From NCBI GenBank assembly GCA_018401565.1, contig JAGYKS010000022.1:1-64000 (forward strand): a stretch of 64,000 bases of DNA, written 5' to 3'. The translations under genes and the position numbers were made by a program. The notes under the pieces are model-generated. The model saw only the letters and a list, made by a program, of their open reading frames with translations, had not been told where the DNA came from and searched no databases. Of this stretch, positions 1 to 64,000 are shown one piece after another (within the stretch, counting starts at the first letter, position 1; the number at the start of each line of letters is the position of its first letter). The stretch comes from Acidimicrobiales bacterium. GTDB taxonomy: Bacteria > Actinomycetota > Acidimicrobiia > Acidimicrobiales > Acidimicrobilacustridaceae.

Positions 1-4
1 GGGG

Positions 5-815
5 TCAGGCTGCGTGGCCAGTGCAGTCTCGCCACAAAAACGCCGCCATCTGCGCCCTGTTCACCACAACCTCGGGCCCGAACACCGTCGGATCGCCGTC
101 CAGCCCGGTCGTGATGTTGTTCGCCTTCAGCCAGCACGTCCCCTCGGCAAAAAAGGCCCCGGGGGAAACATCGACAAACCCACACTCTGCTGGCGCATCA
201 GGCCGACCGTTGGCCCGCCACAAAAACGCCGCCATCTGCGCCCTGTTCACCACAACCTCGGGCCCGTAGATCTCCGGATTGCCGTCCAACCCGGTCGTGA
301 TGTTGTTCGCCCTCAGCCAGCACGTCCCCTCGGCAAAAAAGGCCTCAGGAGAAACATCGGTAAACCCGCACTCCGTTGGCGTTTCAGGCCGACCATTGGC
401 CCTCCACAAAAACGCCGCCATCTGCGCCCTGTTCACCACAACATTGGGCCCGTAGACCTCCGGATTGCCGTCCAACCCGGTCGTGATGTCGTTCAGCTTC
501 AGCCAGCAGGTGCCACGGGCGAAGTAATCCTCAGCAGTAACGTCAAGGAACCCACACTGCGCTGGCGCCAGTTCAGGAGAAACCGACGCTGGGGTTACCA
601 GCCTCGGCTGCTGCGTCGGACACCCCGGGTGTCACCACGCTCACCGCAGCCACCACCAGTGCCGACCACCAGCACCACCCTCGACAGCGAGCAGGACGCG
701 CCCCTGCCGGCGGCCGACCATCAACCCTGGGATGCGCCTCACTGCATGACCTCCCGCAGGGGACTCGGATTCCGGGTCGCCCGTTCAATCCTGCGGCCGG
801 CCGCACTGCAGACAC
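5..815 (-). CDS. secreted SLH-like repeat protein, N-terminus frameshifted
   Basis: The C-terminal part reads cleanly from about 633 down to the stop at 5-7 and consists of repeats of about 62 residues. Each repeat has a CGF-DV segment, a GTCWL segment, an ITTG-DG turn and the core NRAQMAAFLWR, similar in layout to S-layer homology domains. Each repeat carries two cysteines about 14-17 residues apart, which could form a disulfide. The N-terminal part (573-815, GTG start at 815) lies in another frame and contains a hydrophobic stretch ending in an AAAEA-like region, as in a signal peptide. Joining them needs a one-base shift near 575-600. Function is probably cell-surface attachment; no catalytic domain is visible. 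The exact start is uncertain, and an ATG at 721 is an alternative. Confidence 0.6.
33..590 (-). repeat. 186-bp tandem repeat inside the surface protein gene
   Basis: Almost identical stretches beginning CACAAAAACGCCGCCATC occur at 33, 219 and 405, exactly 186 bp (62 codons) apart, with a more diverged fourth unit up to about 590. Identity at the DNA level implies recent duplication or gene conversion between units. The unit length is a multiple of three, so copy-number changes keep the frame. Confidence 0.85.
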
Positions 816-925
816 AAGTGTGGCCCACCAACGACCACGATCGATGGCACCGGGCTGCTTGTTGTTGCAGCATTCAGTCCCCGGCTATCGCCCACACGAC
901 CAGGTCCCGCTCGCCGCAGGACGGT

Positions 926-1744
926 TTACGGCCAGCGATAGGCCTCGGGCCGTCGGTCGCCAAGCTGCGGGAGCTGCGTGCGCACCTCGGCGATCCAGTC
1001 GGTGTTCACGTCGGCGGCCACCACCTCCCCGGACGGCAACGCTCCGGTGGCTTCGGCCAGCACCGTCCCCCACGGGTCCACCACCATGGAATGGCCGTGC
1101 CAGTCCAGCCCCTCCCCGCTTGACCCGACCTGGGCGGCAGCCACCACGTACACCTGATTCTCGATCGCCCGAGCCCGAAGCAACGTCTCCCAATGCGGCG
1201 GCCCGGTCACAGCAGTGAATGCTGCAGGAACCACCAGAACATCTGCTCCCCGCAACGCAGCGATACGAGCCAGCTCGGGAAACCGGAGGTCGTAACACGT
1301 AAGCCAGCCGATGCGCAGACCATCCACATCGGCGACCACAACCTCGTTGCCTGGGCTTATCACCTTCGACTCGTCGAAAACGGCGTCGGGGACCTGGGAG
1401 TCGAACAGGTGGATCTTTCGGTAGCCAGCTACAACCTCACCGTGAGGATCCACCAGCACTGACGTGTTGTGGCATTGATCCCCGGACCGCTCCACGATGG
1501 ACCCAGCCACCAACCACACCCTGGCGTCGGCGGCAGTCGAACGAGCCCAGGTCACCGTTGGGCCGTCGAGGAGCGATTCGGCGGCAGCAGCGAGCACCTC
1601 GTTGGGGCCCAGCACAGCAAAGAACTCCGGGAGCACCACCAACCCGGCACCGCCAGCCACGGCGTCACCGACCAGCGTCGACGCCTGTCGGAGGTTCGAC
1701 TCGCGCTCGGCCCCCGACGACATCTCGATGGCTGCAACGCGCAC
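926..1744 (-). CDS. carbon-nitrogen hydrolase (nitrilase superfamily)
   Basis: The protein is 272 residues from the GTG at 1744, the usual length for a nitrilase-superfamily amidase. The three catalytic residues are all in expected contexts: Glu in LVVLPEFF, Lys in GYRKIHLFD and Cys in WLTCYDLRFPE. These enzymes hydrolyse amides or nitriles through a cysteine thioester. This subgroup, with the YRKIHLFD motif, resembles Nit1/Nit2-like omega-amidases and deaminated-glutathione amidases, but the substrate cannot be read from sequence. The frame stays open upstream to 2110, but the conserved fold begins with VRVAAIEM at the GTG, so I chose that start. It is convergent with the surface protein on its left only in the sense of shared strand; no operon partner is obvious. 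Confidence 0.85.
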   Translation of the reverse strand: MRVAAIEMSSGAERESNLRQASTLVGDAVAGGAGLVVLPEFFAVLGPNEVLAAAAESLLDGPTVTWARSTAADARVWLVAGSIVERSGDQCHNTSVLVDPHGEVVAGYRKIHLFDSQVPDAVFDESKVISPGNEVVVADVDGLRIGWLTCYDLRFPELARIAALRGADVLVVPAAFTAVTGPPHWETLLRARAIENQVYVVAAAQVGSSGEGLDWHGHSMVVDPWGTVLAEATGALPSGEVVAADVNTDWIAEVRTQLPQLGDRRPEAYRWP

Positions 1745-1907
1745 GCTGCCGACCGTACCAGTGCCACTGTGATCCGACAGCGCGTTGGACGGTGCGCAGC
1801 GTCGGTCGTTGAGCGCGAACGATGGCGCCCTGGACCCAGTCGGGCAGTAGAACAGTCCGAGGGTTCTGACCCCGTCAGGTGCAGGCAAAGCGACCAGGAG
1901 ACCACCC

Positions 1908-2255
1908 GTGGACATCGCATTTTCGATCCTGTCAATCGCTCTGGCGATGGTGTGTGTGCTGGTCGCGGCCGCCGAGTTCACGGGCCAGCCGGCAATCGTG
2001 GACACCATGGACCGTCTGGGAGCGACCCGGATCATCCCTGTGCTGGTGGCAGCCAAGATGATCGCGGCAGTGGCTCTGCTGGTCGGCTTGGCCCTTGCGC
2101 AGGTCGGCATCGCAGCCGCAGGCGGGTTGGTCGCCTACTTCGTGCTGGCTGTCGGTGCCCACCTTCGGGTGCGGGACTCATTGACCGACACCGCTGCGGC
2201 CATTGTGCTGGCGTCGCTGTCAGCGGTGACCCTGGCCGCAGGACTGGCCGGGTGA
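1908..2255 (+). CDS. DoxX-like small integral membrane protein
   Basis: A 115-residue protein with about four predicted transmembrane helices: an N-terminal one, a central alanine/valine-rich pair around residues 40-85, and a C-terminal one. The pattern AAEFTGQPAIVD-MDRLG followed by an AAKMIAAVALLVGL helix fits the DoxX-like (DoxX_2) family, whose biochemical role is unsettled. Start is the GTG at 1908, supported by an AGGAG Shine-Dalgarno sequence about 7 bases upstream. It is divergent from the nitrilase-family gene and convergent with the next small membrane protein. Confidence 0.7.
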   Translation: MDIAFSILSIALAMVCVLVAAAEFTGQPAIVDTMDRLGATRIIPVLVAAKMIAAVALLVGLALAQVGIAAAGGLVAYFVLAVGAHLRVRDSLTDTAAAIVLASLSAVTLAAGLAG

Positions 2256-2287
2256 CCTTGCCGCTGCCAACGAACCGACCCCTGACG

Positions 2288-2835
2288 TCAGCTGCCGATG
2301 CTGCTGTAGCGCACCTCATCAACATCACACGAGGGTCGACCTCTGGGTTCGGTGAACGTGACGATGACCCAGTCAGTGGACTGGCCAGGCTCGAGCGTGT
2401 CGACATAGCCGTTGTCTTCCAACAGCAGTGACCCGTCAGCATCGGTGAAGCGGATCCTGACCGTGAAGGAACGGTCCCGATCAGAGGTGTTGGTGATCCT
2501 GCCGGCGGCACGCACGTCGCCGAAGCTGTCGACACCGCACTCCGATACTTCAACGTCGTAGTCCGCTGGGTCTGCCACCCCGAAGCTGGACTCGATTTCG
2601 TCAACCGCCCGATTGGCGAAATAGATCACGGCCCCGGTCACGGCCAGACCCGAGCACCCCCAGCACGATCAGTGCCACCACGGCCACCTTCACGCATCCC
2701 GACGTCGTCTGCGAATCGGTGCCAGCCGAGGGTGCAGAACCCGCAGCGGCGGCGGCGGCGAAGCGGGCGGCGGGCGGCGGTGGCGAAGCGGGCAGCGGCG
2801 GAGCTGGCGGATCCAGTTGGGTCGGGCTGGATCCA
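2288..2835 (-). CDS. small membrane-anchored protein with extracytoplasmic beta domain, frameshifted
   Basis: The C-terminal 117 residues (2288-2641) form a beta-rich domain with a CGVDSFGDVRAAGRITN segment and a LEPGQSTDW segment, like FxLYD/DUF domains that follow a membrane anchor. Upstream, in another frame, is a proline/alanine-rich stretch and a transmembrane helix (VKVAVVALIVLGVLG) that would sit directly before it, so a one-base break near 2640-2650 is inferred. No convincing start codon is visible. A GTG at 2693 overlaps the stop of the upstream gene as GTGA, but the Pro/Ala-rich coding extends past it to about 2835. Role unknown. Confidence 0.5.
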
Positions 2836-4204
2836 CCCCGACGGTGACGTCGCCGTAATCCCCGTTCAGCGTGATGACCCCGGTGGGGGAACAGTTCCAG
2901 CCGCCGCCGTCGTCCTCGGCGCTGCCGCGCTCGGGGAACAGGCGTGCGAACTCCCCATCTCGCACCACCAGCATCATCCCGCAGGCCGGCGGCGAATTGG
3001 TCGACGGGTTGGTCGGTGCGTGGAGACCACCGCCATCCCATGAGGTGACCGACAGCGCCTGCTCGAGCACGCATTCCCGCTCGATCACACCATCATTCAG
3101 ATCGGCACAGGCATTGGCGGCGGTGACGAACAGGAGATACGCCGACATGGCCTGGATACCCAACCCGGCGATCTTGCCCGACGGGTTGTAGGTCTCCATC
3201 AGCTCCAGGTAGCGAGCCGTCGCCGGAGACTGGTCTGCCTCCTCGAGCGGCGAGTACACCGTGCGCACCACCATGCCCTCGGCCAGTTCACCGGCGCCGT
3301 CGGTCATGGCGGAGTCGTAGAAGTTCGTCTCCTGCAAGATGAGCGGGGGTCGGTACCCGATCTCATCCATCGACCGCATCAGCGACACCAGAGTGGCGGG
3401 CTCGCCCACCAGATGGACCATGGTGATGTTGTTGTCCTTGAGCCGCTGGGCGAACGGGGCCCAGTTGGCCTCGCCCACGGCGTTGTAGGGGATCTCGTCG
3501 ACGATCGTGAAGCCGCCAACCACCTCCATGCTCTCGACGGTCTGGCGGGCCACCAGCTCGGTGGCACCAACGTTGCCGTACAGCACCGCCACCCGCTCAA
3601 GATCCTCGGGTCGGTTGTCACGGGCCCATTCGAACCAGCCAGCCGAGCGCACGTCGACGGGGTTGGGGATTGGCCGCCGCCATGCCATTGGACATCGCCT
3701 TGATCGGGGTGACCTGGAAGCCGGGGATGTCGATCATGTCGCACTCGTGGAATCGGGGAAGACCTGATCGTCAAACACCAGACCGCCTCCCACCAGCGCG
3801 AACACGTTGTCGCACGCCTCCTCGATCACCGTGGGCACGCTGACCAGGGCGGCATCAAGCTCAACCAGCTCCAGTGGCAGGCCTTGCACGCCACCTTGCT
3901 CATTGCACCAGGCGATGAAGGCCTTGGCGGCATCCTCCACCTCGATGTTGAGCCCCGGTCGGGCCTCAAAACCCTTGTCGGTGGGTGTGCCGACCTTCAG
4001 CGTCGGTCCACCGTTTTGAGCTGGGTCCACGGTGGCATCCCCGGGGCCACACGGAGCCTGGATGCTGCCGAAGTCCGCCGACGCAGCAGGCGTCGCCGGT
4101 GGATCGGCATCAACAGCGGTGTCGTCACCGCCACCCCTGCTGGAGCACGCCCCAGCGACCAGCACAGTGGCCACGACAATGGCGATGAACGGACGAATGC
4201 GCAT
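2690..4204 (-). CDS. ABC transporter substrate-binding lipoprotein 1 (branched-chain amino acid type), frameshifted
   Basis: The N-terminus has a lipoprotein signal (hydrophobic VVATVLVAGAC, then Cys). The body is a type-1 periplasmic binding fold of the Leu/Ile/Val-binding family: LKVGTPTDKGFE, an ALVGGGLVFDD segment, then DLERVAVLYGNVGATE and the C-lobe RPPLILQETNFYDSAM. Two frame breaks are needed, near 3750 (in a CCCC run) and near 3665 (CCCC run); a short third-frame piece DMIDIPGFQVTPIKAMSN bridges them. After GDYGDVTVGVDP (about 2840) the frame becomes arginine-rich and probably non-coding, so the true stop is likely near 2835. No permease or ATPase genes are nearby, so the partner transporter, if any, is elsewhere. 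Confidence 0.75.
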
Positions 4205-4335
4205 GACCAGTCCCCCTCGGTGGCGCCCAAGTCCCCCCTGGACGCCTCCGACACCCTACCCACCGGCACCCACCACCCACCGGCACCCACCAGCGCATCG
4301 CCCCGTCTGGGCAACGTCGCAACGGAGGAGGGGAC

Positions 4336-4986
4336 TCAGGCGCTGACCTCGTAGGCGCACACGTGAGAGCCGGTGCCTTTGTGGGTGACCCGCTCGATGG
4401 TGGCCTCGGGGATGAGGTCGCGCAGGAACTCAAGTTCGGTGGTGCACGCCTGGCTGTAGCGGGCCGCCACCGACCAGATGGCACAGCTGTGGAGATTGAT
4501 CCGGTAGCGCTCTGGCGAGCACTCGTCGAAATCGGTGAGGTAGCCCTCAGCGTCCAGCAACTTGGCGACCTCGGCAACCTTGTCGCGCAGGGTGCCACCG
4601 GTGAGCTTGCCGTTGAGCTGGGCCACCCGACTCCGGCGCCGCCGCTCGAACACCCGGTCGATGAGTTCGGGGTCCTCATCTTCGATGTGCGACAGGATCT
4701 CGATGGTCAGGTTGTTGTTGGCCCCCGCGAACAGCGCCTCGGTGCGTTCGGTGGCGAAGTAATGGTCGGCAGGACGGCCAGGCTGGCCCCGCTCCTGCTG
4801 GGAGTCCACGTAACCGGCCGCACGCAACGACTTGAGTTGCTGACGCACGGCACTCGACGAGATGCCGAGAATCTCGCCCAGCTCGTCGGCGGTTGCCTCT
4901 CCCTGACGCTTGAGGACGTCCAGAACGCGCCGCTGCGTGGCAGAGATGGGAGCGTCGGTAGGATCCACAGCGAGATGGTACCCCAC
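4336..4986 (-). CDS. sufR: SufR-like Fe-S-sensing transcriptional repressor
   Basis: A 216-residue protein with an N-terminal winged helix-turn-helix (RRVLDVLKRQGEATADELG, then SSSAVRQQLKSLRAAGYV). The C-terminal half contains cysteines in DFDECSPE, NLHSCAIW, YSQACTTE and SHVCAYE, suited to binding an Fe-S cluster. SufR-family proteins repress suf operons when cluster-loaded, and this gene is divergent from sufB with a shared 180-bp promoter region, which supports the assignment. The start is the GTG at 4986 with an AAAGGAC Shine-Dalgarno sequence just upstream. The exact cluster ligands are inferred. Confidence 0.8.
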   Translation of the reverse strand: MGYHLAVDPTDAPISATQRRVLDVLKRQGEATADELGEILGISSSAVRQQLKSLRAAGYVDSQQERGQPGRPADHYFATERTEALFAGANNNLTIEILSHIEDEDPELIDRVFERRRRSRVAQLNGKLTGGTLRDKVAEVAKLLDAEGYLTDFDECSPERYRINLHSCAIWSVAARYSQACTTELEFLRDLIPEATIERVTHKGTGSHVCAYEVSA

Positions 4987-5075
4987 CCGGGTCCTTTTTT
5001 CGAGTTTCGCAATCCGTAAGTTGTAAAACGCTGCTAGGGTTTTTCGTAAGACCAGACGCCGTCAGGAGACAGCCG
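4987..5075. promoter_or_regulatory. divergent sufR/suf operon control region
   Basis: This AT-richer stretch separates sufR from the suf operon. It contains the direct repeat CGTAAG at 5015-5020 and 5045-5050, 30 bp apart (about three helical turns), flanking a GCTAGGGT element. A SufR operator would be expected here, but I see no clear palindrome and do not assign promoter boxes. Confidence 0.4.
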
Positions 5076-5171
5076 ATGATCATCAAGCACCAAGGCGTCA
5101 CCAACCGAAGTGAACCGACCCCCACTCACCACGGGTGCGCCCCGATGGTGGCCGAGGATGGACTGCGATGA
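5076..5171 (+). CDS. 31-residue leader ORF coupled to sufB
   Basis: ATG at 5076 is preceded by CAGGAG at a spacing of about 7 bases, a better ribosome-binding site than that of sufB itself. The peptide begins [19 protein letters not shown] and contains one Cys and several His. Its TGA (5169-5171) overlaps the sufB ATG (5168-5170) as ATGA, so sufB could be translated by coupling. The peptide matches no family I recognise. It may be a regulatory leader or simply a spurious ORF. Confidence 0.45.
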
Positions 5172-6612
5172 CCCCCCCGTCGAACGAAGTGACCGAACTG
5201 GCCGAGCGCGAGTACCAGCACGGGTTTGTGACCGACATCGAAACCGAGGTCATCCCCAAGGGCCTCGACGAGGACGTTGTCCGACTCATCTCGTCAAAAA
5301 AGAACGAGCCGGAATGGCTGCTGGAATGGCGACTGGCCGCCTACCGCCATTGGGTGACCATGAGTGAGCCCACCTGGCAGAAGGCCCACTACCCCTCCAT
5401 CGACTTTCAGGACATCGCCTACTGGGCCGCCCCCAAGCCCAAGCCCAAGCTCAACAGCCTCGATGAAGTTGACCCCGAGCTCCGCGAGATGTTCGACAAG
5501 CTCGGCATCTCGCTGGCCGAACAGGAACGCCTGAGCAACGTGGCGGTCGACGCCATCGTGGACTCGGTGTCAGTGGCCACCACGTTCAAGGCCAAGCTGG
5601 CCGAAGCCGGGGTGATCTTCTGCTCGTTCTCCGAGGCGGTGGCCGAACATCCCGACCTGGTGCGGGCCAACCTCGGCTCGGTCGTGCCGGTGCGCGACAA
5701 CTACTACGCCGCCCTCAACTCGGCAGTGTTTTCTGACGGGTCGTTTTGCTACATCCCCGCCGGCGTGCGGTGCCCGATGGAACTGTCCACCTACTTCCGC
5801 ATCAACTCGGCCCAGACCGGCCAGTTCGAGCGCACCCTCATCGTGGCCGAGGAGGGTTCCTACGTCAGCTACCTCGAGGGCTGCACCGCCCCCATGCGTG
5901 ACGAGAACCAGCTGCATGCCGCCGTGGTTGAACTGGTGGCCCACACCGACGCCCAGATCAAGTACGCCACCGTCCAGAACTGGTACCCCGGCGACGCCGA
6001 GGGTCGCGGCGGGATCTACAACTTCGTCACCAAGCGAGGCAAGTGTGCCGGCGACCGGTCCAAGATCTCGTGGACCCAGGTGGAGACCGGCTCGGCCATC
6101 ACCTGGAAGTACCCCAGCGTCGTCTTGCAGGGCGACGACTCGGTGGGCGAGTTCTACTCGGTGGCACTCACCGCCGGCCGCCAGCAAGCCGACACCGGCA
6201 CCAAGATGATCCACATCGGCAAGAACACGTCCAGCACCATCGTGAGCAAGGGCATCTCGGCCGCCCACGGCCAGAACACCTACCGGGGCCAGGTCAAGGT
6301 GCTGCGGTCGGCACAGGGAGCCCGCAACTTCACCCAGTGCGACTCGCTGCTGATAGGCAGCGATTGCGGAGCGCACACCGTGCCCTACATCGAGGTGAAG
6401 AACGCCTCGGCGCAGGTGGAGCACGAGGCGTCAACGTCCAAGATCGGCGAGGACCAGATGTTCTACTGCCGCCAGCGCGGCATCTCCGAAGAAGACGCCA
6501 CCTCGATGATCGTGAACGGCTTTTGCCGCGAGGTATTCAACGAACTGCCCATGGAATTCGCCGTTGAGGCGCAACGGCTTTTGAGTGTGAGCCTGGAAGG
6601 AAGTGTCGGCTG

Positions 6613-6613
<1 letters not shown>
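5168..6613 (+). CDS. sufB: Fe-S cluster assembly scaffold protein SufB
   Basis: A 481-residue protein of normal SufB length. Recognisable segments are the [18 protein letters not shown] start, the middle beta-helix entry [40 protein letters not shown], the [20 protein letters not shown] segment and the C-terminal [20 protein letters not shown]. SufB forms the SufBC2D scaffold on which [4Fe-4S] clusters are built. ATG at 5168 is chosen because it gives the normal N-terminus; an upstream in-frame GTG at 5135 is possible. The stop overlaps sufC as TGATG. Intact, with no frame break. Confidence 0.96.
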
Positions 6614-7376
<763 letters not shown>

Positions 7377-7380
<4 letters not shown>

Positions 7381-8796
7381 GTGCCCCGGCCGTGGCCGCC
7401 ACCCTGGCCGACCTGCGCCCGGCGCCGGGTTCCCCGGTGCCGGCATGGCTCGCTGACACCCGCGAGTGGGCGCTGGGCCAGCTTGAGGTGCTGGGTCTGC
7501 CCACCCAGCGTGACGAGGACTGGAAGTACCTGCGACTTGCCCCGGTGCTCGACGTGTCGTTTGCCGTCAGTTCGCCACGCCGACAGCCACGGCCTCACCG
7601 CCGAGGCGCTGGCGACGCTGGCTCCCGATCTGGGCGGGTTTCGTCTGGTGTTTGCCAACGGCCATCTGGTTGCCGAACTGTCGACGATGCCCGACCCCGG
7701 CAGTGGCGTCACGGTGGCGTCACTGGCCTCGGTGCTGGCCACTGATCCCGACCGCCTCGAGCCGCTGTTCGCCGGTCGCACTGCCCCCGCCGACGGTATG
7801 GCAGCGTTGAACCTGGCTCTGGCTGACGACGGTGCCTTCATCCATCTGGCAACCGGTGCCCACGCCGATGCCCCCATTCATGTGGTGTTCTGCACCACCG
7901 ATGTGGGCCACCCCGTGCTGGCCAGTACGCACTCACTGGTGGTGGCTGACCCCGACAGCTCGGCCACGGTTGTCGAGACCCACATCGGCGTAGGCCCGCT
8001 GGCCGGCGCCGCATGTGCCAACGCCGTCACCCGAGTGGTGCTGGCACCCCAGGCCACGGTGCACCACTACACGGTGCAGGATCTCCCCGACACCGCCTTC
8101 CACCTCGGTGTTGTCGATGTCATCGCTGACCACGACAGCACCTTCACCGCACACACCCTGTCGCTGGGAGCGGCCATCGCCCGCCATGAGGTTCGCGTCC
8201 ACCTCGACGGCGACGGGGCCGACGCCACGGTCACCGGCCTCTATCAGCCCGCCGGCAACCAGTACCACGACCACCCGGTGCTGGTTGAGCACAACACCAC
8301 CAACTGCACCAGCCGTCAGATCTACAACGGCGTGCTCGACGACCACGGCCACGGGGTGTTCAACGGTCGCATCATGGTGGCACCCGCCGGCATGGGGACC
8401 GACGCCACCCAGTCCAACCGCAACCTGGTGCTGTCGGACCGGGCCGAGGTGGACACCCGGCCCCGACTGGAGATCCTGGCCGACGACGTGAAGTGCGCCC
8501 ACGGCGCAACCGTGGGCCAGCTCGACGAAACCGCCGTGCACTACCTGCGCACCCGCGGCATCCCCGAACCGGCGGCTCGCGGCATGCTCACCTACGCGTT
8601 TGCCACCGAGATGGTCGATCGCATCGGTCCACCCGCGCTGCGGGCGTGGGCGGCCCAGCTGGTGGCCGACCGCCTCGGCGCCGTGCTCGGTGACGACGGA
8701 CCGCCCCCCGACGCAAATCCAGACGCAGGCACAGGCACAGGCACCGGCACGGGCACGGGCACGGGATCCGTCCACACCGAGGAAGTGACCCCATGA
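7377..8796 (+). CDS. sufD: Fe-S assembly protein SufD, one frameshift
   Basis: The first 65 residues (MSAPAVAATLADL..., with the conserved RDEDWKYLRLAPV) run in the frame of the ATG at 7377; from about 7570 the rest is in the next frame. That part contains the SufD core (NQYHDHPVLVEHNTTNC), LDDHGHGVFNGRI and the C-terminal VHYLRTRGIPEPAARGML helix. The break lies near TTCGCCACGCC. Total length (about 472 residues) is normal for SufD, which partners SufB. The C-terminus ends in an unusual low-complexity tail of alternating Gly-Thr (8724-8766, six-base repeats). ATG overlaps the sufC stop (ATGA) and the stop overlaps sufT (ATGA). Confidence 0.9.
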
Positions 8797-9374
8797 TCTA
8801 CAGCCGCCATGAGCACAACCCGGTGACCATCGACCGGGACTGCAAGGCCACGCTCATCCCCAGCGGGGACACCATCGTGTTGCAGGCCGGCGTGACGGTC
8901 ACCGTGACCCAGGCCCTCGGTGGCAGCATCACGGTACAAACCGACCTGGGCCAGCTGGCCCGCATCTCGGGCGACGACGCCGTCGACCTGGGCTTGGGCG
9001 AGCTGCTTGAGCCGGCCGCCAGCACCGACGACACCGACAACGACACCGACAGCGACACGCCATTCGATGTCGAGCAGGTCATCGAGCGACTCAAGACGGT
9101 GTTCGACCCCGAGATCCCGGTGAACGTGGTCGACCTCGGGCTGATCTACGGCTGCGAGGCCATCGACCTGCCCGACGGCACCCATCGCGTGGAGATCAAG
9201 ATGTCCATGACCGCACCGGGGTGTGGCATGGGCGACGTGCTGCGCGACGATGCCCACCAGCGAGTGGCCGAGATGCCCGGAGTCAGCGAGGTCGACGTGG
9301 AGCTGGTGTGGGATCCCCCGTGGGACCTCAGCCGACTGTCCGACGCCGCCCGGCTGGAGCTGGGAATGGTGTGA
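8793..9374 (+). CDS. sufT: SufT, Fe-S cluster maturation protein with DUF59/MIP18 domain
   Basis: A 193-residue protein. Residues 1-75 form the SufT-specific N-terminal extension (RDCKATLIPSGDTIVLQAG), followed by an acidic linker of Asp-Thr repeats and a DUF59 domain from about residue 88. That domain has DPEIPVNVVDLGLIY, the invariant Cys in TAPGCGMG and the WDPPWD motif. The long form is characteristic of the suf-operon SufT family and contributes to Fe-S protein maturation. It overlaps sufD by four bases. Confidence 0.9.
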   Translation: MIYSRHEHNPVTIDRDCKATLIPSGDTIVLQAGVTVTVTQALGGSITVQTDLGQLARISGDDAVDLGLGELLEPAASTDDTDNDTDSDTPFDVEQVIERLKTVFDPEIPVNVVDLGLIYGCEAIDLPDGTHRVEIKMSMTAPGCGMGDVLRDDAHQRVAEMPGVSEVDVELVWDPPWDLSRLSDAARLELGMV

Positions 9375-9478
9375 GCACCCGTCGGGGCGACATGATCTGC
9401 ATACGGGTCGTCACGGCATCGCCACCAACGCCCGAGTTCTCAACAATTGCATTCCCCCAGAAGGACAAGGAGAAGCCA

Positions 9479-9741
9479 TGAAGGTATGGATCGATCAGGA
9501 CCTGTGCACCGGTGACGGACTGTGCGAAGAGATTGCGCCGGCCGTGTTCTTCGGCAAGGACGACGGCCTGTTCTACGTCAAGGAATCAGCCGACACGTTT
9601 GGCGCCGAGGTGAAGTTCGACGGTGAGGGCAGCCCCGCAGGCGCCGAGGGCATGGCCCGCATCCCCGACAACCTGGCCGAGGCCGTCATCGAGGCTGCCG
9701 AGGAATGCCCCGGCGAGTGCATCTTCATCGAAATCGAGTGA
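9479..9741 (+). CDS. single-cluster ferredoxin with Asp in the ligand motif
   Basis: An 87-residue acidic protein, with start ATG at 9479 supported by AAGGAG six bases upstream. The cluster motif is CTGDGLC near the N-terminus and CPGEC near the C-terminus, the arrangement of small mono-cluster actinobacterial ferredoxins with one ligand position replaced. Here the replacing residue is Asp (CX2DX2C), as in Pyrococcus furiosus ferredoxin, where Asp can ligate a [4Fe-4S] cluster. It lies 104 bp downstream of sufT and directly before mrp, so it may supply electrons to Fe-S assembly. The 104-bp gap holds nothing else that I can identify. Confidence 0.88.
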
Positions 9742-9742
9742 C

Positions 9743-10996
9743 GTGACCCCCTCGGGCCCCAAGCGCATCCCGGTCACCGCCACCCCAGCACCCACCCCCG
9801 AGCCCCGTGGCGACACCGTGCCGGGCATCGCCCACATCGTGGCCGTGGCCAGCGGCAAGGGTGGCGTGGGAAAGTCGACCGTGGCGGTGAACCTGGCGCT
9901 GGCGCTGGCCAGCTCGGGTCACCGGGTGGGTCTGGTTGACGCCGACATCCATGGTCCCAGCATCCCCGGGATGCTCGGCATCGTTGTGGACGGCCCACCC
10001 AAGGCCACCCCCGACGGTCGAATGATCCCGCCCGAGCGGTATGGGATCAAGGCGGCGTCCATGGGGTTGCTGCGCAGTGACGACAACCCCGCCATCGTGC
10101 GGGGCCCGATGGTCACCAAATACCTGCAGATGCTGGTGGGCCAGGTGGACTGGGGTCAGCTCGACTACCTGATCCTGGACCTCCCTCCGGGCACCGGTGA
10201 TACCCAGCTCACCCTGGCCCAAAGCCTGCAGCTGTCGGGTGCGATCATTGTGACCACCCCCCAGGATGTGAGTCTCAAGATCGCCCGGCGCGGCCTGCGC
10301 ATGTTCGAGACCGTCCAGGTGCCCATCGTGGGCATCGTTGAAAACATGAGCACCTTCACCTGCCCGCACTGCGGTGGCGACAGCGACGTGTTCGGCCATG
10401 GCGGTGGTGAGCAGATGAGCACCGAACTTGGCGTGCCGTTTCTGGGTGCCATCCCGCTCGACGCCAACATCGTGCTGGGCGGCGACAGCGGCACGCCGGT
10501 GGTCATCGACCGGCCCGACTCGGCCGCCGCTGTCACCTACCGCCGCATCGCCGACAACCTCCACTCCTCACTGGCCGGTAGCGACACTGCCGTGCTGCAG
10601 CCATTCATCTGGAACTGGGATACCGGTGCCGGCGCACCACTGTGGCTCGACGGCGCGTGTCATCCCGGTGGCAACCCGCTGATCCCGGCCGGGTTTGCCA
10701 AGCGTGACGACCGCACCCTGTCGGTGTTGTGGCTCGACGGCCACAGCGACAACCTCGACGTGCGCGACCTCCGCATCATGTGCCGGTGTGCGGCATGCGT
10801 GGAGGAGATGAGTGGCCGACCGTTGCTCGACCCCGCTTCCATCGCCGTCGACGTGGCCCCCCGCACCATCACCAGCGTCGGCAACTACGCCATCAACATT
10901 GCCTGGAGCGACGGGCACGACACCGGGATCTACTCGTTTGAGTACCTGCGGTCTTCGGCGTCGAGCCGGGCTGCCGGCACCGTCGAAGATGTCTGA
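9743..10996 (+). CDS. mrp: Mrp/NBP35-type Fe-S carrier ATPase fused to DUF971 domain
   Basis: A 417-residue protein with GTG start at 9743, just after the ferredoxin stop. Residues about 30-290 are the Mrp/ApbC P-loop ATPase, with a deviant Walker A GKGGVGKST, DADIHGPSIPGM, LDLPPGTGDTQL and the CPHC metal-binding motif. After a short linker, residues about 325-405 form a DUF971/gamma-butyrobetaine-hydroxylase-like N-terminal domain (LSVLWLDGHSDNLDVRDLR, CRCAACVEE, WSDGHDTGIYSFEYLR). Mrp proteins carry [4Fe-4S] clusters to apo-targets. DUF971 often occurs beside Fe-S genes, and its fusion here supports a joint role. Confidence 0.92.
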   Translation: MTPSGPKRIPVTATPAPTPEPRGDTVPGIAHIVAVASGKGGVGKSTVAVNLALALASSGHRVGLVDADIHGPSIPGMLGIVVDGPPKATPDGRMIPPERYGIKAASMGLLRSDDNPAIVRGPMVTKYLQMLVGQVDWGQLDYLILDLPPGTGDTQLTLAQSLQLSGAIIVTTPQDVSLKIARRGLRMFETVQVPIVGIVENMSTFTCPHCGGDSDVFGHGGGEQMSTELGVPFLGAIPLDANIVLGGDSGTPVVIDRPDSAAAVTYRRIADNLHSSLAGSDTAVLQPFIWNWDTGAGAPLWLDGACHPGGNPLIPAGFAKRDDRTLSVLWLDGHSDNLDVRDLRIMCRCAACVEEMSGRPLLDPASIAVDVAPRTITSVGNYAINIAWSDGHDTGIYSFEYLRSSASSRAAGTVEDV

Positions 10997-11644
10997 CCCG
11001 GCTCCCGGACAGCAATCACCGCCGAGCCGTCGATTGCCGACCCCGACACGTGCAAGTTCACCGTTGATGCGGTGGTGCACACCGGTCGACCCAGAAGCTT
11101 CACCGCCGACGATGCCGACCGGTCACCTCTGGCCGCCCGACTGTTCGTCCTCGACCACGTCCACACCGTGCTGATCACTGATCGCACCGTGTCGATCACC
11201 AAGACACCCTCCGGGGTGTGGGAGCACATGGTGCGGCCCGTGGCCGCTGCCATCCGGGCCCATCTCGCCGGCCGTCAACCCGCCGTTCACGACAACGCCG
11301 CACTGTCCGGGCCAGCCGGTCGGCGCAGCGACGACGAGATCCGCACCGTGATCGAGGAGTTGCTCGAGCGCGACGTCAACCCCGCAATCGCCAGCCACGG
11401 CGGGAGCATCTCGGTGGTGGCGGTGCACAACGGTGATCTGTCCATCGCCATGAGTGGCGGTTGCCAGGGGTGCTCGTCGTCGTCGGCCACCCTGCGCAAC
11501 GGGTTCGAGGCCAAGGCCCGTCTGGTGGCACCAGAGATCGGCGACATCATCGACACCACCGACCATTCGGCCGGCACCTCGCCGTTCTACTCACTGGCGG
11601 CACCCACCCGGCGTCTGAGCCCTCTGGAGCAGTCCCCGACCTGA
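10989..11644 (+). CDS. Nfu-type Fe-S carrier protein with Nfu_N domain, one frameshift
   Basis: The C-terminal domain (about residues 115-190) is the NifU-like scaffold with the cluster motif GGCQGCSSSSATL. The preceding domain is Nfu_N (DTCKFTVDAVV, SPLAARLFVLDHVHTVLITD). The only good start, ATG at 10989 overlapping the mrp stop, is in another frame from ITAEPSIADPDTC, so a one-base break is placed near 11005-11015. Nfu proteins deliver [4Fe-4S] clusters to client enzymes. Coupled to mrp, it closes the Fe-S operon. Confidence 0.85.
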
Positions 11645-11715
11645 CGCCTGAGCTGGGGCAGGCAGATACACCCCTGGCTGAGCAATTGTGGACACGGGCA
11701 TCTACGGTGTCAGGT

Positions 11716-11916
11716 GTGAAACCTGACACCATCCTCAAAGTCACCCTGCTCGTCGCCGCCTTCGCCAGCTTCCTGTTGAGCGTGACGCTCTACTTCCAGG
11801 CCGAAGACGGCGATCTCAGCGCCCGCCTCAACGGCGTGTACGTCGGCATCTGGGTGCCGTCCATCCTGGCCCTGGGTGCGCTCATCCTCAGTGGCGACCG
11901 AAAGAAGAACCCATGA
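11716..11916 (+). CDS. small two-helix membrane protein
   Basis: A 66-residue protein from the GTG at 11716: a short polar start (KPDTILK), a transmembrane helix (VTLLVAAFASFLLSVTLYF), an acidic loop (AEDGDLSA), a second helix (GIWVPSILALGALIL) and a basic end (DRKKNP). No family recognised. Its stop overlaps the ATG of the next tiny gene (ATGA), so the pair is translationally coupled. Confidence 0.65.
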   Translation: MKPDTILKVTLLVAAFASFLLSVTLYFQAEDGDLSARLNGVYVGIWVPSILALGALILSGDRKKNP

Positions 11917-12050
11917 GTGAAACCACCCTGTTCATCGCCGGCGCAGTGGTGACCGCCGTCGTGTTCACCGGCCTGTTCCTGTACCTGATGCTCACGTTCA
12001 GCAAGTACGCCGAGCGAAGCAGCGGCGGGACCGGCGACCTCAAGGACTAA
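11913..12050 (+). CDS. 45-residue single-helix membrane protein
   Basis: ATG at 11913 begins MSETTLFIAGAVVTAVVFTG, one long transmembrane helix, followed by a polar glycine/serine-rich tail ending at the TAA at 12048-12050. It overlaps the preceding small gene by four bases, and its end slightly overlaps the convergent DUF2071 gene. The pairing suggests two subunits of one membrane complex; function unknown. Confidence 0.6.
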   Translation: MSETTLFIAGAVVTAVVFTGLFLYLMLTFSKYAERSSGGTGDLKD

Positions 12051-12777
12051 CCCGGACCGGTGCCCCGAACACGGTGTGCACCCCGGGTGAGTACATGAGG
12101 GCGACGTCGGGGGGGCCGTGTACCTTCAGGCCGGCTCCAGCCACCAGACCATCGTTGAGTCGGGTGAGCGTGGCGTCGTGCAACGTCCACGGCTCGTGAT
12201 GGTTGGGCATCCACCACGTACGTCCCGCCAGCCGGGTGTGCAGCCCCCATCTGGCGGTGAGGAACACCGACAGGTCATCAGGTTGCCCGATGGGCTGGCC
12301 CACCTCGATGGCAATGTCACTGCGTAGCCCCCGTTGGGGCCAGCGCCGATACGTCGACCAACTGCGTTGCGCCCCGCTCACCGTGGCGCGCTGGCGTGCC
12401 CACGTGTAGCGCACCCCCACTGCCGCCCGGGCGATGAGTGCGATGAGCAGCCGACTGGTCTCGGCGCTGGCAAACACCACCCCATGCCGACCTTCGTCGT
12501 CCACCGAGTACAGCCGCACGTTGGTTTCCAAAAAGTCCCCGAAGTAGGGAACCCCGGGGGCGCCAAACACCGACGCCGATCGCATCTCGAACGGCACCAG
12601 GGCCACGAACGAATCCCCGTCAAAGGTGTCGGGCCGGGTTCCCGCCGGCATGAACGGGGCCACCACTGCCGGATGCACCCGCCAGTGGAGGAAGGCCACG
12701 TCACGCCAATCCTGGGCGAACAGCGCTGGACCGGCCAGCGGCGGCGGGTCAACAGCAAAGCCGGCGGGCAGCGCCAT
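12040..12777 (-). CDS. DUF2071 (YqjF-like) protein
   Basis: A 245-residue protein beginning MALPAGFAVDPPP. It matches the DUF2071/YqjF family pattern: DWRDVAFLHWRVHPAVVAPF near the start, FVALVPFEMRSASV, PYFGDFLETNVRLY in the middle, and a C-terminal half with RWGLHTRLAGRTWWMPNHH. The family has an acetoacetate-decarboxylase-like fold with no settled activity. Start ATG at 12777 overlaps the stop of the protease gene upstream (TGATG), so the two may be co-translated, although a functional link is not obvious. Confidence 0.8.
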   Translation of the reverse strand: MALPAGFAVDPPPLAGPALFAQDWRDVAFLHWRVHPAVVAPFMPAGTRPDTFDGDSFVALVPFEMRSASVFGAPGVPYFGDFLETNVRLYSVDDEGRHGVVFASAETSRLLIALIARAAVGVRYTWARQRATVSGAQRSWSTYRRWPQRGLRSDIAIEVGQPIGQPDDLSVFLTARWGLHTRLAGRTWWMPNHHEPWTLHDATLTRLNDGLVAGAGLKVHGPPDVALMYSPGVHTVFGAPVRVSP

Positions 12778-14539
12778 CAGGGTGTGGCGACCCAGAGGTT
12801 GTCGATGCCGCCGAACCGGTAGATGAACGCCGACATCTGGGCCCGGGTGACGGGGTCGGCGGGCCGGTACGGGTTGAGCACGGTGATGCCCTGGGCCAGC
12901 AGCCAGCACGCACCGGGTTGGGCGTAGGTGGGGATGGACGCTTCGTCGGCGAACCGGCATGACGACGGCGACGATGGCGACCCGGCCATGCGCCACAAAA
13001 ACGCTGCCATCTGGTCCCGGGTGACCACATCATTTGGCCGGAACGGATTGGCGGTGGTGATGTTTTGTTCGTCCAGCCAGCACGCCGCCTCAGCGGCGTA
13101 GGTGGGAATGGACGCCTGGTCGGTGAACCCGCACGGGGTGACGGTGGCAGGAGACCCTGCCGTGCGCCACAAGAACGCTGCCATTTGGGCTCGGGTGACC
13201 AGTTCGGTGGGGTTGAAGATGGTGGTGCTGCCACCCCACCCGGTGGTGATGTTGCGCAATGCCAGCATGGCGGTGGGCTGGGCGAAGTACGTGCCGTCGG
13301 GAACGTCAGTGAACGGTGATTGTTGCGGGCCGGCCCCGGCGGTGACCTGCACCGATGCCGCCGACACCGCCGATACCCCACCGGCGTTGGAAGCCACCGC
13401 TGTGAACGTGTAGATCCCGTTGGGGTCAAGGCCGGTGATCCCACACGACCCGGCAGCCCCACCGGCCACACACGTTGCACCACCAGGTGTGGCCGTGACC
13501 AGGTGACTGGTCGGCACAGCACCCGACAACACAGGATCAATCGTCACCGTCACCGAACCCACCGACGGCACCACCAGCGGCGCCACCGGGGCCGCCGGAA
13601 TCACAAACAACTCAGGGACGTAGGTGGCGATCCAGCCCAGGTAGGCAGTTACCCTCGTGTACACCCCCGGGAAATCCGCCAACCCGCAGGGTCGGTATCC
13701 CCAGCTGGCCAGCCCAGCCACGGCCCAGCCTGCGTTTTGGGTCACCAACAACGGCCCACCGCTGTCACCGGCACAGATGTCCACCGATGCCGTGGGGGCC
13801 AGCGGTACGTCGCCGACGGCGCACACCATGGTGGCCGGGACATAGAAAAAGACCCCCGACGGATTGTCGACAGTGTTGACATTGCGGCAGGTGGCCGAAT
13901 CCGGCCCGGCGGCCACGGCCATATCTCCCTGGCGCAGGTAGGACGGGGTGAACCCGCCCTCGACCTCACCCCAACCCACGGCGCGGTCGCGGTACCCAAC
14001 TCCAGGGTGGTGGCCGAAGCCGCCAGCGCCAGAGCCGGCACCGAGACGTTGCGCGACGGGTCGGCCAGCTGCAACAGGGCGACGTCGTTGCTGAACGAGG
14101 TGGTGGGGTCCCAGCCGGGATGAATGATGATTGCGGTCACCGTCTGACGGTCGGCCAACGTGACCAGCTCCAGATTGGGTTGGCCAACGGCGATCTCGAT
14201 GTCAGCCGGGCTGCTCCAGAGGTCGACGCAGTGCGCTGCGGTCAACACCCAGCCCGGGGCGACGAGCGACCCGCCGCAGAACTGGCCCAGGGCGGCGTTG
14301 GGCTGAGTGGTCGACGCACGCAACAGCGGCACCATCCACGGGTAGTCATCGGGTGACGCAATCGGCTGCCCGTTCACGATCTGCGGTGACACCGTGCCAT
14401 TGTCCAACGAGGCTGCTGCTGGCGAACCGGGGATCCCCAGCATGCCGAGCACCACAGCCATCACCGACAGTGCTGCCACGCCACGACGGCGGTGGCGCCC
14501 GAGTCGAAAACCACGCTCGGACTCAGAAGGTGTTGACAC
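12777..14539 (-). CDS. secreted trypsin-like serine protease with SLH-like repeats, one frameshift
   Basis: N-terminal signal peptide (RHRRRGVAALSVMAVVLGML, then SPAAA), then an S1 protease domain starting QIVNGQPIASPDDYPWMV. The catalytic triad is visible: His in LTAAHCVD, Asp in SNDVALLQL and Ser in CAGDSGGPLL. The chain breaks frame near 13975, between the ATAPWVGVR and GWGEVEGGF segments. After the protease comes a fibronectin/Ig-like region (about 13330-13600) and three SLH-like repeats with the VTRAQMAAFLWR core. Two GTG starts fit (14548, 14539); the second has GGAG at a spacing of 8 bases. It is probably exported and held at the cell surface by the repeats. Confidence 0.85.
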
Positions 14540-14678
14540 GGGCTGCACTCCACAAGCGTTGGGCTTGGGCCCCGGCGGGGACCAGCTCTCGATCGCCCAG
14601 ACGCTACCGCAGGGTCAACACCAGTCCACCGCCGGGGCACGGGCTCACTTCGTCGAACCGGTGGCCACCGAAGGCAGC

Positions 14679-17612
14679 TCAGCGAATGTCAGGCAGGCCA
14701 GCGCACGGCTGACCGTCACACACGTCGTTGATCACCCCGTCGGTGGACAGGTAGTCGAACACCAGCGTGCGCAGGGCACTCAGCCTGGCTCCGGCTGCGT
14801 GGGGATCGGGGTACCCGGGGGTGGACGTGGGGCTGGTGTTGGATGTTGGTGGCGGCGGATTGCCGAAATCCCACACCAGCATGGCCGAGCCCTGATGGGG
14901 GAAGGTGGTGAGGGGGTCGATGCCCCAGAACGGGTCCACGTCGGGGCTGTTGCCGGTGGGACGGTTGGTGCCCAGTGCGGGCTGGCGCACCGGGATCCCC
15001 ATGGTGCGGGCCATGACGTTGGACGTCACGTTGGCCACCGCCTCATCAGCCCAGGCCACAAACATCAGGATCTCCTTGGCCGGGGTGTTGGGGTAGGGGT
15101 CGCTGGTGACGTGGTGGGCGTAGCCGTTGGCTTCGGATCGATCCCACAGCATCTGGGCCACGTTCATGGCGATGGGACGGTCCATGGCGTCGGGGTACGA
15201 CGACCGGACCGCCACCCCGAAAAGCTCGCCCAGGGCGCTGCGTTCGAGCAGGGTGGAGTAGTTCATGCCCGGCACGCCGAGCAGGGCCCGGGTGAAGTCC
15301 TGGGCCACCGCCATCAGGGCACCACCCATGATCCCGCCCTGGGAGTTGCCGTTGTAATACAACTCGTCCCGATCCATCACGCTGCGGTCCTGGTCGTCCT
15401 GGAAGCGCCGGATGGGTGGCCAGACCGTCAACGTGCTTCATCAGTCGACCCAGGTAGAGGAAATTGAGCAGGGCCTGTTGGCCGCGGTCGGCGAGCGTGG
15501 GAAACAGGCTGAGGTCACCGAGCAGTCCGATCACCGAGGACAGGTCGGGCCCCGACAGTCCCCACAGATCGGCGGCACACAGCGTCAGGTTGCCACCGGT
15601 GGCAGCCCAGTCGAAGCTGGTGCCGGTCACGATGTCCTGCCCGGTCTGCAACAGGCCATGCCCCGACAGCGCCATGGTGGCCAGGTTGTCGCCGCTGGCC
15701 TGCGGCGGGATCACGCACCAAAACGGCACCTGCAGGTCGGGCACCGTGGCGTTGCGCCTGGGGAGACCATCAGGCCCGAGGCTGAAGCGCGTGCCGGGTT
15801 CACCGCTGCCGGTCAGGTAGTTGGGCACCGTGAAGGTGCCCCGCACCCGGCGAATCCCGTTGACTACCCACACACCCCCGATGGTGGATCCTCGTCGCTG
15901 ATCGGAGCGATGGTGAAGGCCGGAGCGTCGGTACCGAGGTCGGCAAATGCCTCGTCACGAATGTGCAACACCCGCTCGGACAGGCTTCGCTGGCTGGCCA
16001 CGGTGAACTCCCACGCCAGGTAGAGGTCGGAGCGATCCACCCCGGCTTCGGCAAGGTCGTCGAACACCTGCTCGTGGCGTGCCCGTCGGGCCTCAACGGC
16101 CGCCGTCGGCGCCGGGGTGTCGTTGCGCAATGCCGCGAAGGCGGCCGAAGGCTCCAGCGGGTCGCCCGACGTGTCGACGAGGTTGCGCAGGCCCACCACG
16201 TAGCGCACGCCCTCGTCGAAGTTCACCGCCGGACGGATGTAGGTCACCTTGTCTCTGGCTGACGTGGCCCGGGCGTCAAGTTCAACCCAGTGGGGGTGGC
16301 GCTCACCGGTCACGGTGTTGATGATCACCACCGCTGATCCATCCGCCAGCGAGGCTCCCATGTCGGTCACCGGCGCAGCCCACGAGGCGGACAGGTCCAC
16401 CGCCGGCAGATGCACCAGCAACGCCGACCCTGGGCTGAAACCGTCACTGCGGTTCTGGTCGGCGGGATTGACGCGCACGCCGTTGCGGCTGGCCGGGAGC
16501 GACGACGGATCGATGTTGATGCGCAGCCCGGTGTCGGTGGTGGGGTCGGCGACGGTGAAGTGATTCGACGGGAACGGCAGCATGCAGCTGCGGGGGTCCA
16601 GCACCTCGCAATCGAACTGCGCCGCCGACGGCACCGTGGCTTCGAAGGCCTCGGGGGTGGAGGCCAGTCGGTCCAAAAATGCCGCCATCTGGGCCCGGGT
16701 CACCGCGTCGCCGGGGGCGAACACCGCCGGGTTTCCCGCCACCCCGGTGGTGATGCCCTTGATCTTGAGCCAGCACGCCGACGTGGCAAAGAACGACCCC
16801 GGCGGAACGTCACGCAGGCCGCACGATCCCACGGTCTGGGCCTGCACCGCCGGCGACCCACCCAGACGCCACAGGAATGCCGCCATCTGGGCCCGGGTCA
16901 CCGGCTCGGCGGGTGCGAACACCCTCGAGTCGCCGTTCACCCCGGTGGTGATGCCCTCGGCCTTGAGCCAGCAGGCGGCTTCGGCAAAGTCGGACGCCGG
17001 ATTGACGTCGGTGAGGCTGCAACTGGTGGCCGCTGCGGGCTCTGTCCATGAGACGCCACAAAAACAGCGCCATCTGGGCCCGGGTGACCACACGCGCCGG
17101 GCCGTAGCGGGGCGGGTTGGTGCTGACGCCACGGGTGATGCCGTTGGCCAGCAACCAGTCGACGGCATCGCGGTAGTAGGCGCCGGCCGGGATGTCGCCA
17201 AATTGCGGCGCGGTGTCGTGAGCAGTGGCCACATCACCGGGCCGCTGCCTTCACTGGGCTGGCTGCCTTCACCGGGCTCGCTGCCGGCATTCAGCCGGTC
17301 GGCGTCGGCTGACTCCACCACGACCCCACCCGACGATGCCGCCGCACCGCCATCGAGACCCACCAGGGGCACAACGGTGGCCACCAGTGCCACCACCGCC
17401 ACCATTGCGATCCGTTGCCAGCGACGGCGCCTTGGCGCCAGACGTCCTGTGTTGGCGAACGTCGTCATGCCAGGCCCGGCAGCAGAGGACGCGGCAGCAG
17501 AGGGCGGCATCAGGAGGGCGGCACTGGCGTGTTGTTGCGATGACCGTCCCATCGCTGCGCCGTCGTCGTGTCCGGTCATCCCCATCATCCCCCCGAAACA
17601 TCTGTGTGACAT
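14679..17612 (-). CDS. large secreted alpha/beta hydrolase with SLH-like repeats, four frameshifts
   Basis: From the N-terminus: a long basic region and signal-like helix (IAMVAVVALVATVVPLVGL), three SLH-like repeats (about 16650-17230), then a wide catalytic region to 14679. The C-terminal part has the nucleophile elbow GNSQGG (Ser) and long secreted-esterase-like loops; no sequence-specific substrate can be named. Joined breaks lie near 17220, 17045, 15885 and 15420; together they give one protein of roughly 975 residues. The same surface repeats as in the neighbouring protease suggest shared anchoring. The start is uncertain: ATGs at 17612, 17579 and 17468 are all possible, the last directly before the signal sequence. 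Confidence 0.72.
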
Positions 17613-17747
17613 CAGACACTAATGCGTCACGCATCGGGCGGTACTGCGCCCGAATCCAGGAGGACGCAGCGCCGTACGGTCAGGCGCTCAGCGCTCGGTC
17701 AGAGCAGCCGCACACGGGCGCCTGGCACTGCGTGATTCCCTCGGGCG

Positions 17748-18581
17748 TCAGGTATCGATGTCGGCCACGACACAGAAATGGTCCGAGGGCCACACGCCAT
17801 CGATGGGTTCGGTGCCGGCAAGGTGGCAGGCAGCCACATGCCCGGCGTTGCGGCGGCGGGGCCACCCCACCATGACGTAATCGAGTCGTCGGTCTGGGGT
17901 AGGCAGCACGCTTGGGCACGAGGGGGTTGGCCGCCGACCACGTTGCTCCCGCCCGGCGTTGCCGGCCGCCTCCCAGGCGTCGATGAACACCAGACCGTCC
18001 ACCAGGGGCACTGAGGCCCCAGTGAGGCTGCGCACTTCGTCTGACCAGGGCACGGCATTGAGGTCACCGGCCAGCACCGCCGGCAACTGGGTGGACCGGG
18101 TCAGTCGGTCGCCGAGCACGTCCACCACCGTGGCGGCCAGGTGGGTGAGTTGGGCGTGGCGAGTCGCCGACCGGTCGAGCCCATGTTCGAGGTGGGTGCC
18201 CACCACCACGAAATCCCCACCCTGGTCGTCGGGTCGCAGCACCCGAACCACGATGGCGTGACGCCAGGTGGGCTCGCCGTGTTCATCGTGCAGCGACCGG
18301 GCCACCTCGATGGCCAGCGGCCAGCGCGACATCACGGCGTTGACCACCCAATAGGGGGCATTGGGGTAGCGGTCGAAGCCGGCCAGGTCGGCAGCGGTCA
18401 CCGCATACATGCCCAACTCTCCGGCCAGCACGTCGGCCTGGGTGGCGCCGCCCGGCTCCACCCACGACTCCTGCAGGGTCACCACATCGGGGTCCAGCCC
18501 ATCGAGCACACGCACAATGGCGCCCTGTCGGTCCTGCCATTGCCCGACCCGCCCCTGAATGTTCCACGTCACGACCCGCAC
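17748..18581 (-). CDS. endonuclease/exonuclease/phosphatase family protein
   Basis: A 277-residue protein from the GTG at 18581, with family motifs in order: VRVVTWNIQG at the start, VVTLQES, the GTHLEHG catalytic segment, AGDLNAVPWSD, and WPSDHFCVVADI at the end. This metal-dependent fold cleaves phosphodiesters or phosphomonoesters (nucleases, sphingomyelinases, inositol phosphatases); the substrate is open. No signal peptide, so it is probably cytoplasmic. It lies downstream of oleD on the same strand with a gap of about 90 bp, possibly in the same transcript. Confidence 0.8.
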   Translation of the reverse strand: MRVVTWNIQGRVGQWQDRQGAIVRVLDGLDPDVVTLQESWVEPGGATQADVLAGELGMYAVTAADLAGFDRYPNAPYWVVNAVMSRWPLAIEVARSLHDEHGEPTWRHAIVVRVLRPDDQGGDFVVVGTHLEHGLDRSATRHAQLTHLAATVVDVLGDRLTRSTQLPAVLAGDLNAVPWSDEVRSLTGASVPLVDGLVFIDAWEAAGNAGREQRGRRPTPSCPSVLPTPDRRLDYVMVGWPRRRNAGHVAACHLAGTEPIDGVWPSDHFCVVADIDT

Positions 18582-18673
18582 CCCACCACACTGCCCCAGC
18601 GGTCGCACCCCATGTCGGACCCGGGCGCAACCCGGGAGACTAGCGCTGCGGGCGCTGCGTGGGCGCTGCGTGA

Positions 18674-19633
18674 TCAGCGAGGGTGTTCGGCGAACCAGCG
18701 GGCAAGCTCGACAAAGCCGGCGTCGAGACCCACCGCCGGTTCCCACCCCAGCGCCTCGCATGCCTGACGTTGGTCGAACCAGTGGGCAACGGTGAGCTGA
18801 CGGGCAGCAAAGTGGGTGAGCGGCGGTTCACTGCCGGGCCAGGCCGCACCCACCACGGCGCCAGCGATGCTGGCCACCATGCCCGGGGTGCTCCGCCACG
18901 ACGGCTCCACACCCGCTGCGATGAGGATGGAGGCGACAAGGTCACGCACCGGCCGGGGCTCCCCACCAGAAACCACCCACGCCCGACCCACGGCCCGGTG
19001 ACCGGCGTCGGCGGTGGCATCCAGGCCAGCCACGATGGCATCGGCAGCATCGGTGACATAGGTGGAGTCCACCAGTGCCGCGCCGCCGCGCGGCAACGCC
19101 AGTCGCCCGGCAACGGCCCGGTCCACGATCCGGCCCACCAGCTGGGTGTCGCCGGGACCCCACACCAGGTGGGGACGCAGCACCACGGTGGGCACGATGG
19201 ACGTCGACAGCACCATGCGCTCGGCGATGGCCTTGGAACGTGCGTAGCCGTCACGTCCGGAGTACCTGGCCGGCTCGGCGTCGGGGCCCATGGCCGGACT
19301 GTTGTCGAACGCCACCGACGGGGTGGAGATGTGCACCAGCCGGCCGCACCCGGCGGCGGCGGCCACCACATTGGCTGAGCCACCGATGTTGACGTCCACA
19401 AAGCGCTGCCATCGGGCTCTCGGGGCCACCAGGGCGGCCAGATGCACGATGGCGTCGTGACCATCGGCGGCCCGGCGGACGGCGTCGGCATCGGTGATGT
19501 CGGCCGACACGTCACGCAACCCGGTGTCGCTCGGCCGACGCTGCAGGCAGGTGACGTCATCGCCGCGCCTGGCGAGGCTGGTGGCAACCGTTGCACCCAG
19601 CAGGCTGGTGGCCCCGGTGACCAGTACCCGCAT
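18674..19633 (-). CDS. oleD: OleD, NAD(P)H-dependent 2-alkyl-3-ketoalkanoate reductase
   Basis: A 319-residue extended short-chain dehydrogenase with the nucleotide-binding MRVLVTGATSLLGATVA start, HLAALVAPRARW, the active-site YARSKAIAE (YxxxK), LRPHLVWGPGDTQLV and a C-terminal LGWEPAVGLDAGF. OleD reduces the 2-alkyl-3-keto acid made by OleA to the 3-hydroxy acid. ATG at 19633 is one base after the oleBC stop, so it is in operon with oleA and oleBC. The cluster context is the main reason for choosing OleD over other 3-beta-HSD-like SDRs. Confidence 0.85.
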   Translation of the reverse strand: MRVLVTGATSLLGATVATSLARRGDDVTCLQRRPSDTGLRDVSADITDADAVRRAADGHDAIVHLAALVAPRARWQRFVDVNIGGSANVVAAAAGCGRLVHISTPSVAFDNSPAMGPDAEPARYSGRDGYARSKAIAERMVLSTSIVPTVVLRPHLVWGPGDTQLVGRIVDRAVAGRLALPRGGAALVDSTYVTDAADAIVAGLDATADAGHRAVGRAWVVSGGEPRPVRDLVASILIAAGVEPSWRSTPGMVASIAGAVVGAAWPGSEPPLTHFAARQLTVAHWFDQRQACEALGWEPAVGLDAGFVELARWFAEHPR

Positions 19634-19634
19634 G

Positions 19635-22196
19635 TCAGCGACCGGCCAGCAGCCCGGCAGCAGAGGCAGCCAGTGCCACCCGATCCACCTTGGTGCGGTG
19701 ACGGATATCCACCGGCAGACGACCAGTGAGCACTGCGGCCACCGGAGCACTGCACGCGGCGCGCACCGCTGCGGTGGTGGCCAGGTCGGCCAGGGCCAGG
19801 TTGGCATCGGCGTCAACCACCACCACCAGCGCCTGGGTGCCAGCAGGACCCACACCCACCGCAGCCACCGACTGACCGGTGGCCGCCAACACCTCGTGTT
19901 CGGGCACCACACACGGCAGCGGTCCGGCTGCCGGGGTGATGAGGTGGACCACGCGACCCAGCTGGAACAGGCGGCCGTCGGCATCGAGGTACCCGACATC
20001 ACCGGTGCGGTGGAACATGGTGCCGTCGATGGCCACAGTGGCATCACGGGTCAGTCCCCAACGCCGGTCGTACCCCGCACGCATCCACGCCGCCGACACC
20101 AGGATCTCACCCCATGTCGTCGACAGTTTGCCGGGGTCGTCGACATCGGTGATGACGATGTCCACACCGTCCAGCGGTCGACCGGTGCAGGTACCGCCGT
20201 ACGGGCCGGTGGCCGCCGGTGTGGTGCCATCGGTGAGCGGCATGGCCTCGGTCATGCCATACGGAGCCCGCACGTCAGCACCCGTGATGGTCTCGACAGC
20301 GCTGACAAGTTCGGGCGGTACCGGTGCCCCGGCCAGCATGATGAGCTGCATCGGCACGCTCCGCCCACCGGCGGTGTCGACCACCCGCTGGGCGGCCGCC
20401 GGTGACAACCACGCCGTGGTGGTGTCGGCGCTGGCAGCGACAAAGGCATCGAAGTCCAGGGCCCCAGGGGTGACGTCGGCAGGCAGGCTGCAGGTCAGAC
20501 CGAGGGCCGGACCGACCAGGGTGAACGGGGCGAACGAGGTGGTGAACGCCCCCATGGGGAACTGCCCCAGCACCACGTCACGCTGGGCGGCCAACGCACC
20601 GTGGGTGTACACCACCGGCTTGGCCGGCCCGGTGGCACCCGAGGTGTGCACCACGGCTGCGGGTGCTTCAGGATGCAGAGTGGGCAGGGCCTGATCGGAA
20701 CGGGCCTCATCACGATGGGCCTCATCACGATGGGCCTGACCGGAATCGACGTGCCCCGGGGCCGCCGGCACAACCATGTGCCGGGCACCGGGGGTGAGAC
20801 CCACGACTCGCGCCAGCCGGGTCGTGCGGGAGGTGCCGATCGCCCACTGCACGGTGGCAGCCCGCATGAGCCGTCGCATGGGGCGCAGGCCGATCTGGGC
20901 ATCCACGGCCACCACCACTCCCCCAGCCAGCCAGATGCCGTAGGCGGCAGCCAGGCAGTCGGCGCTGGGCGGCACCAGCAGCGCCACCCGATCGCCAGGG
21001 GTGAGGCCGTCGGCCACCAGCCGCGAGGCGATGTGGTGGGCGTGGTCGAACAGCTGTTGCCACGACCGGGTCCCGCCCGGACCCCGATAGGCCACCGACG
21101 TGTCGGTGCTGCGATCCACCAACCCGCTGGTCACCGAGGCAAACCCTGCAGCCGACGTCGACGATGCCGGTGGGGACGATGCCGGCGGGGACGATGCCGG
21201 CGGGGACGATGCCGGTGGGGACGCCGTCAGCGACCCTTGATCCTTTGCCGTGACGGGTTCGCCACCGGTGTCTGGACGTTCGCCAGCTGGCAGTGCGGAT
21301 TCGCCGAGGTCGGGCACCGTGTCCAGCAACCAGGTCCAGGCCACGTCGGCCACCGGGGCGTCGAGGGTGACCAGGTGGGCGGCGGCAGGGAACACCTGAA
21401 TCTGGGCCTGGGGCACACGATCGACGAGATCGGCCAGGAACCGGTGGTGAAACACGGGGTCACGACCACCCCACGCCAACAGCACCGGATAGGTCACCGA
21501 GTCGAGATCCCGGGCCACCTGCTGGAGGGTGATCCATGAGCGGTCGGCAGGACCCACGGGGATGTCAGCGACAAACTCGGCCACCGCATGCCGACGTTCC
21601 CGGCCCCGGTACGGCGCCCGCAGCGCATCACGATGCACAGGATCGGTCATGCGGGCGGTGCCGCCCACAAACGCCGGGGTGCGCTCGCATCCAAACGTTG
21701 CCGCCGAGCGGGCCAGTGCGATGAGCGGTGGCATGCGCACACCATCGGGAAGCCCAACAGCGGTGTTGGTGAGAACAAGGGCCCGACAGTCGAGCTGGGC
21801 GGCAGCACCGATGGTGACCGGACCACCCCAGTCGTGGGCGGCCATCACCACCGGGCCGGCAGTGTGCTGACGGACAAACGCCACCAGTTCGCTGATGCGC
21901 TCGGCCAGGATGCGCGGCGTACCCCGACCAGAAAACCCCATGCCGGTCTGGTCCACGGCCACCACCCGCCACCCCGCCGGCGCCTGGGCCACAAAGTCCT
22001 TCCAGATGTACGACCACGTGGGATTGCCGTGGGTGCACACCAGCGTGCCACGCACCGGGTCGGCGCCATTGTCGAGGATGTGCCATCGCACGGCGGTGCC
22101 GTCAGAGGTCGTGAAGTCCACCAGGCGCGACCACGTCGGATCCAGGCCCCAGTCCCGCATCTGGGCGGCGGTGGGCCCGTGGGCCTGGGCGATCAC
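19635..22196 (-). CDS. OleBC fusion: beta-lactone decarboxylase + beta-lactone synthetase
   Basis: An 853-residue protein. Residues about 1-295 are an alpha/beta hydrolase of the haloalkane-dehalogenase type, with Asp nucleophile in AAHDWGG (D122), acid WGGRDPVFHH and His in AAAHLVTLDAP (H273), as in OleB. A repeat linker (about 325-350) joins an ANL-fold ligase (about 360-853) with P-loop HTSGATGPAK, APYGMTEAMPLT and FHRTGDVGYLD, as in OleC. OleC closes a beta-lactone from the 2-alkyl-3-hydroxy acid; OleB decarboxylates it to an internal cis-olefin. GTG at 22196 overlaps the oleA stop (GTGA). Fused OleBC is known from actinobacteria such as Micrococcus luteus. Confidence 0.88.
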   Translation of the reverse strand: MIAQAHGPTAAQMRDWGLDPTWSRLVDFTTSDGTAVRWHILDNGADPVRGTLVCTHGNPTWSYIWKDFVAQAPAGWRVVAVDQTGMGFSGRGTPRILAERISELVAFVRQHTAGPVVMAAHDWGGPVTIGAAAQLDCRALVLTNTAVGLPDGVRMPPLIALARSAATFGCERTPAFVGGTARMTDPVHRDALRAPYRGRERRHAVAEFVADIPVGPADRSWITLQQVARDLDSVTYPVLLAWGGRDPVFHHRFLADLVDRVPQAQIQVFPAAAHLVTLDAPVADVAWTWLLDTVPDLGESALPAGERPDTGGEPVTAKDQGSLTASPPASSPPASSPPASSPPASSTSAAGFASVTSGLVDRSTDTSVAYRGPGGTRSWQQLFDHAHHIASRLVADGLTPGDRVALLVPPSADCLAAAYGIWLAGGVVVAVDAQIGLRPMRRLMRAATVQWAIGTSRTTRLARVVGLTPGARHMVVPAAPGHVDSGQAHRDEAHRDEARSDQALPTLHPEAPAAVVHTSGATGPAKPVVYTHGALAAQRDVVLGQFPMGAFTTSFAPFTLVGPALGLTCSLPADVTPGALDFDAFVAASADTTTAWLSPAAAQRVVDTAGGRSVPMQLIMLAGAPVPPELVSAVETITGADVRAPYGMTEAMPLTDGTTPAATGPYGGTCTGRPLDGVDIVITDVDDPGKLSTTWGEILVSAAWMRAGYDRRWGLTRDATVAIDGTMFHRTGDVGYLDADGRLFQLGRVVHLITPAAGPLPCVVPEHEVLAATGQSVAAVGVGPAGTQALVVVVDADANLALADLATTAAVRAACSAPVAAVLTGRLPVDIRHRTKVDRVALAASAAGLLAGR
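21160..21224 (-). repeat. 15-bp tandem repeat in the OleB-OleC linker
   Basis: About four copies of GACGATGCCGGTGGG/CGGG encode Ser-Pro-Pro-Ala-Ser units, forming a flexible Pro-rich hinge between the hydrolase and ligase domains. The unit is in frame, so length variation would not break the gene. Confidence 0.8.
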
Positions 22197-23194
22197 CAGA
22201 CCAGTTCGGCGATGGAGCAGTTCAGCCCCGACCCGATGCCACACAACAGGATCCGGTCGCCCGAATGCAGGTCACCCGACACCATCGACAGTGTGTAGGG
22301 CAGGGCGGCAGGGCCCATGTTGCCCAAGGTGGGGTAGGTGAGCGGGACAAGCGCCGGGTCGATGTCCATCAGCTCGCACATCTTGGCGGTGTGCACCGCC
22401 GACACCTGGTGCATCACGTAGGTGTCGCAGTCACGCCACTTCCATCCCTCGGCCTCGGCGGCCGCCACGGTCTCAGAAGCCAACTCGAGGCCGGCGGCCA
22501 GCAGGGCGGCGGTGTCGGTGCGCATGCTCTCGAGGTCACCCACGCACAGGTCGTTGTGCTGGGTGGCGGCGCGCGACACGCTGCCCATGAACGCGTGACC
22601 GTCGGTGCGGGGCGACCCCATCACCATGGCTGCAGCTCCCGAACCCAGGGTGAGGGTGGCGAAATTGGCGAACACGTCGGCGGTGGTGGCCTCGGGAGAT
22701 GACAGCCGGGCCAGAGTGTGCTGCTGGGGCTGGCGGCTGCCCTCGCCGTCCACGATGAGCACGTTTCGGGCGTTGCCGGTTTCGATGGCCATGGCGGCGG
22801 TGTCCATGGCGTTGACGAACCCCAGACAGGCGTTGCCCAGGTCGAAGTTGCGGCATGCCGACGACAGGCCCAGATGGTTGTGCACCGCACACGCCACCGA
22901 CGGCTCCAGGTTGTGTTTGCACACCGACGTGGAAATCAGCAGGTCGATGTCTTCGGGTTGCAGCCCGGCGGCCTCGATGGCCCGACGGCCGGCTATGGCG
23001 GCAGCCTCGTCGAAGGTCGTCCCCTCGGGCCACCAGCGGCGCTCCACGATGCCGGCCAGATCGGCCAGCAAGCCAGCGCGGATGCCACAGCGTTCGTAGG
23101 TGTCAGCGAGTTGCTCGTCGATCCACGCCGATGTCACCACCTCGGGGGCCTCGGCATGGGCCACGGACAGGACATGGGTGTTGGAAAATCGCAT
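22193..23194 (-). CDS. oleA: OleA, head-to-head acyl-CoA condensing thiolase
   Basis: A 333-residue KAS III-like thiolase-fold enzyme. The catalytic residues are C123 (FDLGNACLGF), H262 (YVMHQVSAVH) and N292 (PTLGNMGPAALP). The NLEPSVA segment (E97) corresponds to the glutamate that OleA enzymes use as base for non-decarboxylative condensation, a feature separating OleA from FabH. OleA joins two fatty acyl-CoAs to a 2-alkyl-3-ketoacid. It is the first gene of oleA-oleBC-oleD. Start ATG at 23194; the Shine-Dalgarno sequence is weak. Confidence 0.88.
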   Translation of the reverse strand: MRFSNTHVLSVAHAEAPEVVTSAWIDEQLADTYERCGIRAGLLADLAGIVERRWWPEGTTFDEAAAIAGRRAIEAAGLQPEDIDLLISTSVCKHNLEPSVACAVHNHLGLSSACRNFDLGNACLGFVNAMDTAAMAIETGNARNVLIVDGEGSRQPQQHTLARLSSPEATTADVFANFATLTLGSGAAAMVMGSPRTDGHAFMGSVSRAATQHNDLCVGDLESMRTDTAALLAAGLELASETVAAAEAEGWKWRDCDTYVMHQVSAVHTAKMCELMDIDPALVPLTYPTLGNMGPAALPYTLSMVSGDLHSGDRILLCGIGSGLNCSIAELVW

Positions 23195-23265
23195 GAAGGC
23201 CCCAGCCTACGGCACCCCCGCCTGATTCACCGACGGCAGGACACAAAACGTGCCACCGCCAGCGT

Positions 23266-23421
23266 TCAACCAGGCCTGGAAAGGACCGTCACCATGAACC
23301 CGCCAGCGAGGTCGTCACCGGCGGCAGCCATGTCACGAAAGCGCTGGGCGTCACGGTGCGAGTGGTCGGGGTCATCCCGGGTGATCTGCACCCATTGGCT
23401 CGGTTCGACACTGGCGTTCAT
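23266..23421 (-). pseudogene. N-terminal remnant of a class I SAM-dependent methyltransferase
   Basis: From the ATG at 23421 the peptide reads MNASVEPSQWVQITRDDP, then HSHRDAQRFRDMAAAGDDLA, a pattern typical of the first 45 residues of actinobacterial class I methyltransferases just before the SAM-binding GxGxG loop. It then diverges and stops at 23266; no SAM-binding motif follows before oleA starts. I read it as a truncated gene. A real short protein is less likely. A GGGAGA element precedes the ATG, so it may still be translated. Confidence 0.5.
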
Positions 23422-23472
23422 AAGGTCTCCCGGTGGTCCCGGGGTCGAACCTACCCGCCCAGCCGCCACCAA

Positions 23473-25371
23473 CTACCCCACGGCCACCAACAGGTGGTGC
23501 AGGCCCGACGACCGCCCCGACGGGTTGGCCAACGCCGTGGTGAACGCCTGCGGTGAACCCACCACAGTGACGGCATGCTTGGCCCGGGTGATGGCGGTGT
23601 AGACGAGTTCACGGGTGAGCAGGGGCGAACCCTGCTGCGGCAGCACCACCACCACCTGGTCGGCATACTCCGAGCCCTGGCTCTTGTGGACGGTCATGGC
23701 ATAGGCCCGCTCCACCGGAGGGAGTTCGGCCGGCGTCAGCGACACCAGACCCTGTCGGGCGGCGAACAGCACACGGATCCCGTCGTGGGTGCGCACCACG
23801 AGGCCGATGTCACCGTTGTCGAGCCCGACGCGCGGTGAGTTGACCGTCACCAGCAGGGCTCGACCCACCTCGATGATGCGGTCGGGGTGCAACCCGAGGT
23901 GTTCGTCGATCACGTCGTTGAAGTGCTCCACTCCAAACGGACCGCGTCGGGCGCCGCACAGCACCCTGCTGCCAGCAAGGATGGCGAGCGCCTCAACGTG
24001 CTTGCCACCATCAAGCGACCGGGCGCCGTCGCACACCGCCACGTACGCGCCCAGGACCGGGGCGACAACGTCAGCGGGGGGCCACTGGCCGTCGGGCAGT
24101 TCCACCAAAGTGAGACGTTCGTCGTCACTGGCGCGCATCATGTCCACAGACTCGGGCGCACCGTCTCGCACCAAAGGTGCCAGGTCGGCGATGGGGTTGC
24201 CCTCGGCCACCCGGTACACCTTGCGCAGCTGGTGGACATGACCGCCCAACACCGACTCAGCCAACGTCAGGTCACGCAGCACGCTGCCGGACTCAACACT
24301 TTCGAGCTGGGCCTCGTCGCCCACAAGCAAGACCCGGGCACCGAGACGAACCGCCTCGAGCAGGCGGGCCATGAGTTGCAGCGACACCATGGACGTTTCA
24401 TCCACGATGATCAGGTCATGGGCCAGCGGTCGGTTGGCATGGTGGGCAAAGCGGGTGTCCATCCCCGCAGCACGCCCAAGCAGGCGGTGGATGGTGACCG
24501 GCTCCACTGCCGCCAGGGCGTCGAGCACCTCGGGGGTGACACCGGCAAGCGCATCGGTATCGGCATCGGCAGGCGATCCGGTGGCCTGGAGTGCGGCAGT
24601 GCGGGCGACGTCCTCGGCGTGACCGTCGACGAAGTCACGCAGCATCTCGCTGGCACGGGTGGCGGCCTTGCCGGTGGGGGCACACACCGCCACGGTGACA
24701 TCGTCCCCGGCGGCATGGGCGGCCACGAGATAGGCCAGCAGGCAGCGGGTGAGCGTGTGGGTCTTGCCGGTGCCCGGCCCGCCCGTCAGCACGTTGAACG
24801 ACTGGGTCAGCACGGCCCGGCCCACCTGGTTTTGGGCCGTGTCATCCCCGTCGGTGGGCAGCACGGCATCCACGAAGGCCAGCGCCTCGGCGCTGGGTGG
24901 TGGCGGAGCCGAAGCGGCCAACGCCGTCACCCGTTCAGCCACCGACAGCTCGTCGACGAACTGGCGTTGGGCGTACAACAAGGTGCCCCACAGCACCAGG
25001 GGTCGGCCGTCGGCCAGGGCATCGGCCGACGAGCCCGGGTGGTCGGCGTCCACGACGCGCACCACCTGGTGGGCCCCGTGCAACGCAGCACGCAGATCGC
25101 TGCCGGGTGGCAACGCCGGCGGCTGCCAGTCTGATCCCGACCGGCGCACCGCAGCGTCGAGCATGGAACCAACGTCGTCGGTGTTCACGCAGGCATGGCC
25201 GGTGCGGTGAGCCCACACCGCAAGCGCGGCGGCCAGCAGCACGGCGTCATTGGTGACACCGGCGTGGCGCTCCAGCAGGCTGGCCACCGCCCGCTCGGCA
25301 CCACCGAACAGACCATGGCCGGTGACCGGGTCATGGGCCAGTGGGGCAAGTACGGACGCGGCGTTGGTCAT
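23473..25371 (-). CDS. recD: exodeoxyribonuclease V alpha subunit RecD
   Basis: A 632-residue SF1B helicase: Walker A TGGPGTGKTHTLTR, motif II IIVDETSMVS, VGDEAQLESVESG, and C-terminal motifs AMTVHKSQGSEY and VYTAITRAKHAVTV. With RecB and RecC it forms the helicase-nuclease that resects double-strand breaks and degrades linear DNA. ATG at 25371 overlaps the recB stop (TGATG). The open frame extends upstream over recB, but that part is a shadow. Intact over its whole length. Confidence 0.94.
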   Translation of the reverse strand: MTNAASVLAPLAHDPVTGHGLFGGAERAVASLLERHAGVTNDAVLLAAALAVWAHRTGHACVNTDDVGSMLDAAVRRSGSDWQPPALPPGSDLRAALHGAHQVVRVVDADHPGSSADALADGRPLVLWGTLLYAQRQFVDELSVAERVTALAASAPPPPSAEALAFVDAVLPTDGDDTAQNQVGRAVLTQSFNVLTGGPGTGKTHTLTRCLLAYLVAAHAAGDDVTVAVCAPTGKAATRASEMLRDFVDGHAEDVARTAALQATGSPADADTDALAGVTPEVLDALAAVEPVTIHRLLGRAAGMDTRFAHHANRPLAHDLIIVDETSMVSLQLMARLLEAVRLGARVLLVGDEAQLESVESGSVLRDLTLAESVLGGHVHQLRKVYRVAEGNPIADLAPLVRDGAPESVDMMRASDDERLTLVELPDGQWPPADVVAPVLGAYVAVCDGARSLDGGKHVEALAILAGSRVLCGARRGPFGVEHFNDVIDEHLGLHPDRIIEVGRALLVTVNSPRVGLDNGDIGLVVRTHDGIRVLFAARQGLVSLTPAELPPVERAYAMTVHKSQGSEYADQVVVVLPQQGSPLLTRELVYTAITRAKHAVTVVGSPQAFTTALANPSGRSSGLHHLLVAVG

Positions 25372-28300
25372 CACATGTCCCCCAGGTAGTTGCTGGCTTC
25401 CAGCACCAGGGCGCTCGGGGGTCGCCAGGCGAACACCCCGTTGCGCACACCGTCGATCACCGGGGTGTCGGGGCCGGTCATGCCGCGCACAAACAGGTAG
25501 CACGACGGCCCCAGGTGGGTGTCGATGTCGTAGCCATCCAGGCGCAGCGACAGCATGCGGTGCAGCGCAACGCTGTACACCAGCGCCTGCACCGGATAGT
25601 CGTGATGGACCATCTCGGCGTGCATGGCGTCGGTGGCGTAGGCGGCGACCACCGGGTTGGCACGGTCGTGCAGGGTGTTGGTCTTGTGGTCGGCCAGGGC
25701 GTAGGTCCACCCGTGGGCTGCCGGCACCCGAAGCACGAGGTCGATGCTGCCGGTCATCAGCCCGGCAAAGTCGAGACCGCCGGTGTCGTCGGCCAGACGG
25801 GCGAAATGGTCGGTGAACGGTGAGTCGTGCGCCGCCGCCAATTCGAACAGGCCCCGCACCGCCATCGATGTGCGACCGTCACCAAGGGGGAAATGAAACG
25901 ACAGTTCCGGGATCCGGTCGCCAGCCCGCACGCCGCAAAGCGGGATCCCACCCAAGGCGTCGATGGGTGTGCGCAGGGCGTCGGCCAACCCGGCAACAAG
26001 GTCGTCGGTGTCGATGTCATCGGCGTCGGCATACGAGGTGGCGGCAACGGCCCGACGCAGTTCGTCGTCGAGGGGGTCGGCGGCAAAATCGGTGACCTCC
26101 AGGATCTCGTGCACCCAACTGCCAAAGAACCTGCCGCCGCCCATGCCCAGCAATCTGCCGGTCAGTGGTTCGTCCATGTGATCCTGCGGGGCGACGAGGT
26201 CGATGCCGGGTGCATCGGTGTCGGGTTCGTCGAAACCACCGCCGGTGATGCCGTCGTCGTCGCCATGGGCCGCCGACGTCAACGATGAGTACGACCACCG
26301 GTACCAGGCCGGGTTGGCGACGTGTGCACGGGTGAATTCGGCGGGCACAAACGCGGCGGAGTCGCCGCCCGTTGCGAGCTCGATGCGTGAAGGCTCCACC
26401 ACCTCGGGAATCTTCCGGAGTTCGAAGCCCGACTCAAGCTGGCCCGACCCAGGATGGCCCAGACCCAAGACGGTTCACCAGGTCCGTGAACACGGCCTCG
26501 GTTTCCTCGTCGCTGGGGTTGCGGGGGGTGGCGTGGAGGTCGGTGGTGTCGCCGAACAGCACACGTCCCAACGGACCCTTGTTGGCACCGCGGGTTTGTG
26601 CCCACCACACAACGAGCTGGTGCTGGGCACGGGTGAACGCCACGTACAACAGACGCAGGTCATCGCCGGCGACCTCCACCTCGGCCAGCGCCCCACGCTG
26701 TTTGGGCCCAAAACCGTCAACATCCCACGGCACACCCGGGGCAGCATCCACCATGCGCGTCAGATCCCCGTCGTGGTCCTCTGACCACGAATAGGGCTGG
26801 GAGGACCTCGGGGCCTTGGGGTAGGGCACCAGCACCACCGGGTACTCCAGACCCTTGGACGAATGGATGGTGGTGATCTGCACTGCCTTGGCGTCACTGT
26901 CGACTCGCCGTATCTCGTGGTCGGCCGCGCTGCGGTTGGCCACCAGGCTGTCGAGGGCGTCACGCACAACGGCTGCGGGCTGGTTGCGGCCGTCAAGGCT
27001 GGCATGGAGCAGTTCAACAACATGTTCGAGGTCGGTGAGTCTGCGCTCGGCTTCACCGGTGCGGGCAATGGCCAGCAGCACGTCGGCCTCGGTGCGCAGC
27101 TGTTGGAAAAACCCCATCACCCCGAGATCCTCGAGGTCCACGGCCCACCCCAGACACCGGGTCTGCATGTCCTCCACCCAGGCGTCGTCGAACAGCAGGT
27201 GCAAGGGCTCGTCCACGAACCAGCCCACTGCCAAGGCCCGGACCCGGCGGGCGTCACGATGATCGGCCAGCGCCGCCAGCAGGATGCGCAGCTGCTCCAC
27301 CACGTCGGTGTCGAGCACGTTGCCGATGCGGCTGCGCACCACCGGAATGTTTCGCGCCTCGAGCTCATTGGCAATGGGCTCGGCGTCGTCATGGCTGCGC
27401 ACCAGCACGCAGATGTCGCCGGGCTGCACCTGGCGGGGCTGCCCCGATCCCGACCGGGGATGGATCAGCCCATCGGTGAGCAGGTCCACCACATGGTTGG
27501 CCAGGTCGGCGGCGATGATGCGGACGGGCCAGCGGCGCCAGCAGGTCAGGGGGGTTGCCATTTTTGGAGGGTCGGCGGAGATCGATGGATGACGAGGCAG
27601 CCACCGCAATTGCACGGGTGCCCCGGCGCCGGTGAGTCGTTGGTCAACGTCACTGGCAGGGGTGTCCACCTCCACGTAGCCGATGTTGGCGTCACCAAAG
27701 GTCTTGCCCGCCAACCACGAGTTGAGCACCGCCACCAACGCCGGGTCCGATCGCCAATTGCGCCGCATCTGGCGGGTGGCCATGCGGGGGTCGGCGGCGA
27801 ACTGGAGGTAGGCGGCGATGTCGGCACCGCGGAATCGGTAGATGGCCTGCTTGGGATCAGCCACCGTGATCAGGGCCAGAAACGGGTCGTCGGGGCCGGC
27901 GCTTGGAGCGAACGTGGTGGAAAACAGTTTCCACATGGCGTTGTCGGTGTCCTGGAACTCGTCGATGAGGGCCAGGCGGTAACGCTTGCGCAGCGTGGCC
28001 TGCAGGCCGGCACCGAGGTCACCGTCGCCGAGCAACCGCACCAGTTCGACGATGAGGTCGTCGAAACCCAGCACGCCACTGGCGATCCGGGTGGCCCGGA
28101 TGCGCTCAATGAGCTGGCTGACCAGCACCGACCAACGTCGGGCCATGGCAGTGGCATCGCCGCTTGCATCGGGGGCGGCATCGCCAGGACATCGCCTTGC
28201 ATCGGTGGCAGCGGCGGCGGGCTCAGCGTCGTTGTCGGCTGTCGGTGCGGGATGGGCCGACAGATTGCCGGACAGTTCCTTGAGGACCTTGTGCAGGTCG

Positions 28301-28860
28301 GCCTCGACCTTGTCAGGGCTGCGTTCACTGGTCGCGGCCAGGATGTCGGGATCGGCGGCCAGAAGGGAAACCAGTTCGTCACGCAACAGCTGGCTGGTGA
28401 TGCGGGAGTTGTCCTCGGCCAACTCCGCAGAAGCCAGGTCACCGGCACCCAGACCCACCTCGGCCAAAGCCCGCTGGAAGAACCCGTGAATGGTGGTGAT
28501 CGTGGCGGCGTCGATGGTGACCATGGCGGTCTCGAGACGACGCCGGTACACCTCACGCTCGGCGTCGCTGCACGCAGCGATGCGGGCCATCCACGGTGGG
28601 GTGCCATCGGGAACGGTGTCGGCCATCAGCACGGCCAGAACGTGGGCCAGCTGTTGGCGGGTCTTCTCGCGCATCTCGGCGGCGGCTGCCCGGGTGAACG
28701 TGACCATGAGCAGTTGCTCGGTGCGCAGGTCCTGCTCCACCACGTAGCGGGCCACCAGGGCGGTGAGGGCGTAGGTCTTGCCGGTTCCGGCACTGGCCTC
28801 CAGCAACAGCCAGCCCGACGGCAGGTCGCCATCGAGGTCGAAGTCGGCGACACCGGTCAT
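25371..28860 (-). CDS. recB: exodeoxyribonuclease V beta subunit RecB, one frameshift
   Basis: The helicase part has Walker A LLEASAGTGKTYALT (about residue 20), LMVTFTRAAAAEMREK, LIDEFQDTDNAMWKLF, VADPKQAIYRFRGADI, ITTIHSSKGLEYPVVL and LYVAFTRAQHQLVV. The C-terminal nuclease lies in another frame after about 26445 and has the RecB-family motif SIDLVL followed by ALADHKTN, with catalytic Asp and Lys. Joined length is about 1160 residues, as expected. ATG at 28860 overlaps the recC stop (ATGA). Confidence 0.92.
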
Positions 28861-31800
28861 GACGAACCCTTTGCACAGAGAGGCTTTTTGGGGTTGGCCG
28901 GTGCCGTCACCTCGACGGTGGCACAGAACGTACCCACCAGCGTTGCGGCGTAGGCACTGGCCCGATCAGGCGCAGAGGCAAGTCCGTCATCGATCTGTGC
29001 GATGAGGTCGTGGGTCCGCATGGCCATGACGTCGGGGTCATCACCAAACAGCACCTTCACCGTCGGCCGTTTCAGATCGACCTTCAGGTCGTCGTCCGAC
29101 GGATCAAACAAGCCATTGGTGACCGACCACGACGACCGCTCGAACAGGGGGATGGCCGACCGCAAGCCCCGTTGCCGCATGTCGAGGGCAAACGCCAGCG
29201 CCGCCGTGGCTGACACCACCCGATCGCTGGGCGTGTCCCCAACCATGACGAACCGGTCGCACACCGCCGGACGGAGCTTGCCGTCTTTGTCGGCAGCCCA
29301 GTTCAGCGCCACGATCACCGACTCCCACGCCACGTCGGGTCGGGCCAACGTTGCGGCCGCCAGCCGCAACCACGCTGCCAGCCGGTGACGGGGATGCCAC
29401 CTGGAATAGGCCATGGTGACCAACTGGTGACCGCACACGTCGATGGTGTCGACGATGGCCCGGCCGTTCACGGTGGTGGCGACCTCCACCGAGTCGGTGA
29501 CCGCATGGGCAACACCGGGTACGGCGAACAGACGGTCGACTGAGGCGGACAGACCGGTGAGGAACTGGGCACGCAACCCACCCGGCGGCAGACCGCCGGC
29601 GATGGAACGCAGATGGAGCCAGTCGTCGATGTTGACCCCGGACCGACGGGCGGTGACCAACTCGGCACCGAGGATGCGTTCGGCCAGAGTGCCGGGCCAC
29701 AAGGTGACGTCCTCAGACAACCTCGTCGTGCTGGCCGGGCAGGGTGATGCCCAACTGGGTCCGCAGGTACACATCTGACGGGCGCCGCACGGCGTCGATG
29801 AGCTCAGCGGTGGAGAGCGCGTTGTCTGCGTCGGGGTCGGGGGCGTCGAGCAGCACTGGCCAGGCGATGGGTGTGGGGCCGGCCAGTCCGGCCCGACGCA
29901 CCTCAGCGGCCACGGCGGCGGCCGTGGGATCAAACGTCCACGCCCCGCCAGCAAACACCCCAGCGTTTTTGACCGGGTCGTCGCCGTCGTGGCCAAAGTT
30001 GACCGGGTCGGCGGCCTGTCGGGCATGACTGACCACCAGTGGACGCGTGCCGGGATCGACCGGGCTCGATGACAGGGGGTCGGCCAGAACCGAGGCCACG
30101 GTGTCGGCCAACTCTTCGAGGGCGATGGCCAGCGGGATTCGCTTGTTGTTGGTGACGTCGTACCCGTTGCAGGTGATGACCAGGGCGTCGGTGGCTGCGC
30201 ACACGGTGGTGAGCAGCCCCAGGCGCTGCTCGGCGTGCAGGTCGCGCTCGCCGATGCGGGGGTCGAGGGCCAGGATGTCGTCGCCGTCGTTGCTCCCGGA
30301 CCGAAAGGCGTCGTGGTCAAAGCCGAGGATCGCCACAATGCGTGCCGGCACCCCGCGCAACCGGGTGAGCGACGCCACCCGAATGACGTCACCCCACTGA
30401 CGTGACCTGGAGTGAATCCCGTCCAGACCAGACGCCACCCACGACCGGATCTCAGACACCCCCAGCAGTGCCCCACCTGCAGCCGGGGCGTTGGCCCGCA
30501 GTTGGGCCACCACGGCCGTGGCGTCATTGAGTTGGCGTTGGTGGTCAGGGTCGACGGCCACGAACGAACCGATGGCGTCGGTCAGGATGTCGGCCCAGCC
30601 GTCAGCGTCGTGGGGGCTGCGACACCTGCGGGCCAACGCGTCGAGGGCGTCCACTACGTCGGCAAGCCTCCCCAAGGTGTCGATGTCACTCCCCCCGAGG
30701 TCGTCAAAGGGCACGACACCGTCGGGTGCCTCACGCATCTGTGGCGCCTGCACGAGCACCCCGGCCGCCAGCCGGTCCAGTCCCTGACGCCAGGTGCCGT
30801 CATCGAACCCCTCGGGGTAGTTCCACGGGGCTTCGCCGCGGTGGTCGGCATCAATCCCCCACCGGGTGTCGAGGTCGTCGAGCCAACCGGAGATGGTGTC
30901 GAGGTCGTCGTCAGTGATGCCGAACCGGCGACGCACCGGGGCCCTGGTGAGCAGACTGCGGACCTCACTGGCCGAAAGACGCCCACCCACGGCGGCCAGC
31001 AACGCGTCGAGGGTGTCGGCCACTGCGGTGGCTGTGGCCGACGACGTGTCGATGATTTCCACCGGCAGACCCACACCACCGTTGTTGGCGGCCAGCACCG
31101 GGCCGATGAGTGGGGCGAAGACCTCCAGATTGGGGCAGATCACGACAATGTCACGGGGGGTGAGGGTGGGATCGTCGTTCATGAGGTGCAGCAAGGCGTC
31201 GCGCAGCACCTCGACCTGACGGCTGGGGCCATGACACTGGTGAATCTGGATGCTGCCGTCACAGCGGGCCAGCACCTCGGCTGTGGCGGACTCGCTGACC
31301 GGGGTCACGGTGGCATCGCTGGCGATGGATGCCTGCACCCGCTCCAGCACCGAGTGCCCGTGGTGGCTGGAGACCACGGTGAGCTCGCCTGGCAGGGTGC
31401 CCAGCAATGCCACCGCCTCGGCCCCTGACACCCCCCACGACCTCACCAGCGGGTGGGTGAGTGACACCGACACATCGATCTCGCGGCGGCTGCGGCCGGC
31501 GGTGGCGTCGAGACCCAGGGCCAGTCCGGTGATGCCGGCCACCGCTGCTGGCGCCGGGAACACACCGAACACGGCGATGTCGGCGTCGTCACCCAACGCC
31601 GCCAGACCGTTGAGCAATCCGACCATGGCGGTGGAGAACTGTTCGAGGCCGAAGATCGACAGTCGGGCCGACAGCGTTCCAGGCTGCAGATGCTCGCTTG
31701 CATCGAGGAACCGTTCGCCCGGCGACGGCCCCAGCTGCGCACGCAGCACCTGCCACAGCTCCATCTGCCAGCGGTAGGCCTCGGCAAGGGGCTCGCCTGG

Positions 31801-32268
31801 CTGGGCATCGCCCTCCATCAGGCGATGCCAGTGCCGCAGGAGATCGGGACGGTGCACGCCGTAGCGGTCGAACAGCTCGGCGATTCGTTGGGCCAGCGAC
31901 AGCGGGCGCTTGGACTCGTCAAAGCGCGGGGCGGAGGCGGCGTGCGAGTCCAGCAATCCCAGAATGGTCCAGCCCAGCTGCTGCGGGTCCCAGGGATCGT
32001 TGACGGTGGCGCCGGTTGCAGCGATGCGCCGGTTGAAGTCGGCGGGGAACCAGAACTCCACATTGGTGCAGATGCCCGCACCGCCGTGCTCGGGAACCAG
32101 CAGCGTCCCGAGTTGCTCCAACAGCCAGTCACGCTGACCTACCGAGGGCACCACCACGATGTCGGGGGTGAACGGATCTGGCTGGGCAACGCGCAGCCGC
32201 TCTGCCAACTGGGGCAACAGCACCCGGGTTGATTGCGCCACGCTGACCTGAATTCCACGTTCCCCCAC
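28857..32268 (-). CDS. recC: exodeoxyribonuclease V gamma subunit RecC, one frameshift
   Basis: About 1137 residues in two frames joined near 29715. N-terminal segments typical of RecC are DIVVVPSVGQRDWLLEQL, GICTNVEFWFPADFNRRI and QFSTAMVGLLNGLA; later come WGDVIRVASLTRLRGVPARI, ILGFDHDAFR, and WPVLLDAPDPD near the C-terminus. RecC is the Chi-recognising, DNA-splitting subunit. The GTG at 32268 gives the GIQVSVAQSTRVLLPQLAERL-like start without a clear Shine-Dalgarno sequence. Gene order recC-recB-recD with four-base overlaps is the same as in mycobacteria. Confidence 0.92.
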
Positions 32269-32386
32269 TGCCGGTCGTCAGTGCCCCAGCCCGGGGTCAC
32301 TCAAGCAATGTAGTGGTGGGGTGTGACACCCAACCCGCCAGTGATGGCGTTGTGAGCCGGCAGGCAGGCCTGTTCAGGTCGACAGT

Positions 32387-32719
32387 TCAGGTCGACTGTT
32401 CAGGTGGCGCCGGAAACCGACTTTCATTGCGGTCCACCTTGGCGTTGGCTTCGGCAACAAGATCCACACCCAGTACGTCGGCCAGCCTGGCCAGATAGAT
32501 GAGCACGTCGGCGCACTCGTCACGCACCGCCGCCGCCAGCTGGGGGTCGTCCATCACCGCTGCCGACTGCCCGGGGGTGAGCCACTGGAAGATCTCGAGC
32601 AACTCGCCGGCTTCCACGGTGAGCGCTGCTGCCAGGTTCTTGGGATTGTGGAACTGCTCCCAGTCCCGGCGGCGGGCGAAATCTGCCAAGCGGGCCTGCA
32701 GGTCGTCGAACTCAGACAT
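32387..32719 (-). CDS. MazG-like nucleotide pyrophosphohydrolase
   Basis: A 110-residue all-alpha NTP pyrophosphatase. The metal-binding helices are visible as LTVEAGELLEIFQWL (E-x2-E) and VRDECADVLIYLARLAD (E-x3-D), with FHNPKNLAAAL before them, as in the RS21-C6/dCTP-pyrophosphatase branch. It would hydrolyse (d)NTPs to monophosphates, cleaning the nucleotide pool. Start ATG at 32719 has AGGGTGA just upstream. The 3' end carries three copies of a GTTCAGGTCGAC-type repeat reaching past the stop. It lies between recC and the DUF2075 helicase on the same strand. Confidence 0.85.
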   Translation of the reverse strand: MSEFDDLQARLADFARRRDWEQFHNPKNLAAALTVEAGELLEIFQWLTPGQSAAVMDDPQLAAAVRDECADVLIYLARLADVLGVDLVAEANAKVDRNESRFPAPPEQST

Positions 32720-32749
32720 GGCCGTCACCCTGCCATGGAGCCATCGGCG

Positions 32750-34627
32750 TCATCGTTCAATTCTCGAGCGCACGAAGTTCTCGGTTTCGGGGTCCTCGAA
32801 ATAGATCGAGCAACTCTTCATCCCCCGGGTCAGCAGCACCCGGTAGGTATGGGCCACCAGCCTGGCGAACCGGTCGGGATCCTTTTTCACCCCGATGCGA
32901 GCCTGGCTGTCCTTGTTGAACTCGGGTTGCACCACCCATCCCTGCCGGGCCCGCCACACCAGATCACGCCCCCAGATCACCCCCACATGGTCGAACTCGA
33001 ACCCCTGGGCCGTGTACACGCACCCCACCTGGTTGAGCCCGCCGGGCTCGGTGGCCCAGAAATGGCTCTGCGGAATACCGGGGGCCAGTTTGCGGGTGTC
33101 GGGCCGGGCGTTCCACGGCATGGCCCACTCCCCGATCACCACGTCGGGCACCAAAGTGCCGTCGGGGTTGGGGTCACTCCACGGCCAGCAGTAGCCGGCG
33201 ACCAGACGTGCGGTGTCGCCGGTGGCGTTGGCGGCCCGGATCACCGCTTCCAGGTCGGCGGGTGAGTCCATGACCTCGACGGCGAACGGGTCGTCGGCCC
33301 GCCACAGCACCTGGGTGGTGCGATCCACCTCGAGGGTGTTGTCCACCCATTGGATGAAGCTGTCGGACCCGCCACAGCGGAACTGGGCCTCGAGTACGTG
33401 CTCCACCACGTCGGCACCCAGCGCCACAGCGGCGTCGCGGATGAGGTCGGTGGATCCCTGCTCGCCGGGGCGCACCACCTGGTGATCATCGATGAAAAAC
33501 ACCGACACCTTGGCGGCGCTGATGAGTTCGTCCACCTGGGATCGATCGCTGCGTTCGGTCTTGCGGGTCCAGCGGCTGTTGGACGTGGCCCTGATGCGGT
33601 GGGCCTCGTCGGCCACCAACAGGTCCAGGCCCATGTCGTCGGCGGTCATGAAGTTGTTGAAGTAGGTGAACTGCGATGCCGCCCGCCTGCCCACCGCCGA
33701 GCGCAGCGTCTCGGTGAAGGCCTTGGAACCCGTGGCGTGCACGGCGGTGTACCCCTGACGGGCCAGCTCGGCCAGCACCTTCACCGCGATGAGGCTCTTT
33801 CCGGTGCCGGGCCCGCCTCGCACCAGCACCACCGTGCGACGATCCGACAACTGGCGCGTGCGCACCTTGGTGATGATGTCGCTGGCAGCCACGAACTGTT
33901 CGTCGAGCAGCACGAAGCGGGGTTCAGCGTCGATCATGTCGGCCACATGGGTCATGAGCCGCGGGTGGGGTCGGTACCGGCCCGACACCACGGCATCGAG
34001 CACCTCACCACCGCCACCACGTCCCACCTGCCCGTCGAGGAACGCCGCCAGCCCCTCGGACTGCTCAGCCACAAAAGGAGGGAACTGGGCCACCAGGTCG
34101 GCGAAGGCATCGTCGAACAGCGCGTCGGCATCGGCCAAGGCCAGATTGTGCAGGTAGCCACATGCCTTGAGGCCAACGTCACCGTCGGAGAACGTGGTGT
34201 GGGTGTCCATCAGGTAGCGCTGGTAATTCCCGGCCTGACGGCTTGGATGGGCCACCACCCGCACACCGCCACCCACGTAGGTCTCCACACAATCGATCTG
34301 CTGCGCCGGGGCCACCGCATCCCACTGCTTGAGTTCCACGATCACGGCAGCATGGTTGCCCGAGCGGTCGGTGCCAGTCACCATCACATCGAGGCGTCGG
34401 GAAGTCAGCGGCAGTTGGTACTCCACGATCACGCCCTGGTCACGCAGGTCGGCGAGTTCGAGTACCCGGGCAAACCGCGACAACGAGTTCTGCCACGACC
34501 GCACCTCGCCAGGCGAAGCCTTGTAACGAAAGTGCCTCACGAAGTTCTCGGCCAGGCGCTCGGTGATGGCGTTGGTGGCCGTGCCGGCGATGAAATCCAC
34601 CGATGAACCCGAGTACAGCTGCACCAT
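32750..34627 (-). CDS. DUF2075 helicase with N-terminal PD-(D/E)XK-like nuclease motif
   Basis: A 625-residue protein. Around residues 79-101, SRRLDVMVTG followed by AVIVELKQW matches the D...ExK core of restriction-like nucleases. From residue 265 comes a P-loop helicase domain (DUF2075): Walker A RGGPGTGKSLIAVK (271-278), LLVADEAHRIR, FIDDHQVVRPGE, FRCGGSDSFIQW, VYTAQGFEFDHVGVIWG and YRVLLTRGMKSCSIYF. DUF2075 proteins occur in phage-defence contexts and in Schlafen-like groups, but a cellular role is not established. It follows the recCBD/mazG group on the same strand. The start ATG at 34627 is seven codons inside a longer frame. Confidence 0.82.
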   Translation of the reverse strand: MVQLYSGSSVDFIAGTATNAITERLAENFVRHFRYKASPGEVRSWQNSLSRFARVLELADLRDQGVIVEYQLPLTSRRLDVMVTGTDRSGNHAAVIVELKQWDAVAPAQQIDCVETYVGGGVRVVAHPSRQAGNYQRYLMDTHTTFSDGDVGLKACGYLHNLALADADALFDDAFADLVAQFPPFVAEQSEGLAAFLDGQVGRGGGGEVLDAVVSGRYRPHPRLMTHVADMIDAEPRFVLLDEQFVAASDIITKVRTRQLSDRRTVVLVRGGPGTGKSLIAVKVLAELARQGYTAVHATGSKAFTETLRSAVGRRAASQFTYFNNFMTADDMGLDLLVADEAHRIRATSNSRWTRKTERSDRSQVDELISAAKVSVFFIDDHQVVRPGEQGSTDLIRDAAVALGADVVEHVLEAQFRCGGSDSFIQWVDNTLEVDRTTQVLWRADDPFAVEVMDSPADLEAVIRAANATGDTARLVAGYCWPWSDPNPDGTLVPDVVIGEWAMPWNARPDTRKLAPGIPQSHFWATEPGGLNQVGCVYTAQGFEFDHVGVIWGRDLVWRARQGWVVQPEFNKDSQARIGVKKDPDRFARLVAHTYRVLLTRGMKSCSIYFEDPETENFVRSRIER

Positions 34628-34717
34628 GCCCCCATGAAGGCTCGCCACCGGCCTGCACTGCGCGCGACCCGACGGCCGAGACGCTACCCGACGGTTGTCG
34701 CTGAATGTTGCCCCGGA

Positions 34718-35305
34718 TCAGACCAGCGGGGCCGACCCGAACGACTCGGTGAACCGCTCGCACCAGATGACCACCGAGCTGAACGCAGAGATGTCCACGT
34801 CGGCGGGGATTTCGTAGTTCTGGTTGCCCACGTTGCCCTTCATCGAGCCCAGGCTCACGTAGGTGCCGGCCACCTCACCGCTGGGAGCTCCCGCAGGCGC
34901 CGTGCTCAGCACCACAAACACATCGGGGCCATTGCTGGTCTCGAAGTCCTCCAGCCGCAGCACGCGCGAGCCGTCGGCCAGGCGATAGACACCGGCGGTG
35001 CCCGACGCGTTCTTGGTGCCAGGCGTGAACGCACCGCTGGCCTCCAGCACCGGTGCCGGCTCAACGGTGGTCGCAGGCGCCGGGACGACGTCGGCAACAG
35101 ATCCATCATCGGGCGTCGCCGAGCCATCGGTGTCGCCTGTCGCTGGGCCCGTGGCAGCCGGGAACTCCTCGTCAACGGTGACATCGATGAACGCCGTCCA
35201 CGGTTGGAACACCACGGCGGCCACCACAAGCACCACGGCGGCCACTACGCCACCTGCCACCCACAGTCCTCGGCGCCTTGATCGTTGCCCGACAGGTGCG
35301 GTCAT
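34718..35305 (-). CDS. membrane-anchored DM13-domain protein
   Basis: A 195-residue protein with a short basic cytoplasmic end (RSRRRG), one transmembrane helix (LWVAGGVVAAVVLVVAAVVF), an acidic/Thr-Pro linker and a C-terminal DM13 domain. The domain has GSRVLRLEDFETSNGPDVFV, VSLGSMKGNVGNQNYEIP and the conserved Cys in SSVVIWCERF. DM13 domains are proposed electron-transfer modules at the cell surface. ATG at 35305 has GGAGG eight bases upstream. It is divergent from the LLM oxidoreductase gene across 168 bp in which I see no other feature. Confidence 0.85.
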   Translation of the reverse strand: MTAPVGQRSRRRGLWVAGGVVAAVVLVVAAVVFQPWTAFIDVTVDEEFPAATGPATGDTDGSATPDDGSVADVVPAPATTVEPAPVLEASGAFTPGTKNASGTAGVYRLADGSRVLRLEDFETSNGPDVFVVLSTAPAGAPSGEVAGTYVSLGSMKGNVGNQNYEIPADVDISAFSSVVIWCERFTESFGSAPLV

Positions 35306-35473
35306 GGGAGAGCCTCCAGAGTGAGTACGCGGTTCAAACAATTCCGTGCCGCAATCCCGCAGCGCCACGCTGCCCACACGGTATCGGGGGCACGCCGGCG
35401 GTGACGACCGGCGGGCCCAGTCACCAGTCTCCAACCCCAGCGTGCGGTCAGGTTTGCCACCTAGGGTGAGGAC

Positions 35474-36571
35474 GTGACCGATCAACGATCCGACGTCGAC
35501 CAACTGGTGGAGCTGGGGTTCTACGGGCTGGCCGGCCACACCAACAATCCCGCCGACCTGCTCGACGAGTGCCGCACCGCCGACGAGCTCGGGCTGGGGT
35601 CGGTGTTCATCTCCGAACGCTTCAACCTGAAAGAAGCCGGCGTGTTGTGCGGTGCGGCCGCTGCCACCAGCCCGCACCTGGGCATCGCCACCGCCGCCAC
35701 CAACCACAACACCCGCCATCCCCTGGTGACCGCCACCCTGGCCACCACCATGCACCGCATGTCGGGTGGTCGGTTCGCCCTCGGACTGGGCCGCGGGTTC
35801 GATTTCTTGTTCAACATGATGGGCCTGCCTCCCATCACCTCGGCACAGATGACCGACGCCATCGACGTGTTGCGGCGGCTGTGGCACGGCGAGGCAGTGG
35901 CCGGCCACGACGGCCCCTCGGGCTCGTGGCCCTACCTGTCGCAAGATCCATCGTTCAACGAAGACATCCCGGTGTTGTTGTGCGTGCTGGGACCCAAGAC
36001 CCTCGAGCTCGCCGGCGCCATCGCCGACGGCGTGGTGCTGCACACCTTTTTCACCGACGACACCCTGGCCGCCAGCGTCGCCGCCGTGCGTCGTGGCGCT
36101 GAACGGGCCGGTCGGGACCCCGCCGACGTGAAGGTGTGGTCGGTGCTGGCCACCGTCGGCGACCACCTCGATCACGACCTTGCGCTTCGCAAGCTCACCG
36201 GACGACTGGCCACCTATCTGCAGGCGTACGGTGATCTGCTGGTGAGGGTGAACGGCTGGGATCCCACCCCGCTGGAGGCATTTCGGCGCGACGAGGTGGT
36301 GGCGTCGATCCCCGGGGCCATCGACGCCCTAGCCACCACCGACCAGCTCGAACACATCACCACCTTGCTGCCCGACCATTGGCTGGCGGCTGCGGCCACC
36401 GGAAGCGCCGACACCTGCGCCCGGCGGATCGTCGACCAGTTCGACTCCGGCGCCGACGGCGTGATCTGTCACGGCGTCACCCCCGTCGAGCTGGCCCCGG
36501 TGGTCGGGGCCTACCGGAGCATCCGGCCCGCTGCACGGTTCGACGGTCGGGTAGCCAACCCGGGGCGCTGA
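35474..36571 (+). CDS. LLM-class (probable F420-dependent) flavin oxidoreductase
   Basis: A 365-residue luciferase-like TIM-barrel protein: LGFYGLAGHTNNPADLL at the start, GLGSVFISERFN, ATAATNHNTRHPL, MHRMSGGRFALGLGRGF and the C-terminal ADGVICHGVTPVELAPV. This wording matches actinobacterial F420-dependent LLM oxidoreductases; the substrate is unknown. GTG at 35474 follows a weak GAGGA element. The 3' flank (36572-36627) contains short CCAGCACATCAGT-type repeats and no other gene. Confidence 0.85.
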   Translation: MTDQRSDVDQLVELGFYGLAGHTNNPADLLDECRTADELGLGSVFISERFNLKEAGVLCGAAAATSPHLGIATAATNHNTRHPLVTATLATTMHRMSGGRFALGLGRGFDFLFNMMGLPPITSAQMTDAIDVLRRLWHGEAVAGHDGPSGSWPYLSQDPSFNEDIPVLLCVLGPKTLELAGAIADGVVLHTFFTDDTLAASVAAVRRGAERAGRDPADVKVWSVLATVGDHLDHDLALRKLTGRLATYLQAYGDLLVRVNGWDPTPLEAFRRDEVVASIPGAIDALATTDQLEHITTLLPDHWLAAAATGSADTCARRIVDQFDSGADGVICHGVTPVELAPVVGAYRSIRPAARFDGRVANPGR

Positions 36572-36627
36572 CCACGCAGCGCCAACACATCAGTGCCAGC
36601 ACATCAGTACCAGCACATCAGCGCTGG

Positions 36628-37726
36628 CTACACCCCGAAGGCAGCGGTCACGTCATGACGCCACCGGTGGAGCGCCGGGTACTGCGACACGGGAGTGCGC
36701 CCGAGCCGCACCACCACAGCGTCAGCAGCCGGGATGCACAAGATGAACTGGCCATCGAACCCACTGGCCCAGAACCCACCGGCGTCGTCGTCCATCACCC
36801 ACCAGTGCGCACCGTAATGACGACCATTGTCAGCATCAGTGGACCACCGGGTGCGGGCATGGTCCATCCAACCCGCCGGCAGCAGTCGACGACCGTCCCA
36901 GACACCGTCACGAAGCAGCGAACAGCCCGAAACGGGCGAAGTCGGCCGTGGTGGCGTGCACGAATGACGAGGCGATGAACGTACCGGCGTCGTCAAACCG
37001 CGACGTGGCCGACGTCATGCCGATGGCGTCGAACAGCCGGGCATGCAGGTACTCCCGCATGTTGGACCCTGCGTCGCCGGTGGTGTCGCCCAGGGCATCG
37101 CCAAGAATGCGGGCCACGATGTTGGACGTGCCCGACGAGTAGTTGAACACCGTGCCCGGTTCATGGGCCGCAGGGCGTGCCACGGCGTACCCGGCCACGT
37201 CGTGCTTGCCACTGCCGAACAACATCTCCACCACGTCTGACGGCGGGGTTGCGGTGGCGTCGTACACCTCCCCGAAACCCAGCCCGTCACGCATGTCGAG
37301 CAGGTGCCCCAACGTGATGGCGCCACGGGGGTCACCCGGTGACGACCACGCCGGCACCGCAGCCGGAGCGTCCACATCCAGCAACCCGTCGCCAACGGCC
37401 ATGCCCACACAGGCGTGCACCATGGACTTGGCCATCGACCACGACAGCAGCGCCGTGTCGGGTCCCACTGGTTCGGGGTCACGATCGAAATGTTCGATGG
37501 CCCCGCCGTAGCGCTGGTGAACCAGTTGGCCGCCGTGCACGACCATGGTGGCAAAGGTGCTGCCGAAGCTGTCGGTGTCGGACCACAAGCGATCCACAGC
37601 GGCCAGTACCTGGGCGGCCGGACCTGTTCCGGCGGTGGCAGCAAACTCCGCCGTTGGCCAGGCCTGCGTCGGCCACGCCACCGAGTGGGGCTGGGAGGGA
37701 AGCGGCACCACGGACTGCGCAGCCAT
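36628..37726 (-). CDS. beta-lactamase-fold serine hydrolase, one frameshift
   Basis: The enzyme has the SxxK motif in LSWSMAKSMVHA, the tyrosine motif in FNYSSGTSNIVARI and a C-terminal GFDGQFILCIP strand. This is the pattern of class C-like serine hydrolases related to 6-aminohexanoate-dimer hydrolase (NylB type) and esterases, and does not suggest antibiotic resistance. The last 30% is in another frame after about 36912, and the two parts join into about 365 residues. No signal peptide is seen. ATG at 37726 is divergent from the GH65 gene. Confidence 0.82.
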
Positions 37727-37789
37727 GGGGTGATCATCGCACGGTTCCGTAGGCTGGATCACCAGGTGCGGGACCCCGATGGAGGCCCC
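37727..37789. promoter_or_regulatory. 63-bp divergent promoter region, serine hydrolase/GH65
   Basis: The only space between two divergent starts, so both promoters (or overlapping ones) must lie here or inside the genes. GGAGG at 37781-37785 is the likely Shine-Dalgarno sequence of the GH65 gene, at a rather short spacing. No operator is evident. Confidence 0.35.
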
Positions 37790-40262
37790 ATGAGTGACGT
37801 TCCGACAACGGGTGCACAACCCGCAGGTGCACAACCCGCAGGTGCGCTGGCAGCCGACGTGAACGACTGGCTCCTGAGCTTCGACGGTTTCGACCCTGCC
37901 AGTGAGCGCCACCGCGAGGCACTGTGCACGCTGGGTAACGGATACATGGCCACCCGTGGGGCGCTCAGCGAGGCCGTCGCCGACCCCGACGTCCACTATC
38001 CCGGCACGTACTGCGCTGGCCTGTACAACCGGTTGGGCAGCGACGTCGCCGGGCGACACGTCACCAACGAGAGCATGGTCAACCTGCCCAACTGGCTTCC
38101 GCTGACGGTGCGCATCAACGACGGACCCTGGCTGGGCACCGATGGCATGGAGCTTGACGAGCACCGGGTTGAACTCGACATGACCCGCGGCGTGCTGGTG
38201 CGCACCTCGGTGGTGGTGGACCCGGCCGGTCGGCGATTGCGCCTCACCCAGCGCCGATTCGTGTCCATGCGTGACACCCACGTGGCCGCCATGTCCACCA
38301 CGCTGACCCCCGAGGGGTTCTCCGGACGGATCTCGGTACGCAGCGCCCTGGACGGACGGGTGCGCAACAGCGGGGTGCGTCGCTACGCCGACCTTCCCGA
38401 CGACCACCTCACCGGCCATCGCAGCCACCATGAAGACGACGAGGTGATGTGCCTGCATGTGCGCACCAACCAAAGTCAGGTGCTGGTGAGTCAGGCCGCC
38501 CACACCCGGGTGTTCGTTGACGACACACCTGTGGGTGTTCCCCCCATCCGCCTCACCGACCCCGATGGTGGTCCCACCGGCGCCTGGGTGGGCCAGCAGT
38601 TCGACCTTGATGTCACCGATGGCCAACAGGTCCGCATCGAAAAGGTGGTGTGGCTGTACACATCCCGAGATGGCGGCAGTGGCGAGCCGGCCACCGAGGC
38701 GTGCAGTTGGGCCCAGGCAACCACCCATGACTTTGAGGCCCTGCAGACCCGGCATGTGGTGGCGTGGCGGCACCTGTGGGAACACGTGGACATTGGTGTT
38801 GGCACCGACGGTGTGGTGGGCAGGTATGTCCATCTCCACTTGTTCCACGTCCTGCAGACCCTGTCGCCGGTGTCGGTATTTGCCGACGCCGGGGTGCCGG
38901 CCCGGGGACTGCACGGTGAGGCCTACCGCGGGCATGTGTTCTGGGATGAGGTGTTCGTGCTGCCGTTTTTGTCCCTGCGGTTGCCCCAGATCGCCCGCAG
39001 CGCGCTCATGTACCGCTATCGACGGCTGGACATGGCGCGCCGTCTGGCCGCCGAGGAGGGATTCACCGGCGCCATGTTCCCGTGGCAGAGCGGCAGCAAC
39101 GGGGCGTGAAACCCAGACCATGCATCTCAACCCGGTGTCGGGGCGGTGGCTCCCTGATGCCTCCCGCCTGCAGCGTCATGTGAATGCCGCCATCGCCTAC
39201 AACGTGTGGCACTACTACCAGGCCACCGCCGACACTGGCTTTCTCACGTCCTACGGCGGCGAGCTCATGCTGGAGATCGCCCGGTTCTGGGCCAGTGCCG
39301 CCACCTACAACCATGCCCTGGACCGCTACGAGATCCGTGGGGTGATGGGACCCGACGAGTACCACCAGGCGTACCCCGGGGGTCCGCCGGGCATCGACAA
39401 CAACGCCTACACCAACATCATGGCGGTGTGGTGTGTGTGCCGGGCCTTCGAGGTGCTCGAGGTGCTCCCGCCGGCAGCAGCGCGTGAACTGCGCGACCGC
39501 ATCGGGCTGACCCGCACCGAGCTCGACCACTGGGGTGAGGTCAGCCGCAAGATGCGGGTGTGCTTCCACGACGGTGTCATCAGCCAGTTCGAAGGCTTCG
39601 ACGACCTGGCCGAACTGGACTGGGACCACTACCGCCAGCGCTACGGCGACATCTCACGACTCGATCGCATCCTCGAGGCCGAAGGTGACACCACCGACCG
39701 GTACAAGCTCACCAAACAGGCCGACGTGATGATGCTGTTCTACCTGCTGTCAGCCGAGGAACTCTCGACCATCCTGCAACGGCTGGGGTACGGATACGAC
39801 ACCGAACTCATCCCGGCCACCATCGCCTACTACGGGCCTCGCACCGCCCATGGTTCAACCCTCAGCCGGGTGGTGCACGCCTGGATCCACGCCCGGGCCA
39901 ACCGGAGCGAGTCGTGGCGGCTGTTTTGTGAGGCGCTGCATTCCGACGTCAACGACATCCAGGGCGGCACCACCGCCGAGGGCATCCACCTGGGTGCCAT
40001 GGCCGGCACCATCGACTTGCTGCAGCGTTGCTACACCGGGCTTGAACTCACCCACGACCTGCTTCGGTTGAACCCGGTGGTACCCGACGAGCTCGCCCCC
40101 ATGGAGTTCGCCGTGCGCTACCGCACCCACCTGGTGCACCTGAGGTTCGACCGTGACGTCACCACGGTGCGCATGGACAACGACGAGGGTGGGCCCATCA
40201 CCGTGGAGTTCGCCGGAGTGCGCCACGAACTGGCCCCCGGCCACACGCTGACCCTGGGCTGA
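37790..40262 (+). CDS. glycoside hydrolase family 65 protein (disaccharide phosphorylase/hydrolase type), one frameshift
   Basis: About 824 residues in two frames joined near 39105, inside the conserved FPWQSGSNG-RETQ segment. GH65 hallmarks: LCTLGNGYMATRGAL near the N-terminus, GHVFWDEVFVLPFL, and the catalytic acid Glu in GVMGPDEYHQAYPG; later QADVMMLFYLL and YGPRTAHGSTLS. GH65 members phosphorolyse or hydrolyse alpha-glucosides such as trehalose, maltose or kojibiose; specificity cannot be told. The N-terminus carries a 15-bp repeat encoding GAQPAGAQPAGA. The lack of a clear beta-phosphoglucomutase neighbour leaves the route open. Confidence 0.88.
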
Positions 40263-40341
40263 GCCAGCCGGGGCCGGTGGCGGTCAGCCTTGCGTCCTCA
40301 CCGGCGGCAGCCGGACGGGCATTCCTGAGACCGTCAGGTTC

Positions 40342-41350
40342 TCACCCTTGCGCCCCATGCACCTGATCCCACCAGGCAAGCATGCGGGCCCGGTGCACCC
40401 GGGCGGGATCCACGTACAGCTGTCGACCCACCTCCAGAGCCCGGGCGGTCAGTTGGCGTCGTCGCTGATCGGCGAGATGGGCCAGATCCACGGTCACCGA
40501 CGCCCCGCCCCAGGCCAGCGGCTCGTCGGCCAACGCCTCAATAAACACCGCCAGGTCGTGATCGGAGCCGAGCACCTGTCCCAGTTCGTCGAGCAATGCG
40601 GCGTCTGCACCCAGCACGTCGGGCGCCAGCGGTGCCAGCAGGCGGGTGTGGTACCACCGCTGCTTGACCCGTCGTCGCCATCGATGGAGTGCTTCGGGTG
40701 ACGGCGACGCGTCGCCATCGCCCCCAACCAGGCCCCGCCACCGTTGCCGACCCTGCACATACGTATCGTCGAGCCCGGCGGCGATGGCGTTGAACCCGTC
40801 GGGCAGCTTCCATCCAGCCACCTCGGCGGCAACTCCGGTCAGCAACCAGCTGGCGTGCTGGGCAGCGTCGGCCAGAGCAGCGGATCCGACACCTGTACCT
40901 GCGCCTGCGTCCTCAGCACCAGCACCAGCACCAGCACCTGCGGCAGCGGCAGCCAGCGGCGTTGCGGGCCCCGGTAGCAGCGTGCGACATGGCCACGGTG
41001 AAGCGATCGGGATCCACGACCACGCCGAGGTCGGGTTGCACCGCCGCCCATTCCAGCAAGTCCACCAGCGTGAGGTGACGCACCTGAAGGTCTCGGGTGT
41101 CGCCGAGCCCCGATGCCGCCTCACCGGCAGCCCGATAGACCGCACGCCATTGCCTGCGACCCAGCGAACCCGACACCAGCAATGCCAGCGCCCGCAACTT
41201 CTTGGTGCGCTTGCGCACATCGTGTACCGCCAACGAATCGCCGTTGGCCTGCACCCGGGCCAACGACAACCCGGCGGCGTCCACCTCGGCTGCGGCAATG
41301 CGGGTGACGTTGTCGGCTACCGACTGCGAGAGGTCGAAGTGGTAGGTCAT
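40342..41350 (-). CDS. CHAD-domain protein, one frameshift
   Basis: About 335 residues. The N-terminal half has the CHAD signature AVHDVRKRTKKLRALALLV and LGDTRDLQVRHLTLVDLL; the C-terminal half has LHRWRRRVKQRWYHTRLL and LGSDHDLAVFIEAL. Together these give the paired helical repeats with conserved His and basic residues. CHAD domains bind polyphosphate. The frame break is near 40975; the linker after it is a Gly/Ala repeat from a six-base CAGCAC tandem. Start ATG at 41350; the SDR gene precedes it on the same strand with a gap of 33 bp. Confidence 0.85.
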
Positions 41351-41383
41351 GACGTCAGTGTGCCGAGCACCTGACCGACTCGC

Positions 41384-42091
41384 TCAGGACCCGAAAGCAT
41401 CAGAAGGCACCTCACGGTCACCGGCCTCGATGGCGGCGACGATGCGGTCGACCACAACCTGGGGCGCCAGACCCTCGGGCAGCGAGGGAGCGTCGCCACC
41501 AATGGGGCGGGTGGCCAGGCCGGTCTCGGTGTGCGGAGGGCGAACGTCGCACACCGTGATGCCCGAGCGTCGCAGTTCGCGCACCAGCGCCGTGTCGGCA
41601 GCGGTCAGGGCCGCCTTGGTGGCGGCGTACACGCTCATGCCCGGCAGGGGTTGTTCGGCAACCACGGCGCTGAGGTTGGTCACAAACCCCTTGGACTCAA
41701 TCAACAGCGGTATCAGCCGCTTGAGCATCCACAGCGGGCCGACCACATTGGTGAGGAACAACTCCTCGATCACCATGTCGTCGTGGTCGACCAGGTTGCC
41801 GAACGCCACCACCCCGCTGGCCAGCACCACGCCGTCGAGACGGCCGGGACCGGCAGCAACAGCTGCGGCCAGAACGTCACCAGCGGCAGGGTCGCGAACA
41901 TCGCACACCACCTGCAGCGCATTGGCCAGCGCCGGCGACGAGGCCGCAGTGGCCTGCAACGACTCTGCTGAACGCCCAGCCAGCACCACGGTGGCACCAC
42001 GGTCGGCGAGGGTTGCGCTCAGCGGTGACCCCAGTCCACCTCCGGCTCCGACCACCGCCACTACTGCACCGTCGAGCGAACGTGTTGCCAT
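41384..42091 (-). CDS. short-chain dehydrogenase/reductase
   Basis: A 235-residue classical SDR: cofactor loop VVAVVGAGGGLGSPL, VVCDVRDP, LASGVVAFGN (replacing the usual NNAG), LSAVVAEQ and the active-site YAATKAALTA (YxxxK). The C-terminal segment SGITVCDVRPPHTETGL is typical. Substrate unknown. Start ATG at 42091 has GGAGGA six bases upstream, better than the GTG/ATG candidates upstream. Same strand as CHAD and the second binding protein. Confidence 0.88.
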   Translation of the reverse strand: MATRSLDGAVVAVVGAGGGLGSPLSATLADRGATVVLAGRSAESLQATAASSPALANALQVVCDVRDPAAGDVLAAAVAAGPGRLDGVVLASGVVAFGNLVDHDDMVIEELFLTNVVGPLWMLKRLIPLLIESKGFVTNLSAVVAEQPLPGMSVYAATKAALTAADTALVRELRRSGITVCDVRPPHTETGLATRPIGGDAPSLPEGLAPQVVVDRIVAAIEAGDREVPSDAFGS

Positions 42092-42138
42092 GGCTCTTCC
42101 TCCCAGATGGTGACCGCCGGTCACCGGCGGGTGGTCAG

Positions 42139-43391
42139 TCAGTGAGTCTGGCGGGTGACCACCGGCTTCCAGGCACCGTCGGTGACCTCGAAGATGGTGA
42201 ACACACGCGTGGTGGTGTCACCGAACTCGTCAAACGCCACCGTACCGGTGATCCCGTTGTACCGGGTGCCCTGGACAAGATCACGCACCGCAAGACGCTT
42301 CGACGCCACATCACCTGCACCATCACCTGCACCACCATCGTCGTCGTTGGCCAGCGCCTCGGCGGCCGCAGCGATAAGCAGGTTGGTGGCGTCAAAGGCG
42401 TAGGGGCCGTAGTCGGTGGGCCCAGAGCTGAACCCGGCGGCGTCGTAGGCGGCAAAGAAGTCGGGGGCGTCGAGCTCGCTGCTCGGCACGCCAACACTGG
42501 ATGCCAGGCTGCCGTCACTGGCGGCCCCGGCGACGGTGATGAACCGATCGTCCTTCATGCCGTCACCGCCCATCACCGGGCCGGTGAACCCGGCTGCACC
42601 CAAGGCGGTGGTGAACTGAGCCGCCACCTCGTATTCACCACCGAAGAAAGTGAAGTCGGGGTTCAGCGCAGCTGCGGCAGTCGCCGCAGCCGGCAGGTTG
42701 TAGCTGGCCCGATCGTCGGGAAGGGTCTCGAACGACAGCACCGTGCCGCCAGCAGCGGTGAAGGCGGCCACGAAGTCGTTGGCCAGACCTGAGCTGACCG
42801 ACTTGGACTCGGTCACCACGGCCACCGTGGCCGCACCCAGGTCGCCGGATGCGTACCCGGCCAGCAGCCGGCCCTGGTCGGCGTCGGTGGCGCACCACCC
42901 GGAAGTAGTTGTCGTTGACCCGTGCCGGATTGGCGCGATCGGTGCCCACCGTCAAGGTGGGGTCGGTGTTGGCCGGCGACACCATCACGATGTCGGCCTC
43001 GGCCAGCACCGGAGCAGCCACGGCGGCAACCCCAGAGTTGTAGGTGCCAACCACCCCGATCACGGTGGGATCGGCGGCCAGGGTCTGGGCCGCCTGCTCA
43101 CCCACAGACCGGATCCGACGAGTCGTCGAGTGCCTCCACGGCGATGCGGTAGCCGGGAATGGCGTTGCGCTCATTGGCCTCGTCCACCGCCAACTGCACC
43201 GAGTTGGCGATACCCCGGCCGAAGTCGGTGAGGCCGTTGTCGAGCGGGGCGATGACCCCGATGGTCACCACCTTGGCGTCACCATCACCATTACCCGACG
43301 TCGAGGCACCGTCGGCTGTGTCACTGGCACCAGTACCCGAACAGGCTGTGGCCAACAGCACCACCGCAGCCGCAGCGACGAGCACTCGCAA
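42139..43391 (-). CDS. ABC transporter substrate-binding lipoprotein 2 (branched-chain amino acid type), two frameshifts
   Basis: Lipoprotein signal (VAAAAVVLLATACSG), then a type-1 periplasmic binding fold: KVVTIGVIAPLDNGLTDFGR, TVIGVVGTYNSGVAAVAAP, VMVSPANTDPTLTVG, VAVVTESKSVSSGLANDF, TFFGGEYEVAAQFTTALG, MGGDGMKDDRFI and NGITGTVAFDEFGDT. Breaks lie near 43110 and 42890. It is a close paralogue of the protein at 54433-55701. No permease or ATPase lies nearby. The start is uncertain: TTG at 43391 is the first in-frame candidate, while an out-of-frame ATG near 43425 has a better GGGAG site. Confidence 0.82.
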
Positions 43392-43674
43392 CCGGACCGA
43401 ACCTTGCAGACGATGACGTTGGCATCACAACTCCCGAGAAGACCCTTTGGTGGTCGAAGGTCGAGTAGAGCACCGGTCACGTCGTTGGCGCCACCACACC
43501 ACTGGGCGGGGTGACGCTGGCAGAACCACGGATCGCTGGCGCACAAAACTGATTAGCCACTGGATACTTTAGTCACGGCCCCGGCACACACATGAGACGC
43601 GCCGGCTCATTGGATCGAGGGGGAATGCACTACCCCTGTGATGGGTGCCGCCGTTGCTGGCATCACCGATCAGG
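43392..43674. other. intergenic region without recognised gene
   Basis: About 280 bp between substrate-binding protein 2 and the photolyase stop, both genes on the minus strand. It contains the probable promoter and N-terminal leader of the binding protein, with an AT-richer patch TGATTAGCCACTGGATACT near 43550-43570. I see no ORF with coding character here. Confidence 0.4.
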
Positions 43675-45248
43675 TCACAGGGTTCCGGCATCCAGCGCCG
43701 CCAGCACCTCGGTGGCACGCTGGCGCACCTCCGGCAGGTCGGACAGGCGCCGGGAGGCGTGGACCTGGCGGGCGACCCGGGCATTGGACACGAAGCGTTC
43801 GTCGTGGCGGGCGATGAAATCCCAGTACAGCGTGGTAAACGGACAGGCATCGGGCCCGGTGCGCTTGCGCCGGTCAAAGCGGCAATCACCGCAGTAATCA
43901 CTCATGCGGTCGATGTAGGCGCCGCCAGCGGCGTAGGGCTTCGAGGCCATGCGGCCACCGTCAGCGTGCAGGGCCATGCCAATCACGTTGGGCAGCATCA
44001 CCCACTCCGCTCCGTCGACAAACGACGACCACATCCACCGTGTCACCGCCCACGGGTCCACCTCCGGCGATGAGGCACAGGTTGCCCACCACCATCAACC
44101 GCTGGATGTGGTGGGTCCAGCCGTAGTCGTGGATGTCGGCCATCGCGTGACGCACGCAGTTCATGTCGGTGTCGGCGACGCCGGCTGCCCCCTGCGTGTC
44201 ACCCGACGTGGCCCCAAGTGCGGCTTCGGGCCCAGCCATCGGATTCGCCATCGGATCCGCCATCGACGTGAACACCGGGGGCAGGGGGCGGTGAGCCCCG
44301 AGTTCATTGGCGTCGCGGTAGTCAGGCATCCACAACCAGTAGGTACCCCACACGTACTCCCTCCATCCGATCACCTGGCGGATGAATCCCTCGGCCGACG
44401 CAATGGGCACATCGCCGCTGCGATAGGCAGCCTCCACGGCGTCACACACCTCGTCGGGACGCAACAGTCCCAGGTTCAGGTACGGCGACAGCAGGGTGTG
44501 GGCGAGGTGCCAGCTGGTCGACAGCATGGCGTCCTCGTGAGGCCCGAACACCGGCAGCACCTCGGTGACGGCGTGGTCCAGCCGACGCAACGCCTCACCA
44601 CGGGACGTGGCCCAGGTGCCATCAGGATCAGCCCCCCAACACGTTGCCGGCAACCCATCGAGCACGGCGTGGTCGGTGGCATCGAGCGGCGTGACCGGCG
44701 GGGTCGGCCACGCACGGCCATCGGTGGGTGGGGGTTCCCGGTTGTCGGTGTCGAAGTTCCACCGGCCGCCCGGCAGGCTCGTCACCGTCCATGAGGTACC
44801 CCAGTCGGCGGCGCTGGAACCGGTAGAAGTCCTCCATGCGCAGCAACTTGCGACCACTGGCCCACTGGGCGAAATCATTGCGATGGCAAAGGAAGTGGTC
44901 CGACGCCACCGACACCACCCCGAGATCATCCAGCATGCGCTGACCATCAAATGAGTTGGCCTCGGTGGCCAGCACTCGGGTTGGGGAGTAGTCGGCAACA
45001 TGACCGGCAAGCCCCGTCGCCAGGGTGGGAGCGTGGCGGTAGTCCACCTCAAAGCCCTCGTCGGCCAGATCACCGGCGAAGCGACGCATGGCGGTGACGA
45101 TCAGGTGGGCCCGCTGACGATGCCACGGCTGCGACGCCATCTTGGCCGCCGACTCCACCATCACCACCCGCGCCGTACCTGGCGTTGCGTCGCCCAAAGC
45201 CCCAAGTGAGCGGTCGAGCTGGTCACCCAGCACCCAGACGGTGTCCAT
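43675..45248 (-). CDS. Fe-S cluster cryptochrome/photolyase-related protein (FeS-BCP type), two frameshifts
   Basis: About 524 residues in three frames (breaks near 44770 and 44065). The N-terminal domain starts VWVLGDQLDRSLGAL, with HRQRAHLIVTAMRRFA. The C-terminal FAD domain has GFIRQVIGWREYVWGTYW, HHIQRLMVVGNLCLIAGG, and VDGAEWVMLPNVIGMALHAD, with ASKPYAAGGAYIDRMSDYC. Four cysteines in DMNC, DYCGDC and DACPF match the [4Fe-4S] ligands of PhrB/CryB-type (6-4) photolyases. It probably repairs UV lesions or senses blue light. It lies 57 bp after the acyl carrier gene on the same strand. Confidence 0.88.
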
Positions 45249-45305
45249 GGGGACCAGTCCACCACGGCCAGACCCCGTCTGCGCCAGCGCACGGCGACAA
45301 AGTGG

Positions 45306-45532
45306 TCAGGAACCGGAACCGGCGAGAAAGCGCGTAGCCGACGACAGCGTCGACATCTGCGGATAGTCGGATTCGGCAATGTCGACACCGGCGGCCGCCG
45401 CCACCCCCTCAACAAACGACAGGAAATCCATCGAATCGAGATCGAAGGCCACCCGCAGGTCATCGCTGAGTCCACTGTGGTGGAGTCCACTTCGGGGGCC
45501 ACCCGGGCCAGCGCCCCAATCAGCACCGCCAT
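45306..45532 (-). CDS. acyl carrier protein, one frameshift
   Basis: The N-terminal part is [17 protein letters not shown]; after a one-base break near 45462 the next frame gives DDLRVAFDLDSMDFLSFVEG, with the phosphopantetheine-bearing Ser in DLDSMDF, then VDIAESDYPQMSTLSSATRF and a stop at 45306-45308. The length (about 75 residues) and helix pattern are those of an ACP. ATG at 45532 overlaps the E2 gene end. The position directly behind a 2-oxoacid dehydrogenase E2 suggests it receives an acyl group from that complex. Confidence 0.8.
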
Positions 45533-46996
45533 CGCATCGTCAGACCCATCGCGGCGTCGCCCCCATTGGCGTCCGACCGGCCTGGATGTGACGGTCGGGC
45601 AATGGCCAGCTGGTCGGGGTCGCCAAGGAGACGACCCAACTCATCCAAAAACACCGCACCGTCGTGCCCGTCGCTGGCCTCGGTGGTCGGCGGCCAGAGT
45701 GACGGTGACCAGCCATGCTGGGCGAACCGCACCATGGACCACCCATGGGCGTTAGGGCCACCGCCCCGAAGCCAACCATGGCCACCTGGGGCGGGTAGAT
45801 AACCCCGAACACGGTGTCGGCGCCGCGATCGCCGAGATTGGTGACGGTGATGGTGGGGTCAACCATCTGAGTGGCCGACAACCGCCCCGACCGAGCCCGA
45901 CCAACCAGATCCCGCAGATCCACCATCATGGCCACGGTGTCGAGCCGGTGTGCGCTGGGAATCACCGGAGCCACCAATCCCCGCCGCGCAGGCTGACAGC
46001 CATGCCCAGATCCACGGTGGCCGGCGTGAAGACGCCGTCAACCATGTGGCCGCTGACTGGAGCGCCACCAGACGCCGCCCGTGCAGTGGCCGCAGCCAGC
46101 ATGGCGGCCGGCAGCAGCGCCCAGCAACCGGAACATCGGCGTTGTGATCGGCCAGCCACGACATCGCCGGACCCATGTCCACGGTGAGCGACAGGTAGTA
46201 GTGCGGGATCTCCCGCTTGATCGGGCCATGAGTGCACCCACCCGCTGGCGCAATGCCGTCCGGCGGGCCCCAGGCCCCGCTGGTGCCGCTGATGGTGACG
46301 GATGGCGCATCAACGCCGCCGCAACATCGTCACCGGTCACCGATCCCCAGAACGGGCCCGTCCCGGTCACCCCGGCGATGTGTCCACTCCCGCGGCATCG
46401 GCGAGTCGACGCGCCCGCGGAGACACCCGGGGCCGGGCAGGGGCCGTTGGTCGGGCAGGAGCCCGTTGGTTGGAGCAGTACGACCAGCCCCTCAAGGGAA
46501 ACAGGCCCGGCCGGGGCGGGAGCCGCCGCTGCCTCAACGTCGGCCCGGGTGACCCGCTCCGCCGGGACCCGAGTCTCCGGCAGCGTTGACATGAATCCCA
46601 CACCGGTGTCGGCGGCCAGACGGCGAATCAATGGCGACGCCACCGACCCCGATGCCCCACCTGCCGCCCTGAACGGGCAGGGGGTGCAGGTGCAGGTGCA
46701 GGTCCAGGTGGCGTGGATGCAGTTGCGGGTGCTGGTCCTGGTGCTGGCTCAGGCTCCGGAGGTTCGGATGAGAGCCATGGCAGCCCCACCGGCAGCTCGG
46801 TCCCCTCCTCCACCAACAGTTCGTCGACCACCCCGGAGGTGAACACCTCCACCTCGATGGTGGATTTTTCGGTGTCGACCACTGCCATGAGGTCGCCGCA
46901 GGCCACGTGATCGCCGGGTGCCACCAGCCACTGCACCAATGTGCCGCGGTCCATGTCGGCGCCAAGCGAGGGCATGGTGAACTCGGTGGAGGTCAC
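45520..46996 (-). CDS. 2-oxoacid dehydrogenase E2 (lipoyl acyltransferase), heavily frameshifted
   Basis: Starting at GTG 46996: a lipoyl domain with [20 protein letters not shown] and the lipoylated Lys in [10 protein letters not shown]; a Pro/Ala-rich linker; a subunit-binding-like segment ([14 protein letters not shown]); a second one ([24 protein letters not shown]); and the catalytic domain ([56 protein letters not shown]). The catalytic His is in LAADHR, followed by [14 protein letters not shown]. At least eight frame changes are needed over 1.5 kb. Either this stretch is badly sequenced or the gene is decaying. It transfers acyl groups from E1 via lipoate, normally to CoA. Confidence 0.75.
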
Positions 46997-46997
46997 G

Positions 46998-47993
46998 TCA
47001 TGCACGAACACCCACCACCTGGCGAGCAGCGGCCACGATGTCATCGACCTGGGGCAGGGCGGCAGCTTCGAGATGGGCGGCATAGGGGATGGGCACTTCG
47101 GCACTGCACACGCGAGCCACCGGGGCGTCCAGATCCCAGAACAACTGCTCGGTGATGCGGGCCGATACCTCGGCAGCGATGCTGCCCGAACGCCACGCCT
47201 CATCAACCACCACACAACGGTGGGTGCGAGCCACCGTGGCCATGATGGCGGCATCGTCCAACGGCCGCAGCACCCGGAGATCGAGCACCTCGGCGGCGAT
47301 GCCTTCGGCAGCCAGGGCCTCGGCGGCAGCCAGCACCTTGGGGAGCGAACCGCCATAGGTGATCAGGCTCACGTCATCGCCGCGCCGACGCACGGCGGCA
47401 TGGTCGATGTCAGAGGCGGCACCCACGGAGCCGACGGCAGATTCGTCGTCGAGGTCGGCTTCGGTGGCGTACAGGGTGCCGTGCTCGAAGATGAGCACGG
47501 GATCGGGATCAGCCAGCGCCGGTGCCAGCATCCCCTTGCGTCAGCCACCGTGGCGGGGGTGAGCACCCGGATGCCGGGTATGTGGGCGTACCAACCCTCT
47601 AATGAATGGGGAGTGCTGGGCGGCCAGTTGTCGCCCCGCCCCGGTGGTCATGCGGATCACCAACGGGACGTTCACCTGACCACCTGACATGTGGCACAGG
47701 GTGGCGGCGTTGTTCATGATCTGGTCGAGGGCCAGGAGCGAGAAGTTGACCGTCATCACCTCCACGATGGGACGCATGCCAGCAATGGCCGCTCCGATGC
47801 CGGCGCCCACGAACGCCGACTCGCTCAACGGGGTGTCCCGCACCCGCTGGGGGCCGAACTCCTCGAGCATCCCGAGGCTCACGGCGAAGCAACCGCCATA
47901 GCGGCCCACGTCCTCACCCATGAGGAACACCCGGTCGTCAGCGCGCATCGCCTCACTCATGGCATCCCGCATCGCTTCGCGGTACGTCGTCAT
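46998..47993 (-). CDS. 2-oxoacid dehydrogenase E1 beta subunit, two frameshifts
   Basis: About 331 residues: [74 protein letters not shown], then (other frame) [20 protein letters not shown] and again [40 protein letters not shown] and [16 protein letters not shown]. Breaks are near 47607 and 47530. With E1 alpha it forms the thiamine-diphosphate heterotetramer that decarboxylates pyruvate or a related oxoacid. ATG at 47993 overlaps the E1 alpha stop (ATGA); its stop is one base from the E2 start. Confidence 0.85.
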
Positions 47994-49119
47994 GACACGT
48001 CCACATTGTCGGGCTTGTCGTCGGGCGTCCCGCCGGGGCCACCAACCGGTATCCCGGGGTCGTCGCCGACAGGTGTGCGGAGCGACGGATCGCGCCATTG
48101 ACCATTCGACGTGACGAACCGGGTGAGGTCGTCCACCGGTTCAGGGGTACCGGCCTCGGCGAAGGCCACGGCCTGGTCGACCCATGCCATGGCGTCGGCG
48201 TCGAGGGCGGCGAGTTCGTCGTCGGTGCAGACCCCCGAGGCCACCAGTTCAGCGGCCATGACCTGTACCGGGTCACGTTGGCGCCACTGGCGCACCTCGT
48301 CACGGCTTCGGTACCGCTCGGCGTCGTACATGGAATGGGCGCGCAGCCGATAGGTGCGCATCTCCAAAAGTGCGGGCCGCCCCCGTTTCGCACCGAGGCG
48401 ACGGCGCTGCTGCGCTGCGGTGCGCGCCGCCACCACATCCATGCCATCGACTGCCCACGACGTCAGGCCGTACGACGATGCCCGCAGGGCCAGGTCCGTC
48501 TGGGCATGACTGAACTCAAGTGCGGTGCCCATTGCGTACAGGTTGTTCTCACATACAAACAACACGGGCAGATCCCACAGCGCTGCCAGATTCACCGACT
48601 CATGGAACTCGCCCTCGGCCATGGCACCATCGCCGAAGAAACACACCGTCACCGGCCGGTCAGTCGATACACGCTGCCACCATCTCCCTCGGCGTTTCCA
48701 CCCGCGCTGCCATCGCTGCTTTTTCCCCACCGCATCACGTCGCCCAGCGCCAACCCGACGGCCAGTGGAAGTCCCCGGCCACAATCGCATTGCCACCGAA
48801 CAACCCCCGGTCCACATCGAACAGGTGCATCGACCCGCCCCGACCCCGGCTGCATCCCTCGGACATGCCGAACATCTCGGCCATCACCTCGCCGGCAGGC
48901 ACCCCTTGGCCAGGGCATGGCATGCTGCGGTAACTGGCCACCACACGATCGGTGGGCCACAGCGCCCCCACCACCCCCGACGGCCACCGCCTCCTGGCCA
49001 ATGGCCAGATGCAGGAATCCCCTGATGCGCGTGGCGCTGTAGAGCTCCACGCAGCGCTCCTCAAACCGGCGGATCTGCAGCATCTGGGTGTAGAGGTCAA
49101 GGTTGTTGGCATGGTCCAT
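47990..49119 (-). CDS. 2-oxoacid dehydrogenase E1 alpha subunit, three frameshifts
   Basis: Frames joined near 48965, 48765 and 48655 give about 376 residues: [33 protein letters not shown], then [54 protein letters not shown] and the thiamine-diphosphate motif [20 protein letters not shown] with [14 protein letters not shown]. The wording is that of pyruvate/acetoin-type E1 alpha. The piece between LALGDVMRW and RPVTVCFFG contains a low-complexity insert (Ser/Gly/Asp) not usual in the family. It is seven bases behind acsA and overlaps E1 beta. Confidence 0.83.
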
Positions 49120-49126
49120 GGCGGCG

Positions 49127-51032
49127 TCAGCTCCGGTCGTGGACAGACTGCCCGCCGGTGGATTGCCCGCCGGTGGACTGGTCAGGATCCCCGTTGCCTG
49201 AAGCGGGCGATTCGGGGCGCTCGAGTGTGGACAGGTCTCCAGTGGGCAGCCCCAGCTCACGGGCCCGCAGCAACCGCCGCATGACCTTCCCGCTGCGGGT
49301 GTGGGGGAGGTCGTCGACCACCTCGATGTATCGGGGAGCCACCGCCGGACCCAGCCGACGACGGGCCACAGCCCGCAGGTCGATGACCAACTCATCGCCG
49401 CCGGTGTACCCGTGGTTGAGGGTGACAAACGCCTTGACGGCCTCGCCGGCGGTGGGATCGGGGACCCCTATGACCCCGGCCTCTGCCACCGCCGGGTGCT
49501 CCAACAGCACACTCTCCACCTCAAACGGACCCACCAGATGGCCAGCAGACGTGATGACATCGTCGGCCCGACCCACGAACCACAGGTTGCCGTTGGCGTC
49601 ACGGCGCACGAGGTCACCAGTGAGGTACCAGCCGTCGGCGAAACATCGGCGATACCGGTCGAACTCACCCAGATAGCCCCGGAACATCGATGGCCACGGG
49701 GTTCGAAGCAACAGCTGACCGTCGGCCTCGGGCGCCTCGATGACCTCCACGGTGACCCACGCTGCGATGCCCTCTGGCCCGACGGCATCGTCGGCGTGGG
49801 CGATCTCAGTCACGGTGGCAACTGCTGCGGTGATGCCCGGCACCGGCACGCCCATGGACCCGGGCACCACCGGTGGCCCTGGAGGGTTGGCCACCATGAT
49901 GGAGCCGGTCTCGGTCTGCCACCACGTGTCGTGGATGTCCACGCCCAACACGTCGGCACCCCACCGCACCACCTCGGCGTTGAGGGGTTCGCCCACACTG
50001 GCCACGTGGCGAAGGCCACCCAGGTCGAACTCGCCGGCCAGTTCGGGACCAGCCCGCATGAGCATCCGCAACGCCGTGGGGGCGGTGTACCAGACGTCCA
50101 CATTCTCGGCCGTGAGCGTGGTGAGCCACCGACGGGCGTCGAACTCGGCCTCGTCGACAATCACTGTCGCCCCGACGGCCAACGGTGCCACGATGCCGTA
50201 GGAGGTGCCCGTGACCCATCCCGGGTCGGCGGTGCACCAGTACACGTCACCGGGGGGCGAGGTCGAGCGCCGACACCGCCGTGGCATGGTGGGCCACGAT
50301 CGCCTCATGCACGTGGAGCGCCCCCTTGGGGGTGCCGGTGGTGCCACTGGTGAAGTGCACCAGGGCGGGGTCGTCGGGCCGGGTGGCGACCATGGCGTGA
50401 TCCGGTGATGCTTGACCCATGAGGGTGGCCAGGTCCAGGGTGCCGGGCACGTCGGTGGGCGTGTCGTCACCACCGACGAGCACGACGTACTCCAATGTCG
50501 GTACCTGGTGGTGCACCGACTCCAGCCGGCGGCGGTAGAGCGCCTCGGTGGTCACCACCACCCGCGCCGACCCCATGGTCATGCGCTGGCGCAGTGGCTC
50601 GGGGCCAAATGCGGTGAACATCGGCGACACCACGGCGCCGACCCGCAGCGAACCCAGCATCGCCACGAACAGGTCGGGGGTTCGCCCCAGCAAGGTGTAC
50701 ACGGCATCGCCTGCCCCCACCCCCAGCCCAGCCAGCACGTTGGCGAACCTGGACGTGAGCACGTGGAGTTGGCGGTAGGTGACAAGCGTTCGGGTGCCGT
50801 CAACCCCCAGGCACCGCAATGCCACCTGATCACCGGCGGGGCCGGCCACATGACGGTCCACGGTTTCGTGGGCGATGTTGAGACCACCGTCGGGCAGGCC
50901 GTCAAGGGCATCGCGGGCCCGGGCCCAAACAGCAACATCGCCATCGATGCCCACACCGGAACCAGATGGATCGGCGCCACCACCCTGGCGGTGGGCGGCG
51001 TGAGCAGATGCAGCGGTGTGATTGCCGGTCAT
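49127..51032 (-). CDS. acsA: acetate-CoA ligase (AMP-forming), AcsA-like, one frameshift
   Basis: About 635 residues. ANL motifs: P-loop [40 protein letters not shown], the acetyl-CoA-synthetase-type [12 protein letters not shown], and [16 protein letters not shown] and [15 protein letters not shown] (acylation-regulated Lys) at the end. The Bacillus-type AcsA wording suggests acetate or a short acyl acid as substrate. The frame break is near 50255, just after the P-loop region. The C-terminal tail is a degenerate STGGQ repeat. Start ATG at 51032 is plausible but others are in frame. It is the first gene of the operon continuing into E1 alpha. Confidence 0.88.
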
Positions 51033-51199
51033 CGTGCAACGACCCCCAATCGGGGGACTCCCTTCCAACGGTTCGACGCCCCGATGGATCGGCCACCCGC
51101 ACCGGGGTAGCCGTTGAGTACAGGTCACCATGCAATCGCACCGGGCCGTCGGGCGAAAGGGCCGAAAGTCACGGGTCAGATCCCGCTACTGTGCCGGCC
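51033..51199. promoter_or_regulatory. divergent region between acsA operon and SDR gene
   Basis: 167 bp separating two divergent gene groups. It contains a small GC palindrome (CCCCCAATCGGGGG, about 51051-51064) and no coding ORF that I trust. The promoters of both groups are expected here; no box is assigned. Confidence 0.35.
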
Positions 51200-52021
51200 A
51201 TGGCACGCATCCTCATCACTGGCTGTTCCACCGGCATCGGCAGGGAGACGGCACAACTACTCGTAGGGCGAGGTCACGAGGTGGTGGCCACGGCACGCAA
51301 CGTGGACACCATCACCGATCTGGTTGCCGATCACGGGGTGACCGCCGCCCTGCACCTGGATGTCACCGATGAGGCGTCAATACGCAACTGCATGACTGGC
51401 GCCGGTGAGATTGACGTGGTGGTCAACAACGCCGGGTTCGAAGTTGCCGGCCCGGTGGAACTGGTTCCGCTCGAGGACATTCGCCGCATGTTCGAGGTGA
51501 ACTACTTCGGCGTCATCCGCATGGTGCAGGCCTTCACCCCCCGCATGCGGCACCGGGGCCACGGCGTGTTCGTCAACGTCTCGTCGGCGGCAGGCCGGGT
51601 GTCAGGCCCGTTCAACGGCTTCTACGCCGGCACCAAGCACGCCCTGGAAGCACTGTCGGACTCCATGCACTACGAACTCGGGCACTTCGGCATCCGCACC
51701 ATCGTGATCGAACCCGGAGCCATCGCCACCAACTTCCAGGCCAACATCGTGCACTCCGGCGACCGCACCCCTCCCTACGACGAACTGCGCGAACAGTGGG
51801 ACGCAGGAGCCGACAACCTGCGTGGTGGCGGGGACAGGCCCGGCCCCGATTTGGTGGCTGGCGTTATCGCCGACGCCATTGACGATGCCATCGTCGGTGC
51901 GCCATCACCGCGTCGCATCCCGGTGGGCGAAGATGCCAAACTGGCCATCGGAGCGTCACGTTCGATGGACGATGCCGAGTTCGAAGCCACCATGCGCCAG
52001 GTGCTGAACCTCACCTGGTGA
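51200..52021 (+). CDS. short-chain dehydrogenase/reductase
   Basis: A 273-residue classical SDR: MARILITGCSTGIGRETAQL cofactor loop, HLDVTDEASI, DVVVNNAGFEVAGP, NVSSAAGRVSGPF and YAGTKHALEALSDSMHYEL (YxxxK). The C-terminal VIEPGAIATNF is typical of hydroxysteroid/acyl-type SDRs in actinobacteria. ATG at 51200 is at the natural fold start. It is 55 bp before the acyl-CoA ligase on the same strand, so a role on the same lipid substrate is possible. Confidence 0.9.
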   Translation: MARILITGCSTGIGRETAQLLVGRGHEVVATARNVDTITDLVADHGVTAALHLDVTDEASIRNCMTGAGEIDVVVNNAGFEVAGPVELVPLEDIRRMFEVNYFGVIRMVQAFTPRMRHRGHGVFVNVSSAAGRVSGPFNGFYAGTKHALEALSDSMHYELGHFGIRTIVIEPGAIATNFQANIVHSGDRTPPYDELREQWDAGADNLRGGGDRPGPDLVAGVIADAIDDAIVGAPSPRRIPVGEDAKLAIGASRSMDDAEFEATMRQVLNLTW

Positions 52022-52076
52022 CACCACCAGGCACCCAGCCCCGCAAGGGAGGGTGAAACACAGGAGAACCACGGCC

Positions 52077-53734
52077 ATGGCCCGCCTGACCGCCATTGCA
52101 GCGTCAGCACGCGCCCTCGCAACCAGCGGCCTCCTGCGACCCGTATCCCCATCCCGTCTGGTTGCAGCAGCGGCGGCGTTGCGTCACTGGGGCGTCAACT
52201 ACGCCGGGGGGTTCGCCGCATCGGCGGCCCGGCACCCTGATCGGCCGTGTGTCATTGACCCCACCGGCACACTCACGTGGCGCCAGGTGGACGTGCGGTC
52301 TGACGCCATCGCCAATGCGTTGGCCGACCGGGGCGTGGGCAACGACACCGTGGTGGGTCTGCTGTGTCGCAACCATGCCGGGTTCGTGGTGGCCACAGCG
52401 GCGCTGTCCAAGCTGGGAGCGACAGTGCTGCTGGCCAACACCGGGTTCGCCGGACCGCAGCTGCGTGAGGTCCTGCACCGTGAAGGCGCCACGCTCGTGG
52501 TGTGCGACGCCGAATTCGTGCCCCTGGTGACCGGCAGCTCTGATGCAGGTTCCGATGCAAGCACCAACGGCACCACCGTTGTGGTTGCCGATGCTGGGCC
52601 GGGAACCTCGGACCTGACCACCCTGGCCGACCTGACCACCCTGGCCGACCTGGCCACCCTGGCCGACCTGGCCACCACCGGCGCACCCCAGCGGCCCCCG
52701 GCACCGCAACGCCCGGGCCGCATGGTGATTCTCACCTCGGGAACCACCGGCACCCCCAAGGGTGCACCCCGCCCCCAGTCCACCGGGCTGGACACCGCCT
52801 CGGCCATGCTCGACCGCATTCCCTACCGTGATGGCGACGTCACCGTGCTGGCCGCCCCGCTGTTTCACGCCTGGGGCTTCGCCAACCTGGGCCTGGCCGT
52901 GTTTCTGGGGTCCACCATGGTCCTGCGTCCGCGGTTCGATCCCGCCACGGCCCTGGCCGACGTGGCCGCCCACCGCGCCAGCGTGCTGGTGGCGGTACCG
53001 GTGATGCTGCAACGCATGTGTGACCTTCCCGACCACGTGATCGCCGCCCACGACACCTCCACGCTGCGGGCCGTGGTGCTGAGTGGCTCGGCTCTGCCCG
53101 GCGCCCTTGCTACCCGATGGATGGACACCTTCGGCGACAACCTGTTCAACCTGTACGGCTCCACCGAGGTGGGCTGGGCCACCATCGCCACCCCTGCCGA
53201 CTTGCGGGCCGATCCCTCCACGGCCGGACGACCCCCGCTGCACACCACCGTGCGCATCCTCGATGACGATGGACTCCCGGTACCTACAGGCACCACCGGC
53301 AGGATCTTCGTGGGCAGCTCACTGTTGTTCGACGGCTACACAAACGGCGACAACAAGGAGGTCATCGACGGCCACATGTCCACCGGCGACACCGGCCGGC
53401 TGGATGCCGCCGGGCGCCTGCGGGTGGAGGGCCGCAGCGACGACATGATCGTGTCGGGGGCGAGAACGTGTTTCCGCGTGAAGTGGAAGAACTCATTGAG
53501 CGCATCACCGGGGTGAGCGAGGCCGTGGTGGTGGGCGTGCCCGACGACGAGTTCGGTGCCCGCCTCAAGGCCTTCGTGGTGCACGCCCCAGGCGTCACCA
53601 ACCCCACCGCCGACGACATCTGTCAGCACGTGGCGGCCAATCTGGCCCGGTTCAAGGTGCCACGCGAGGTGGTGTTCATCGACGAGCTGCCCCGCAATGC
53701 CACCGGCAAGGTCCTGCGGGCGCAACTCACCTGA
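52077..53734 (+). CDS. long/medium-chain fatty acyl-CoA ligase (FadD-like), one frameshift
   Basis: About 552 residues, ANL fold: P-loop [71 protein letters not shown]. After a break near 53460, ENVFPREVEELIERITGVSE and ELPRNATGKVLRAQL complete the C-terminal domain with its catalytic Lys. It activates a fatty acid with ATP and CoA. ATG at 52077 has AGGAGA about ten bases upstream. A 15-bp tandem repeat expands the region just before the P-loop. Confidence 0.88.
52607..52678 (+). repeat. 15-bp tandem repeat in the acyl-CoA ligase gene
   Basis: About four and a half copies of GACCTGACCACCCTGGCC-type units encode TTLADL/ATLADL repeats between the N-terminal subdomain and the P-loop. The unit length keeps the frame. 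DNA-level identity points to recent slippage expansion. Confidence 0.8.
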
Positions 53735-53798
53735 CCACAGACTCCCCCGATTGATGAACGGCCGGCGCCAGCAGCGCCGCCCAGGACAGCACCGGGCG

Positions 53799-54074
53799 CT
53801 ACCCGTGCGGGAAGATCGCTTCCACCCGGGGTCCGTCAGAGCTCCAGAAGACCTTGTAGGGGTGGCGACCGGGGACTGCCAACCGGAACACGATCCCGTG
53901 TTCGGTTTGAACGGCAGCTGACATCGACTGCGCTCGCCCCGGGTCGGTGAACACCAGCTCGCACACAGTGAGTATGTCGTTGTACAGCGCCGCATCACTT
54001 CGTTCGAGGTCGTCGAGTTGCTGATCGGCGATCTCGGAGTACGCGCCTTCGATGGGCACGTGGCCTTGCGTCAC
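53799..54074 (-). CDS. RelE/ParE-like toxin
   Basis: A 91-residue small protein with GTG start at 54074 overlapping the upstream antitoxin stop (GTGA). The pattern YSEIADQQLDDLERSDAALY, then GIVFRLAVPGRHPYKVFWSS and VEAIFPHG, resembles RelE-fold toxins, which end in beta strands with Arg/Lys/His residues that act on mRNA. Similarity is at the level of the overall pattern; the family call is moderate. No other gene lies in the 64 bp to the acyl-CoA ligase stop. Confidence 0.55.
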   Translation of the reverse strand: MTQGHVPIEGAYSEIADQQLDDLERSDAALYNDILTVCELVFTDPGRAQSMSAAVQTEHGIVFRLAVPGRHPYKVFWSSDGPRVEAIFPHG

Positions 54075-54295
54075 ACGGCCCGCTTGCGACTCTTGCGTAC
54101 CGTCCTGGACGTCGCAGCACGTGCGAGGAGGTCGCGAAGTTCAGGGCTTTCGTCGCACTCCGCCTGCGCTTCGCTCACGACCCGGGCGGGGAGAAGCAGG
54201 ACGCTGCCGTCGGAGTTCTCCTGGACGAGGAACTTCTGGCAAGGGTGTCCCGGGAGCACCACGCGGCTTCGGTCATCGGTCTCGATCAGCGTCAT
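54071..54295 (-). CDS. AbrB-like antitoxin
   Basis: A 74-residue protein from ATG 54295. The N-terminus (MTLIETDDRSRVVLPGHP, FLVQENSDGSVLLLPA) is a swapped-hairpin AbrB-type DNA-binding motif; the rest is an acidic helix followed by a basic tail (RTVRKSRKRAV). It is translated just before the toxin with a four-base overlap, the normal order for type II modules, and would neutralise the toxin and autoregulate the pair. Confidence 0.6.
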   Translation of the reverse strand: MTLIETDDRSRVVLPGHPCQKFLVQENSDGSVLLLPARVVSEAQAECDESPELRDLLARAATSRTVRKSRKRAV

Positions 54296-54432
54296 GCGAC
54301 CTACCGTACCGGCCAGGCCACTGATGGGCAATTGGGATTGTGGGAAATTTGCCATAGATGGCGCCCCAATCCGCCACCTGACTGCCACCTCACCTGACTG
54401 CTACCTCCCTGCCTGGCAACGTGGGGAGGTGG

Positions 54433-55701
54433 TCAGCTCCCGGGGTCGGACTCCACCGGCTGCCAGGCCCCGTCGATCACCCGGTACACGGTGAACGCCC
54501 CCGCAGGAATGTCACCGAACTCGTCGAACACGATGGTGCCGGTAATGCCGGTCAACTCGGTGGCTTGAACCAGGCCGGCCATTTGCTGGCGCACCTCAGG
54601 GGTCACACCGTCAGACGTGCCTTCCAGCGCCTGTGCGGCAGCAGCGATGATCACGTTGGCAGCGTCGTAGGCAAACGGACCGTAGTCCGACGGTGGGTTG
54701 GAAAACCCGGCAGCCTCGTAGGCGGCAAAGAACGCTTCTGCACCGTCGGCGCTGTCGGGAACCGCCACGGTGGAGGCCAGGTCACCGTCGCTGGCCGCTC
54801 CGGCCAGTGAGATGTAGCGGTCGTCTTTCATGCCGTCGGCGCCCACCAGCGGCACCACCAGACCCACCGCCGACAGGGCGGTGCTGAGCTGAACGGCCAC
54901 GTCGTACTCACCGCCGAAGAACACGATGTCGGGGTTGGCGGCCGCCACCTCGGCAGCCACCGCCGGCAGGTCGTAGCTGGCCCGATCATCGGGCAGGGTG
55001 ACAAAGCTGGTGACCTCACCACCCGTGCCGACGAACGAATCGGCGAACCCCTGTGACTTGCCTGCGCTCACCGACGTCGACTCGGTCACCACCGCTGCGG
55101 TCCCGGCGTTGTAGGTGCCCGTCACGTAATCCACCAGCACCTCGACCTGCTCGGTGTCGGTGCCGATGACCCGGAAGTAACCGTTGAACGGACGCTGCGG
55201 GTCAGAAGGATCGTCACCAACGGTGAGCTTGGGGTCGGTATTGGCGGGCGACACCATCACGATGTCGGCGGCATCGAGCACCGGCATCGCCGCTGCGGCA
55301 ACGCCGGAGTTGTACGGGCCCACAACCCCGATCACCGTGTCATTGGCGGCCAGTTCTTCTGCGGCGGCCTCGCCAACAGCCGGATCAGACGAGTCGTCAA
55401 CCACCTCAACTTCAATGCGGTAGCCGGGGATGGCGTCTTGCGCGTTGGCCTGGTCGACGGCCACCTGCACCGAGTTGGCGATGCCCCGTCCGAAATCGAC
55501 CAGACCGTTGTCGACCGGTGCGAGCACGCCGATGGTCACCACCTTGGGATCGCTGACCGCGGTGTCGCTGGATTCCTCGGAGCTACCTGAACATGCCGCC
55601 ACCAGCAACGCCATGACCGCCACCACAGCCACAACACCCAACCGGCCCGTTCGGCGGCGGCCGCCAGTAGTGCCGGGGATCGGGGGCGAAATGCGCAACA
55701 T
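54433..55701 (-). CDS. ABC transporter substrate-binding lipoprotein 3 (branched-chain amino acid type)
   Basis: A 422-residue intact protein: lipoprotein signal (VVAVVAVMALLVAACSG), KVVTIGVLAPVDNGLVDFGR, TVIGVVGPYNSGVAAAAMP, VMVSPANTDPKLTVGDD, YFRVIGTDTEQVEVLVDYV, VFFGGEYDVAVQLSTALSA, GADGMKDDRYISLAGAASDG and GITGTIVFDEFGDIPAGAFT. ATG at 55701 has AGGAG six bases upstream. It is very similar to the frameshifted protein at 42139-43391 and helps reconstruct it. No transporter membrane genes are adjacent. Its upstream region is a long leader with unusual elements. Confidence 0.92.
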   Translation of the reverse strand: MLRISPPIPGTTGGRRRTGRLGVVAVVAVMALLVAACSGSSEESSDTAVSDPKVVTIGVLAPVDNGLVDFGRGIANSVQVAVDQANAQDAIPGYRIEVEVVDDSSDPAVGEAAAEELAANDTVIGVVGPYNSGVAAAAMPVLDAADIVMVSPANTDPKLTVGDDPSDPQRPFNGYFRVIGTDTEQVEVLVDYVTGTYNAGTAAVVTESTSVSAGKSQGFADSFVGTGGEVTSFVTLPDDRASYDLPAVAAEVAAANPDIVFFGGEYDVAVQLSTALSAVGLVVPLVGADGMKDDRYISLAGAASDGDLASTVAVPDSADGAEAFFAAYEAAGFSNPPSDYGPFAYDAANVIIAAAAQALEGTSDGVTPEVRQQMAGLVQATELTGITGTIVFDEFGDIPAGAFTVYRVIDGAWQPVESDPGS

Positions 55702-55818
55702 GGTGGCTCCTGTTCGCTGGCGACGGGTTCCCAACAGCCAAACGCCGCTGAAACTGCCAGATGGGTTGCAAAACCCTACCTGCACCCGGCACCGGGGGTC
55801 CGCCACACCCGAACGCGA

Positions 55819-55850
55819 TTCGGGGAGGCCCCCGAAGGGACCTCCCCGAA
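55819..55850. promoter_or_regulatory. perfect 10-bp hairpin in the leader of substrate-binding protein 3
   Basis: TTCGGGGAGG (55819-55828) pairs perfectly with CCTCCCCGAA (55841-55850) across a 12-base loop. No T-run follows on either strand, so it is not a standard intrinsic terminator. It lies about 120 bp upstream of the binding-protein start and may be part of a structured leader RNA. Confidence 0.55.
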
Positions 55851-55965
55851 CCTCAAACACTGTCGAAAAGACCACACAGGCCCTCTGCTACCGGGCGGGA
55901 CGACTCCCCGGCAACCTGTTGCGGCGGTGGCATGGATGGATTCCACCGAGTGGTCCGACTGCCGC

Positions 55966-56016
55966 TCAGCGGCCAGCCACCTCCAGGGTCCCGTAACTAC
56001 CTTCTGAGTCATTCAT
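55966..56016 (-). CDS. 16-residue mini-ORF
   Basis: ATG at 56016 reads MNDSEGSYGTLEVAGR and then TGA (55966-55968). The extended Shine-Dalgarno sequence lies just upstream. An alternative ATG at 56012, in another frame, opens a 78-codon ORF (to 55776) with no recognisable domain. The mini-ORF has few branched-chain residues, so it is not an obvious attenuator peptide for amino acids. Confidence 0.4.
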   Translation of the reverse strand: MNDSEGSYGTLEVAGR

Positions 56017-56022
56017 TGGTGT

Positions 56023-56038
56023 GGACCACCTCCTTTCT
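56023..56038 (-). promoter_or_regulatory. extended Shine-Dalgarno sequence, near-perfect complement of 16S 3' end
   Basis: On the minus strand these 16 bases read AGAAAGGAGGTGGTCC. The actinobacterial 16S rRNA 3' end (GGATCACCTCCTTTCT) would pair over all 16 positions with only one G-U. It sits about 12 bases (from GGAGG) before the mini-ORF ATG. Such long complementarity is rare and would bind the ribosome very tightly. Confidence 0.6.
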
Positions 56039-56254
56039 CTGGTGACGACACTTTACCAACCCACAATCCCCGGGTGGGGGTTCGGGCGGCCAGATTCCGC
56101 TCCGCAGCCCATCACCGCCCCGGGTTTCGCTGCCGGCGCCGGAATCGGTATCATCACAACGCATCTCGGGCCAACGTCGTCCCGGTCGACATACCCCAAC
56201 AGCGTGCGTCCCCGACCTCGTCGGGGGTTGCACCCGCAGTGACCAGGACACACC

Positions 56255-60837
<4,583 letters not shown>

Positions 60838-60839
<2 letters not shown>

Positions 60840-60898
60840 CGACCTCATCCAACAGGCCGCACCCGACGACCTCATCCAACAGGCCGCACCCGACGACC
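60838..60898 (+). repeat. 27-bp direct repeat between gltB and gltD
   Basis: GACGACCTCATCCAACAGGC plus seven further bases occurs at 60838 and again at 60865, followed by a third partial start at 60892. It begins inside the gltB stop region and fills most of the 88-bp gap to gltD. The role is unknown; it does not form a strong hairpin by itself. Confidence 0.8.
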
Positions 60899-60927
60899 CG
60901 CACCGACACACGACAGGACACACCGCC

Positions 60928-62391
<1,464 letters not shown>

Positions 62392-62474
62392 GCAGCGAGC
62401 CAAACCCCGGGCCGAACGGTGGGCCAAACAGTGGGCCAAACAATGGACTCGCCCCTGCCATCGCCTGACCCGAC

Positions 62475-62921
62475 TCAGCGGGTCATGAGGGGAGCGGGCT
62501 CGCGATGGCCGAAGATCACCTGACCGGTCACGGCCCGGGTCAGGTCACACAAGTCGGCCGACAGGTCCACCATCATGTCGTCCAACGTGATCATGCCCAC
62601 CAGGGTGCCGCCGTCCATGACCGGGAGTCGACGGATGGGATGGGAGCGGAACACCGTCATCACGCTGCGCAGGTCGGCTCCGGCGTCGGCGGTGATGATG
62701 TCGGTACTCATGAGCGCATCAATGCGGGCATCACCAGCAATGTTGCGGGCCACACCCCGCACGACAATGTCGCGATCGGTCACCACCCCCACGGGTTGGC
62801 CACCATCGGTCACCACCAGACACCCCACCGATGCGGTGTCCATCAGTTCTGCAGCGTGGGCCACGGTGGCATCACAGGCGACAGAGACGGGCGGCTTGCG
62901 GATTGCATCTCGGATCTGCAT
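62475..62921 (-). CDS. tandem CBS-domain protein
   Basis: A 148-residue protein made of two CBS domains (about residues 1-60 and 68-125): AELMDTASVGCLVVTDGGQP, GVVTDRDIVVRG, then IRRLPVMDGGTLVGMITLDD. CBS pairs bind adenosine ligands and act as energy or ionic sensors, often alone in actinobacteria. ATG at 62921 has GAGGTG about eight bases upstream. It is convergent with gltD. Confidence 0.9.
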   Translation of the reverse strand: MQIRDAIRKPPVSVACDATVAHAAELMDTASVGCLVVTDGGQPVGVVTDRDIVVRGVARNIAGDARIDALMSTDIITADAGADLRSVMTVFRSHPIRRLPVMDGGTLVGMITLDDMMVDLSADLCDLTRAVTGQVIFGHREPAPLMTR

Positions 62922-63075
62922 GGCATTCACCTCACGGTTATCGACCTTCGGGTACAACCTCATCGGATAAAGGCTCGCCGGACGACGACTGACCGCTGGA
63001 GCAGCTCGCCGCCCGGCACCGCCCACCGTAGGCATCCCGATCGCTGATGTTGCAGGGCCGAAGGTCCCACAGTGG

Positions 63076-63138
63076 CCACCCGCCTGCTGCGCCACCCGCC
63101 TGCTGCGCCACCCGCCTGCTGCGCCACCCGCCTGCCGC
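63076..63138. repeat. 16-bp tandem repeat, four copies
   Basis: Units of CCACCCGCCTGCTGCG start at 63076, 63092, 63108 and 63124 (the last diverged). They lie between the CBS gene and the end of the DsbA-like gene. 16 is not a multiple of three and no frame is conserved, so it is non-coding. No spacers, so not a CRISPR array. Confidence 0.85.
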
Positions 63139-63147
63139 ACCCGACGT

Positions 63148-63822
63148 TCAGGCTGACGGGTCCCGGCGTTGGTGGGCCCGCACCAGCAATGCCCGGAGCG
63201 TCTCGGGCTCCTGGGCCCCGGGGATCATGAGACGCTCGTCAACCACCATCGTGGGTACGGCGTGGATGTCCAGGCCAGAAGCCGAGGCGATGTCGGCGGC
63301 CACCTCGTCGGCAAGATCCCCCGACGTCAGCATGGCCAACGCAGCGTCCGCGTCGAGGCCGGCCGTGGCGGCGAGACCGGCGAGGGTGGCGTGGTCAGAC
63401 ACATCGGCACCGTGCTCGAAGTAGGCGCTGAACACGATGTCGGCCAGAGCGTTCTGGCTGGCGCTGCCCTGAGTCGCCAACGCCCACGCCAGCAACCGGT
63501 GGGCGTCGAAGGTGTTGACCCGCACGGCGATGTCGAACCGGAAGTCGATCCCCACCGGCGTGCCCAATGCCCCCAGCCGGCGGGTCATGGACCCAAACGC
63601 CCCGGGGCCGTACTTGGCGTCGATCGACCGTTGCAGATCCCCGGGTTCAGGCCCGGCTCCCGGGTCGAGCTGAAACGCCCGCCACCGAACCTCAACCTCA
63701 GACGCCCACGACCCCCCACCGCCCCCGGGGTCTGCAGCCAGATCGGCCAGGGCTGCATCCAGGCGCCGCTTGCCGAGAAAGCACCACGGACACACCACGT
63801 CGGAAAACACGTCGATTCGCAC
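63148..63822 (-). CDS. DsbA-family oxidoreductase (FrnE-like)
   Basis: A 224-residue thioredoxin-fold protein with an inserted helical domain: IDVFSDVVCPWCFLGKRRLD carries the CPWC active site, then WRAFQLDPGAG and FRFDIAVRVNTFDAHRLLAW; the cis-Pro motif is in IHAVPTMVVDERLMIPGAQE. FrnE/DsbA-like cytosolic proteins act in disulfide chemistry or isomerisation. GTG at 63822 precedes the fold start; an in-frame ATG at 63903 overlaps the divergent gene and is less likely. Confidence 0.85.
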   Translation of the reverse strand: MRIDVFSDVVCPWCFLGKRRLDAALADLAADPGGGGGSWASEVEVRWRAFQLDPGAGPEPGDLQRSIDAKYGPGAFGSMTRRLGALGTPVGIDFRFDIAVRVNTFDAHRLLAWALATQGSASQNALADIVFSAYFEHGADVSDHATLAGLAATAGLDADAALAMLTSGDLADEVAADIASASGLDIHAVPTMVVDERLMIPGAQEPETLRALLVRAHQRRDPSA

Positions 63823-63901
63823 GATTCTTGCAACACCAACCCGACCCGGAACAATCCCGGGGCCCACCGGGTTGACCCCTCCACACGATCGAGGAGTGTC
63901 C

Positions 63902-64000
63902 ATGACCAGCCAGGATCAAAGCACGTCGAAGACCGGAGCCACCGGCTCCAGCGCTGACCACGACGGTGCAGTCGCCGACATCGGTGACAGCGACTTCGCC
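63902..64000 (+). CDS. partial CDS leaving the window
   Basis: ATG at 63902 with GAGGAG about seven bases upstream opens a frame to the window end, beginning MTSQDQSTSKTGATGSSADH. The 33 residues are polar, low in complexity and acidic; no domain can be named. It is divergent from the DsbA-like gene. Confidence 0.55.
   Translation, partial: MTSQDQSTSKTGATGSSADHDGAVADIGDSDFA

Follow-up and report, generated by a model that had tools for sequence, protein, structure and literature searches.

The locus described here raises the question of whether it encodes a whole pathway from acyl chains to long-chain olefins, how it reached its present host, and from where that host would draw the acyl chains that the first enzyme consumes. 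The stretch of DNA that was analysed (64,000 nucleotides, hereafter the window) belongs to a metagenome-assembled genome, or MAG, which is 90.6% complete and contains frameshifted genes. As judged from the sequence, the window very probably carries a complete and intact oleA-oleBC-oleD operon with fused oleB and oleC, predicted to make internal long-chain olefins, likely from scavenged feedstock, and exchanged horizontally within the family.

Organization of the ole operon

The genes and gene parts of the cluster are as follows:

22193-23194, minus strand: oleA, 333-aa head-to-head condensing enzyme of the thiolase fold (E97, C123, H262, N292)
19635-22196, minus strand: oleBC, 853-aa fusion with a GTG start; Pfam alpha/beta hydrolase and AMP-binding domains
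21297-22196, minus strand: OleB half, beta-lactone decarboxylase, haloalkane-dehalogenase-like (H56-G57-N58, D122-W123, D246, H274)
21132-21296, minus strand: OleB-OleC linker, containing 4.3 tandem copies of a 15-nt repeat at 21160-21223 (peptide SPPAS)
19635-21131, minus strand: OleC half, beta-lactone synthetase of the ANL fold (TSGATGPAK, YGMTE, HRTGD, GR748, K836)
18674-19633, minus strand: oleD, 319-aa SDR reductase (TGATSLLG, S103, Y130, K134)

All three genes were found on the minus strand where the first-pass annotation had placed them. Its description of three overlapping genes holds for oleA and oleBC, since the GTG at 22196 overlaps the oleA stop codon by 4 nt (GTGA), but not for oleBC and oleD, where the ATG of oleD (19633) lies 1 nt past the oleBC stop. 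One overlap and a gap of a single nucleotide make the cluster an operon by its layout. The GTG at 22196 is most likely the start of oleBC, because of this 4-nt overlap and because homology to related proteins begins just downstream; for the same reasons, an alternative GTG at 22244 was set aside. A search for sigma-70 promoters returned no match, a weak test at 70% GC, and neither tRNA genes nor Rfam families were found in the window.

Identity and conservation of the Ole proteins

OleA scored 411.7 bits against the NCBIfam model PRK09258 (cut-off 285), whereas the scores of FabH models on this protein fell far below the cut-offs of those models. The crystallised OleA structures of Xanthomonas campestris, the source of a characterised OleABCD system, align with it from end to end (E 1e-83), and its residues E97, C123, H262 and N292, already pointed out in the earlier reading, correspond to the catalytic E97, C123, H265 and N295 in the X. 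campestris chain of 338 residues. These catalytic residues are invariant in 44 sequences. The OleA pattern EPxx[AS]x(14,18)DxxNACL occurs at residues 97-124, and oleBC and oleD lie no more than 5 kb away; both the pattern and the neighbour criterion come from PMC7158056, where neighbours were tested with Micrococcus luteus BLASTP queries, in place of which family models and queries from the window's own cluster were used here.

For the OleC half, the best Ole-specific models were olefin beta-lactone synthetases (E 1e-43), and for OleD the best model was the NCBIfam 2-alkyl-3-oxoalkanoate reductase (E 2e-70). Membership in the narrow NCBIfam equivalogs was rejected, as OleBC reached 149.4 bits against NF045786 (olefin beta-lactone synthetase of the Xanthomonas type, cut-off 900) and OleD 237.7 bits against NF042422 (OleD, cut-off 580), so that both proteins are to be regarded as divergent. 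These equivalogs take their names from Xanthomonas- and Shewanella-type enzymes. In Xanthomonas, OleB and OleC are separate proteins.

Divergence of the two proteins is accompanied by conservation of their functional sites. Every position conserved in at least 95% of the rows of an alignment of about 44 clusters is retained in the window, the catalytic ones included, so that the loss of catalytic residues, for which this alignment was a check, was seen at no position. The nucleophile D122-W123, the acid D246, H274 and N58 of OleB are conserved in the aligned OleB set; the OleC half has the ANL motifs (P-loop TSG/K, YGxTE, RTGD and the C-terminal Lys), and OleD has the S-Y-K triad and the NAD(P) motif. 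Against the nearest relative, genome G015, dN/dS was 0.22 for oleA, 0.23 for oleBC and 0.17 for oleD, values that indicate purifying selection on all three genes. Together with the family and structure matches and with synteny, these results bear out the original assignment of the pathway as complete and intact; that the cluster is likely active, as also proposed, agrees with purifying selection and complete catalytic sets, which is support from sequence only.

Predicted pathway and product

While the genes and residues are read directly, the chemical steps are those of characterised families. By this analogy, OleA would join two acyl-CoAs in a head-to-head condensation, giving a 2-alkyl-3-ketoacid that OleD would reduce to the beta-hydroxy acid. 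With ATP, the OleC half of the fusion would convert this acid to a beta-lactone, which the OleB half would decarboxylate to a cis-olefin. The olefin is the predicted end product because the catalytic residues of OleB are kept. The range of C25-C33 given in the first-pass annotation is carried over by analogy from other organisms and is not legible from the sequence.

It could be argued that the pathway ends at a beta-lactone resembling nocardiolactone, with OleB inactive or slow, since OleA, OleC and OleD are common to beta-lactone clusters, the nocardiolactone (nlt) clusters sharing OleA/C/D-type chemistry up to the lactone, and since the OleBC of the window is divergent. We consider this very unlikely: oleB is missing from the beta-lactone producers (PMC7064751), whereas in the window it is present, fused and under purifying selection, with D122-W123, N58, D246 and H274 all in place. 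The cluster was therefore not assigned to the nocardiolactone-type class (oleACD without oleB), and an olefin remains the predicted product.

Relation to known systems and distribution

The three genes, their order, the OleB-OleC fusion and the OleA pattern are shared with the operon of Micrococcus luteus and other Micrococcales (PMC7158056, PMC7064751), a likeness that rests on published descriptions and not on a sequence comparison; the host differs, being here a member of the Acidimicrobiia apparently without type II fatty acid synthase (FAS II). Closer to the window is the cultured Ilumatobacter nonamiensis YM16-303 (locus L048), in which gene order, fusion and catalytic motifs are the same, although its OleA is 57% identical and falls in a separate clade. 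The same order and fusion recur in other Acidimicrobiia and in Nanopelagicales, in dozens of genomes; on a Muiribacteriota contig B and C are unfused, and a possible exception to the fusion is the actinobacterial locus L086 (G417), whose B and C matches fell in different frames.

In a survey of 2020 (PMC7158056), Micrococcales were named as the sole Gram-positive order with an ole cluster, and the Acidimicrobiia are unmentioned in the main text of that work and of PMC7064751. Of 296 genomes sampled from the Acidimicrobiia, 43 encode a close OleBC; in a set of 296 genomes from the phylum, 17 have an OleA that exceeds the cut-off of PRK09258. The earlier suggestion that such a locus is notable in an Acidimicrobiia-like genome is thus weak, as ole clusters are common among Acidimicrobiia, I. 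nonamiensis included. The presence of ole in Acidimicrobiia is an extension of the known range and no new kind of cluster, and it takes the fused-BC operon well past Micrococcales. The less ordinary features of the window's cluster are its horizontal movement and a host genus apparently without FAS II. As side observations, stand-alone oleA genes with no oleBCD within 6 kb occur at L045 (4357-5349), in a genome that has a full cluster elsewhere (L155), and at L046 (6001-6993), in a genome in which no OleBC was found.

Horizontal exchange of the cluster

The history of the cluster was read from trees and from gene neighbourhoods in the window's genome (G000), its congeners G001 and G002, and other members of its family (f1), among them G015 and its congener G005. 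In the RpoB tree, the window's genome groups with its congener G001 (93%) and G015 with G005; ole is absent from both G001 and G005. In contrast, the window and G015 are sisters in the Ole trees (support 100/99 for OleA, 100 for B+C+D, and 100/100 for all four concatenated). Placing G015 by constraint with the other f1 rows, the window left out, was rejected with a p-AU of 8e-62, in a test whose group was drawn from the RpoB tree but which was run after the Ole trees had been seen. In G015, the ole genes (L070, 7370-11913) directly adjoin the FAS II operon, with fabD on one side and a response-regulator gene on the other. The same site is empty in G005 (L157, 12217-12287), where both sides have about 86% DNA identity to G015 and 69 bases lie between them, and the response-regulator gene and fabD adjoin, with no ole between, in the sister genera G009 and G013. 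Given this empty site and these ole-free junctions, G015 most simply acquired the cluster at the response regulator/fabD site. The conflict between the Ole and RpoB trees, taken together with the empty site in relatives, leads us to conclude that the cluster is exchanged horizontally within the family, a clear case of movement for a pathway thought to move rarely.

The GC content of the window's ole region is slightly raised (0.70 vs 0.67), and its tetranucleotide signature is closer to its own contig than to the ole genes of G015. Since the base composition of the cluster is near that of each host, the direction of transfer is not readable from composition. The cluster of the window is flanked by the following genes:

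23473-25710, minus strand: recD, upstream flank (TIGR01447 above cut-off)
23266-23421, minus strand: methyltransferase remnant between recD and oleA, 51 aa, N-terminus of a SAM-dependent methyltransferase (phmmer 3cgg, E 1e-4)
17748-18605, minus strand: endonuclease/exonuclease/phosphatase gene, downstream flank, start uncertain (PF03372)

The nearest relative of recD is in the same-genus G002 (658 bits vs at most 272 for others), and the endonuclease/exonuclease/phosphatase gene has a 72% relative in G009, there not beside ole. Searching with these flanks revealed no empty site for the window's own cluster, the G009 and G002 genes lying in other surroundings. The 51-residue remnant, for which no Pfam match was obtained, is perhaps a scar of the cluster's arrival. 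No close OleA was found on plasmid records.

Outside the family, the Ole proteins of family f23 are close to those of f1, against the RpoB tree, and a second transfer is likely. A further transfer is likely for L080 (G042, family f7), whose Ole proteins group with other families and not with the rest of f7. The f23 genomes, G058 (L075) for example, are small, at 1.6-2.7 Mb, and their Ole proteins have their closest counterparts in the window's family. In G058, OleA is the only FabH-like match, for which reason FAS II may have been lost there too.

Apparent absence of FAS II in the host genus and a proposed source of acyl-CoA

The absence of FAS was assessed by profile searches and synteny, comparing G000, G001 and G002 with G005, G009, G013 and G015. 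The order trpB-BCP-OGT-fabF-acpP-fabG-fabH-fabD-response regulator-polA-rpsA is kept in the four relatives (L157, L158, L159 and L070), with the acpP frame identified only in G005 and with trpB and rpsA off the G015 contig. In the host genus the block from fabF to fabD is missing on unbroken contigs (G000:C8, L173; G001:C29, L174; G002:C169, L175), and the distance from OGT to the response regulator is at most about 0.65 kb in all three. The FabD family (PF00698) gave no match in G000, G001 and G002, and ketosynthases (PF00109) none in G000 and G001, both searches being positive in all four relatives; FabH was not found in any of the three congeners, and OleA is the only FabH-like protein of G000. 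The sole ketosynthase match of the genus is a 125-residue fragment in G002 (G002:C121, L168), KasA-like of the mycobacterial kind by eye, which represents either contamination or acquisition. From these sequence data, the host genus appears to have lost its FAS II operon.

The host might still make fatty acids in some other way, by a divergent or acquired ketosynthase or with FAS genes lying in the missing 9% of the sequence, OleA then using FAS products. With a MAG that is 90.6% complete some FAS parts could indeed hide in missing sequence, and the KasA-like fragment of G002 fits such a route; nevertheless, we regard it as rather unlikely, for in each of the three genomes of the genus the conserved locus runs on unbroken with no fab genes, both Pfam families are without match in G000 and G001 and present in all four relatives, and FabH is absent from the three as well. 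Mis-binning, by which the ole cluster and the FAS-less genome would come from different organisms, deserves mention because the genomes are MAGs and ole is patchy in the family. It is most improbable, because in tetranucleotide usage the window flanks correlate with the FAS-less contig C8 at 0.94-0.96, compared with 0.72-0.85 for segments of other genera, and because the window's recD has its nearest relative in G002, as given above; GC contents also agree (67% in the window flanks, 66% in C8).

Given the apparent loss of the FAS II operon from the genus, we propose that OleA is fed by scavenged fatty acids, which acyl-CoA ligases would activate to acyl-CoA. The window contains a FadD-like ligase gene (52053-53516), apparently broken near its 3' end, and relatives in Microthrix grow on long-chain fatty acids (PMC8267870). 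On literature dealing with ole together with exogenous fatty acids, nothing beyond a review was found. We give about even chances to the wider reading that a fatty-acid auxotroph keeps, and has exchanged sideways, a pathway turning scavenged fatty acids into membrane hydrocarbons, olefin synthesis being thereby uncoupled from fatty-acid synthesis. The genus would then offer a natural test of olefin function, as a lineage apparently without fatty-acid synthesis still spends two acyl chains on each olefin.

Split or truncated genes were also noted for a trypsin-like protease, an acetate-CoA ligase and the FadD-like ligase (12777-14548, 49127-50473 and 52053-53734 of the window) and for polA (L173, 6446-9127); these may be assembly indel errors, and not pseudogenes.
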